Positions 1 to 52,866 of a stretch of 52,866 nt of DNA are shown here, piece after piece. Where the stretch lies: positions 1-52,866 of the forward strand of contig JAAMXY010000625.1 of the NCBI GenBank assembly GCA_019677205.1, written 5' to 3'. Position 1 is the stretch's first letter; every line of letters begins with the position of its first letter. A program made the translations under genes and the position numbers. Origin of the DNA: Pinguiococcus pyrenoidosus (taxonomy: Eukaryota > Sar > Pinguiophyceae > Pinguiochrysidales > Pinguiochrysidaceae). Under the pieces are notes generated by a model. It saw only the letters and a list, made by a program, of their open reading frames with translations, did no database searches and was not told the origin of the DNA.

Positions 1-296
1 TCCCTTTCGCCGCTTTGTCATCGGCAGAAGAAGGCTCTTCCGCCACCAGCTCTCCACCGTCGGCCTCGAGCCGCACGAAAGGCGTGTCTGGCTCATCAAT
101 CTTCATCCTCGTCCCTCGCTCTTTGTCGTGCTCAGCTGAAGACAAGGGGCGACAGACAAAGCAGAATGAAAGAAAAGTCACCAAGAGACCAGTTAGGAGA
201 GGCCCTACCGATCGTGGCTTCGTCCCACTTGATCTGCTTCGGCTTCCGAGGCCTCTCCTTCGCATCCGCGGCACTCGATGCCTCCACCGCATCCAT
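1..296 (-). CDS. Protein phosphatase inhibitor-2 (IPP-2/PPP1R2) family, partial at the window edge
   Basis: Two exons, complement(join(<1..135,209..296)). The ATG is at 296, the intron is 136-208 (GTAGGG donor, TTCAG acceptor, phase 1), and the rest of the gene runs off the left edge. The visible 73 or so residues carry both inhibitor-2 signatures: KWDEATI at about residues 23-29 and RMKIDEPDTPF just after the splice. In animal and plant inhibitor-2 these segments bind the protein phosphatase 1 catalytic subunit, and the TP in the second motif is the GSK3-type phosphosite. An acidic stretch follows. The usual N-terminal GILK-like motif is not seen, so a further upstream exon is possible. Head-to-head with the VPS9 gene, 275 bp apart. 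The role as a PP1 regulator is inferred from the family. Confidence 0.8.
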
Positions 297-571
297 GCTC
301 CTAACGCCCAGTGAGTAAGAGACTTCCGCACAACAATGCGCGAGGCTTCGCAGCCAAAAAATGGCCGAAAAAGGGGGAAAAGGGGCGCTTTTCCCGAACG
401 GGACAGACGCCGAATTCTGGAGCTGGGACAGACGGCAAAAGTCGAAAAAGCAAAACCACCGTGTCTGTCCGGCGTTCCAGCACCTCCGTCCGCGTTCCCG
501 CCAAAACGTTCGTTCGAACCGCGGAAGAGCGCTTAAACTTCGGGTTCGGACGCTCCGGCGGCTCTTCGCCC
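297..571. promoter_or_regulatory. Divergent intergenic region (inhibitor-2 / VPS9)
   Basis: The region lies between the ATG codons of two genes transcribed in opposite directions. It holds two direct copies of GGACAGACG at 401-409 and 426-434 and an inverted near-copy at 462-470. There is also a GCGCTTTTCCCG block at about 386-397. The frame open through here into the VPS9 gene starts at a GTG, has no ATG before 572, and is taken as untranslated. Confidence 0.4.
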
Positions 572-2140
572 ATGTCGTCGAGCAACGCGGAAGACGCAGA
601 GGACGATCGCGACTCGCTGGGCGCGCTGGACCTGCAGGAACTGGAGTCCTTCATGGCCTCCTTGGACGACGCGGGTCTTTCGGCGCCCAAAGGCGCTTCC
701 GCATGGCCGGAAGCGCCCGAGCCGCCCGCGTTCCGCGACGCTGCGGAAGATGAAGTGACTTTGGAGGCCCTGATGCGTGAGAATCGCACGCAAGGTAGTG
801 GCGAGGAGGATAAGCTTCTGCCGAAGGCCGTTTTACGCGCCAAGCTGGACGAAATGGGCTTTTCCGCGACGGACGTTCAGGCGGCCATGCGCGATCTGCA
901 GGCGTTCCAGGACGAGAGCGAGAGCAGCGGGGCCTTCGCGGTGCCGAGCGGCGGCGTAGATGGGTTTTTAGAGCGCGTAATGGAGCGGGAACCCGTGGCG
1001 GATGTCTTCGGTTCGGATGTGGGCGAGGGATCTGGGGGAGATATCCTAGAAGAGCTGCTCAACCCGACTGTCAATTCGAGACACAATCCTCTGGCACTCC
1101 CGAACGACGGGATGCTCGGCTCGTCGGCGTTTCTGCGGGCGCAGAGGAAGCCGAGGGGCGGCTGGTTGGCGTCTCCAAGCCGGGCGACGGATCGGTCGAA
1201 GCTGTTCGGTGAGAGGAGTGGGCAGAGCGTCGGGTCAGACAGCCGCGAGAGAAAGCTCTTCTCGGCCGGAGAGCTTCAGGCTGGAGGCGCGGTGCCAGAA
1301 GAGTCGCAGTCGGCGGCGTCGAGTCGCACGGCGCTCTCCGACGTCAACGGCATGTCCTACGAGGAGTTCATCGTGCGGTTGCTGCAGCCGGCGAGCTCCG
1401 ACCTGCTGGATTATGTCCGCAACCTGATCAACTCGATACTGCACGCGCACGCGGAGAACGACCCGAGCTGCGAGGAGCTGCGAGGGACGCTGACCAATTT
1501 CTACGGTGTGATGATCACGTCCATGGCCTCCCACCGCGCTTGGGGATCCGCAAATCCTCCCGTAGACGAAGATGGGCTCCTCTCTGCGCGGAACTGGCTT
1601 GAGAAGTTTGTGATGTCCAAGATTGGGCACATCTGCTTTGCTGCCGCTCAGGAAACGGCGCAGGATGACGCGCTGTTGAGGAAGATGGAGCAGCTCCGGC
1701 TGCTCACGCCCGAGGATCTCCATGTGCCGGAGTACGTCCAGAACGAGCTGAGCCTGGAGCTTGCAGCAGCGGAGCTGAGGAAGATCAACGGGGTCGTGAC
1801 GCCGGGGGAGAAGATTGCCTGCGTCGTCCAGTGCGCGACGATGATCTTCAGCGTGCTCAATCTGGCGAGAAAGCGAGGAGACACGACAAGCCGCCCCGGA
1901 GCGGACGACTTCCTCCCCGTATTCATCTACGTCGTGTTGCAAGCACGCGTCCCCAAGCTGCAATCGAACTGTGCCTACATCGAAGCGTTTCACAATCCGG
2001 TGAACCTCATGTCGAAGGCGGGCTACTGCTTCGTGAATCTTTGCTCCGCGTCAGCGTTCATCATGGACCTGGACTGCACGTCTATCGGAATGGATCCGAA
2101 GGCGTTCGACGAGAAAATCGCAGAAGCGGCGGCACTTTGA
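572..2140 (+). CDS. VPS9-domain guanine nucleotide exchange factor (Rab5/Rabex-5 type)
   Basis: Single exon, 522 aa. The start is the first ATG in a frame that is open further upstream only from a GTG. Residues 1-250 are acidic, Ser-rich and low in complexity, with no recognised domain. Residues about 260-330 look like the helical bundle that precedes VPS9 domains. The VPS9 core is at about 370-505, with GADDFLPVFIYVVL (including the conserved Asp) near 443 and GYCFVNLCSA near 483 (including the conserved Tyr). VPS9 proteins load GTP on Rab5-type GTPases on early endosomes, and that role is inferred here. No ubiquitin-binding zinc finger is visible, so this is a VPS9 protein of unknown subtype. 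The gene ends 1.1 kb from the convergent lipase gene. Confidence 0.85.
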   Translation: MSSSNAEDAEDDRDSLGALDLQELESFMASLDDAGLSAPKGASAWPEAPEPPAFRDAAEDEVTLEALMRENRTQGSGEEDKLLPKAVLRAKLDEMGFSATDVQAAMRDLQAFQDESESSGAFAVPSGGVDGFLERVMEREPVADVFGSDVGEGSGGDILEELLNPTVNSRHNPLALPNDGMLGSSAFLRAQRKPRGGWLASPSRATDRSKLFGERSGQSVGSDSRERKLFSAGELQAGGAVPEESQSAASSRTALSDVNGMSYEEFIVRLLQPASSDLLDYVRNLINSILHAHAENDPSCEELRGTLTNFYGVMITSMASHRAWGSANPPVDEDGLLSARNWLEKFVMSKIGHICFAAAQETAQDDALLRKMEQLRLLTPEDLHVPEYVQNELSLELAAAELRKINGVVTPGEKIACVVQCATMIFSVLNLARKRGDTTSRPGADDFLPVFIYVVLQARVPKLQSNCAYIEAFHNPVNLMSKAGYCFVNLCSASAFIMDLDCTSIGMDPKAFDEKIAEAAAL

Positions 2141-3244
2141 AGAGCGAAAAAGACAGCACCCCGTCGGAACCTTGAGACAGAAGATCGATGCTTCGAGTTC
2201 CATCGCTTTGATTGCGAATGGAGCGGCTTTGTCTCCCAAGATGGTCGTTCCGGGAGAGCTGGGGTAGCGGAAGCTCTTCCCGAAAGAGCTAGAATCCGTT
2301 GTCTAAAGAGATTGGGACACGCGTCGTAGCACCCGGCGTGATATTTGCTTTGGCGCAGACCTGCGTCATTTGCTTCATGCTTGCCGCGCAGCGAAGGCAT
2401 GATGGCATACCGATTTCGCCGCCGTTCGCATGCAGGGCGCCCTCAGCGTGGTAGAGAGGCTGCGTACAGCAAGGCGGGACAGGCGCCAACAGCTCTGTGA
2501 GGTAGACTCGTGTCTGTGTCGAAGTAGAGTGGAGTGGAGTGGAGTGGAGTAGAGTGGACTAGACACGGGCGAGCGGTGAAATGGCTGTGACGTACGAAAT
2601 ATGAAGGGCATAGAGGGGATGAAGAGGATGAAGAGCATGAAGAGCATGAAGAGCATGAAGAGCATGAAGAGCATGAAGAGGACGCAGGAGATGAGGGGGG
2701 GGGGGAAGACGGCCTCGCCGTGCTTGCGAAGCCGTTCCGGCATGCCAAGGAGCCCGGAGGAAGGAGCCCGTCGGCGGAGCATTTCGTCTCGTGTTGTGTG
2801 GCATGCAACACAAGCATTCTGAGTGAAGAAATTGGCGCAGAAGAGAAACGGGCAGCATGGCAGTATTCCGCATCCGCCGCAGAGATCCGAGTGGGAGAGG
2901 TTAGAGAAGGACCTTCGGAGGCGTTTGATGTGACCCGAGAAGAACTAGAAGTACCCTTGACGCAGAAGAGGCGAGTGCACACCTCGGTGAAAGGGAAATA
3001 GTTTGATTCCTTGTGCAAAGACTTGACTCTGGATCCGTTCGTGGTCATTGGGAAGCCGCGAAACACGACTGTCTCACCAAAGTCATGTACCACATTCCCG
3101 GCAATGTGCAAATCAAAAGCCCGCTTTCGCTGGCCTTGGGCGGGAACTTTGACCGACGCCGTTCGTCATTGTGAAGGCGGGCTGCCATCTCTATCTTGCG
3201 ACTCCCATGGATTCTCCATGCTCGCTGTCTACGCCTAGTCGCGC
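2141..3244. other. Long convergent gap with minisatellite, no convincing gene
   Basis: About 1.1 kb between two convergent genes. The open frames here (for example minus strand 2443-3111, 222 codons) are rich in Ser and Pro, owe much of their length to the repeats and resemble nothing I know. The stretch also holds GGAGT repeats at about 2527-2560 and a 9-bp array at about 2618-2681. It probably contains the 3' untranslated regions of both neighbours. Confidence 0.5.
2618..2681. repeat. 9-bp minisatellite (AAGAGCATG units)
   Basis: Five to six nearly perfect head-to-tail copies of AAGAGCATG, preceded by degenerate copies (AAGAGGATG). Because the unit is a multiple of three, it creates artificial Met-Lys-Ser repeats in one frame. 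A few tens of bases upstream, at about 2527-2560, there is a second short array of GGAGT units. Confidence 0.85.
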
Positions 3245-5551
3245 TCACCGATGGGCATTCTCGGCCTCCGGCACGATGGACCCTAGAGACATGGCCCCGA
3301 AGGACTCCTTCGCGGGTGAAGCGGTGGCGAAATCCTCCGAGTCGTCGTGGATGGGAAGGCTTCGCAGCCACTTCCGCCGCGAAGACGAAGGAGTCGCGCG
3401 CAGGCTCGCCCTCCTGCGGGGCGTGTTGCCCGTCTCCGACGCCACGGCGTCCTCCAACTCGTAGAGGCAGTCTTCTATCTGCCGCCCTAGTCTGTAGTGA
3501 TGCTTGAGGAATGCCACCTTGCGCCAAGCAGCGACTTGGCCCCGCTGCAGATATCTGTCGACGTCTCTGGGGCTGGGGTCCGAGACGAGCTTGAAGAAAT
3601 CGAAAAAACTCACTCTTGGCACGATGGTCACGCTGCCGTCGAAATCCTGGGTCATCACCGTGCCGGTGAAGCCCGGCGCCGCCTCGATGATCTGCAGGAA
3701 GTGCAGCTTTGCTAGCATGTCTACTTTCAGGTACGCCTCCAAGACGCTGAGGAGGAATCCGCCCCGCCAGCTCTCGTCCTGCTGTGATCGGGACCATCTC
3801 GAGGGCTGCCCCACGTCTCCCTTGCTGCTAAAGAAGAAGGGCACGACGTGGGGATTGCACTGTGCTACCACGAAGAACCTGCAATTGAAAGTCTCCGCCA
3901 GGCCCGCGATGGGAATGTCGGAGGTGATGCTTCCGTCGAAATAGAGCTCCGCGTTCTGATGCACGCGGATGACGCCGTCGGGGCCTTTGATGCGCAACCG
4001 CATCGGCTGGATGAAGCCAGGAACCGCAGCGGACGCGAGCACGGCGGAGCCGATCACGACGTTCGGGGCCGTGATGTGATTCACGAGGATCGGCGGACCG
4101 CTTCGCTTCGCGACGCTGAGCGTGATGTTGAGCACGCGACCTGTCTTCTGGTAGGCCTCCTCAAACGTCATGTCCCCAGACGTCCACCAACGGATGTTAT
4201 CCAACCAGTCCTTCTGAGTGAAGAGGGACCCTTCGCGCAGGAGGTTCCGGATGCACTGGGTCCACGGCGTCTGGAAGCACGTGAGGTGCTGAAGGAGGAC
4301 GTCCTTCTGCAGATCCCTGGCGATCTCATCATCCTTGCGCGTGCACACAAACGATGCGACCACGGAACCAGCTGAAGTGCCGCTCATGATGTCGGGGAGG
4401 CACTCGTTCTCAAAGAGCGCCTTCACAATGCCAAAGTGGTAGTTTCCCATGGCGGCCCCTCCGCTGAGGCACAGGGCGGTGCTCCCGAACGCCTTCTTCG
4501 CCCTGTTGACGAGCTTGTGCGCGTACTTGAGATCGGCCACCGGATCTCCCTTGGTGGAGATCGTCGGGGGATCCTTCAAATACGCCACCGATCGTCTCGG
4601 AGATCTGCTGTTGGCGTGCGTTGGGGACACCTTGTCCTCCTCGCCCGACACCTGCCGGAGCAGAGCCCGGCAGCACTCGATCGTGGAGACTGTTCGGACC
4701 GGCGTCCGGGGACAGACAATCGAGTTGAGTGTCTCGAGAGACCGCGCGAGCTCTTCGATAAACTCGGTCACGATGAGCTTTGGTTCGCCTCCGTTGGTGT
4801 ACGAAAACTGCTCTTCGCCCATGACGCCGCCCACGTTGGCCCGGGTGCAAATCTGCAGCGTCTGGAACAGCTCCTGGGCATTTCCCGTGTTCCGGCCCTT
4901 CCTCAGATCGCGCAGCAGCTCCTCCACGAAGTTCCAATTGTGCTGCTTGTTGTTCACGCGCTTCTGCCAAACGTCGCGGCCTTGCGAATGGTCCAGCTCC
5001 CTCGCCAGCGCCAGCCACTCTTCGTAGCTCTTCGCATTCTCCATCTGGTTCCGGAGGCGGCGATGCTTGGGCGTGGCGACCACGGCCTCGACCACCCGGA
5101 TGAAGATGCGCAAGATGGCGTACACGGCCAGCTCGCCAGCGATCACGAAGTACACGGCCAGCAGGATGGGCCAGCGGAAGAGCTGCCGAGGGATCGAGTT
5201 GTTCACCCGCGGCAGCATGGTCAACAGCAGGGCCAGCAGGATCAGGCCGCCGCAGCCTCTCCACATGAACACGGCCCATCTCCAGTCCGGGGTGGGCCAC
5301 AGAAACGATCCAATCTTCTGCATCATGGCCTCGTAGCGGGCGGAGGCGTCGCCAGGCGCCATCAGCTCTTCAAAGCTGATCGTCCCATCGTTGTCCAAGT
5401 CCAGGCGCCCAAACAGAGCTCGCGGGTTCGGGAAGGTGTTATTATACGCCTCTTCCCACACCCGAGTCTCAAAGGTCGACGCCAGACTGCGCCAAACTCG
5501 GCCAAGAGCCGTCCGTAAGGACTCCTGGATCACTTGTACGGTTCCGTTCAT
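3245..5551 (-). CDS. EF-hand plus patatin-like phospholipase / SDP1-type triacylglycerol lipase
   Basis: Single exon, 768 aa, ATG at 5551. Domains in order: an EF-hand loop DLDNDGTISFEE at residues 51-62; two hydrophobic segments at about 91-113 and 126-150, likely a membrane hairpin or two membrane helices; a DUF3336-like region at about 165-300; and a patatin domain from about 355. The patatin domain has the oxyanion motif GGAAMG (364-369), nucleophile elbow GTSAG (391-395, Ser393) and catalytic Asp in DGS (Asp539). This DUF3336-patatin layout is that of SDP1, Tgl3/4/5 and related lipid-droplet lipases that hydrolyse triacylglycerol or release acyl chains from phospholipids. The N-terminal EF-hand suggests calcium control (inference). 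The C-terminal 80 residues are basic, Ser-rich and probably disordered. All catalytic residues are present, so the enzyme should be active. Confidence 0.88.
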   Translation of the reverse strand: MNGTVQVIQESLRTALGRVWRSLASTFETRVWEEAYNNTFPNPRALFGRLDLDNDGTISFEELMAPGDASARYEAMMQKIGSFLWPTPDWRWAVFMWRGCGGLILLALLLTMLPRVNNSIPRQLFRWPILLAVYFVIAGELAVYAILRIFIRVVEAVVATPKHRRLRNQMENAKSYEEWLALARELDHSQGRDVWQKRVNNKQHNWNFVEELLRDLRKGRNTGNAQELFQTLQICTRANVGGVMGEEQFSYTNGGEPKLIVTEFIEELARSLETLNSIVCPRTPVRTVSTIECCRALLRQVSGEEDKVSPTHANSRSPRRSVAYLKDPPTISTKGDPVADLKYAHKLVNRAKKAFGSTALCLSGGAAMGNYHFGIVKALFENECLPDIMSGTSAGSVVASFVCTRKDDEIARDLQKDVLLQHLTCFQTPWTQCIRNLLREGSLFTQKDWLDNIRWWTSGDMTFEEAYQKTGRVLNITLSVAKRSGPPILVNHITAPNVVIGSAVLASAAVPGFIQPMRLRIKGPDGVIRVHQNAELYFDGSITSDIPIAGLAETFNCRFFVVAQCNPHVVPFFFSSKGDVGQPSRWSRSQQDESWRGGFLLSVLEAYLKVDMLAKLHFLQIIEAAPGFTGTVMTQDFDGSVTIVPRVSFFDFFKLVSDPSPRDVDRYLQRGQVAAWRKVAFLKHHYRLGRQIEDCLYELEDAVASETGNTPRRRASLRATPSSSRRKWLRSLPIHDDSEDFATASPAKESFGAMSLGSIVPEAENAHR

Positions 5552-5557
5552 TATTTC

Positions 5558-5596
5558 CTCTTCTTCTTCTTCTTCTTCTTCTTCTTCTTCTTCTTC
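5558..5596. repeat. (TTC)n / (GAA)n microsatellite in the lipase leader
   Basis: About 13 uninterrupted TTC triplets on the plus strand. On the transcribed strand this is a (GAA)n tract ending about 6 bases before the lipase ATG at 5551, so it would lie in the 5' untranslated region. Confidence 0.9.
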
Positions 5597-6686
5597 TGCG
5601 TCTCAGCAGCAACTTGACATTGGCCTCAGGATGACCCAGGCACTCGAGCAGACACCCGCAAAGCGCTAGAGCACCAGAATGTGGCCAAAACGAAGCGTAT
5701 CCACGCCTGCAGCAGTGGACCGATGGCGGGAGCGAGCAGCGCTGACGCTAAATTTGCGGCGTGCGTGGCGCTTAAAGTTGCCTTCTGGCGATTATTTGGG
5801 CTTCGGGTAAAGATAGAAGCAGTACGGCACGGTTGGAGGCCTTGGTCCGCCCAGAGAAACAACAGAAGCCCCCGCAAGGCAGAGGGTTCAAATGGCCGGC
5901 GAACCAGCTGCTCGGCGCTCTCCCAAAGTCGGACGCCTCTTGTGGCGCTCCACACCCGTGGACTTTCCAGAACCTTTAGAACCGGTTTCGAAGTCCAATC
6001 GGCTCTCAAAGTCGCTCTGCGGCGCGCGAAACGCAGGTCTGCGGCTGGCGCGCCACGCGTGCGATTGTATAGCGAATTAGCGCGCGAACTGCTTTCCGTA
6101 GTCACGGAAACTGGCAATTTTTCAGAGAATCTTGGACGAGTGTTGCTGAAACTCTTGAAGTTTGGGTGACTGCGAAGCAAGCGAAGCTGGCCATGACCAA
6201 TCGGGATCGAGAGGGTGTCGCACGGTGGCCAATCGCGTTGCAGCGCTGACTCGGGACGCGAATCGAAACGGCGGAAGGGCCGATGCCTACAGCACGCTCA
6301 AAGAGTTGCATGCCTAACAGCCAATACCCGCGTCGTATCTGTCGATGCCGGCCGTGTATGGGCCAAATTCGCGGGAGAAGCCGATTGGACGGGGATCGTT
6401 CTCCGAACCTTGTTGCGCGCCAGAAGTACAGCACGACACCAGCCGCAGAACGAGAAACGGGACCACCAGAATTCCCGGCGCCTCTCTCTTTCCTCTCGTC
6501 TCATTCAAAAAGCGCCGCTTTCCAGAACCGTTTTGTCTCGGTTGTTTCTCCTTGAAACGCCCACAACTGCTCGAAAGCTTCTCTTGCTTTCGAACGGATC
6601 CTCAAGTGAGGCGTCGATAGTCGATCGGCCACCGGCGTTGTTGCGCATCCAGCTACTCCAAGCCTCCACGAGGCCCTGAGAGTGCC
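5597..6686. other. Long gap without a convincing gene
   Basis: Open frames exist on both strands (plus 5723-6169 from an ATG; minus 5626-6180 from a non-ATG codon). Neither shows recognisable domains, and their composition looks like antisense shadow. The presumed promoter of the lipase lies at the left. I see no RNA gene here. Confidence 0.4.
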
Positions 6687-7633
6687 ATGAGCGCCGCAGT
6701 TGAAGATGGCGTCTGCGCAGCTATCGAAAAGCAGTCGGTGGAGATCGCTGCGCGAAGCTTGAGCGTGACGTTGCTGGTACCGGCGCGGGAGGGGTACTTG
6801 GCGACGTCGACAGTGTACAATTGCTGTTGTGCGACGACGCATTCTGGTACGCTTTTGTAGACCTTGATACGTGCACGTCATGTGAGCTTCCATTGACATC
6901 AGAATCGGCAAAGATGTGCATGTGGTGACAAACACCACCCGAGTCAGCGATGAAGACGGCCGGCCGATCGACGCGAAGCGGAATGCGGAACTTCGGCGGA
7001 TCCAATGTCGCCTTCCCTATGGGGAGACGTCCGCTTTCAAGTCTCTGAAAGAGGCGCCTCTCATGACCTTCCTCGACGTGGATGCGTATCTGAAGAAGAA
7101 GAAGGTGGGTGCCCGTCACAGAGAAGACCATCGGATACCCAGGCATACAGCGTCGTCTGCTGAGAGACCTCGCAATCCCTTTCCACCACCGATCATATGA
7201 CGCTCTTTCTCTCCTTCGCCCTGCCGATCTCCTCTTCTGATGACAGATTCGAAATCGCAGTCTACTACGAGAGAAGAAGCAGTTCTTGGAAGCTTTGGAA
7301 GCAGCGCAGAAGAAGAGCACCGAAACACAAACAGCGGATGCTGTGGTGAAACCAATCGCTTCCGAATCCAAAATCACCATGAGGTACGCCACTCAGGTCA
7401 GCGCGGACGTGATCTCTGATGACGGCCACGGTGATGACGACCCGGAGCGGACAGTGGAGGAGGCGAAGCAGCCGGCGTCAGAAGCGGTGCGAGTGGGGGC
7501 TTGCAAAACGCCAGACGAACCCAAAGCGAAGGTCGCTGAGAGTGCCCACTGTCGGTGGTCACTCCGAGCCGAAGCTATCGACGAGAGCGCCGCTGTCGCC
7601 TTGGAGATTGGTGAGCTGTCAAAGCCGTCCTGA
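6687..7633 (+). CDS. Unrecognised three-exon gene running into the G-alpha pseudogene
   Basis: Proposed join(6687..6793,6903..7104,7247..7633), 231 aa. Intron 2 (GTGGGT...GACAG, phase 0) is well supported because it keeps a charged helix open across the junction (DAYLKKKK joined to IRNRSLLREKKQFLEALE). Intron 1 (GTACTT...ATCAG) was chosen as a phase-compatible donor and is weaker. The middle of the protein, with NTTRVSDEDGRP, RRIQCRLPYG and FLDVDAYL, looks like genuine protein but matches no family I know. The last 20 residues are odd: from 7574 the frame reads into sequence derived from a G-alpha subunit and stops at a TGA created by a frameshift there. Either the pseudogene supplied the present C-terminus, or the true last exon lies elsewhere. 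Confidence 0.45.
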
Positions 7634-8068
7634 AGGATCCGGGCATCCAGGCCAGGTGCAACGACCGCTCTGAGCTCCAGATCGTGGTGGCCATGAAGTA
7701 CATACAACTTCGGAGAGATCCATTGCATCATGCAGCCGGACTTCCTGGCCAACCAGAACGACATGCTGTACGCGCCAGTGCGGACGTCGGGCATCGTCTC
7801 GGAGCGATACAAGACCGACGGTTCGGTCTTCGAGATGTACGACAACCGGGGCCAGCGGAACGAGCGGCGGTAGTGGAACCACTGCTTCGACGATGTTACA
7901 GCGGTGATCTTCGCGGCGGCGCTCAGCGACTCTGATCAGCAGCTGCTTGAGGCCGCGGAAAGCAACCGCAAGGAAGAAGCTCGAAGCCCCTTCGACAAGG
8001 TCTGCAACAACCGCTACTTCCAGGAGCCCAGCAAGATCCTGAACCATGTAGACGTAGCCACACGACGG
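7574..8068 (+). pseudogene. Heterotrimeric G-protein alpha subunit pseudogene fragment
   Basis: About 165 codons resemble the end of the G-alpha helical domain and the following GTPase region up to the NKxD area. In order: a DPGIQARCNDRSELQ segment, then QPDFL, VRTSGIVSERY (switch I region), a DxxGQRNERR switch II, WNHCFDDVTAVIF and FDKVCNNRYFQ. It is broken in at least three places. About one base is missing near 7618-7621, a 4-bp TACA duplication sits at 7699-7706, and an in-frame TAG lies at 7871-7873 where G-alpha has Lys in NERRKW. The switch II DVGGQ has become DNRGQ. The N-terminal P-loop part and the C-terminal NKxD and TCAT parts were not found nearby. There are no introns in this stretch. 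It cannot encode a working G-alpha protein. Confidence 0.85.
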
Positions 8069-9189
8069 GATGGTGGTGATCCCAGACCGTATCCACGGGG
8101 CTATTCCGACTCGAAGGTGTGGTCGACGCACCACTTGAAAGCAAGGCCTCCCGCGCGTGCAACGACGCCCCCTTCCCCCCTCAACCCAAGGGAAAATTAT
8201 CGGATCTGGCCTGTACTCGCCAGGTTCTTCGACGGGAGTCTCTCCTTGTACGCCTGTGCATTCATGTGTATGTCGGTGCTCCGAAGGTCTCCATTCTTTC
8301 AAACTCGAAGAAGACCGTTTTGAATTCGCCGGTCACTCTGTCTCCGATCTCATACTCCTTGAAACTTGCAGTATGGTGTCCATTCTCGTGAGCACCCCCC
8401 GTCCGTGATCCCCAGCATGCCGCCGTTGGGCGCGATGATGTTCTCAAGATGATTCCTCAAGAGATCAACCATTCTGATCACTGCTGCAAATCTAGGGAAG
8501 AGTGCTGAAGAAGAAGGAATCTTGATATGGGAAGTCCCGAAGAGACTACGATAGGCAGAAGTGCTGCACGGTGTTTCGAAGTTGTCGGCGGTGGAACGTA
8601 GTTGCGCCCGCATTCACGCATGGCGTGTGCTCGGATTCGGAAGGATTGGAGTGTATTTATACATCGCCGAGGTAAGGAACCAGAAAGCAGAAAGCATGCA
8701 GAGCTTCCGCTGTAAGTTTCGTCTCGAAGATCTCGAAATCCAAAAGATCTCCTGAAGGCGTTCCCGACTGCCATACAACATCCAGACCCTGCACCAGCAT
8801 TCCAAATCCGGCAGTGATTGGAGCAGCAGTCGGAATGCAGACCGTTTGAGCCCGCCCGCCGTTCTTCGGACTTCGCTTTCGGAAGGGAGATCCAAAAGCC
8901 TCGGGCCGCGCGCAATCTGTCGTTCTGCTCTGGCCATTTTCTGCGCTGCAGTTGGCATCCAGAGACCTTCTCGCCCAAAGTCTTCAGCGAAGCATCAATT
9001 TCATCTCCCGCAGAACGAAGCTCTGAGGTATCCTTTGGCGCGTTTCTGCTGCAGTTCAGCCCTTTCCCCTTTCGGAGACCTCCGTGAGGAGACTATTCCC
9101 TTCGCCTCCATTCCTCTGGAAGTGCGCCTTTGTAACGTCCATCTCCGCGTCGACCTCAGGAATCTGACGCAGATTCCGACACAGGTGTC
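8069..9189. other. Gap with possible decayed minus-strand coding pieces
   Basis: No intact gene seen. On the minus strand, a frame at 8613-8350 ending near GGMLGITDGG continues, after a one-base shift at the C6 run (about 8395-8400), into a protein-like segment with EYEIGDRVTGEFKTVFFEFER, ending at 8262. Another frame at about 8850-8655 also looks partly protein-like. These may be remains of a broken gene of unknown family. A TATTTATA element lies at about 8653-8660. Confidence 0.3.
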
Positions 9190-9883
9190 ATGGGCGGATG
9201 CAGTAGCAAGAGCGCTAGTTCACCGGCCGAGAGTCCTCCGCAGCCTGTTGAGCCCGTAAAGGTGGCCGCCGCGGACGTGGATGCAACGCCAAGCAAGCTC
9301 GGAAGTGAGACGAAGGACGCCTGCGGAGACAGCTCCAGCTCGGAAGCTTCGGAAGTGAGGAACTCTCACGACTTGATCGTCGGAGTTTCACGCGCCGACC
9401 GAGCCGGAGAGCCTTATGAACAAGAAGCATCTCATGCGACTTTCTCCGAAGACAAGGACAAGGCGTTGCCGATACAGACAGGTACCCTTCGCTCTGCGTC
9501 TTCTTGCACACCGTCGACTCTTTGCTGGAATTCATCAAGAGATGTTCTTGGATCCGGCAGAGCGCGAGTCGGGCGCCACTGCCAGTCTCACGGACGATGA
9601 GGATCTGGAGCGGACCGAGAGAGACACGCAAGAGTCGCTGGACGAGATCATGGTTGAGGAGGCAGCGGCGACAGAAGATGAAGATGAGGAAGAGCGAAGC
9701 GCCGAAGCCCCCGAGACGAGAGACACGGAAAGCGAGACGGCATTTGGACCGTCGCTACAGCAGTCTTTCAGCGAGAGCTTCGACTTCATCTCCAAGTCCG
9801 CTACTCGGACACTCTTCGGCGACGGCTCCAAAGCGAAGGCGCCACCAAGGACTCCGGAGAGGGTGGTGGTAAAGCCCAGGTAG
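9190..9883 (+). CDS. Small acidic protein with N-terminal myristoylation/palmitoylation motif
   Basis: Two exons, join(9190..9481,9561..9883), 204 aa. The intron 9482-9560 has GTACCC and GGCAG ends and is phase 1; without it the first frame drifts into unrelated sequence. The protein begins MGGCSSK: Gly2 followed by Ser/Lys at the right spacing fits N-myristoylation, and Cys4 fits palmitoylation, so membrane anchoring is likely (inference). The rest is Glu, Asp and Ser-rich with a poly-acidic block (EDEDEEER) and a basic Pro-rich tail. No enzymatic domain is recognised. The composition suggests a disordered peripheral membrane or flagellar adaptor, but this is a guess. Confidence 0.65.
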
Positions 9884-10584
9884 GCAGACGTCCTTTGTGT
9901 TGCTGTCAAGGTCTACCAAATGCTTGGTTCAGACGATGCAACGTTGTTAAATTCCGTCGTCGTTTGCCTGCTAGTGCAAGGCCGAAAGCTTTGTTCTCGT
10001 CGTGTCTTTTCATTTCGCCCTGATGGAGTGACTACACCGACATGTCCTTGAACGGCCAGTAGAAGTTTTCAGCCCGGCGAATCCGGATTCGGCAGCGCTT
10101 TAAGAGGTGCCGTATCCACAGGCGGAGGACGGGCGTGATGCATGAAGGCGGTGTGCTTTTATCAAGCACCGCTGTCGAGCTGCTTCTGTAAAGTAGCCTG
10201 ATGATGTTTAGCTTTGTACACGAAGTGTTCGTGATGGCGAACGCCTCTTTCAAGCTTCTTCTGTGTAAAATCAAGTGCTGCACTGCAGCACAACCAACTC
10301 ATGCCTCCCTTGATTCTCGGTTGCTCTTGGCATTGTCAGCAAACATACATGCGTTTGCGCTGCGTTGCGTTGCGGCATCTCTTCCGCCAGCTTAAATGTG
10401 GATCGAGTTCTTCAACGCCGTCGAGTGGGGAACGCCGCTTCGCCCGGTGTCTCTCTCATTCTCTCGTGATTTCTGCTTATGAGCCCCGTATTCGGCTACA
10501 CGATGATATAGACAATCACGCGACATAGCTTTGGCCTCGAAATGACGGGCGTCTTTCTCTTCTGCGCCGCTGCTTCCAACAAGC
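9884..10584. other. Intergenic, nothing recognised
   Basis: About 700 bp between two genes on the same strand. Only short frames without recognisable content. It should hold the 3' end of the acidic protein gene and the promoter of the WW-methyltransferase gene. A pyrimidine-rich stretch (TCTTTCTCTTCTGCG) lies just before the next ATG. Confidence 0.4.
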
Positions 10585-12190
10585 ATGGACGAATGGACCA
10601 AGCACTACAGCTCTCGAGAGAAGAGGCACTACTGGTACAATGCGCGGACCAAGGAGAGCACCTGGACAGAGCCGGAACCGGCGCCCAAGCGACAGAAACC
10701 CAACTCCGAAGCCTCTCCGGCGCAGAAACCGCGCGGAGAGGCTTCCGAATCCGTCTCCAAGCAGCCTTCTGACGCAGATAAGTCCCTCTCTGCATCCGCC
10801 GCAGCTGAAGACGGCGGAAACTCCGCCGCAAAACGCGGTTCTCGGGCTGTAGAGCAGGTGAGGCAAGGAGGATCTTCGGGAAAAGACGCCAGAAACCTCT
10901 CCGCGTCAGAGATAAAAATGCGCGTTGAGCTCTGAAGCCACTGCTGCACTCGGAGGAGGAACAGGAGAGAGAGTCGCAGTGTCTCCACTGCGATTCTGGC
11001 GCTGAGGTTCCGGTATTTCCCGCGGTTTCGCCCCGTTTTGGTGACCAGGAGAGCAGAGCAGACGGCCACCGTGTCCATCTGGGGCTTTCACCTGCGCTTT
11101 GAAGTTCTGACGCCAGTGTGAATACTCCGCTCGTGTCCGCAGGCGAATGCGGCTGAAGAGGCAGCGGCGACGGAAGAATCGTGGCAAGCGGAGGGCACGA
11201 ATGGCGACGGGGGAGCTTCCGGAGCCGCAGCTGGCGAAAGCGGAGCGGGGGCTGGCGAGGCGCATGAGGAAGAAGCTTTCCCCGAGTACTGCTACTACTT
11301 CCCTGAGCCGGTGGTGCGGCCGAGCGTGCCGCGGAGCGAAGTGCGGAACAAGTGGGAGCGCGTGGATCTGCAGCCAAACCAAGTGCTGCGCGACATCTTC
11401 CGGACCGAGACCGTCATGGACGCAGTGGGCGGCGTGCACAAGTTCAAGGACGGCGTGGATCCCATCGAAGGCATGGTGATCTACAACCTCATTCAGGACA
11501 ATCCCTGGATGCGCAGAACGTTGGAGATCGGCTGCGCGTACGGCACCTCGGCGCTGTATTTCACACAGGTATCGAAACAAGGCGTCTTGGCGGGCGACGC
11601 CCTTGTGCTGAAGGCAGCTTTCCCAGGGCCTCCGGGACGCTGGCGCCAGCGCTGCCAAGCACGAGACCGGCTTCGGTGGCCAAGAGGCAGAGGCGTTCCA
11701 CATTGCCATCGACCCCAACCAGCACTCGCAGTACATGGGCGTGGGCGTGGCCAACGTGGAGCGCGCTGGGCTGAGCGACTACTTTTACCTACTAGAGGAA
11801 CGCAGCTACGAGGGCATGCCGGGGTTGCTCCGAGAGGTCAACGCCGGTGAGAGGTGAGTCGTCGACTGTGCGCTCGAGACGGGTTCTTGAGGGGCGACAG
11901 AAGTAAACCAGGCTCCTGATAGGCCGGTGTTTCACCTCATCTTCATCGATGGGTGGCACACGTTCGACTACACTCTCGTCGACTTCTTCTACGCCGACTT
12001 GCTCCTCGGGGTCAACGGCGTGATTCTGCTGGACGACATCAACCACAAGAGTGTGGCCAGGGCGGTGGACTTCATCGAGTCGAACTACCCACACTATAAG
12101 AGGGTGCGGGAGTTCCCCACGCGGACGATGGGCTGCTTCGTGAAGACCGAGTCGGATCAAAGGGAGTGGAACCACTTTAAAGACTTTTAG
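10585..12190 (+). CDS. WW-domain class I SAM-dependent methyltransferase
   Basis: Four exons, join(10585..10857,11143..11568,11627..11853,11923..12190), 397 aa; every junction is GT-AG and keeps the frame. Residues 2-30 form a WW domain with Trp4, YWYN at 16-19, Trp27 and Pro30; WW domains bind proline-rich or phospho-Ser/Pro peptides. A basic then Gly/Ala/Glu-rich linker follows. The methyltransferase domain has motif I LEIGCAYG at about 218-225, FIDGWHTFDY at about 316-325 and GVILLDD near 343-349. This resembles the Methyltransf_24/CmcI-like O-methyltransferase group, with acidic and His residues suited to a metal site. The substrate is unknown. The WW module may bring the enzyme to RNA polymerase II or splicing proteins (inference). 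Convergent with the JmjC gene, 217 bp away. Confidence 0.85.
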
Positions 12191-12407
12191 AGTCGATGGG
12201 ATGCTTCGCCTCTCTCCCGGCCCATATGGCCGTACTGCTTTATCCTTAAAGGACGTGACCCCATCGCTAACCCAGTCCAATGCCAGGAGGCCAGGACGCG
12301 TTCGCCGCTACCCATCCACCCTGCTGGAAGCTTACCGACAACCTTCGAAACCATCCTATCCCCGCTATTCATGCTCAACCGGTCCTTAAGCTATTCACGA
12401 CGGATGC

Positions 12408-12714
12408 TCACGCGTGTTCGGCCGAGAAGGAGACCCAGAACTTGTCTATTCCATAGTTCGTGGCGTGCAGCTGTAGCAAGTAAGGCGAGGAGTCGTTCCC
12501 TTCAAACCTTACTCGGCAATTGTACTTTCCTCCACCGAGGACGCGCGTCACCAGCCCGACATAGTATCTTTCTTTGCTCTGCTTCCCTATCTGGACATGA
12601 TACCGTACCGCCAGGCGCATCCTTCGCACCAGGTCCGGCGCGCTTTCACACAACTCAAACCGCGTGCAGAGGGCCTCCTTCGTCAACCCATGGATGGCCT
12701 CATCATCTGCCTCG

Positions 12715-12746
<32 letters not shown>

Positions 12747-14858
12747 TTCGCTCGACTCCGAGTGCTCCGCAACTTCCCGGAGCTCTGAATCGACAGGCTC
12801 TGCCGCGCTGGCCGGCTCTTTTGCCCTATCCTGCTCGCTGCTCCGTGAAAAAGGAGACTCCCCAGCGGTCCCAGATGTTCGGGAACCCCCCGCGGCATGA
12901 CTGCATCCGCCCTTAGGATTGGTCTCTTCTTCGGTGGAGGCATCACTGGCTTGCCCACCGCTTAGACACCGAGTGGCATCCAAACCTTGTGCCCGCGAAT
13001 GCAACTGCACTTGGAACGTTTTGGAAGCACGATCGTCTTGTGGGCCTGACGCGGTTTGCTGAAGCTTGGCTAGCGAGAGGGACGGAATGCTTGGCACTCC
13101 GTTCCGCTTCAAATTTGACTGAACATCCGTCGTTTGATGGTCTGGGCTCCTGCCTTTCTTGAATGGGCTCCGCTGGCACCTCCTCCTAAGGCTTGTGAAG
13201 TCGTGGAGATGATTGCCCAGTCCGACCACTTCTTCAAACTCCACAAGCACGTTGAGTATGTCGCTGGCCATGGCCTCCCAGTCCTCCTTCGTTCTACATG
13301 GAGACTGCTGATCTCGCTCCTTGATGCGCATGATCTGCGCCCGGTTCATCGCGGCTGGTTCGCCCATCCACGTTCGTCTCCTGGACTCGGCATCCTTCCC
13401 CGCGTCATCCTCCTCCGGGCCTCCGCCGTTCCGCGGCCTCGGATCCGCCCTTGCCTCGGATCCGTATGAGTCATGCGAGTCATGCGAGTCATGCGAGTCA
13501 TGCGAGTCGTGCGAGGCACGGCTAGGGACAACGAAGGTTGTCTCCAGGCGCCGCGACCTCCCTGCCTCACGTCTCAGCCAGATGCTCGCCCCTGGTCGAG
13601 GTCCCGGCGGGTTCGAAGCGAGCGCGTTCGCCGCGCACAGGAGACTCTCGACGATGTGCACCGTCGAAGCCAGCGCCTTGCGCTGCACCTCCCGCTTCCT
13701 CGGGCTTGAGACTTCGTCCTTGGCACTTTCTTTCGCGATCTTGATCGCGTCCTCCAGCCGAGACATGAGGTCGAAGGACGCGTTCCAGATCACATCTTCG
13801 TGGTCAATCTCCAGGGCGTCGCCCGCGTAGGCGCTTTTCAGGAAGTAGCCGAGGTTCACTTCATCCAGATGGAAGCGCGAATAGGAGAGGCAAGGCGTGC
13901 GATTATGGCACGCGTGATACGTCCCGGCGGGCAAGATCAGGATCTGCCCCGGCCGCAGCACGGTTCTCCACGTCCTCGCAAATCGCAGCAGCGGATGCTT
14001 GTGCAGATCGACGTTGAACGCGTCGATCTTCTCGTCATACAGAAACGCACCATCGTCTCTGTGGACCAGAAGGACCTCCTTGTGCCCGCAGATGCACGAA
14101 ATGGTTATCAGCAGCCCTCCGTTGTCCCGATGAAGGCGACTCTCCGTCGACTGCCCGCCCATGAACAGGTACTGCAGGGGATTGTCACCCCGGACGCTAT
14201 CCAGCCAATGCTTCAATAGGTCTTCGCCAAGCACCGGCAGAGCCTCGCTCTGATTGCCCAGGACAGCGTGCGCCGTCGGGGACAGCGGGAACTGCCACTG
14301 GTGGAGGTACAGCCTCTGCGCGTCGTCGGAGTTCGTCCACGCCTTGTCCAAGAACGTGGAGAGGCGCATGTGCCGATCGATCGGCGCGCTGGCATCGTAC
14401 TCCGGCTTCACAACGGGCACCCGCTCGTCTCCAATCGCCAGCTTGATGCGCTCGGGGTCCAGGCGCCGATCGCAGCAGCCCCGCGGCCGCAGCTCCAGAG
14501 GCAGCTCCGTTGAATAGGTGGACCGCTCGTCTGAGAACCACTCCTTCGCGAATTTCGCCCAGTTCTTGTGCCCCTCCACGATGATGGGCTCCCCGGCCTT
14601 CCTGGCGGCTTCCACGCGTGCCTTGGCGCTCGGATCGCTCACGTGCACGCTCTGGATATGAGCGGAGGTGCCCCTCCACGGAGTGCCGCCCTCCGAAGGA
14701 GGCGGAGAGGTCGGCTTTGGTCGTTTCCGCCGACTTCCAGAGAAGAACGGACTTCTCAGCAGCGCCACGGCCAAGGAACCGCGAAGAACTCCGCACTCGG
14801 AGAACGCGTCCCGCTGCTTCCGCTTCCGCGCGACGCGCGGAGACGAGGCGCCCTCCAT
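12408..14858 (-). CDS. JmjC/cupin-8 type 2-oxoglutarate Fe(II) oxygenase
   Basis: Single exon, 816 aa, ATG at 14858. The catalytic cupin spans about residues 85-345. It has the HxD metal motif in LHRDNGG (His243, Asp245), the distal His in GTYHACHN (His315), and the PGQILILPAG turn typical of JmjC hydroxylases. These enzymes hydroxylate protein side chains or demethylate lysines, and which applies cannot be told here. A long disordered region follows, with a nine-base repeat coding SHD units (about residues 450-465) and a run of Glu/Asp. A C-terminal segment (KERYYVGLVTRVLGGGKYNCRVRFEG) may be a Tudor-like reader. The N-terminus is basic (RKRKQR, RRKRPKP) and may direct the protein to the nucleus. 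Divergent from NCAPG2. Confidence 0.8.
13466..13515. repeat. 9-bp coding repeat (SHD units) in the JmjC gene
   Basis: About five copies of GAGTCATGC on the plus strand, read on the coding strand as Ser-His-Asp. The last copies are degenerate. Length is kept in frame. It lies in the presumed disordered linker. Confidence 0.85.
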
Positions 14859-15384
14859 GTCCGGCGCTTCGGGAGCTGCGCGCTCCGCCGGGGTCGGAGG
14901 CCGGGAAACGCCACTCGCTTCTCAGGAGGAAAACTCGCGAGCGGCGCTCGGACGAACGTAGAGGGAAGTAGACATCAGAGACGAGGCGACGGCCCTGCGC
15001 AGCCCTAGTTCAATTCCCCTGTGGGATGGCTGAGCAGCCTCGGCCAAGGAAGGTCCGGTGACCGGTGCCCTCCAGAGCTGCTCCAGAAGCGGCGCCAAGC
15101 GCGTCACCGCCGCGCAGAGCACGCCACGGACGCCTTGAAAGCCACTGCGGCTCCAGAAGATGGGAATTGGCGCCAAAACGAAGCTGTTGGCGGCGCTTTC
15201 GCCCACGTGAAGATGTTTTAATCTATAAATATTATTATAGATATCAAATACGATGTGGTAATAATAATTTTCAAAATTATCAACCGTTGGGATCGGGTTT
15301 TCCCGCCAGATCTGCTTGAAAATCCGCCGTTGTTTTGCGCCGTCTTTCCAGCAGCTGGAGAGTTGCGACCCCGTGCGGCGCAGT
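14859..15384. promoter_or_regulatory. Divergent promoter region, JmjC / NCAPG2
   Basis: 526 bp between two ATG codons. Contents: a palindromic TTGGCGCCAAAA at 15167-15178 and TTTTCCCGCC at 15298-15307, both matching the E2F consensus TTTSSCGC; a CACGTG box at about 15204-15209; and an AT-rich islet at 15215-15290. The islet contains a perfect inverted repeat, ATCTATAA and TTATAGAT with a 6-base loop, at 15221-15242. E2F sites usually drive S-phase genes, which suits a condensin gene. The assignment rests on consensus match only. Confidence 0.45.
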
Positions 15385-18300
15385 ATGGCAGCCTTTCGGA
15401 AAGAGCTGTGGGCGGCAGCGGAGGCATCCGAGGCTGAGCTCGCAGCGTTGCAGCGCCGAGACAGCGCGCGCAGTGATGACTTTTCCTTGCGCGAAGCGCT
15501 GAGCGCCACCGCCAGGAAGGATCTCGACCGCCTCTGGGGCCTGCTGCTCAACCTTGTTGGCCCAATAGTCGAGGCGCAGTCTTTCCTTCCGGATCAGAAG
15601 GAGGGCGACGACGAGGAGCGTGGTGAGAAGGAGCTTCCGGAGTCCTCGGACAAGCTGGACTCTCTCGCGGCCGCATCGAAGCTCGCACTGGCGCACTTGG
15701 AAGAGGGCGACAAGGGCTGCAGCCCGAATCTCGTCGCGCTGGCGCAAGCACTGCATTCCTCTCTGTTAGCGCTGACAGTTCTCGGAGAACGAGGCGAAGC
15801 TGTGCAGACCTTGGTTCTTCGCCTGTGCGAACGGTGGTGGACGGAAGATCGTCCCATGAAGCAGGAGATGCTCTCGCAGGCGCTGCCCCTCCTCTTGATC
15901 CGCTGTCTCACCGACGATGCGAAGGAAGCGGACTTGAAGAGGATCTTCCCTTTCGGAGAGGCGCTAGGGATGCTGGAGTGGGCAGATCAGAGCGCCGCGC
16001 CCACGAAAGGCCTTCTGCTGCGCTGCTTCATCAGCCCAATGTTCTTGCGAAAGGCGGCTGGCAGGAAGTTCCTTGCCGCGGCCTTTGGTCTCGACAAGCA
16101 GCTGACTCGGGAGGTCTTCGAGGTCATGAGGGGCCAGATCAGTGGTACGAGGTCGGCCCTCGTCCGCCTCTACGGAGATGTTCTGACCAAAACCCTGAGC
16201 GCGATCCCGCCCAACGCCGGAGACCACCATCCGGACGTTGACGATGACAATGATGACGATCTGTACAACGAGCTGTACCACGGTGAAGGGACGAACTCCA
16301 AGGCTGGCGCGCACGAGGCGCTGGTCCTCGAGCTCACTGAGCTGCTGGAGTTCGCTTTTCTCGTGAAAGACCGCGGACTGCATGAGAACCTCCGCAGTCT
16401 TTTATCGCCTTTGCATGCCGTGCCGAGGCCGCTGCAGATGGACGCGTGGCTGAACAAGCTGTACCGTCCGCTGCTTTTCAAGTACGCACGGTCCCTGAAC
16501 CCCGGTGTCCGTGCCCGCTCCATCGTCATGCTGGGCGACGTGTTTCCCCTCCGCGATCCCGACGCCGACAAGAAGTCCGCAGCGATGGGGTACATGGCGG
16601 AGCAGATCTCCCTCCTGCACAAGGCCTTTAAAGATGAGTTCCCGCACGTTCGATCGGCTGCGGCATCGGCGTGCGGCCGGATCCTTTCCATGTTCTGGGA
16701 GGTGCTGCCGGACGGAGAGAATCTGGAGATGCTGCGCATCCTGTGCCTCGGCCTCGGCCTCGACGCCTCGTCCAGCCAAGTCCGCGCATCTGCAGTCGAC
16801 GCCATCCACATGGTCCTGAGAGACCAACCCATAGCTCACGGCGCCTTGAAGACCATGCTCTCGAAGAAGTCCGTCTCCACGCAGCGCGTATCGCAGGACG
16901 GCAAGAGCTCTCTGGACCTCGAGCAGAGAGACCTTGAGAACGGAGTCAGTCTCCTCACTGCGTGGCTGTTCGACAAGTCGGAACGCGTCAGAAAGTCCTC
17001 GCTGCGCTTGCTCGTGCTCTGCCGCAAGATCAACGGAATGAAGCTTCACAAGCTTGTGCCGCTGGACATGCTGGAGCTTCGCTTGAGCGTGGACGCGCAG
17101 CGCGGATGTGGCACTTCAGTCGAGCGCCTCATCGAAGCTCTGCTGGGCACGTTCTTCCCGCAGGGCGATAACGTGGACGGGGCTCTGCAAGTGTCGCGGT
17201 GCCTGGACTTTGTGCAGGATGCTCCCTACGCGGCGCTTGCGTTCTACAGCAGCATCAGCAGATTCGTCAGCGTCGGCGCCCGGGTGAAGCTGGGCGTGAT
17301 GCTCTGCAAGACGCTGGAGGGCGCTCTGGAGAAGGAGAATCGTAAGCAGACGGCGACAAAGAAAAAGACAAGAAAGAGGCGAAAGAGCGAGGACGAAGTC
17401 GAAGACTCCGACGACGCGGGACGCAGCGACGATGAGGACCAGGGAGGCTTCTTCATCGCTGAAGACACCCCCCTCGTCTTCGCCATCATAAGTATTGTCG
17501 TGGCTCTGCTGCATAGCTTAAGCGAGGCCCTTGAGGATGAGTGCTACGAGCCGGCGTGCGAGATGATCTGTGATAATCTCGACGCTTCGCTGATCCAGGC
17601 GCTTTACGTGCGCTACTCGTCAAGGGACGACATCAGCATGGCGCTGTTCGCCCTCCTTTCGAAGCTGCCTCCCGCACACGAGGCCCACCAGAGGTCGATC
17701 TTCAACCTGAGCAGGAAAGCGGTGAAGGCTTCCGGGAAATGCACATTGGCTCCTGTGTCTGCAAAGGCTGCGCCCGGCGTGGACAAGTATGTGGAGATTT
17801 GCGTGGCTCTTGCGACGAGATCGAATCTGGAAGGCGCTGGGGACCTAGCGAGGGTCTTGGCCCCATGGCGGGCTCTGTTACTGCTTCCGCACGTGAATCT
17901 CCAGGGCGAAGTCGTCCAGCGCTGCATCGACGACATTCGCCAGTTCTTCGTCCTTGACGTAGAAAGCCGCACCACCGAGACTGGCGAGGCCCGGCAGGTG
18001 CCCATTGGTATCAAGACATGCGTGGATCTCCTCGACGTGTTCCTCGATGGCTTTGTCCAGAGCGCTCAACGAGACAGCCAAGGCTTTGAGGAGGTGAATG
18101 AGCAGCTCGACCAGGCGCTCAGCATCTTCTTTGTGGCTGCAGTACGCCTCCTCGACGGCTCTCCGAACCCGTTCTCGGCGCAGGCCTTCTTGACGACCTT
18201 CCCGCCTGCTATGCGGGTGATGACCAGGAAGATGGTCATGAGGGAAGACGCGTCCTTGCTCGCGGCATTGCGGGACTTCCTACTGGTCAAAGTCTTGCCC

Positions 18301-18798
18301 ACCATGCCGGGACTTGCTGGCGAAGCTGGCGACGACGACCACGACGACGTCACGCATTCCCCCGTAAAGGCCAAACGGAGGAAGAGCAGAGAACAGGCCA
18401 AGGCGGCAGCATCCTTTGGAACCAAGCGCTCTGTCTTCTGGAAGAGCGTCACGACGACGTTCCAGGCTTTTACGGAGTCGTTCCTCCTGGGCGTCCTCAA
18501 GGACGACGAGCTTCGGGCGATCTGTCCAGCCACAGAAGAGGCCTTCGCGATGGACATCGACGCGTCTCTCCTGGATTGCCCAGAGACCGCAGAGGCAGCC
18601 AGTGCGTTGTGCACCTTCGAATGGACGTTGCAGAAGAAGGGCGCTTGTGGCGGGGCGGTGTCCGTCAAGAGAGCGATTCGTAGGATAGCAAGTGACATTC
18701 CCGGTGACCTTGAGCTGGCGCTTATGCTCGAGGCGGTGCAAATCGAAGATGATCTTGCACCCCAAGCAGAACCCGCAGTAGAGGCAGGGGCTGAGTAA
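15385..18798 (+). CDS. NCAPG2: Condensin-II subunit G2-like HEAT-repeat protein
   Basis: Single exon, 1137 aa. The start is the first ATG in frame at 15385; the frame is open 23 codons further upstream only from TTG. The protein is almost all helical repeats. The best match to NCAPG2 is at about residues 355-440: an LYRPLLFKYARSLNPGVRARS segment, FPLRDP, then FKDEFPHVRSAAASACGRIL, in the order of the HEAT repeats of the condensin-II G2 subunit. A basic/acidic linker lies at about 652-690 and a basic patch at about 994-1008. NCAPG2 is a non-SMC subunit that binds DNA and helps compact mitotic chromosomes. A condensin-I CAP-G assignment is less likely but not excluded. Tail-to-tail with DDX11. 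Confidence 0.72.
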   Translation: MAAFRKELWAAAEASEAELAALQRRDSARSDDFSLREALSATARKDLDRLWGLLLNLVGPIVEAQSFLPDQKEGDDEERGEKELPESSDKLDSLAAASKLALAHLEEGDKGCSPNLVALAQALHSSLLALTVLGERGEAVQTLVLRLCERWWTEDRPMKQEMLSQALPLLLIRCLTDDAKEADLKRIFPFGEALGMLEWADQSAAPTKGLLLRCFISPMFLRKAAGRKFLAAAFGLDKQLTREVFEVMRGQISGTRSALVRLYGDVLTKTLSAIPPNAGDHHPDVDDDNDDDLYNELYHGEGTNSKAGAHEALVLELTELLEFAFLVKDRGLHENLRSLLSPLHAVPRPLQMDAWLNKLYRPLLFKYARSLNPGVRARSIVMLGDVFPLRDPDADKKSAAMGYMAEQISLLHKAFKDEFPHVRSAAASACGRILSMFWEVLPDGENLEMLRILCLGLGLDASSSQVRASAVDAIHMVLRDQPIAHGALKTMLSKKSVSTQRVSQDGKSSLDLEQRDLENGVSLLTAWLFDKSERVRKSSLRLLVLCRKINGMKLHKLVPLDMLELRLSVDAQRGCGTSVERLIEALLGTFFPQGDNVDGALQVSRCLDFVQDAPYAALAFYSSISRFVSVGARVKLGVMLCKTLEGALEKENRKQTATKKKTRKRRKSEDEVEDSDDAGRSDDEDQGGFFIAEDTPLVFAIISIVVALLHSLSEALEDECYEPACEMICDNLDASLIQALYVRYSSRDDISMALFALLSKLPPAHEAHQRSIFNLSRKAVKASGKCTLAPVSAKAAPGVDKYVEICVALATRSNLEGAGDLARVLAPWRALLLLPHVNLQGEVVQRCIDDIRQFFVLDVESRTTETGEARQVPIGIKTCVDLLDVFLDGFVQSAQRDSQGFEEVNEQLDQALSIFFVAAVRLLDGSPNPFSAQAFLTTFPPAMRVMTRKMVMREDASLLAALRDFLLVKVLPTMPGLAGEAGDDDHDDVTHSPVKAKRRKSREQAKAAASFGTKRSVFWKSVTTTFQAFTESFLLGVLKDDELRAICPATEEAFAMDIDASLLDCPETAEAASALCTFEWTLQKKGACGGAVSVKRAIRRIASDIPGDLELALMLEAVQIEDDLAPQAEPAVEAGAE

Positions 18799-18948
18799 TC
18801 CGACGAGCAGTCGTGGGAGTCGCGTGTTAGTCGAGTGCGGATCTTCACTTTTCTTGTCCCTCCTTCCCCCCCAAAAAATGATGTGTTAGAGCGCTAGAGC
18901 AGCAAGGAAGAACCCTTGAAGGATTTGTGCGTTGCTTGGTTGGGTTGC

Positions 18949-21567
18949 TCAAAACTTCTGAAGCGGTTCCATGCGCTCGTAGAATTCGTTCAACTCGGCA
19001 ATCACGGACTCAAACTGTCCTGAGCCAACCTTCTCAAGACTGCGTCGAATCCAATCCGGCAGCATGTCCTCCACGTGGGGCGTGTGGTACCTGGAGTCGA
19101 CGCACAAAATCGTGGCAAAATCCCCAATGTGTCGAATGGCTCGCCCGATGCTCTGGTTGACTGCAGACAGGCAAAGGCCTTGGTAGAAGTCCTGCGCATA
19201 CCGCTGAGATTCGCTGGGGGGGCTTCTCTTCAATGCGGACACCACGGAGCCGACGTATCTCATCCGTTCTTGCATCTCTGGGTCGCGCGCATCGGCGTAC
19301 GGCAGTCCGATCATCAGGACGCACCGGCACAGCTCGTCCTTGAAGTTGATTCCCTCGCTGAGCTTGCCGCCCACGATGGAAAGCAAGACGGCGGTGCCGC
19401 AGCTGCCGCCGTCCGGCGCGCCTCCTTGGATCTTGCCCCGGAATGCTTCCAAGAGCGGCTCGATCTCGTCTGCCCGTCGAGGCTCTCTGAAGATGCTTGA
19501 CGACCTTCGCGCCAAGCGCTTCGCAGTTGGAGCTGTCTTTCCCGGCGACGCTCCGAGCGCCTCTTCGAGGCGCTGCCACAGCCCGCTTCTCCGCCAGCGA
19601 TCGCTAAGCTGAGCTTCGTAGGCGAAGGACGGCAAGAACACCACGATCCCGCCTCTCACCGTCTCTGCCACGTTGAGGAGCAGGTGCCCAAGTTCATCCA
19701 TAACTGCCGGGTTGGTGCGCATCTTGTGGGTCAGCTTCAGCTCCCGGCCGGTCGGGCCGAATCCGATGGACCTCGCGAGGACGTGCTCGCTCGGGACGAC
19801 GTGCCCGCACGCAAACTTGTGGAGGGAGTCCTCGGGTACCTGCGGGAAGAGCTGCGCCACGAGAAAGTCCAAAGGCTTGAGGGTGCCACCCACCAGAAGG
19901 AGGGCGCGGCTCTTCTCCAGGAGCTCCTCAAAGACCGGCGCCGGATTGAGCGAAACGAACTTGAGCGAGGCGCTCACCTCGGCCTGGTGATGGAAACTGC
20001 TCGCTGGCAGGTGCTTCCCCGTGCCGCTTTTTGTGGTGGTTGGCGCCGTTGCTTTGCTGATGACGAAGCGCCCGTCCTCGCGGGTTCTCAGCAGCGCGTG
20101 AATGAGGTCTTGGACGGGCGAAAGGTCTGATACGTGTGACGCCTGTGCGGCCACACCGGCGCCCTCGCCGTGCGCTCGAGATGCCCAGGCCCAGAAGTGG
20201 TGGACTCTCTTGGCAATCTCCGACTTGATCATGTATCTCTCGAGCTTGAAGAGGTTGAGGTGGTCCAAGTCCAGACGGAAAGTCAGCTCTGTTGCCGTCA
20301 GAGCCGCTTGGGCTTCGGTGGCGGCCTCGCCATTCCCCGCCTGGAACAGGAGCTTCGCGAGCGCGCTGACGAGCCGGAGAAGCTGCCGGATGTACATCAG
20401 GTTCTGGCCTCTGAGCCGCTTCTTGTAGCGCTTCTCGTACTCGGCCAAGGCATCCTTGGCCCTACAGATCTGCGGGAGGGACAGGAAGACGTTGGAGACG
20501 CCGTTTGCCGCGTCCACCACGTTGTGGGCTTCATCCATGATGACGACGGCGTTCGAGAGCTGGATCCCGAGGGCGTCTCGAGCGGACGCAGCCAGAAGCG
20601 CCGTGTACGGAGCGATGAGAATCTCGGCCTCCTTGGACGCCCTCCGAGCAGTATAGTAGGGGCAGCACACCGCATGCTTGCCCGCCTGGACGGCTTCTTC
20701 GATGTCCGACACGTGGCTAAGCAAGTCATCCGCGCCTTCTGCCATGCGCCTCGAGTGGTGGAACTCGCATCCCTTGCTCTTCTTCTCTCGCAGATCCAGG
20801 CAGTGATCGTTCAGTCGCTGTCCCGACAGCGACTTCTCCACCTTGTCCCCATGGACACAAAGCTGATCGCGAGACCCAATCGTCACCGCTCGGACATTGG
20901 GGAAGAGTGGCGCCAGCCTCTGCAGCTCCGAGGTGAACTGCGCCAGCTGCGAATGCGTCCGCGAGCAGTAGATGATCCGAGCGGGCATCTCGTCCGGCTC
21001 CGCCAGCTCCTCAGCTTCGGAATCGCTCTCCGAGGAGGCTTCCGCGTCGCTGGCGTAGGCCTTTGGTATGAAGGTCTCCTCGATGTTCTCCTGCTCTTCG
21101 ATGCTTGCGCCGCTCGGGTCTCTTTCTGCGTTTCGCGCCATTTTCCGACCGATCAGCTCGGTTCTGCGGCGCATCTTTGCTTTTCCATGGCTTCGCAGGC
21201 GCTCACGAAGTCTCTCCTCTCGATCGAAGCGGCGATTCAGACCGTCAAGCTCGGCGCGAAGCGCTTGTGTGTTGCCCGATAGCCAGTCCGCGTTGTCGAT
21301 CTCTTTTCTCAGCTCGGCTTTCCTCCGCGACTGTCGCGCTTCGTGGCGTCGGAGCCAGAAGAGCGACGCGCACAGAAGGCTGAGCGTCTTGCCGGTGCCG
21401 GTGGGGCTCTCAAAGATGCCGACGCCGCCGCTTTCGATGGCGTCCACGAGCGCCGCCATCAGCTGACGCTGCACGCCATAGGGTGTGAAGGGGAAAGGTG
21501 GGTCCTGCGCGTCCGGATCGCACGGCACCACCTCCTGGCCAGAACTGGGGCGCTTGGACGCCGCCAT
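18949..21567 (-). CDS. DDX11: DDX11/CHL1-family iron-sulfur DNA helicase
   Basis: Single exon, 872 aa. ATG at 21567 is the first in a frame that otherwise opens from a TTG. It shows the XPD-like superfamily 2 layout: FPFTPYGVQRQLM (Q-motif region, 25-37), Walker A GIFESPTGTGKT (50-61), SRTHSQL (202-208), four Fe-S cluster cysteines (Cys237, 256, 267 and 302, the last in CCPYY), DEAH box (345-348), and C-terminal motifs GGKLSEGINF, a GLPY segment and QSIGRAIRH. GIFESPTGTGK and the long insert before motif Ia are typical of DDX11/Chl1 rather than XPD, FANCJ or RTEL1. Chl1 acts in sister-chromatid cohesion and lagging-strand replication. All catalytic and cluster residues are present. The gene ends 150 bp from the stop of NCAPG2. 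Confidence 0.9.
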   Translation of the reverse strand: MAASKRPSSGQEVVPCDPDAQDPPFPFTPYGVQRQLMAALVDAIESGGVGIFESPTGTGKTLSLLCASLFWLRRHEARQSRRKAELRKEIDNADWLSGNTQALRAELDGLNRRFDREERLRERLRSHGKAKMRRRTELIGRKMARNAERDPSGASIEEQENIEETFIPKAYASDAEASSESDSEAEELAEPDEMPARIIYCSRTHSQLAQFTSELQRLAPLFPNVRAVTIGSRDQLCVHGDKVEKSLSGQRLNDHCLDLREKKSKGCEFHHSRRMAEGADDLLSHVSDIEEAVQAGKHAVCCPYYTARRASKEAEILIAPYTALLAASARDALGIQLSNAVVIMDEAHNVVDAANGVSNVFLSLPQICRAKDALAEYEKRYKKRLRGQNLMYIRQLLRLVSALAKLLFQAGNGEAATEAQAALTATELTFRLDLDHLNLFKLERYMIKSEIAKRVHHFWAWASRAHGEGAGVAAQASHVSDLSPVQDLIHALLRTREDGRFVISKATAPTTTKSGTGKHLPASSFHHQAEVSASLKFVSLNPAPVFEELLEKSRALLLVGGTLKPLDFLVAQLFPQVPEDSLHKFACGHVVPSEHVLARSIGFGPTGRELKLTHKMRTNPAVMDELGHLLLNVAETVRGGIVVFLPSFAYEAQLSDRWRRSGLWQRLEEALGASPGKTAPTAKRLARRSSSIFREPRRADEIEPLLEAFRGKIQGGAPDGGSCGTAVLLSIVGGKLSEGINFKDELCRCVLMIGLPYADARDPEMQERMRYVGSVVSALKRSPPSESQRYAQDFYQGLCLSAVNQSIGRAIRHIGDFATILCVDSRYHTPHVEDMLPDWIRRSLEKVGSGQFESVIAELNEFYERMEPLQKF

Positions 21568-21982
21568 GGCGGCGCAAGCGGCGCTACAGGCGGCGACTGG
21601 CAATTCAAACGGAAAAGCGCGGGAAAAGCGCCGCGAAGCGCCATCCCTGTTGTTTTCATCCTTGGCGACCTGCGTCACTCCTCCGGCGCGCTCCGGCGCG
21701 CGAAGCTCCTTGAAGGGCAAATCCCGCGAATCCAAAATCAAAGCAAACTTTAACTAAGTTTCAAAATGGGCTGCACCGCAACGCCCAAAACTTTAGTGAG
21801 GCCCTGTCAAGGCGTGATAAGGCGAGATTTCCGTTTGGAAAGGCATTTGGAAAGGCGATTTTGGTGGCGGGAAACACTGGCGTGAGTTGAGGTTGTAGTA
21901 CCAAAGCTGAACGCCACGGATTTGTTCAGCTCGCACCGCACGTCGCTCGCCGCACAACTCTCTCGACCGACTTTGTAGAAAG
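21568..21982. promoter_or_regulatory. Divergent promoter region, DDX11 / Rieske gene
   Basis: 415 bp. GCGGGAAA, an E2F-type core, occurs at 21619-21626, about 52 bases upstream of the DDX11 ATG, and again at 21867-21874. A locally AT-rich patch lies at 21728-21770. Consensus match only. Confidence 0.4.
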
Positions 21983-23241
21983 ATGATCAAGCAACTTCTC
22001 GTGGCGCTCTCTCTCGCGGCGGTGCCGGCCATGGCCTTCGGTACGTAAGCCCCGTAGGATCTTTCCCCCCTCCTGCGCCGGAGCACCGGCGGCCTGCACT
22101 TCGCCGCCCTTGCGGCGGCGGATCGGCCACGAGAGGGGCCGCTCTGCCGTTGTGCGGACTGTGGGACCCCTGTGTGAGCGTGTGTGGCGAGAGAGACGCG
22201 ATGCGCGCCTGCGCGCGCGCGAAAAGCGAAGAGCACGTCAGCTGTCCGAAGCCCGGCGGGACTGGTGGAGTGGTTGAGTTGGCCCCAACGTGCGCCGAGC
22301 GGTGTTCCGTGACCTCTTGGCTCAGCGAGGATGCCGCGTGCGCCGAGAGTCCCAGTTGCGGAGCGTGAAGAGGCTGAGAGGGGAAATTCTCGAGGCAAAC
22401 GAAGCGGAGAGAACCATTTGGAAAGACAGGAAAGTGCAAGTGCCGGAGGTTGGACTTGGGCGGCAAGGCTACTTTGCGTGTGGCATCCCACCGTGGTCGT
22501 CTCTCTGAAGCGCTCTGCAGGAACTGGCCTCGCTGGCGGTCAAGTGCCCATGGTCTGACCCATTTTCTGCTTCTCTCCTGCGTCCTGCAGTGTCCAAGGC
22601 TGGACTCCCCGCCTCCGCCAAGGTCGCGCGGGCCACGTCCGCCCTCTCCATGATGGCGGCGCCCCGGGCAAAGAAGGAATGGGTCTCTGTGCTCAAGGTG
22701 GGTGCAACGACTCGTGATGTCCCTGCCGAAATGCCTCGTTCTTTTCTGTTCCGTTCTGCTCTTTTCCGTTTTGCTCGGCTCTGCTCCGTTTTGCTCGGCT
22801 CGGCTCTGACGGGCGTTGTTGCAGACCAATCAAATCGGCAAGGGGGAACTTGTCCCGGTCGAGACCGACGGCCTCAGCCTTCTGATCGCTGCTGACACGG
22901 ATGGCTCTATCTACTGCATTGCGAACGTCTGCCCGCACCTGGGCACCCCCCTGGACCAGGGCACCGTGGCCAACGGCGTCATCGTCTGCCCGCTTCACAA
23001 GACCGCGTTCAGCCTCAAGACCGGCGACGTCGTCGGCGAGTGGTGCCCCTTCCCGCCCATCCTCGGCCCGATGGTGCTCGGCAAGCTCGAGCCGGCGAAG
23101 AACGTCGCCATCTTCCCCGTTCGCTCGTCAGGCTCCAGCATTCAGGTTCAGGTGAACAAGAACCTGAAGTCGGAGTTCGAGTCCAACTACTGGGCCGGCC
23201 TCTTGGACGCCAAGGGCAAGGCCACCGGCGAATACTACTAA
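21983..23241 (+). CDS. Plastid-targeted Rieske [2Fe-2S] protein
   Basis: Three exons, join(21983..22040,22591..22697,22825..23241), 193 aa. Exon 1 codes only the ER signal peptide, ending AMAF, with the Phe expected at +1 of signal peptide cleavage in secondary red plastids. Exon 2 codes a Ser/Ala/basic transit-like stretch, and exon 3 the mature domain. The Rieske ligands are CPH (Cys91, His93) and CPLH (Cys110, His113). The fold is compact and soluble, like NirD or bacterial Rieske ferredoxins, with no membrane anchor, so it is not the cytochrome b6f Rieske subunit. The likely role is an electron carrier or a small oxygenase-associated ferredoxin in the stroma. The partner is unknown. Confidence 0.85.
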
Positions 23242-23716
23242 AGCAACTGTTCGGAATCGAGGCGGTGTCTGGTGCACGGTTGCTAGTGGTTTCTTGAGCT
23301 TGAGTGACTTGTATCAGCGCTCGTCCTCGGCATTCAGCAGACCTAGGAGAATTGGAATCTAATCTGCGTTTTTCAGTAAGGTCACGTTCAAGCGCGGAGG
23401 CGTACACTGAATGAATGTATAAATGAGCCGTTGTCCGTCTACATTCTTGAGCGGGTCGCCTGGGAGGGATGGAGCTTCTGTCTCATTCCTCTGTCCGCGC
23501 AAGCGGTGATCGCCTGACCGTACTGTAGTGCTAGAGCCGACGGGTGTGGATGTGAGGTCTGCAGAAATTCAAGGACATTGTGCTAAATCCACCAAAGCTC
23601 CGCGTCCCTTGCTTCAACGAGGTTCTCACATGGGAGAGAAAAATCTCCCGAGACCAGCCGCCTCGGCGGAACATACGCACATGTGCCTAGGTGCATCGAA
23701 TCTACAACCTTCCTAG
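23242..23716. other. Convergent gap, nothing recognised
   Basis: About 475 bp between the stop codons of the Rieske gene and the plastid methyltransferase gene. It should contain both 3' untranslated regions. I see no gene or clear repeat. Confidence 0.4.
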
Positions 23717-24818
23717 CTACAGAGGCACGAGTAGCTGCGGCTCTTTTCGTATGGCGCTCACTGCGTACAGCGGATCCTTGCCGTCCTGGCCGTCCCTCAG
23801 CACGGTGACCTTTGGCTCGGCGAACATGCCGTTCGAGAAGTGCAAGTAGGATCCCACGGTGTATGCATGGGTCACGGCGTCCTTTCCAGTCCACAAGCTG
23901 ACCGCCTTCGTGATAAAGAGGCGATCCCCAAAAACTACGAGACGAACGTCCCAGTCAGCTCGTCTCGTATTGGCCCGATCGTTGCGCAAAGATGTGAAGG
24001 TATGCACGAACCAATATGAATCGCCCCGCCAGGTTTCAAAACTCGCGCTGCGTCTGTGAAGACAGCCTGTGGGTTGACCAAGTAGTCGACACTCAGGCTG
24101 CAGAGGACCATGTCGAAGGTTGCATCCTCGTACGGCAAGAGCGCTTCCTTGCCATGGCCTTCGTTCAAGTTTCTCACGACAAAATCGTTGAGCACGTCGT
24201 TCGCTTGCAGCTCCGCCGCGTTCATCCCCAATCCGCTGACCCGACCGACCCCATTCTTCTCCGCGAGGCTGAACGACTTGGGCAAGTGGGACGTCCAGCT
24301 CGAGCACAGGTCCAAGACGTTCAAGTCCTCCGCCTGCTTCCCCATCGCTGCAGCTTGCTTGCGAATGCTCTTTTCGTAGTATGCTCTCATCGCCGCCACA
24401 GCTTGCTCGTCAACGTGCTGTACAAATCTGAAGGGCAGGACGTTGCTGAGAGCCCAGCCGCACCAAAGAGGAGAGCTTTCCGGAGAACCTTGGGGGCATG
24501 CTGCAAGAAACGCATGCTGCAAGAAACGCAAGCTGCAAGAAACGCAAGCTGCCGGAAAAACGCTTACCGAGGCACCTCATAGAACTCGTTGTCTGACGTG
24601 CCATCAAGTCTTGCAAAGTCTTCGTTGGAGTATGGCCAACTCTCCTCCCAGTCCACGTCCTCCAGCGCGCCCTCCACTTCTTCCTTGGACGGCGGCTTGA
24701 TCTTGGCCTCCGCCATCGGCGCCACGGCAAGCGCCATCGGCACCGAAAGACCCAAGGTCACGAGATCGCGCCGATGGTACTGCGCCGAGCGCGTCATCCC
24801 CCCCCGCACTGACTGCAT
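23717..24818 (-). CDS. Plastid SAM-dependent methyltransferase with twin-arginine signal
   Basis: Three exons, complement(join(23717..23934,24012..24427,24568..24818)), 294 aa. Splices are GTAAGC...TTCAG and GTTCGT...CGTAG, both restoring the frame. Residues 14-38 carry a twin arginine (RRDLVTLGL, Arg16-Arg17), a hydrophobic core and an AEA cleavage site, which is the form of a Tat signal for the thylakoid lumen. The catalytic domain has motif I LDLCSSWTSHLP, then the acidic and post-motif stretches DMVLCSL and LKPGG, and a late block resembling RLFITKAVSLW. This LDLCSSW type occurs in plant and algal plastid methyltransferases of unknown substrate. With this ATG only 15 residues precede the RR, too few for an ER signal plus transit peptide, so a 5' exon may be missing; a possible acceptor (CCTGCAG) lies just upstream. 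Confidence 0.78.
24493..24553. repeat. 16-bp tandem repeat inside a methyltransferase intron
   Basis: Three to four copies of CTGCAAGAAACGCA(A/T)G on the plus strand, within intron 1 of the minus-strand methyltransferase. On the transcribed strand each unit ends TTTCTTGCAG and looks like a 3' splice site. The acceptor that restores the frame is a later one (CCCTTCAG at about 24433-24428). Confidence 0.8.
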
Positions 24819-25023
24819 CGCAGATTCGACGCCTGCAGGATATGTTCATTGGGCGTCAATCTCCGTGCCTGCATACCATCTCAAGTCAACGCCACAGCGA
24901 ATTCTGCAGGCTTCGCGCCACAGCTTCGCATTCTCGGCACCTAAACCTCTGGCCCTTCTCTTTCTCCGTAATCCCACAACACACCAAGAAATCAAACAAG
25001 CAAACAAGCAACCAAAAATACTT

Positions 25024-25497
25024 TCACGCTGATACCATATCGACGCGATGGGCAAAGACCTCAACAACTCCGCCTCTTTCTCCGTCCGAACCTGGGTCAG
25101 CGCCCTTCTTGCGATGTCTCCGGCACCTCTCCGAGCAGTACAGCACGTCGTCCCACACGTCCGCCCACTTCTTCCGCCACGCGAAGGGTTTGCCGCAAGT
25201 GGCGCACGTCTGCGGCAGAAGTGCGCACCGCGTCAGGCTGGAGAGGTCTCTGTCCGCCTTCGGCGCACGCACCTTTGTGGGCAGATCCCCTTTCTTGCGG
25301 TGCTTGCCCCCCTTCCTGTCCGCTCCGTCGCGACCTCGACGAGCCCACAGCGCCACGCTGTGTCCGGGAAGGCTCCGAAGCCCTCTCGCTAGTCCGGGAA
25401 CTCGACGCCAGGCCGCGCCATGTGGCGCCAACCGGTACGCTCTGGACAGCATGGTGATGGAGCCCAAGAGGGCCACAGTCCGCAAGCAGTTCGGCAT
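25024..25497 (-). CDS. DUF2256 small zinc-binding protein
   Basis: 157 aa from the first ATG in frame at 25497; the frame is open upstream only from a TTG. A second ATG sits at residue 16. The C-terminal part holds the DUF2256 signature, CATCGKPFAWRKKWADVW followed by YCSERCRR. Cys98, Cys101, Cys121 and Cys125 are suited to one zinc ion. The first 90 residues are rich in Arg, Ala and Ser with almost no acidic residues, which suggests a mitochondrial or plastid presequence (inference). Bacterial DUF2256 proteins are about 50 residues and their function is not established, although they often lie near photolyase/cryptochrome-type genes. The gene is the second of two consecutive minus-strand genes, the only break in alternation after 10.6 kb. 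Confidence 0.78.
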   Translation of the reverse strand: MPNCLRTVALLGSITMLSRAYRLAPHGAAWRRVPGLARGLRSLPGHSVALWARRGRDGADRKGGKHRKKGDLPTKVRAPKADRDLSSLTRCALLPQTCATCGKPFAWRKKWADVWDDVLYCSERCRRHRKKGADPGSDGERGGVVEVFAHRVDMVSA

Positions 25498-25893
25498 GAA
25501 CCAAAATCCGGCGAAAAGGCGCGTCAAAAGGCGCGCGAAATGGCGTTCTGCGGCTTCGGAGGCGTTTTGAGTAGTCAGCAGAATCCAGAAAATGGCGGGA
25601 AAATCGGAAGCTGAAAAAAAGCGGAAGGTCGGATTCGTTTTGAATATGAAAAGGGGGCACGTTCCATTTAAAACCACGATCTTTTCTCGATATTGCTTTG
25701 TCAAACCACATTAAGTCTAATTTTTCTGTATATTTATAAATTTATTCTATGATGGAATCGTTCAGCATCAGTGAAAAGGCTGGTCAACTGTAACCAATCC
25801 GAGGCTCCCGTACAGTTTTGCTTTGGAAGCAGCCAATGCTTTTGCAGCGGGTATCGCACCTTCTCCAACCCTAGGCTGCGTGGCCATCTCAAG
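25498..25893. promoter_or_regulatory. Divergent promoter region with AT-rich islet, DUF2256 / Wntless-like
   Basis: 396 bp. It contains GCGGGAAA at 25595-25602 and a strongly AT-rich islet at about 25690-25765 (TATATTTATAAATTTATTC core), in an otherwise GC-rich region. No gene seen. Confidence 0.4.
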
Positions 25894-27419
25894 ATGTTCG
25901 CTCTGGAGGAGAACGGCTTGGGCCGCCGGCCCCTGCGGGGTCGCTACTGGATAGGCAGTGCATTGGCCGCCGGTACGCTTTCCGCCTCTTAAGCCGGGGA
26001 TCTCCTGCATTCTTCGGCGATAAACCCGGATTTCTCGCATACGTCGCAGGATTCATCCTCATTTCCACCCTCAGCATTGTACTGCCTAGCGCCGGCATTT
26101 CCAAACCGGTTGCAGAGAACCTGGCTGTGGATGACTTTCCCCTGGGCGCCAGCAATGCCACCTGCGAGGTGGACGAGAACAACGTTTTCCTCCCGCAGCC
26201 GCTATCGAGATGCTGGTCGCAGTTCATCGACATCGACGACCGCTTGACTCAGTTCGTGGCGTTGCAGATGAGGCCGAACCCGCCGAGTGGGCAAGGCGAC
26301 TGGGACGGCCGACTGTATGTGCGCTGGCATGGCAAGCGCCGCGACAATGGGGACTGGGAGGAGATCGCCACGGACGACATCCGCAGGGCTGCTGACTGCG
26401 ACGCCGCTGGCGACTGCGACAAATTTTGGGTGGGAGCCTTCCTGTCCGCGATCTACAACGAGTACTTCCTCATCGTGCAGCTTCTGGAGGGCAGCGACGA
26501 CCTCGTCTCCGCGGACTTCTCCATCAAGTTTGGCAGGCGAGACTTCGAAGGCATGTTCCTGGCACTGAAGACGCTGCTGCTCTTCGGTTCTGCCGTCCTG
26601 CTTGCTGGCCACCTCCACGTGACGACGTCAGTGAAAGGCAATCCTGCGTCGCTGGGGCCTTTTGCGGACCGCTTCATGACGACCCTGATCGTCCTCTTGG
26701 TGCTCCTGAACAACCCCGTGTACGGTCTCCGCTTCACGAGCGTCTTCTGGCTCATCCCAGATCTCCTGTTCCGCGCGGTCGCGGTGGGCTTCATGCTTGT
26801 GCTGTGGAGCCTCTTTCTGACGAGGCTAGCCAGCGGCAACCTCATTCGGATGTCGTTTTGGGGTGTCATTCTGTGGATCGTGGTCCCGTTCATGGCGGCG
26901 GACTTCGAGTGGCTCCGGAGGCTCACTGCGGAGCCTCTGTATGACTGGCAGGATGGAGCCGCGTCCTTCCGAGCACCTCTGTACTTGGTCAGCGTCGGTT
27001 TCCTGCTTTTCCTGCTCCTGGTGCTAACGCAGGCCTTCCGCATCCACGGAAAGCTGAACGGCAAGGACTGGAGAATCCGATTCATCTTCGGCGCGCATCT
27101 CTTCGCTGCAATCTTCCTCTCGATCCTAATGATCGCGGCCATGTTCTATCGGGCCAACATTGGCGGCAATGTGCGCTTCGCTACCCCGTCCTTGCAGGAC
27201 ACGGGCGCGACGGCCGTGATCTTCCTCGTGTTCATCAACGCCTACGTCATGGTGCTGTCCTTCATTCAGCATGGCGAGCAAACGACAGCAGTTGAACGCT
27301 TTGACGACATGCAGATCGAGCTGAGGAATCATGCGTCTCTTGATGAGGAGAAGGGAACTCCGAATCCCCTTACTGGCGGAAGAGGATGGAGCTTCGAGGG
27401 CGAGGAGGAGAGCGGTTAG
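25894..27419 (+). CDS. Wntless/TMEM181-like multi-pass membrane protein
   Basis: Two exons, join(25894..25972,26050..27419), 482 aa. The frame of exon 2 has no usable ATG; joining it to the ATG at 25894 through a 77-bp intron (GTACGC...CGCAG, phase 1) also completes the first membrane helix (YWIGSALAA joined to GFILISTLSIVL). Then comes a luminal domain of about 150 residues with several Cys, followed by seven predicted membrane helices (from FLALKTLLLFG to FINAYVMVLSFI). One plus seven helices with an intervening luminal domain is the layout of Wntless and TMEM181. The PFADRFMTTLIVLLVLLNNPVY segment matches this superfamily well. The last 45 residues are cytosolic and acidic. Wntless escorts lipidated cargo from ER or Golgi to the surface; a cargo role here is inference. 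Confidence 0.75.
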
Positions 27420-27520
27420 CGTCAGTCCCTCCTCGCGCCGCTCAACTCGTGCACATCCGCGCGGAGCCCCTGGATGGAGCGCTCTGGGACGATCCCAGCA
27501 TACCCAGTAGTAGGGAACCG

Positions 27521-29544
27521 TTAGCGGCTTTGTCCTGGTTTTCTCTTGCTCCACATGCAGGAAGTAGGACTACCTTGTCGATCGATGACGTTGTTTTGTC
27601 TTGTGACCAGTTTCTTGAGGCGGTCGTTCTCTTGCCGCAGCTCGTCATACCTTCTGCCCCTGAAAGCCATTCCAAGAGGAAGGAGAAGGAGCGCTTGGTC
27701 AGATTCATCACCAACAGTATGGTGATGGTCGATGGGGGAGGTGATACCTTCGTGCCGCTTGCTCACTCTCTTCCAAGGCTTTGACTGACTGGGAAGAGGA
27801 AGCCGTTTGCGACGCCTCGCTGGGGTCGCCCTGAAGGCTCTTGACCGTCTCTTTCAAGGCTGCGATGAGATTGTCATCAGTGTCCGCCTTTCCAATAAGA
27901 ACGCGTATCTGTTCCTTGAGGCGCCGGTTTTCTCCCTCGACGACCACTAGCCTGTGGTTTCGCAGGTTCAGACGAGTTCAGAAGGCCCCTGCAATACCAC
28001 GAATACCACGAACGGCTTCAATCCGCACCTGGCTTTTCCTGCGTCTGCCCGACGCTTGCTAGCTGCCAGCTCGTCCTCCAGTCGGCTATTCCTGCCTTTC
28101 AGGGCGTCGAGCTGCTGTCGCCGGTCCTTCGTTATGGACTTGATCTGAGCTTCGGCCTTGGCATCGACATCCTTGGCGTCCCTCGGCTCCGGATGCTCGG
28201 GGTATTCTGGTCGTCCGCGGCGTGACAAATCCTTCTCCAGTCGCTTCACCTTTGCCCGCAGCATCACAATCTGCTGGGCTCTGCCTCGCCATCCCTCATC
28301 CACGATGGCTTGGTTGTAGCTGGAGTCCTCGCCGATTTCCTTCTTGAGAAGTGCATTCAGTCGCTGGACCTCCATCTTCTGCAGCTGCTGCCGGTGCCTC
28401 AGCTCATCATTGTGGGATCTCAAGAAGCTGAGCTCCTTGCGCGCTGCTTCTAACGCCGCCAGCGCATCTTCAGGAGTCACAAAGTCGTTGTCTGAGCCTC
28501 GCAGGGCCGACGACGCCAGTCTTTGGAGCTTGTTCCTCACGGCAGGAGACGCAACGGCATTGAGCTGCTCTTTCAGAAGCTCGATCTCCTGCTGCTTGTT
28601 CGCCAGCTGCTTCGCAGCTGCACGACTGCGATCGCGCTCGCGTTGCAAGACGACGTTGATGTTCCTCGCTTTTTTACTCAGCTCAATGATCTTGGCGTCG
28701 CGCACATCGATGTGGTCGTCACTGGCGCCGTCCATGATCCGCCGGTACTTCTCCAAGTTCACGCCGGGCGGTAGCTTCACGCTGGCCAGAAGGATCTGCA
28801 ACCAGAAGAGGCGGAAAGGGAAAAGGGTCACCTCCAGCTGCCTTTGGCTTTTTGCCTTGTTGCATGGACCTCACCTCCATGTCCTCGAGTTTTTGCGTCT
28901 TCTCGGCAAGCTCTTGAAGCAAGAGGTCGTTCTGCTGCTGCGCAGCTGCTATCTGAGGTATGCCTTGGGCATCCCAGTTGAACTCTGGAACTGTCGCAGA
29001 GTTCGCTTCCACCTTTTTCTCTTCTCTCCTAGCCCCTGCCTCTTCCTCTTCCTCTTCCTCTTCCTCTTCCTCTTCCGACTCGGCCTCGGCCTCCGCGTCA
29101 GAGTCGTGTCCTACGGCATCACCAAGACGAAAAGGAACGATTCTTTCGTCAGGAAAGTTGGCTTTCCAATGGATTCAGCGAGAAGCGCTGGCCAGGAGCT
29201 CAGGAGCGACTTTGGACCATTTCTCCAGGGTTTGGAAGACTCTTCCCGGCCAAGCAACGAAGGAGAATGCCATGCAAAGATCCAAAAGAGGTCAGATTCA
29301 CCTTGATCTGCTTCCAGTTCCGCCACCATCTCCGCTTCGCGCCGCAGCTCTTCGAGCCGCCATCTCTCAAAATCTTCTGGGCGCACCTCAAAGCTGATCT
29401 GTGCGCATCGCGGTATCCAAAGTTGATCGTACGCGTGTTATCTTTGGGCGCGAGGCGTGGACAAGTTCAAAACAGACGATGCACCTGCTGTGTGCCACTC
29501 GGACTTTGGCTGCCCGAGACTTGCGTCACGACGCGCCTGGCCAT
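27521..29544 (-). CDS. CCDC13-like coiled-coil protein (probable ciliary)
   Basis: Six exons, complement(join(27521..27659,27748..27951,28029..28795,28876..29111,29302..29398,29485..29544)), 500 aa. All junctions are GT-AG and phase-compatible. The first exon (20 codons, ATG at 29544) is the least certain, and the last exon may instead splice onward at GTAGTC near 27560. The protein is nearly all coiled coil after an acidic block (about 12 Glu in a row). The segment LPPGVNLEKYRRIMDG...DAKIIELSKKARN followed by long heptads resembles CCDC13, which sits at centriolar satellites and is needed for ciliogenesis in animals. I recognised it by eye only. With IFT27 nearby this supports a flagellated organism. 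Convergent with the Wntless-like gene, 101 bp apart. Confidence 0.58.
29040..29078. repeat. (CTTCCT)n coding repeat (poly-Glu) in the CCDC13-like gene
   Basis: About six CTTCCT units on the plus strand, read as Glu-Glu on the coding strand, inside exon 3. Confidence 0.85.
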
Positions 29545-30061
29545 TCTGCCCACCAACCACTGCGCAAAACGTTGGTGCCTCGGAAGCGGTTTACACGCAA
29601 CGAGCTCAAAAAAAATGCGCTTTCTTGCTGCGCACGGCTTCTGGTCCGGGGACAGACGGACATCCGCAGAGAAACGTCAGAATGCCGAATACCCAGTTTC
29701 TAATGAATATCGACTTTGAATCGGAAGTTCTATCCGTCTGTCCAATACGCAGCATCGAAACGTTGAAAGCGAAAAGCGAAAAGCCGAAAGCCAAAAAGCG
29801 AAAACTACTGAGGTACTACTACCAGTGTACTGATGCGGTATGCGAACTGGTGGAAGCAAGAATCATGCTTCGTAGCGTCAGCCAATGGCTGCGGCGCGGA
29901 AGGTCCTTGTGTCATTCAATCACAGCTGATTGAAGGTCCTGTCTAGTGCTGCCAGGTGATTGACTGTTGGAATTCATAGCTTGAAATGCATTTGACGACA
30001 AGCGTCAACGGCGTTTGCTCCTCGGCCCCCAATTGGCTCGGTCTTGAAGCGCTTTCGAATC
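29545..30061. promoter_or_regulatory. Divergent promoter region, CCDC13-like / ankyrin gene
   Basis: 517 bp. GGACAGACG lies at 29650-29658 and its exact reverse complement at 29735-29743. The same 9-mer is found twice in the inhibitor-2/VPS9 divergent region. Open frames here are short and not convincing. Confidence 0.4.
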
Positions 30062-30530
30062 ATGAAGTTCTTAAGCATGAATCCTAAAGCGTATTTGGTC
30101 CCATTCCTCATCTGCATTTGCATCGGCACAGAGGTGCACTCAAACCGCTTTTGCGCATTCGGCGCGCGCGCCTCCAGCGCGATGTTCTCCACCCCGCTGT
30201 TGTGCGGCGCGGCCCGGAAGGCGCCTGTGGACTTGCATGTGGCCAACTATGAGCTGTGGATGGCCGTCCAAGAAGGGCGCCCGTCCGTGGTCGAGGAGAT
30301 GTGCGGCATCGGCGCAGAGGTCAATAGCCAACAGCCGACGAGCGGCCTCACAGCGGTCATGATGGCGTGCATCTACGGCCATGATGACATTCTCGAGATT
30401 CTGTTGGAAGGTGAGCGGCAGAGGCTGCGGCAAAATGGCGCAAGACGGGGGAAACTGCAGGTTGAGCTTCGGAGATGAGGTGGACGTGGAAGGCCACAAA
30501 TTGCGTGAGCCGCTCTTCCAAGCTTTGAGG

Positions 30531-30578
<48 letters not shown>

Positions 30579-31832
30579 TCTGTGTCTTGCATATGGCGAG
30601 TATGCGAACGCGAGTTTCCAGCGCCGCGATGCTGTTGTCACCCGTGGCCTGGAGATGATGGGAAACCCCTATAAATATAAAAGCCGAGATTGGCGACGGC
30701 TTCCGATGGTCATTTTGGGCTAAGCACAGCGCGAACTTCGCAGGAGGAGCCGACCCAGACACCCAGGACACCAACGGCTACACGGCTCTCATGTGGGCCG
30801 CCATCTACGGCCACACGCGCGCGCTCAAGAAGCTGCTCGCCGCAGGGGCCAAAGTCGACCTCCGGGTACGAATGGCTTCAGACATCATCTCAGATATCCG
30901 TCCCTCCATCCACCCACCCATCCCGCCATTCTGGGGCTTCCTGATCGACAGCCCATCCTTCGACGCCCTGGGATGTCGATTTGCTGTGTTCCTCGGAAAG
31001 CTTGATGAGCACTGACGGGGGCTTCGCCTTAGGATGCTGCGGGAGCAACGGTGTTGTTATGGGCGTCGGGAGGAGGCCACTTCGCCATCGCGAGTGCGGT
31101 CGTGCAGTACGGCGCGAGCGTAGATATCCGAGATGAGGACGGCGCGACGCCTTTGATTCTGGCCGCCAGATTCGGGCACATCCGGATTGTGGAACTGCTG
31201 CTGCAACACGGCGCACACATCAACAACGTCGATCAGGTACGTGGCGGACCGACCGCTCCTGCGGCAGGTCGCAAGTCGGAAAGGAAGCAAGGAGAAGCTC
31301 ACGCCAAGCTTTGCTTGTCTTCCTCTGTGTTCGTCTTCATGAAATAATGCACGCTAGGATCGCATGACCGCGCTTGACTACGCGATGGAGGCGGGTGAGG
31401 AAGAGATCGTCGATCTTCTGCGCATGTACAACCACGAGCTCGGTTACATCGCGGAGGAGGCCGCGTCCAGGCAGGAGCAGGAGGAGGAAGCGCACAGAAG
31501 GACGCAGATGCTCGCCAATCGGTACAGCACCCACCAGCACGATCGTGCGGCCTTCTTCGCCTCTGATGACCGCCCATCCTTCCCTCTCCAGATACGCCTA
31601 CACCGCTGCTGGTATCAACTACAACCTTGCCTTCAAGGGCGATCGCGTCCGGCGGAAAGGGCACACGGAACATGTCGTCGCTGCTGCCGAGCACGATGAG
31701 CACTATGAGAGACCGCAGGTGGATCCGGCCAACCGCAAGAAGTCCGTCCCTGTCCATGAGCTGAACCCGATGCTGGGAGAGATGGACCGGCAAAGCTGGG
31801 CCAACCGTGGCTTCTTCGCGCCGCTCCAGTGA
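30062..31832 (+). CDS. Secreted or plastid-targeted ankyrin-repeat protein
   Basis: Five exons, join(30062..30410,30744..30865,31033..31236,31358..31521,31592..31832), 359 aa; all junctions GT-AG and in frame. The N-terminus (YLVPFLICICIG then FCAFGARASS) looks like a signal peptide with a Phe-containing, plastid-type continuation, though less clearly than in the other plastid genes. Residues about 60-260 hold five to six ankyrin repeats (GLTAVMMACIYGH, GYTALMWAAIYGH, GATVLLWASGGGH, GATPLILAARFGH, RMTALDYAMEAG). Introns 2 and 3 fall at the same place, between repeats, and exon 3 codes exactly 68 residues, that is two repeats. A charged helix and an unrecognised C-terminal domain of about 80 residues follow. 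Ankyrin repeats bind proteins; the partner is unknown. Confidence 0.8.
30532..30575. repeat. (GA)n microsatellite in ankyrin-gene intron 1
   Basis: About 20 GA dinucleotides inside the first intron (30411-30743) of the ankyrin gene. A short TATAAATATAAAAG patch follows at about 30670-30683. Confidence 0.9.
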
Positions 31833-31939
31833 ATCCCGCATTCACAAGTTGTACATAGGACATAGTTCGAGGCGCGGCGAACTCTAGATATGTAGCCAGT
31901 CAGTGTACGGTATCAGGGAAGCACAAATTGCGCTCCGAT

Positions 31940-31977
31940 TACAATCAGGCTGCAATCAGGCTGCAATCAGATTGCAG
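31940..31977. repeat. 11-bp tandem repeat (CAATCAGGCTG)
   Basis: Two exact copies and one or two degenerate copies of CAATCAGGCTG in the convergent gap downstream of the ankyrin gene. No function evident. Confidence 0.7.
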
Positions 31978-32086
31978 TGTTGTGCGCAACGCACCGTCCC
32001 GCGAAGACTTTCCCCTGAGGCACGCCTGCCAGATGAGATGCTCGGTTGCGCTGCTACCTGGGTAACTCAGGAGCCCAGGCGCTCCG

Positions 32087-35000
32087 TCATTGCCGGCCGT
32101 TCGACCCGTCTGCAACCTTCAGACCAAGGCAAGAGAATTGCCTGTGCTGCTTTGATCGGGCGAGATGGCGACAAATGAGACTGTCTCCGGCACTCACGTC
32201 GTTGCCAGCTAAGTCGAGGTCAAGGTCAAAGACCTTCTTCGGCAATGGCGAGGAAGAGTTTGTTCTCAGCGCGTCCTCCATAGCGACAACACCGCGGCTC
32301 GTGATGCCATTGCAGGAGAGATCGATGTTCTTGAGCGAGTAGTTGAAGAGGAGAATCGCAGCCAGCGAGCGGGCGCCGTCATTCCGAATTCTATTTTTTG
32401 CCAGCTTTAGTGTCTCCAGCCGGCAGTTGGCGTCGTTCACAATGCGCTCTGGTGGCAGCGCCGGCATCGCAATTGGATCCTCGCTGCTTGCTTCTACCCC
32501 ATCGGCATGCTGCTTCGCGGCCCCGGTAGGAAGGAATGCTCCGCACAAAACGTGCACACCTCGAGGGCCGAGCTCCACGCCCGTCAAATCAAGAGCTCTC
32601 AGGGCGCCGTTCTCCCGCAAAGCCCTCGAGAAAGCTTCCCACCCATCCCATCTCCGCGTCTCATCAACGGTACCAATATGAAAGATGTCCCGGCCTCCTC
32701 CTTGCAGCGTGCCGCCATGGTCATCTGACGGTAGCTTTGTCAGCGCATTCTCTGCAAGGTTCAGCGTCATCAGCGCTCGATTGTGGGCCAAGAGCGCGGC
32801 CAAAGGTCGCAGCGCCGCCGTCGACAGGCCGCAATCCGTCAGAATCAGGTGCAGGAGCGTTCCGTTGTGCGCCAAGCCCCGCGCCAAGTGGCTGGCACCC
32901 TGATCGCCCAGCGGATTTCCACTGAGATCCAGGTTGAGCAACGCTTCGTTCCGCTCCAGAGCGTGGGCCAAGCGCCGTACGCCCGAGGATGTGTAGTCAT
33001 TCCCTTGCAGAAGGAGATTCTGAAGGCACGATCCCTCGTCGGAGGTGAAGCGTGCGAAGGCCCCGAGAATCTCGTTGCCGGCGCCTGATTGCGCAAGGCC
33101 GACCTCGCGCCATGGCGTGTGGTACAGGCGCAAGGAGCTCACCAGTCTTCGCACTTCGGACCTTCGCATGCCGGGATTGAAGCTCAGCTCGACGCGTTGC
33201 AAGCTGAGGTTGAACTTCGCCACGTCGGACAGCCGCTTGGCGCAGGCCTTCCCAAGCCGGCAGCCGGCCATTCTCAAAGCTTTGATTCGGTCATTGTAGC
33301 TCGGCGCCCTCGTCCTTCGCTCGCTCCCTGGTGGCGTGTCCGACTCTCCTTCGGTTCTTCCATTCCCATCCTCACCATGGTCGTTGTCGAAATCGCCGAG
33401 CGTTTGCACGTATTCAGGCGGAGCCAATGCATTCAAAATGGTCGCACCGCCCTCATCACCGATTGGGTTGAACGAGATGTCCAACGATTTCAGAGCTAGC
33501 GGGGTGGCGCCGCCGTAGAACCCCTCGCGGGCACATGGAATCTTGCTGTCGGTGTCCGGAGCAGCTAGAGCTTCCGCCAATGCCACCGCGCCTTCGACCG
33601 CGAACGCGTTGTAGGAGAGGTCGAGATCTTCCAGCCCTGCGATGGGGCTACGCGGCGAAGCCTCCGAAACCCGCACGGACACCAGAGCAATCACTGCGTC
33701 GTCGGACAAGCGATTGTAGGCAAGCTTGAGCACCCGGAGCCTCGGCATTCGCGGCAACGCTTGTGCGACGGCTGCGATGTGAAGATCCTCAAGACCCAAG
33801 CCGGCGAGGTCGAGGGTGGCCATGGTGTCGCCGCACAAATCGTCCTTGCCGAGAGTGCCATTGCGAAAGAGGCCGGGAATGCCCCGCAACTTGTCGGTGA
33901 GCTCCGCCGTCGCATCTCTTCCGCGGGGTGGCGAACATGGCAACTCCTCAGGGGTGGTGCCTGTGCCGCTGTTGACCGCTTTCGCGCTGGTACGCATGGT
34001 AGCGTCCGCATGCGCTCCTGTACTCGCAGGGTCTGCAGCCAACTCCATCGGATTGGGATGATGGAGCGCGTAGAAGCAGGTTTCGCAATAGAGCTTGTGT
34101 CGGGTGTATCTGTCTTCTAGGCTCTTCAAGCGGCTCTTCGTTTCCTCGGTGAAAACGATACTTTCCCGCGCTTCCTTCAGCAGCTGCATGGCCGCCTGGG
34201 CAGTCAGGCCCTCGCGCCGCATCAGGTAGGCGGAGCAAACAAGCGGGACGCATTCGTTCCCGCTGCGAGACGCGAGCAGCAGTCGCGTCTTCTCGTAGCC
34301 CTAGTCCACAGAAAGAGGATGGAGGATCTTGTTACGGACCGAGCGACCAAAGACACTCCTTCAAAGACGGTTCTTCAGTACCTCCCGAGAGAATGCATTA
34401 TCAGTGTGGTCCATGATCTCCACCAGTGCATCTTCGTCTGCAGCGACGACCGCCACGCCGGCATTGGTGTCCTCCTGTTGGAAGTGGAAGTCTCTCCAAT
34501 GCACGGCGCTCACGAACGGGTCCACGCTAGACTTGCAGACATTTCTTACACGAGAATCAAGATTCACCACATGCGTGATGCCTAGCGCCAGGATGGTGGT
34601 GGGTCGGGTCGCCGCGGCGTTGCCAATCCACAGGCTGCCTTTGAGGATCTCCGACGCATCTCTGGTGGATCCTACGGCGTCACATACCGACGCTCTCACT
34701 CTATCCGCAGAAGGGCAGCTGCGACACTGTAGTTCAGCAGCAGCACCGCATACTTCACACGAAAAGTGCGCTTCCAAGTCCTCAAGAAACTCCGGCACGT
34801 GAACAACGGACAAGTCGACAAGGCGACGCTCTTCACCGACGCTTTCTTTCGGTTTCTCCCCTTCTGCTTCCAGCAGCAGCAGTTCTCCATGAAGTTTTGG
34901 ACGGTCCTCCACGCTGCGCCAGCCGCCCTCGCCAGGTCGCCAGAGCAGCGTGGACGGCCCGATCTTCGCGTCGCTGAAGAGTCGCTTCAGCGAAGCGCGT

Positions 35001-35152
35001 GTGGCAGGGCCACCGACCTTGCGCTTTTGATCGCGTGAAGACTTGCTTGACACGGAGACATAGAACCACTGTTCTGAAGGCGCCTTTGGCGCACTTGAAG
35101 CGCTCTTGATGGGCGGTAGTATAGGAACGGAAAGATACTGCGCGCTTCGCAT
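32087..35152 (-). CDS. GYF-like, inactive dual-specificity phosphatase and leucine-rich repeat protein
   Basis: Two exons, complement(join(32087..34300,34382..35152)), 994 aa. The intron (GTACTG...GACTAG, phase 0) was placed because it joins two halves of one phosphatase domain. Order: GYF-like domain at about 28-90 (EQWFYVSV, STLLWRPGEGGW); Cys cluster CEVCG...CRSC (Cys132, 135, 143, 146), probably zinc-binding; dual-specificity phosphatase fold at about 168-300 (LWIGNAAAT, GITHVVNLD, and VCSAYLM after the P-loop). The P-loop that should read HCx5R is ASRSGNEC: catalytic Cys is Ser268 and Arg is Cys274, so it cannot be an ordinary phosphatase. Then about 600 residues of NLR/ribonuclease-inhibitor type leucine-rich repeats (LDLSGNPLGDQGA units). 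Near the C-terminus GTGAGT at the DNA level could be a donor to one more exon. Likely a scaffold that binds phosphoproteins. Confidence 0.78.
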
Positions 35153-35584
35153 CTTCGCATCAAATCAGAATGCGCTGCGTCTAGGCATTACGCAGAATTT
35201 TGTTGCGCCTTGAAGCGCGTCATCCAGGTGCGTGGCTCGAATCTCGAGCGTTTGGAGCAGTGGAGAAGCTAAAAGCCCACATGACGCTCAGGAACGCTCA
35301 CCAGACGCGATAAGGCGCTGCGCAAAACGGAACGAATTCACGGAAGTGGACGAGATCCCGAAGGGGTGCAACTTCATTCATAATGCATTCAAACGCGGCT
35401 TGATCATATCACAATTTATATCATATAGATTCGAATAAAAATGCACATATTAATTAATACATCATAAAAGTACAGAATATAGGATAATATAATATAACAT
35501 AACATAAGATCAAACCAAGGCAACACGCTTTCTGCAAGGCGCTTTTCTGCGGCGGCTTTCCGCGCCGCATTCTGCATCCAGATC
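35153..35584. promoter_or_regulatory. Divergent promoter region with AT-rich islet, LRR protein / IFT27
   Basis: 432 bp. A strongly AT-rich islet at about 35400-35510 contains runs such as TTAATTAATAC and ATAATATAATATAAC. It is followed by a GC-rich block (GCGGCGGCTTTCCGCGCCGC) just before the IFT27 ATG. Confidence 0.4.
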
Positions 35585-36314
35585 ATGAGTAGTAAGGCCG
35601 ATGAGGGCTCCGGAGGCCTCATGCAGACGAACTTCCGACCCACGCTCATGGTTCGATGCAAGGTGGTGGTCGTCGGAGACGCCTGTGTTGGGAAGACGGC
35701 GATTGCGCAGATGTTTGAATCCAACTTGCAGCACTACCCCTCCAAGTACAACATGACCACCTCCGTAGAGCTCATCGTCAAGCGAGTGCCCATCCAGAAG
35801 GAAGAGGCGCACGCGATGGCGGAGCTGTACCTCTTCGACTGCCCAGGGCAGAGCATCTTTAACCAGGTTTCCACCAAAGGCCCCTCTGGGTTTGCGTGGC
35901 CAAGCTGAGCCGCTGACGATGTCGCTTCTCTGTCAGGTCGGGACCAACTCCAGAAACTTTGAGAACGCAGCGTTTGTGGTGGTCGTCTTCGACGTCGCCT
36001 CGCGGGAGTCCTTTCAATCGTGCGGTCGGTGGCTGCAGCAGATCCGCAGCACGAGACCGTCTTCGGGGCCCCAGATCCCTGGTGTACTCTTGGCAAATAA
36101 GATAGATCTGCGTGGAGATAGTCTCAGTAGCCGCGCCGAGGTCACCGCGAAAGAAGCCCAGGTGTTCGCGGAAGAGAACGGGTTGAAGTACTTCGAGTGC
36201 TCGGCATCTCAGGGCCTTGGCGTCAACGAACCCTTCCAGTACATTGCCAATGACTTTCATGAGGGATACGAGGAGGCCTCGGGCAGTCCTGAGAACATGA
36301 TGGACGAAATGTAG
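35585..36314 (+). CDS. IFT27: IFT27/RABL4 small GTPase
   Basis: Two exons, join(35585..35866,35937..36314), 219 aa, with a 70-bp intron (GTTTCC...TGTCAG, phase 0). G1 P-loop GDACVGKT at 31-38; switch II DCPGQ at 85-89 with the Gln retained; NKID (G4) at 148-151; SA-type G5 in ECSAS. The features that separate IFT27 from ordinary Rabs are present: the TTSVELIVKRVPI strand after switch I, the insert with acidic residues before ELYLFD, and no C-terminal prenylation cysteines. IFT27 pairs with IFT25 in the IFT-B complex and helps export cargo from cilia through the BBSome. Its presence implies a flagellated life stage. Confidence 0.87.
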
Positions 36315-36472
36315 AGGCAACATGGCATTCGCCGCAGCCTTCGCAGCAGCGGCGAGAGCCACGGCCTTGTCCTCCCGAAAGGTCCCTCCACAGCTAGAGT
36401 TGAATAGAGCAAGAGCATCAAAGCGTTACATGCTTCTACTACTACTACTACTGCTACTACCACCACGTGCTT
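36315..36472. other. Convergent gap with (ACT)n tract
   Basis: 158 bp between IFT27 and PUM3. It contains a (CTA)n/(ACT)n microsatellite at about 36432-36459. Presumed 3' untranslated regions. Confidence 0.6.
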
Positions 36473-38473
36473 CTACTGCTTTTTTTTCTGCTTCTTCTTC
36501 TTCATCATCTGCTTCGGTGCTTTCGGGGGTGTTCTCTCCTTCTGCAAGGCGGCCAAAGCCTTGTTGCCCTTCGCCAGAGAGCCTTTGACCACGTCGCTCG
36601 TCTCGATCAGGGACGCAACGCGATCAAGCACTTGCGAGGCGACCGAGGCGACCTTGGAGAGGGCTTCGATCACAAAGGCCCCGCGATTGCAGCTCAAGTA
36701 CTGCTCCAAAAGCTCATCGGACATCTGTCCTGCGAAGGCCTTGGCCAGGGACGGCGCCTCGTGGCTCTCATCTTCCCCTTCTTCATCACCGGCGGGATTG
36801 GCCGAGGCGTCCTCGGCCTCGGCCAGCAGCAACCACTTGAGGATCAGGTGGGCCTTTGGATGCTCCCACGCCGGCAGGTCGCCTTCGGCATCTTCGTTGC
36901 GCTCCTGCTCTGCTCCCCGCTGCTCAGGCATCTTCGTCATTTCGTCCAGAATCTTCGCATGCAGGTTCTCGGACGGCCAGCGCTTCGCGATCTCGTACAG
37001 TAGCCTCCCGCCGTGGGCATTGTAGAGCATGACTTGCGCGTGCTCGGCAGCAAGGCCCACCAGGTGTCCGCGCAAGAACGCCAGCACCTCCCGATTCCTC
37101 TGCTCCGGAGTCTTCTTGCTGGTGTTCACCCACGAGCTCATGTCAACTTCCTCGAGCGGCGTGCCCAGGCCGACCGTGACGCCCTCCGGCGGCAGCATCG
37201 ACGGCTGCATGAGCTTCTTAACCGCGTCGTCGTGAAAGTAGCGATTCGTTGAGGGTGCCAGCAGCCAAAGGAAGAACAGCGTCGTGGGCTGCGACGTCAT
37301 GAGCATGTCTGTGGTGTGCTCCGCCGCCTTCTCCTCGCCAGTTGCGGTGAACTCTTCATCTTCCTTCGCGAAGATCTCCGCAAGCAGATTCTTCTTGACG
37401 CTCACGGTGTCGTCGGTAACCGACACCAACTTCAGCAAGAACATGTACGCATCGCGGTGGAAGATGCACGACTTGACGTGGCCTTTCAACGCCTTGATCA
37501 TTTTCCTTCGCTCCCTCGCACCACTGTATGCGGCGAGCATCGCAGCAGCCTTGGATCCATTCCGGCTCACGAGAAGTGCCACCGCGTGCTCTGCGAGCGA
37601 CGGCACCACCTTCGCAATCTGCGCCGGCCCGGCGCATTCCAGGTACTCGCAGAGAAGCTCCTGCACGAACACAAACTGGCACAAGCCCTTGTCGATCATC
37701 TTGGACAGCAAGCCCCACACCCTCGTAAGAATCGTCTCTCGCCGATCCGGTCGCAGCTTCAAGAGCCCGTCTAGACGGTGGGACCCTTCGGCATCCCCGC
37801 CAGTCGCCAAGAGATGCTCGCGGCCGTAGAACTCCCGGTTCAGCCTCCTGGCGTCTGGCTTCGGCAGCTCCTCCAAGGCCGTCTCCACCACCCGGGCCCC
37901 CACGCTGTGCACCCCGAGTCGAAGCATGTGCCCCGACAACACCTTGACCATCCGGCGCCGAGAGTCGCGGCGGCGGGGCTGGGCGACGCTCTTCAGCAGC
38001 TTGATCACCAGGAAGTGAGCATAGGGACTCACGCAGAGGTCGAAGATCCGGGGCTCCACTTCCACCAGAACCTCGTCCACTTGCTCCGCCGTGCCGAAGC
38101 TGACCACGGCTTGCACCACTCGGGACACGTCGTGCTTCAGACTCATCGCGGCGTACTTCCCCCGCATCAGCGACGCCACCTCGTTCACCAGCTTCCTTCT
38201 GTCCTCGGAGGAAACCTGCCGATCCCGCAGCTGGTTCCACAGGCGCAGCAAGCGACTCACTTCCTCGCTTTGCCGCGGAGCAGGTCGATCCGTTCTGGCC
38301 TTCTTTGCGCGCTTCTCCCCCGCAGACCCGCGGTTCTGCGGCCGCTTCCGCGGGCCTGCGGCCTTTTCATTGGCCTCTGCGGCGCTGGCCTTGGCCTTCT
38401 TGCCCACCGACTTGGCAGGGCCTTCCTGGCCCTTGTCCGCCTCTGCCTTCCTCTTCCTGGGCTTGCTCGCCAT
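36473..38473 (-). CDS. PUM3: PUM3/PUF6 (Puf-A) nucleolar pumilio-family protein
   Basis: Single exon, 666 aa, ATG at 38473. A Lys/Arg/Ala-rich N-terminus of about 65 residues is suited to nucleolar localisation. From about residue 75 a helical-repeat domain begins. It is marked by LMRGKYAAMSLKHDVSRVVQ, SPYAHFLVIKLLK, GHMLRLGVHSVGARVVE, KGLCQFVFVQELL and HRDAYMFLLKLVS, which matches the Puf-A subgroup and not classical Pumilio. The CPL-type C-terminal region includes MLYNAHGGRLLYEIAKRW and ends in a poly-Lys tail. PUM3/Puf6 binds RNA with little sequence preference and takes part in 60S subunit and 7S rRNA maturation. The length is close to the animal protein (about 650 aa). Confidence 0.88.
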   Translation of the reverse strand: MASKPRKRKAEADKGQEGPAKSVGKKAKASAAEANEKAAGPRKRPQNRGSAGEKRAKKARTDRPAPRQSEEVSRLLRLWNQLRDRQVSSEDRRKLVNEVASLMRGKYAAMSLKHDVSRVVQAVVSFGTAEQVDEVLVEVEPRIFDLCVSPYAHFLVIKLLKSVAQPRRRDSRRRMVKVLSGHMLRLGVHSVGARVVETALEELPKPDARRLNREFYGREHLLATGGDAEGSHRLDGLLKLRPDRRETILTRVWGLLSKMIDKGLCQFVFVQELLCEYLECAGPAQIAKVVPSLAEHAVALLVSRNGSKAAAMLAAYSGARERRKMIKALKGHVKSCIFHRDAYMFLLKLVSVTDDTVSVKKNLLAEIFAKEDEEFTATGEEKAAEHTTDMLMTSQPTTLFFLWLLAPSTNRYFHDDAVKKLMQPSMLPPEGVTVGLGTPLEEVDMSSWVNTSKKTPEQRNREVLAFLRGHLVGLAAEHAQVMLYNAHGGRLLYEIAKRWPSENLHAKILDEMTKMPEQRGAEQERNEDAEGDLPAWEHPKAHLILKWLLLAEAEDASANPAGDEEGEDESHEAPSLAKAFAGQMSDELLEQYLSCNRGAFVIEALSKVASVASQVLDRVASLIETSDVVKGSLAKGNKALAALQKERTPPKAPKQMMKKKKQKKKQ

Positions 38474-39006
38474 GCTCGCTGAGACGCTGCAGCGCCCAAA
38501 CCTAAGGGGAATAAGGCGAAATCGCCGACGGCGACTTGATTTCGTGACGGATGGACAGCTTCCGTCGCTTCAGCGAAGCGGATCGAAACGGGGTACATGG
38601 GGTAAGAAGGGCTTGAGCGAAAGCGATACGGACTCTGGTCCGGGATGGGTCCGGCAGGAGAGAGACGTCACAGTTGCGCTGCGGCTGTTCTTTTCTCTCT
38701 CACTTCATCGCTTTTTTTTCTTGCCAAAGATGCTGTGGTTTGCGGGAGGCAAGCAGAACTTTGAGGAAACGCTGGTGAGGGGTGACGAGACGGCTAGCTG
38801 CCCCCGTCGCTCTGGCGGAGCCTCGAGATGCTCTGATGCTCTCTGCTGCGCCGGAGAGAGACAAGCTGCAGGAGGAGATTGAGGGCTCCCCGCCACCGGA
38901 TCTTCATGGTCGCTGCATGTTGAAAGCAGCTGCTGCTGGCGATGATTCTCGGCAGGCGATGAGCTGATCCTTCTCTCACTCAGGCATAGAGTAGCAGCCT
39001 AGATAA
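38474..39006. promoter_or_regulatory. Divergent promoter region, PUM3 / coiled-coil protein
   Basis: 533 bp. It contains a 50-codon open frame from ATG 38730 to the TGA at 38882, beginning MLWFAGGKQNFEETL and followed by GTGAGG, a good donor. A phase-0 acceptor (GCGTTCAG) at about 39033 inside the next gene would join it in frame to EKVHEVL, so this may be an alternative first exon. Otherwise it is an upstream open frame. Confidence 0.35.
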
Positions 39007-42000
39007 ATGGCCCGCCGCTCGGAAAGCGTTCAGGAGAAGGTCCATGAGGTGCTGAGCCGGTCCTTTGTGGGAAAGGGCGTGGGCCTGGAGGCGCCCAAGA
39101 CCCGTGATAGGAAGACCCACGCAGGGCTGTCTCCGTCCAGCCCGGCCTCTCGCCGAGCCGAACGGCGCCGCACGACGCTCTCGTCCCCTTCCCCGTCTAC
39201 AGCAGCGACGAAGCTACGGCGAGTGCCGAGACTTGCAGGGCAAGGCGGGGCCCGGAGCCCTTCCTCGCCTTCGACAGGGCAACGGGTCTTCCAAGGAGGG
39301 AGCAGAGTGAGCGTGGACGACAATCCTTGGCTTCTCGAAGCGGAAGCGGCGCTGTCTCGAGCCGCGAGCATCTACGACGAATGGCACGTGAAGTCACAGG
39401 GCGAAGATGCGGATCTCGGAAAGACACCTGCGCCGCGACCGTCCTTCTCGGAAGGTGGCTCACTGGCATCAGTACAATCCGGAACTGCCGTCACAAGGAG
39501 GGAGACGGTCAGATCGGCCCTCCAGTCCTTGCTGGAGTGGATTCGCGGCCTGCATGTGGACAGCGCGCCGCCGGCAGCGTCCAAGGTCGGCATGCAAAGC
39601 GACATGAGGCTCTTGGAAGAGAAGCTGCTCGATCTGCACACGACGCTAGCAACGCCTCAGGGGCAAGACGCTCTCGGCGGAACGGCAGACGAGCGCGAAG
39701 CTCGCTCGCACAGCAATCCGACACGTGCACGGAGTGGACGGCTATCCGATCTCGCGTCGGATAGCAACGCCTCGACGCCTTCGACCAGTGGCAATGCCGA
39801 CGCATCCCAAAAGTCTGGCGCTCCTACAACTTTGAGCAATAGGGCACAAGAGGCTAAGCTCGTCGACATGTCGATTCGTTCCCCTGAAATCGAGGAGCTG
39901 CTAGCCGAAGAAGTGCGTGGAGACGACCTGGCGGAAATCGTCTCTCGGCAGCGTCGACGTCTGGAGGAAATGGACGTGACGCATACCGTGAAGCTGCAAG
40001 ATCTGCGGAGCAGCTTGCGCGCCGTCCAGACGGACTACGGCGTCCTCGCAAAGGAGAACGCGCTGCTAGACTACAAGCTGCGCCTCATTGAGCAAGTGGA
40101 GCGCAACGAGGAGGTATTGCGAATCATCGCGTGGGGAGACGAAGCCGACGACGCCGCTCTCATGAAAAACATGAAAGAAGGCTATGCGCAGCGGATTCAC
40201 GAACTAAACGAGCAGCGACAAGCGCTGATGGACGAGCGCGATGCCTTGCGAAGCCGCCTGAAGCAGCAGGACGACACCATCACGGGAATGACCCAGCACA
40301 TCAACGAGCACCTGGGCGGCCGGGGTGGTCAGGACGGCGCCCATCTCGTTCGGCAACTGGCTGCCAAAGACGACGAGATCCGTGGCTACCAAGAGGCCCT
40401 CAGCCTGCGCACAAGGGAGCTCGAGAGTGCCGAGCAAGCGCTGCGGACGCAAGCACAGGTGGCGGCGTCAGCTGAGGCGGAGCACAACGCCAACGCCGAA
40501 AAGCTGCATCACAGTCTCGACGAGCAGAAGCTGCAGCTCGAGAGACTGACTGCGGAGAGAGCGCGAACAGAAAAAGATACGAGGGAGCTTCGGCAACAAC
40601 TCGCGCGGTTCAACGCCAAAGAGGCCTCCAAGTCTGGAGAGCCAAAGAACGAGGACCCTGATGCCACCGAAGCGGAAGAAGAAGCGCTACACGCGGAGCT
40701 TGCTAGCATTCGCCTCGAGAATCAAGAGCTTCGTGGGGCGGTCGCAGCTGCAACGCGGGAGACTCACGAACTGACGAAACGTCTGGCTATGAAAGAAGAA
40801 GAAGCGGCCAAAGTGGCAACGAAACCGCCGGTCCATGACGCAGGTTCTTCTCAGGTGCAGCCTGATGCCGCCTTGGAGGCCGAGCTCGCAGCCACTAGAT
40901 CTCGCGAGAGAGAGCTGAAGCAGAGAATGCTCTCGCTGTCTCAGCAGGCGGAGGAGGGGCGAGCAGCGCTGACGCAGGCCAACGAGGATCTGCTCGCCGC
41001 CAGGACGGATGCCGAGGAATCCTCGGCGCGCCTTGAGCACTTCTGGGCCAAGGCGCGAGCTCTGCAAGAGGCTTTGCCACTTCCAGAAAAGGATTTGTCT
41101 CTCGATTTGGAAGAGACGATTCAACAGGAGCTGGTAGCGACAATCCATCGCACCGTCGACGTTCTGCGCAAGAGTGAAGGCAAGGTGAACATCCTTCCAC
41201 AGCAGATAGGAAGCGCCACCGCGGCGATTCTAAGCGCTGCAGCGCAGATTCACAGTCGCGAAAGCCAACAAGCAGCGATACAAAGCTTGCAAGCCGAGGT
41301 GAAGCGCCTGGAAGAATCTCGCCAAGATGTCGTGAGAGATTGGGAGGTTGAGAGGCAGCGCGCAGCCAAGCTTGAAGCAGGGGCCCTCGGCACCAAAGAC
41401 GCGGTCGATGAGATCATGTGCCAAAGGAATCAAGCTCAAGCTCGGTACCAGGAGCTCTGCGATACCCTTGGATTGTCGGAACAGAAACGTGAGCTAGTAC
41501 ATGAAGAAGTCCTTCTCCTAGCGACTGAGCTACGGCTACGGGAGAGAGCCGAAGTGATTACGGTCCCTACGCAGACAACACCTCCCCCTCGAGAAGAGAA
41601 AGGAGTACAAGTGGGCCTCCCGGGCCGTTCCGATGAGCCGGAGGCCGTTCAAGCTGAAGACGATCATGGAGAAGAGCAGATTCGCCTCGAAGAGCTTGTC
41701 CAAGTAAACGAGGAACTGGAGCGTCAGCTCGGCGCCAAGGACGAGCATCTGAAGGCGTTGCAGGCGGAACTGGAAAAGGGTGGTTCTTCAGAGGATGGAT
41801 CGGGCAGTTCAGCCGAGAATGACGCTCTCCTTGCACAGTCTCAGCGAGAAGCGCGTGTGCTGCGGCGACAACTCGACGAAGCGAATGCCAAGCTTGAAGA
41901 CGCTGCCGTCAAGATCGGCACTCTTCAGCATTCCCACGCCGAGACCCTCGCCACTCTCCGCGCTACCGGAGATGCGTGGGGAGAGCCCCACAGCAGCAAG

Positions 42001-45000
42001 GGCGTGCACGAGGAGACACCTGAAGCAGTCGTCGAGTTGCCAAGGCGAAGAACGGGTCAGGCGCAACTGCAACAAACGCGGGAAGAGATCCTCAGGCAGC
42101 TCACCGGTTTGGTCGGGGAGACCTCCACTTCACAAGAAGGTGATCACGTCTCGGCCGAGATCGAGAAAGTGGGCGGAGTGGAAGGACCAGGCCAGGATGT
42201 TGAGGCCTTTGCGACGGAGGGCAGTGGGGGGAGAGAAGCGACATCGACGTCCTTCGTCGGTGGTGGCCGAACTACGTCTATGTCAGTACAGGAGGCCCCA
42301 ATGCGTAGCATGAGTAGAGAAGAAGAAGAAGGAGGAGGAGGAGGAGGAGGAGGCGGAGGAGGAGGAGGAGGCGGAGGAGTAGGAGGGGTGGGAGGAAGGG
42401 GAGAAGCAGGATATGAAGACGAAAGAAAACATGGACAACTCCGAGACGAGGAAGACGCTGATGGCAACGACTTTGTCAGGAAAGGATATTCGAATGCGGT
42501 GCCCAGCAATGATCATCAGACTACCGAAGGCGCACCAGAGACCCAAGGCGCGGTACTGGGCATCGCGGCTGCGGTTCCCACTCCAACAACGCCGGAATCT
42601 GATTCCGGCAACGATGTCGACGATCCAAGAGCGGCATCCGTCGACGCTACACCAGCCAACACCAATCAAGATGCTGTGCAGAGCGGCGAAGCGTCGCAAA
42701 GCCCGGCTCAACACAAAGCACCTTCGATCTTGGTTGAGAGTGCGAAGGAAGCACCGCCGCTGCCTTTTGCAGCGGCTTCGACGACTGCCGAAGAGCAGGG
42801 AATCGCGCAACCGATCAAGCAAAGCGTCTTGGACATGGAACAAGACTGCAACGTCAAGATCGGTGAAATCTCGCGTCGAGAAGCAGAAGCTGCATTGCAT
42901 GCAAAAATCACGGACGCAGCGAAAACTGCTCACCAGACCTCCCAAAAACCCAGGGAGCTGTCTGAGGAAGCTGCCGGTAGGATTCCGGCACCTCCATCAC
43001 GACCAAGGCGACAGGACGACGCCAGCGAGCTCGTAAGCCAAGTCTTGCAGGCTTTGTCGACGTCGACGCTGAGCCTCCCCCGGGCCACGACGCTGCTGGG
43101 GCAGGTGGTGCAGCGCCTGCAGCATCCAGCAGAGCTTTCCGAGCGCCATCGAAGAGCCCTGGATCTCGGCGTCGCCGGACTACGAGGCGCTCTACGTCGC
43201 TTCCCAGTCCAAGCGCAGGCAGCGTTGCTGCAGCAAGTCCGCCTGATCCAGCGGAAGTACGCCGTGCTTTCGGACTGGTCCAACGCGCTGTCGTCCTCGC
43301 CGAAGCACGCCGGACAGCTTCAGGCCACCGCCGAAGTCCAAGGCATCCAGCAAGACGAGCTGCAGGAATCCATTGCGGACTGCGGCGCGTGGAGAGCCGC
43401 TTTGTATCTTTCCACCGGAGACATCGACACCGAGCTGGACGTCGACGTCTGGCCGGCCGAGCAGCAGCTGGAGATCCTCAAGGAAAGTCGCACGTTCCTT
43501 AGTCGGCAGCTGCAGCAGCTCGCTCGCCTAAGAAGGGTAGACAATCAGGCAGCTGCACGTGTGGATGAGCTGGAGAATCTGCTGCACACCGCGGAGCGGG
43601 AGCGGCGTGAGATGCAGCAGAAGCTCACAAGGTTGGAAAGCGAAGCGGCTCGAAAGGATAGCCACCCTACGGATGAGCAGCAGGCGAACTACGAAGAGCG
43701 TCTCGCTGTTACAGGGGCTCTCCTGGAGCAAGCACGAGAAAGTCAGAAACGAGCCGAGGCAGAACTGGAGGAGGCGAGGGCAAAGCTTCAAGAAGCAGAG
43801 CAGACCGCCAAGAAGCGGCGGTACCCAAAGCGTCGCAACATCGCAGAAGACACCTCTTACGAGCCGGAAGATGCCGAGTTCGAAGACGCGGATGGGATCT
43901 GGTTCCCGACGCAAAAGTTCATGAGCTCCATCGCCGGGCAGAGGGCGGCACGACGAGATGCAAAGCTCCTCAAGGCTCTCAACGCTAAGCTGGAGGGTCT
44001 GCTCTTGCGCCTGCAGGCAGAGATGCGCAGCGCGCTCGAGTACTTCCTGAGCGAGTTCCTCGCGCAGATGGACAAGTTTGCCGGCATGCTGGATCAGCTC
44101 AGTATTCCCTCGGAGCACGAGGAGCCCGTGCGAAGGGCCTTCGAGTTGATTGCAGGGCCCCAGACCGGCGCTGCGGATCCTTCGGTGCGCATCGCCAACG
44201 CGCTCGCACCTGTTCCGACGGAGCCCAAGGCGGAGGTGGATGCCGTACAAAGGCTTGTGGAAGGCTCGAGAATTGCGTTCGATCGATGCGTCCACGAGCT
44301 CGCACGAGCTGGCGACGCATTGACGGGCAAGGCCAGCGTGCTGGTGGACTACATGACCAAGCAGCTCGCTCTCAAGGAAACCGAGGCAGAGGCGCAGGGG
44401 AATCGTATCGCTGCCTTGCATAAGCGCCTGTGGACAATCAAAAGAGCACTGCGGGCAGATGACAAGGTGGCGGCACTGATGGAGAAGGTTGATGCGCTTG
44501 CACAGGAGAGGGATTTGCTGCGATCCGACCCCGAGAAGCCGTCTCCGCAGGCGGCGTCGTCGGAGGCCTTTTTGGAGCATCTCGAGCACCTGGTCCAGAA
44601 AGAGCAGCAGCTGATCAAGGCGATCTCGAGCTTCGCGATGCGGAAGCTCACGCTGGATCGGCAGCTTCTTGACATCGAAAGGCGACGATCTCAAGACGCG
44701 CATGATGAGCAGGAGGAGAAAGCGCTCGCGTTCCGCTTGCGGAGACTGAAGCTGCAGTCGAGGAATCTTACGGAGAGGTGGGCGGCAGTGAAGTGGGAGC
44801 GTTCGCGGGTGTCACAGCAAATTGTAAACCTCTTCTGGCGCATCGATCGCATCATGCAGCTGGTCTTCCAAGGAAGTTCCTTCCGACGCCTCGCCTTTTG
44901 GGCGAAAGCCGTCAGTTCCAGGGTATCGAAGGAGCAAAGGGAGGCGTCGGTAGTGGGCACGTGGGGCCACAAGACAAGCCTCGATGCTACCGTCCTCGCG

Positions 45001-45657
45001 CCGACGGAGGCCATCGAACGGCATGTCGAGCAGCAGTATCCTGCGGTTGCTGAGAGGTACTGCTCGTCCCCGCTCATTCGAGTTTTGGTGGAGCAGCAGC
45101 GGAAGCAGATGGCAACGCTGGATGGTCACCAGATGCCTACGCTGGACGGTCAACAGATGTCTGACGATCAGAGTTACGTGTTGGAAACGGCACATGCCGA
45201 CGACGAGTCCTCGCTCCCGACCATCTCTTCTGCGCGAAGCAGGGCTGGTCGAAGGCAGCACGCGTCCTTTGAACACTTGCGGCGGATGGAGAGGCAAGGG
45301 AGTTGGTCAACTTGGGCCGGTGCCGGCAAGACCGACTCGAGCGACGACGAGAACACCGCCGCAACCATGGACGTGCCCTCCCAAACCCGTCGGCCGCTGC
45401 GGTCCTTCCCGTCAAGGCGGATGCCCCGGCGTCCGCCAACGACTCCGCAGCCGGACGTGCTGGATCTGCACATTCCATTCCTCGGCATCCTCCGTTCGTC
45501 CGTGCTGGAGAAGCGCAGCCACATGAAGCGCCTGAAGCGGATCGAGAAGCCTCCCGAGCAGACGCTTCTCATCAGCCGTGCGGCCGTGTCGCAGCCCATT
45601 CGGGGGCGTCAGCCGCAGCGTCGCCCGCAGCGCCGACCGATTGCAAACAAGCAGTGA
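39007..45657 (+). CDS. Very large coiled-coil protein, unknown function
   Basis: Single uninterrupted exon, 2216 aa, ATG at 39007. Residues 1-290 are basic, Ser/Pro-rich and disordered. Long heptad coiled coils span about 290-1000, followed by a disordered region with a poly-Glu/poly-Gly run at about 1099-1125 (coded by GGA repeats). A second, more conserved-looking half from about 1340 mixes coiled coil with helical blocks (SNALSSSPKHAGQLQ; RYPKRRNIAEDTSYEPEDAEFEDADG; MDKFAGMLDQLS). There is a short duplication MATLDGHQ/MPTLDGQQ at about 2036-2051. The C-terminus is very basic with a defined segment, VLDLHIPFLGILRSSVLEKRSHMKRL read in two parts. I do not recognise the family. Size and composition suit a basal-body, flagellar rootlet, Golgi tether or cytoskeletal scaffold. 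An alternative first exon at 38730 is possible. Confidence 0.7.
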   Translation: MARRSESVQEKVHEVLSRSFVGKGVGLEAPKTRDRKTHAGLSPSSPASRRAERRRTTLSSPSPSTAATKLRRVPRLAGQGGARSPSSPSTGQRVFQGGSRVSVDDNPWLLEAEAALSRAASIYDEWHVKSQGEDADLGKTPAPRPSFSEGGSLASVQSGTAVTRRETVRSALQSLLEWIRGLHVDSAPPAASKVGMQSDMRLLEEKLLDLHTTLATPQGQDALGGTADEREARSHSNPTRARSGRLSDLASDSNASTPSTSGNADASQKSGAPTTLSNRAQEAKLVDMSIRSPEIEELLAEEVRGDDLAEIVSRQRRRLEEMDVTHTVKLQDLRSSLRAVQTDYGVLAKENALLDYKLRLIEQVERNEEVLRIIAWGDEADDAALMKNMKEGYAQRIHELNEQRQALMDERDALRSRLKQQDDTITGMTQHINEHLGGRGGQDGAHLVRQLAAKDDEIRGYQEALSLRTRELESAEQALRTQAQVAASAEAEHNANAEKLHHSLDEQKLQLERLTAERARTEKDTRELRQQLARFNAKEASKSGEPKNEDPDATEAEEEALHAELASIRLENQELRGAVAAATRETHELTKRLAMKEEEAAKVATKPPVHDAGSSQVQPDAALEAELAATRSRERELKQRMLSLSQQAEEGRAALTQANEDLLAARTDAEESSARLEHFWAKARALQEALPLPEKDLSLDLEETIQQELVATIHRTVDVLRKSEGKVNILPQQIGSATAAILSAAAQIHSRESQQAAIQSLQAEVKRLEESRQDVVRDWEVERQRAAKLEAGALGTKDAVDEIMCQRNQAQARYQELCDTLGLSEQKRELVHEEVLLLATELRLRERAEVITVPTQTTPPPREEKGVQVGLPGRSDEPEAVQAEDDHGEEQIRLEELVQVNEELERQLGAKDEHLKALQAELEKGGSSEDGSGSSAENDALLAQSQREARVLRRQLDEANAKLEDAAVKIGTLQHSHAETLATLRATGDAWGEPHSSKGVHEETPEAVVELPRRRTGQAQLQQTREEILRQLTGLVGETSTSQEGDHVSAEIEKVGGVEGPGQDVEAFATEGSGGREATSTSFVGGGRTTSMSVQEAPMRSMSREEEEGGGGGGGGGGGGGGGGVGGVGGRGEAGYEDERKHGQLRDEEDADGNDFVRKGYSNAVPSNDHQTTEGAPETQGAVLGIAAAVPTPTTPESDSGNDVDDPRAASVDATPANTNQDAVQSGEASQSPAQHKAPSILVESAKEAPPLPFAAASTTAEEQGIAQPIKQSVLDMEQDCNVKIGEISRREAEAALHAKITDAAKTAHQTSQKPRELSEEAAGRIPAPPSRPRRQDDASELVSQVLQALSTSTLSLPRATTLLGQVVQRLQHPAELSERHRRALDLGVAGLRGALRRFPVQAQAALLQQVRLIQRKYAVLSDWSNALSSSPKHAGQLQATAEVQGIQQDELQESIADCGAWRAALYLSTGDIDTELDVDVWPAEQQLEILKESRTFLSRQLQQLARLRRVDNQAAARVDELENLLHTAERERREMQQKLTRLESEAARKDSHPTDEQQANYEERLAVTGALLEQARESQKRAEAELEEARAKLQEAEQTAKKRRYPKRRNIAEDTSYEPEDAEFEDADGIWFPTQKFMSSIAGQRAARRDAKLLKALNAKLEGLLLRLQAEMRSALEYFLSEFLAQMDKFAGMLDQLSIPSEHEEPVRRAFELIAGPQTGAADPSVRIANALAPVPTEPKAEVDAVQRLVEGSRIAFDRCVHELARAGDALTGKASVLVDYMTKQLALKETEAEAQGNRIAALHKRLWTIKRALRADDKVAALMEKVDALAQERDLLRSDPEKPSPQAASSEAFLEHLEHLVQKEQQLIKAISSFAMRKLTLDRQLLDIERRRSQDAHDEQEEKALAFRLRRLKLQSRNLTERWAAVKWERSRVSQQIVNLFWRIDRIMQLVFQGSSFRRLAFWAKAVSSRVSKEQREASVVGTWGHKTSLDATVLAPTEAIERHVEQQYPAVAERYCSSPLIRVLVEQQRKQMATLDGHQMPTLDGQQMSDDQSYVLETAHADDESSLPTISSARSRAGRRQHASFEHLRRMERQGSWSTWAGAGKTDSSDDENTAATMDVPSQTRRPLRSFPSRRMPRRPPTTPQPDVLDLHIPFLGILRSSVLEKRSHMKRLKRIEKPPEQTLLISRAAVSQPIRGRQPQRRPQRRPIANKQ
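42325..42400. repeat. (GGA)n coding repeat (poly-Gly)
   Basis: About 20 GGA/GGC triplets after a short GAA run. Read in frame it gives Glu4 then about 16 Gly, then a GVGGVGG tail, in the presumed hinge between the two coiled-coil halves of the large protein. Confidence 0.9.
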
Positions 45658-45779
45658 CTGCAGAGCTATGCGACCTCCACTTCACACCATATCAAAGGAC
45701 CAGAGACAGCGCAGGAAGCAGAGCAAGAAGCGAGCTTGGTTCGTCTGCCTAGGAAATCTCCAAAGCCGCCTGCGCGTGC

Positions 45780-46224
45780 TTAATAGTCCGCCTCGCCGCC
45801 GCCGAACATGTCCATACCGCCTCCGAGGTCAATCTCCTCCTCCGGCTCCGGCTCCGGCTCCGGCTCTGCCTCCGCTGCTGCTGCTCCTCCTCCTGCCGCC
45901 GCATCGCCGCCACCGCCTCCAGCGGCCGCCCCGGCGGCCATGACGGCGGATCCCATGGTCTCTACCAAGCGCGTCTTGCCCGCCAGCATCAGCTCCGCGA
46001 CGTCCTGTCGCAAGAGATTGTTAGCACCAGGCCATCGCCATTCCAAGCGAAGGTAAGAGGCGAAGAAGGCGTCTCACCTTGCCCTCCAAATCGCCCAACA
46101 TCTTCGTCAAGGACTCTTCGTCCGCCTCTCCGCCGGCCGCGGTGATGATGGCCGTGACGTCCTCGGCAGACGGGGTGGCGTTGCCGCCCAGGACTGCCAA
46201 GATGTACGCGGCGATGTGTTTCAT
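45780..46224 (-). CDS. RPLP2: 60S acidic ribosomal protein P2
   Basis: Two exons, complement(join(45780..46004,46078..46224)), 123 aa, with a 73-bp intron (GTGAGA...CGACAG, phase 0). The N-terminal dimerisation domain is clear: MKHIAAYILAVLGGN, PSAEDVTAIITAAGGEAD, LTKMLGDLEGKDVAELM. An Ala/Gly-rich hinge and an acidic EPEPEPEPEEE segment follow. The protein ends DLGGGMDMFGGGEADY. Most eukaryotic P1/P2 and P0 proteins end in a near-invariant SDDDMGFGLFD tail that contacts elongation factors; here the Phe is kept but the rest differs. The protein forms the lateral stalk with P0 and P1. The gene ends 122 bp from the stop of the coiled-coil gene. Confidence 0.88.
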
Positions 46225-46544
46225 ACTGGCGACGCGGTGCTCCGGACCTCTCTACGTAGCCTTCGGCTTAGGGTTACGGGCAGTGGCCTTAGAATTGGGA
46301 TCCAGTAGATTTATCAGAATTCAGATGCATTTTGTACTATTCAAATATTGTTCAAATACGCCTAACAAGAGATCTTCATTGGATGAAGTTGTAGACTTTG
46401 GAGAAGTTGTGCGAATATGAAGCAGGCTCAGTAAGCAAAGGGTTTGTTGGGAATGTCTTCAAGTCGCTTTGGCCCTTTTGCCCCCATTTTCACAACTTCA
46501 CATACGCTTTTGGCGCCATTTTGGCGCCGATTTTGACTCCGAAA
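46225..46544. promoter_or_regulatory. Divergent promoter region, P2 / TPR-methyltransferase
   Basis: 320 bp. Two tandem TTTTGGCGCC elements (E2F-type consensus) lie at 46508-46517 and 46519-46528, about 17-37 bases before the plastid-protein ATG. An AT-rich patch lies at about 46305-46365. The frame open through here has no ATG and is not counted as coding. Confidence 0.4.
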
Positions 46545-49127
46545 ATGCGGAAAACGCTGCCCTTTGCCCTGGCCATACTCCTCACGCTCTTGGCACGGGG
46601 CAAAAGCTTCACTGCGCATGGGCGCGTGGCGCAAGCGGCGCGCCGCTCCAGGCCATGGGCGCTGTTCATGAGTAGCGCCACGCCAGAAGCGGCGACTCGC
46701 CACTTTCCGTCGCCGGTTTTGGGCGCGCGCGATCTGGAGCTCTTCTTGAGAGATTTTGAGCACCTGAGGCGAGCGGACGCCAAGCAGTTCGTCGTGGCGT
46801 CCGAAGATCCCAGCGGCCAAGTCCGGAACTACGCGGTTCTGGCACAGCGGAATCAGGACGAAAACGGCAAAAAAGTGCGTAGCTCTCTCAGAGCCCGTTA
46901 TCGTGCATCATTTATTCTAAAGCATTCCTGTACTGATGCATCTGTGCAAACACTGGGGCGCTTCAAGATCAGCTCTTGGTGGGCGGCGGACTTCGATCTC
47001 ATCGGCCTTCGCACCACCGGCGCCAAGCTGGACGAGACTGGCGCCATCGTGCTGGATGCTTCGGATGCGGATGCGGCGAAGGAGACCCAGGCGGTTCTCT
47101 ACGCCGCCTTGGAGCTGCTGCTCAGCAGCGGTTGCCGTCCGCACCAGTTTCGCCTGCGCGCCGAAGGCGCTGCGGAGCAGGAGGCCCTCCGCAACATGGG
47201 ATTCTCCGCGATGGCCGGTGACGACGCCGCGGATGTCCGCGCGAATCCGGCCGTGATGGTGGAAGCTATCGGCGCGCTGCTGAGTGACGATGCGGAGGAG
47301 GATGCGTTGCTTCACGCGAGCGCGCACAACATTCGCGGGCGGCTGCAGCACGCGGCTCGCGATCCGGCCGCGGCGATAGGGTCCTACACAGAGGCACTGC
47401 AGCTTCTCAACCGAGCGAATGTCACGATCGACGCCAGCAGCGGCGTTGCCCTGAAGGCCATGGACCAGCGGTCGGCGCTGGTGTGGCTCAACATGGGCAG
47501 TGCCTACGCGGCTCAAGAAGATTCGAATGTGAACCTGGCGGCCGGCGCTTGGCAAAGGAGCATCGAGCTGGGCCCAGAGGGCTTCGCGCTGCCCTATTTC
47601 AAGCTTGGCCAGCTATACCTGTCGCAAGAGGGTGTGCAGGGCGGCAAGAAGAAGCACGAAGGTATGTTTATTTTGGGGCCCATGATCGAGGTGCATCTCC
47701 AAGGTTTTTGCTCCAAGTGGGTTTCTCATCGAAGGTGGTGGCCTGCCTTTTCTTCACTAGGCGCTGGCCAGAACGCAGTTCAGTGCTTTCGATACTTCTG
47801 CACCACGGACGACGGACCCAACAATACCGACGCGCTGACAGCCTTGGGCAACGCGTATGTGTACCTGCTGGAGCCTGAGAATGCCGTTGAAGCGTATCAA
47901 AAGGCGCTGGAAGTTGACGCCTCCTTGTGGAACGTGCAGCTGAATCTGGCGCAGGCTCATGTGCAGCTCCAGGATTTCGATAAGGCCGTCGAAGCACTGG
48001 AGAGTGCAGTAGCGTATGGAGGCGAGGTAAGAGGCCAGGCCGTGATGACAGGCTCATATGAGCCCCAGCTGTCATCGTCCTCCGTTTCTGATCGTCTTCG
48101 TCCGATTCCTTTTCTCATCTTTTTCTCTACTCTTTCTCTTTGTTTCTTCTCTTTTCTCTCCCTCCTTTTCGACCTTAGGAGAATGTGCCCCAAGCAGTGC
48201 ACATGCTCACCGCGCTGCGAGGGAAGACGGCGGAAGCAAGAGATGTCCCGGCGCGGGCTTCGAAGGAGTACCTCCTCCGCCTTTTTGACGACGTCTACGC
48301 CGGATCGTTCGACGGCATGATGAGAAAGAGGATCTACGCGGCGCCAAGGTGCGTAAAGCTGGCGGCGGAGGCACGCGAGCGTCTTCCATCTATTTCTTAT
48401 AGCCCGCTTGATGCTGTCCGCAGAATCATGAGGAGCGTCGTTCGGGAAGTGTTCAATAGTACGGAGTTTGCAGAACTTCCACCAGGTATCGATGCCTTGG
48501 TTGCTCCTGTGCAGCATAATACATCGGAAGCATGCAGCATGGTCTGACGCTTTGATGACTCGACTCGCAGGTGTGAAGGAAATGAACAACAATAGCGTGT
48601 TGCCCTGGATCACGGGCTCGCTCCGGATTCTCGATCTGGGCTGCGGCACCGGGCTGACTGCCGCGTGGCTCCGGGACTACGCCGAGACGCTCGTTGGCGT
48701 CGATCTCAGCCCAAGCATGCTTCGCAAGGCAACCTCCAGGGAGGTCTTCGACACGGTGGTGCAGGATGACGTAGAGAGCTACTTGACGACATACGAGGGA
48801 CCCGACTTTGACGTGGTCTCCGCTTCGTTGCTGTCCCTGTACCTCGGCGACCTTGACGGTGTGTTGAAGGGTAGTGCAGCAGTCTTGCGACCCGGGGGGC
48901 TTCTGGTGTTTACGATAGATACGGCGGAGAGTGGAGCGGGCGCGGGAGGATACACGCTGACAGAAGAGGGCACGTACGCGCACGACGTGGAGTACGTCAG
49001 GAAGGCGATCGAGACCGCGGGACTGGAGATTGTAGAAGGAGAGACGCGGAAATTCGCCTCTCGGCTGGTGCGCGGCGATCCGCAGCCGGGGCACATCTTC
49101 GCTGCGCGTGTACCCAAGAGTGGCTAG
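46545..49127 (+). CDS. Plastid-targeted TPR plus SAM-dependent methyltransferase
   Basis: Six exons, join(46545..46874,46968..47661,47761..48026,48179..48348,48424..48485,48571..49127), about 692 aa. The acceptor of intron 1 could instead be at 46922, adding 15 residues. The start is chosen because it gives an ER signal peptide (LPFALAILLTLLARGKS) followed by Phe and a basic, Ala-rich transit stretch. The middle has tetratricopeptide repeats (ALVWLNMGSAYAAQEDS, ALTALGNAYVYLLEPENAVEAYQKAL, NLAQAHVQLQDFDKAVEAL). After a FDDVYAGSFDGMMRKRIYAAP linker typical of TPR-methyltransferases comes a class I domain with LRILDLGCGTG (motif I), LVGVDLS, DFDVVSASLL and LRPGGLLVFT. The linker motif before the domain matches bacterial TPR-methyltransferase proteins, suggesting a protein or quinone-like substrate, unknown here. 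Confidence 0.8.
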
Positions 49128-49415
49128 TAGACCTGGACCGTGCGCGCAAAGCGAATCAAGAGCAAGCAAACCAAGTGGTGGCATCCATCCGCGCCTGCCT
49201 GTTGCCGCCATGTGGATGGATCTGCCATGCTCGACGATATATGCCCCTCCCCCTCAAGCAAATCACCGTCGCTCGGCTGCTTCAAGGTTGCGGTGCTGCA
49301 CAAGTGGCACAGGTCGCGAAGACCGTGGGAGCCACCGAGGCACAGGAAGATTGGGAAGGGCGAGAAGCAGAGAGGAACTGGAAGCCAGCAGCAGCGACGT
49401 CTAGCAAAACGGCTT

Positions 49416-50218
49416 TTACATGTCATCGTCGATCTCGACGAAGCCCGTCTTCGACGCCGCCATATACTGCAGGAAGGGCACCATGACGTACACCACCCGT
49501 CCAACGATGGGCCATCCCGCTGGCGGTTGCGGCCGCCAGCAGATGCTGATGAGGCCGGAGTCTGGCGCCGAGAAGGCGTAGAACTTCCGGGAGTCGAACT
49601 CCACGTCCTGCCGATCCACCACCACCACGCACTCCGCTTCTTCGAGCAGCTGGACGCCCAGCGACTTCGCCGAGGCAATCAGCGCCACGGGATCCTTTGC
49701 CTCGTTCACCGCCCTGCAGCCTGGGATGGCCACCACGCCCATCGCACTGGCCTCTTCTCCCATGAAGTCGTAGACCCAATTCCCATTCTCCACCGGCGGC
49801 ACTCCCTCCGCCGCGGTCAGCTCGTCCACCGAGAGGCCCGGGTAGGTCCCGCAGATGCGGACTATCCGAGGAAGGTAATCCGAGCCCTGCATCTGCTGCA
49901 ACGGCAAAAAGCGCGAGCCCGTGCCATGTAGTCCCTCCTGAGTAGGATAGACAATCGCCATTGTCATCATCATGATCATGATCATCATCATCATCATCAT
50001 CATTGTCATCATCCTCATCCTCATCCTCTTCTTCTTGAACAACAAAGAACCAAGATTTGTCGCGGATTCCTGTGGCGTACCGGCACGGGCTTATAGTTCT
50101 GTGAATAAGCGCCCAAAGCCGCGAGCGACAGCGCCCTGCGCGGCTGTGGAACTAGCCGGAAGCCCTCCGAGAGGCCGAACGCCAACGCCAAGATGCCAAA
50201 TCGCAACGTCCGCGTCAT
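49416..50218 (-). CDS. Plastid-targeted protein of unknown function
   Basis: Two exons, complement(join(49416..49937,50081..50218)), 219 aa. The intron (GTACGC...ACTCAG, phase 0) removes a GAT/ATG repeat. Exon 1 codes a signal peptide (LRFGILALAFGLSEG) followed by Phe and a basic, Ser/Ala-rich transit peptide (LVPQPRRALSLAALGAYS). Exon 2 codes the mature protein. It contains GTGSRFLPLQQM, YLPRIVRICGTYPGLS, WVYDFMG, VVAIPGCRAV, ECVVVVDRQDVEFDSRKFYAF and a hydrophobic VVYVMVPFLQYM, and ends EIDDDM. It looks like a compact alpha/beta stromal protein conserved in algae, but I cannot name a family. Confidence 0.75.
49965..50036. repeat. (GAT/ATC)n microsatellite inside an intron
   Basis: Runs of CAT/ATC triplets on the plus strand within the intron 49938-50080 of the plastid protein gene. 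In the frame that reads through from exon 2 they would give a run of Met and Ile, which is an artefact. Confidence 0.85.
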
Positions 50219-50881
50219 GTTTTGCGCCTACTGCTGATACCCCAAGCGTGAGTCTCTATAGCACTTCCCTCCAAATCAAGAGAAAGAAGGGCGGCGGGCA
50301 AAAATCCGCTATAGAACGCCGGAAATGAGCGGCTTTGGCGAGAATTGAGGTTTCAAGTGAGGAGCCGCGCTGCTCAAGAGGCCACAAGCAGCTGATGCCA
50401 AAGCCTGCTGCACGATGCGCACCTCGAAAACGGGGACTTTGACTCTGAGAGGTGATTTTTCCGGAGCAAACGGAATGGAGTTCTATGGAGATTCGTCCAA
50501 ACGCCGCGTGAGAGACCTTTTCCAAGCGTCACAAAACTGGTCATAACCGGAATGGCATTCCATCGCTGTAATTGATGCTGAAGTACCCATGAAACCGATC
50601 ATGATTGGTCTGCCTCGAAACCATTCAACGAAGAAGGACGATCTCACCCAATTGAAACCCTGAGCCGTTGTCGATCTTCTCCCGAAGTCGATATGGATCA
50701 GAACTATAAAACAATAATGGTTCCTGTTCTCCTACTTTAAAATTGATCACGTCAGTAGCGCCATAATATATCTCAATAATGTTCCACTTTCGGATCGCGA
50801 TTCTCGAAAAGCCGCCGCCGTCGCTCTCTTACGGCCGCAGTTTCCCACCGGTCCGGCCCGATCACGCGCGTCTGAGGCATC
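50219..50881. promoter_or_regulatory. Divergent promoter region, plastid protein / HOP
   Basis: 663 bp. An AT-rich patch lies at about 50700-50785. TTCTCGAA at 50801-50808, a head-to-head pair of heat-shock-element half sites, is about 75 bases upstream of the HOP ATG. That is fewer than the three units usually required, so it is only suggestive. No gene seen. Confidence 0.35.
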
Positions 50882-52826
50882 ATGTCCGCCGAGGCTCTCA
50901 AAGCGGAAGGCAACACTGCTCTGAAAGCTGGCAACTTTGACGAGGCGATAGGTAATTGGCCGCGTCCATCTCCACTCCGAACCTCTCAGAACGCACAGGC
51001 GCAGGCGACGCCACACTCCCATATCGCTGTCGCACCGTTTGTTGCGCATGCGTTCTCCTCCAAACGATCTTTTACCAAGGCACCACAACGACGAGAGTCT
51101 GAGTGGAGTCAATCGAAAAAAGCGCGGAAAACACCGTTGCTTCCTAACCCCCCCCCTTTTCCTCTCTCGCGCGCTCTCTGAACTTCACGCAGCAAAGTAC
51201 ACGGAGGCCATAGCTTTGGACGCCAGCAACAAGGTGTTCTTCAGCAACCGCTCGGCCGCGTACCTCAGCAAGGGCGACGCGGAGAAGGCGCTGGAGGACG
51301 CGGAGCAGTGCCTGGCCTTGGACAGCGCGTGGGCCAAGGGCCATGTCCGCAAGGGCGCAGCGCTTCACGGGCTGAAGCGCTACGACGACGCGTTCAAGGC
51401 GTATTCGGAGGGCCTCAAGAAGGTGCCTGGAGATGCGGCGCTCACGAGAGGACTTGAGGAAGTACGGCGCGTCCGTGCGGAGGCGGAGGCGGCGGCCAGC
51501 CGAGCCAACAACCCGCTGGCGAAGCTCTTCGGCCCGGAGCTGCTGTCGCGCATGGCCTTGCATCCGAAGTATCGCGGATGGCTCACGGACGAGACCTTCA
51601 TGGCCAAGTTTCGCATGCTGAGCGCCAACCCCACGGCGGCCATGCAGACGGGACTGCAGGATCCGCAGCTCATGGAGATCATCCAGTTCGCCCTCGGCAT
51701 GCCGGCCGGAGGGCCGGAAGACTTCCCCGGTGGCGAGCCTGCTGCGCCGGCGCCAGAGGCTCAGGCGTCCGCCAGCAAGGAATCGGAGCCAACGCCGGCG
51801 CCGGAGCCAGAGCCAGAGCCCGAGGTGGAGCTCACGGAGGAGGAGAAGGCCGACAGGGATCGCGTCGCACGCGCTCAGGAGGCCAAGGCCCGAGGAAATG
51901 CCCTCTACAAGGCGAAGAACTTCGAGGAGGCCTTGGCCGCGTACGACGAGGCCATCGCCATCGACGACCGCGAGATGCTGTACATCAACAACAAGGCGAC
52001 CGTCTACTTCGAGATGGGCGACTACGACAAGGCGCTGGAGCTCTGCGACCAAGCGGTCGAAGTCGGGCGCGCGAACCGCGCTCCGTTCCAGAGCTTGGCG
52101 AAGCCCTTCGTTCGGAAGGCGCGCATCGCCAAGGCGCGGAACGACTACGAGGAGGCAATGAAGCAGTACCATCTCGCGCAGCGCGAGCACCGTGACAAGA
52201 AGATCGAGCGCGAGATGAAGATGCTCGAGCTGGAGAAGCGGGAGCGAGAGCGCAAGGCGTACGTGAACCCCGAACTGGCGCAGGAAGCGAAGAGCCGAGG
52301 CAACGAAAAGTTCCGCGCCGGCGACTTTGGGGGCGCGATCGCGGAATACGAGGAGGCCGTGAAGCGAGACCCATCGGACGCACCGATCCGAAACAACCTT
52401 GCCGCAGCGCTGCAGAAGGTCGGGGACTTCAACGGCGCGCTCAACAGCGTGAAGAAGGCGCTGGAGCTGGACGAGAAGTACGTGAAGGCCTGGGCAAAGA
52501 AAGGAGACATCGAGTTCTACATGAAGGAGTACCACAAGGCCATGGAGTCGTACCAGAAGGGCCTCGCGGTCGATGATAGCAACCAGCTCTGCCGCGACGG
52601 CCTCCAGAAGGTCGTCGCCGCGATCAACACGTCCAGCGGGCCCGACGAGGAGCGACTTGCGCACGCCATGGCCGACCCGGAGATCCAAAGCCTGCTGCGA
52701 GACCCGGTGGTCGTGCAGGTCATTCGCGACTTCAAGGAGAACCCGTCCGCCGCACAGCAGGCGATGCAGAATCCCGGCATGCAGGCGAAGATCAACAAGC
52801 TGATGGCGGCAGGGGTGCTTGGATGA
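50882..52826 (+). CDS. STI1: HOP/STI1 Hsp70-Hsp90 organising co-chaperone
   Basis: Two exons, join(50882..50951,51193..52826), 567 aa, with a 241-bp intron (GTAATT...CACGCAG, phase 1) inside the first TPR. The order of domains is the classical one. TPR1 starts at ALKAEGNTALKAGNFDEAI. DP1 at about 125-195 includes NPLAKLFGPELLSRM and NPTAAMQTGLQDPQLM. A Pro/Glu linker follows, then TPR2A (KARGNALYKAKNFEEAL), TPR2B (KSRGNEKFRAGDFGGAI) and DP2 at the C-terminus (LLRDPVVVQVIRDFKENP). The TPR two-carboxylate-clamp residues (KxxGN, NRSAAY, K/R) are visible. HOP holds Hsp70 and Hsp90 together and hands clients from one to the other in the cytosol. Length and layout match animal and plant HOP. Confidence 0.95.
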
Positions 52827-52866
52827 GGTCGAGGCCGGCGTCTACAGTCATGAGTCGGTGTGTTTG

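What the first reader, a model, noticed from the sequence alone, without database searches (positions are those of the whole stretch)
32087..35152. GYF-like, pseudophosphatase and leucine-rich-repeat fusion
When two adjacent minus-strand frames are spliced (34301-34381), they form one dual-specificity phosphatase fold whose P-loop keeps its length and flanks (…LLL, then AYLM) but has Ser in place of the catalytic Cys and Cys in place of the Arg. It is preceded by a GYF-like domain and a Cys cluster and followed by about 600 residues of NLR/RI-type repeats. I know no described protein with this order. A phosphatase fold without chemistry, tied to a peptide-binding domain and a large repeat scaffold, suggests a phospho-dependent adaptor.
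Basis: partly seen in the sequence, partly recalled or inferred. Interest (0 to 1): 0.75.

Follow-up and report, generated by a model that had tools for sequence, protein, structure and literature searches.

The report
Dead phosphatase nested in zinc finger
An alga carries one large, apparently intact gene whose protein joins a small binding domain, a phosphatase-shaped domain that has lost its chemistry and seems to sit inside a split zinc finger, and a long repeat scaffold; it is probably a docking protein, unusual in build but made of known parts.

Summary
An 81-nt GT-AG intron (34301-34381, minus strand) with in-frame stops joins two frames into 994 residues. Pfam sees GYF_2, a dual-specificity phosphatase (DSP) domain spanning the junction (profile 1-131 of 133; 34.4 bits against a cut-off of 33.5 when isolated, below it in longer sequences) and ribonuclease-inhibitor-type leucine-rich repeats. 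The P-loop reads ASRSGNEC: Cys is Ser, Arg is Cys; the 10 other DSP places found in this genome all keep HCx5R. New: the Cys cluster resembles the front half of a B-box zinc finger whose back half lies just behind the DSP domain. With the DSP domain cut out, two of four joins reach the cut-off of Pfam's ANCHR-like B-box; ligand spacing is 2-7-2-(182)-2-4 against mostly 2-8-2-4-2-4 in ten boxes of this genome, but the last ligand is displaced. Most likely a non-catalytic scaffold. No relative was found in the protein and viral collections searched; transcripts could not be checked; structure prediction failed.

The parts
32087..35152 (-). Whole coding region, two exons, 994 aa, start codon at 35152, stop codon ending at 32087
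   Evidence: codon use
34301..34381 (-). Intron, 81 nt, GT-AG, phase 0, in-frame TGA and TAG, GC 0.49 against 0.58 and 0.61 in the exons
   Evidence: inferred from sequence, no RNA
34892..35071 (-). GYF_2 domain (Pfam core residues 45-87; extended by eye to 28)
   Evidence: E 1.6e-7; weak fold match to the GltJ GYF domain (E 3.4e-3)
34715..34759 (-). Front half of B-box-like zinc finger, C132-x2-C135-x7-C143-x2-C146
34382..34633 (-). Phosphatase-like domain, part in exon 1 (residues 174-257)
34115..34300 (-). Phosphatase-like domain, part in exon 2 (residues 258-319)
34250..34273 (-). Degenerate P-loop ASRSGNEC in place of HCx5R (residues 267-274)
   Evidence: contrast
34058..34087 (-). Back half of B-box-like zinc finger, C329-x2-C332-x4-H337-H338
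32156..33820 (-). Ribonuclease-inhibitor-type leucine-rich repeats with non-repeat inserts (residues about 418-972, limits by eye)

Best explanation
One single-copy gene of a photosynthetic alga with an open frame encodes a non-catalytic scaffold: GYF_2, then a B-box-like zinc finger whose loop between the second and third ligand pairs has been replaced by a whole, catalytically dead dual-specificity phosphatase domain, then a ribonuclease-inhibitor-type LRR solenoid. Shown from sequence: the domains, their order, the lost catalytic residues, the split ligand pattern. Inferred: the finger folds around both halves and holds the dead phosphatase domain as a rigid knob; that domain docks a protein through its surface rather than through phosphate; GYF_2 and the LRR solenoid recruit further partners, so the whole brings a signalling complex together.
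For: Domains. Lost residues against 10 of 10 other DSPc places with HCx5R. Split finger: of four joins of the halves given to Pfam, ANCHR-like B-box scores were 27.5 (E 3.4e-6), 27.1, 21.1 and 15.0 bits against a cut-off of 27; front half alone, double zinc ribbon E 0.015; back half alone, no family. Ten shuffles of the best join that keep every Cys and His: four match that B-box family, at 20.4, 13.3, 12.5 and 11.1 bits, six do not. A profile from ten boxes of this genome scores a join 20.5 bits; 9 of 2000 C/H-keeping and 0 of 2000 full shuffles reach that. Spacing 2-7-2-182-2-4 against 2-8-2-4-2-4 in eight of ten boxes. Coding constraint. Single copy: exon 1 matches only itself, exon 2 others only in its LRR part.
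Against: The join was chosen as the best of those tried (4 in Pfam, 19 with the local profile). Cys and His places carry much of the score: such shuffles average 7.3 bits with the local profile, and one of ten crossed the cut-off of another zinc family, ZZ (22.1 against 21.4). Joins also draw weak LIM, ZZ, UBR and MYND matches, and the best PDB matches of the join are ZZ domains at E 0.036, ahead of ZFYVE19 at 0.066. With the local profile the back half alone scores 10.6 bits, the front half 4.5, the unjoined N-terminal part of the protein 3.8. The eighth B-box ligand is not at its usual distance. No relative shows that the arrangement is conserved. AlphaFold from the single sequence failed for both parts (pLDDT 37 and 34).
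Confidence: 0.5

Rival explanations
1. STYX-type phospho-dependent adaptor: the dead pocket still holds phosphorylated partners and shields them.
For: Cys to Ser is the change used in substrate-trapping mutants (recalled); the best PDB match is a VHR record whose aligned P-loop also has Ser there. STYX phosphatases are described as acting through phosphosubstrate binding (section 9 of PMC2175518).
Against: The P-loop Arg is Cys and the residue before it Glu; STYX and MK-STYX keep Arg (passages of PMC8907265).
Confidence: 0.15
2. The two Cys clusters are independent zinc sites flanking the phosphatase domain, not one split B-box; otherwise the same scaffold.
For: The front half alone has four cysteines and draws a weak double-zinc-ribbon match (E 0.015); last B-box ligand displaced; score depends strongly on Cys and His places.
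Against: The back half alone matches no Pfam family and lies about ten residues behind the phosphatase domain; two joins reach a curated B-box cut-off and none of ten C/H-keeping shuffles does so for that family.
Confidence: 0.25
3. Gene-model error: two separate genes, or a decayed or misassembled gene, with no joined protein.
For: No RNA data; exon 1 is no longer than chance stretches and has weak codon bias as a whole (0.065 per codon); acceptor ambiguous.
Against: Phosphatase profile continuous across the join, strong codon bias on both sides of it (0.312 and 0.283), a 70-nt GT-AG intron in the neighbouring gene, no stop inside 994 codons.
Confidence: 0.06
4. Still an enzyme, with another residue as nucleophile.
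For: A possible general-acid Asp (D228) is seen by eye, 40 residues before the Ser.
Against: Both residues of the CX5R mechanism are lost; the HMMER alignment with VHR places the Asp region differently.
Confidence: 0.04

Closest known systems
LRR-DSPs and kinatases of kinetoplastids, with LRR plus DSP sequences also in Entamoeba and Dictyostelium (PMC2175518, passages and section 9)
   Same: A dual-specificity phosphatase domain fused to leucine-rich repeats, proposed as signalling scaffold
   Different: Their DSP is described as catalytic and their LRRs match SHOC2 (weakly for LRR-DSPs); here the DSP is dead, the LRRs are ribonuclease-inhibitor type, and GYF_2 and a zinc finger are added
Entamoeba pseudophosphatases with kinase domain and LRRs (PMC3827238, passages)
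   Same: A phosphatase-family domain called non-functional in one chain with LRRs (two proteins)
   Different: They carry a protein kinase domain, which is not seen here; no GYF_2 or zinc finger is mentioned in the passages seen
STYX and MK-STYX pseudophosphatases (PMC8907265, passages)
   Same: DSP fold with the catalytic Cys replaced; Ser in MK-STYX as here
   Different: They keep Arg; here Arg is Cys, and the flanking domains differ
ANCHR-like B-box zinc finger (Pfam PF22586)
   Same: Ligand pairs and spacing up to the first His, apart from one residue and the insertion
   Different: Loop of 4 residues replaced by 182 that hold a DSP domain; last ligand displaced
Other GYF_2 frames of the same genome (L010 with a WW-like stretch, L014 with a phosphodiesterase-like stretch; labels by eye)
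   Same: Same domain family used as an add-on
   Different: No DSP or LRR seen by eye in those frames

Membership tests
Dual-specificity phosphatase (DSPc, PF00782) fold | Profile match over the domain | tested here: met
   1-131 of 133, 34.4 bits as isolated domain against 33.5; 28.2 and 31.2 bits, under the cut-off, in longer sequences
Active dual-specificity phosphatase | HCx5R P-loop | tested here: not met
   ASRSGNEC
STYX-type pseudophosphatase | Catalytic Cys replaced in a DSP fold | tested here: met
   Ser268
STYX-type pseudophosphatase | P-loop Arg kept | tested here: not met
   Cys274 in place of Arg; compare
LRR-DSP | DSP and LRR in one chain | tested here: met
   the joining rests on an inferred intron, though the exon-2 frame alone holds the DSP end and the LRRs
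LRR-DSP | Common descent with the protist LRR-DSPs | not tested
   Those sequences were not fetched
B-box zinc finger (ANCHR-like) | One continuous finger | tested here: not met
   Family match only after removing the DSP domain
B-box zinc finger (ANCHR-like) | Last His 6 to 8 residues after the first, as in eight of ten boxes by the script's first-His count | tested here: not met
   His338 is adjacent to His337, the next His is 354
B-box zinc finger (ANCHR-like) | Zinc bound in cross-brace | not testable with these tools
   Structure prediction failed
GYF_2 (PF14237) | Profile match over cut-off | tested here: met
   31.4 bits against 25.8
Classical GYF proline-peptide binder | Match to the classical GYF model | tested here: not met
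   Not among families with E up to 1; peptide binding itself not testable

The most novel reading that the evidence does not exclude
A whole phosphatase domain has been inserted into the loop of a B-box zinc finger and has lost its chemistry, giving a zinc-braced, non-catalytic docking module between a GYF_2 domain and an LRR solenoid: a nested-domain architecture for which the searches made here gave no precedent.
Probability: 0.45. Interest if true: 0.5.

Novelty: new variant of a known kind. Interest (0 to 1): 0.38.

Why it matters
Pseudophosphatases are often read as phosphate-binding decoys. A DSP domain that lost both Cys and Arg yet sits, apparently, inside a zinc finger in an open gene would be a clear case of the fold kept as structure and docking surface, and an example of domain nesting as a way to make new adaptors in algae.

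Tried and rejected
Protein searches with residues 1-345 of the whole protein, with exon 1, and with residues 1-130 of exon 2 found no relative (7993 candidates at E <= 0.001; 1772 and 802 candidates at E <= 1). These searches need shared five-residue words, so distant relatives could be missed. Viral contig scans with each exon gave 7 and 2 pattern matches, none confirmed. The prokaryote genome, phage and plasmid collections were not searched. Own genome: exon 1 matches only itself at E <= 0.01; exon 2 matches five other places at E <= 1e-5, all in the LRR part. The 10 other DSPc places were read for their P-loops, 10 of 10 with HCx5R. Flanks of 8 of them were printed in one frame; by eye I saw no such pair of Cys clusters beside the domain (L002 has one CxxC far behind it); no script tested this.

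AlphaFold on single sequences gave pLDDT 37 (N part, GYF region 55-70) and 34 (LRR part), so no fold claim rests on it. Foldseek on the N part has no match at E <= 0.001; best a GYF domain at 3.4e-3, DUSP28 fragments at 0.26.

The idea that the FQQ in this protein equals the FQQ motif of STYX was dropped: only the triplet is shared, and from recall of STYX it lies at another place. A ciliary role was considered because the head-to-head neighbour is an IFT27-like GTPase; three recalled X-box-like patterns found nothing in the 432 bp between the start codons, and nothing else bears on it. A bacterial-type promoter scan of that region is not informative for a eukaryote.

Papers: searches. Seen: passages of PMC2175518 and its section 9; passages of PMC3827238, PMC2994645, PMC8907265 and PMC10925823; the rest only as listings. 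PMC4672068, a RACK1 review listed with one to two mentions each of GYF domain, dual specificity phosphatase and leucine-rich repeat, was not opened.

The first Pfam shuffle control was made from the 21.1-bit join, not from the best one (C/H-keeping shuffles reached 18.2 bits at most, full shuffles none); I therefore ran a second one on the best join.

Full report
Observation. The window is contig C254 of a 23.7 Mb, 768-contig genome. Of two light-harvesting proteins compared with solved structures, one matches fucoxanthin chlorophyll chains best, the other a chain named LHCI-11 first and VCPI-5 second; with the 29 light-harvesting matches in the genome this makes it an alga, most likely of the stramenopile kind, which is inference. 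On the minus strand a frame of 267 codons (34361-35164) and one of 737 codons (32087-34300) are separated by an 81-nt GT-AG stretch in phase 0 with two in-frame stops. Joined they give 994 residues. The stretch has lower GC (0.49) than the exons (0.58, 0.61) and, by eye, a pyrimidine-rich end; a neighbouring gene has a 70-nt GT-AG intron. Of 44 in-frame joins enumerated, 42 keep the P-loop and 2 cut into it; the same donor with acceptors 34301, 34292 and 34289 gives products that differ by up to four residues.

Is it coding? The 737-codon frame is twice the longest stretch in 40 mononucleotide shuffles (364); the 267-codon frame is of chance length (mean 268). Codon use supports both, exon 1 only narrowly as a whole but strongly in its phosphatase part.

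Domains. Pfam on the whole protein: LRR_6 E 1.3e-23, GYF_2 E 1.6e-7, DSPc E 1.9e-6 with profile 1-131 of 133, below the curated cut-off in that context. Isolated, the phosphatase domain scores 34.4 bits (cut-off 33.5); with acceptor 34289, 37.4; with the intron read through, 32.6 in two pieces; exon-2 part alone 27.2; exon-1 part alone nothing. PDB matches by sequence are VHR/DUSP3 (E 0.0029) and DUSP28 (E 0.0072), weak, in the case of VHR along the domain.

Lost chemistry. The P-loop is A267-S-R-S-G-N-E-C274. The genome search gave 11 DSPc places, a lower bound; the 10 others, some of them PTEN-like or of other PTP kinds by eye, all read HCx5R. Loss of Cys alone is the STYX pattern; loss of Arg as well removes the residue that holds phosphate (established knowledge of the family). 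Groups 4 and 5 of the kinetoplastid atypical DSPs also lack the Arg (section 9 of PMC2175518).

The split finger. The Cys cluster ahead of the phosphatase domain (CEVC-x7-CRSC) and a second one about ten residues behind it (YCETCFYALHH) resemble the two halves of B-boxes that are frequent in this genome (12 places at E <= 0.1, 7 marked over the cut-off). Four joins of the halves, without the phosphatase domain, gave ANCHR-like B-box scores of 27.5, 27.1, 21.1 and 15.0 bits (cut-off 27). The front half alone gave a weak zinc-ribbon match, the back half alone none. Ten shuffles of the best join that keep each Cys and His gave that family in four cases, at most 20.4 bits; but one of them crossed the cut-off of the ZZ family (22.1 against 21.4), so such joins can look like some zinc finger by ligand placing alone. 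An earlier control, on the 21.1-bit join, gave at most 18.2 bits in four C/H-keeping shuffles and no B-box in four full ones. A profile made from ten of the twelve places (L031 and L032 left out as weak) scored one join 20.5 bits; 9 of 2000 C/H-keeping shuffles (mean 7.3, SD 4.8) and 0 of 2000 full shuffles did as well; 18 other joins scored 7.3 to 18.9, the back half alone 10.6, the front half alone 4.5, the unjoined N-terminal part 3.8. Spacing is 2-7-2-182-2-4 against 2-8-2-4-2-4 in eight of the ten boxes, with one deviation in each of the other two. Against this: the last His is displaced, the join was picked as the best, and no relative is known.

Mechanism. Shown: an open frame with codon bias, domains in the stated order, a dead P-loop, a split B-box pattern. 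Inferred: the halves fold together and hold the phosphatase domain as a rigid protein-binding knob; GYF_2 and the LRR solenoid bind other partners; the protein acts as a scaffold without catalysis and probably without phosphate dependence. GYF_2 is not the classical GYF model, so binding of proline-rich peptides is not implied.

Known and new. DSP plus LRR proteins are published for kinetoplastids, Entamoeba and Dictyostelium; Entamoeba has two proteins called pseudophosphatases with kinase domain and LRRs; dead DSPs are known as STYX. Searches for GYF with phosphatase, LRR and stramenopile, for GYF_2 with DSPc, and for B-box with domain insertion and dual specificity phosphatase gave 0 papers each; the main text of the oomycete phosphatome paper has no mention of GYF. 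These searches cover open-licence papers only. The parts, and LRR with a dead phosphatase, are known; the full order and the nesting appear new, hence a new variant of a known kind.

Limits. No transcripts, no orthologues, no usable structure model. Whether the protein is made, binds zinc or binds partners is untested.

Noticed in passing
35585-36314 (+): IFT27-like small GTPase (PDB IFT27 E 5e-29; other Rab-type chains from 1e-17), with a 70-nt intron at 35867-35936, head to head with the focal gene; 432 bp lie between the start codons. Suggests an organism with flagella (inference).
   Followed up: partly
39007-45657 (+): Open frame of 2216 codons, coiled-coil-like by eye, without any Pfam match at E 0.01.
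   Followed up: no
L010, 1312-2988: GYF_2 (over the cut-off) followed by a WW-like stretch and, by eye, a frame change into something like a motor protein.
   Followed up: no
L014: GYF_2-like match under the cut-off in one long frame with what looks by eye like a cyclic-nucleotide phosphodiesterase.
   Followed up: no
L021-L032: ANCHR-like B-boxes are frequent in this genome: 12 places at E <= 0.1, 7 marked over the cut-off.
   Followed up: partly
30659-31347 (+): Ankyrin repeats in two neighbouring frames, probably one gene split by a short intron, converging on the focal gene.
   Followed up: no
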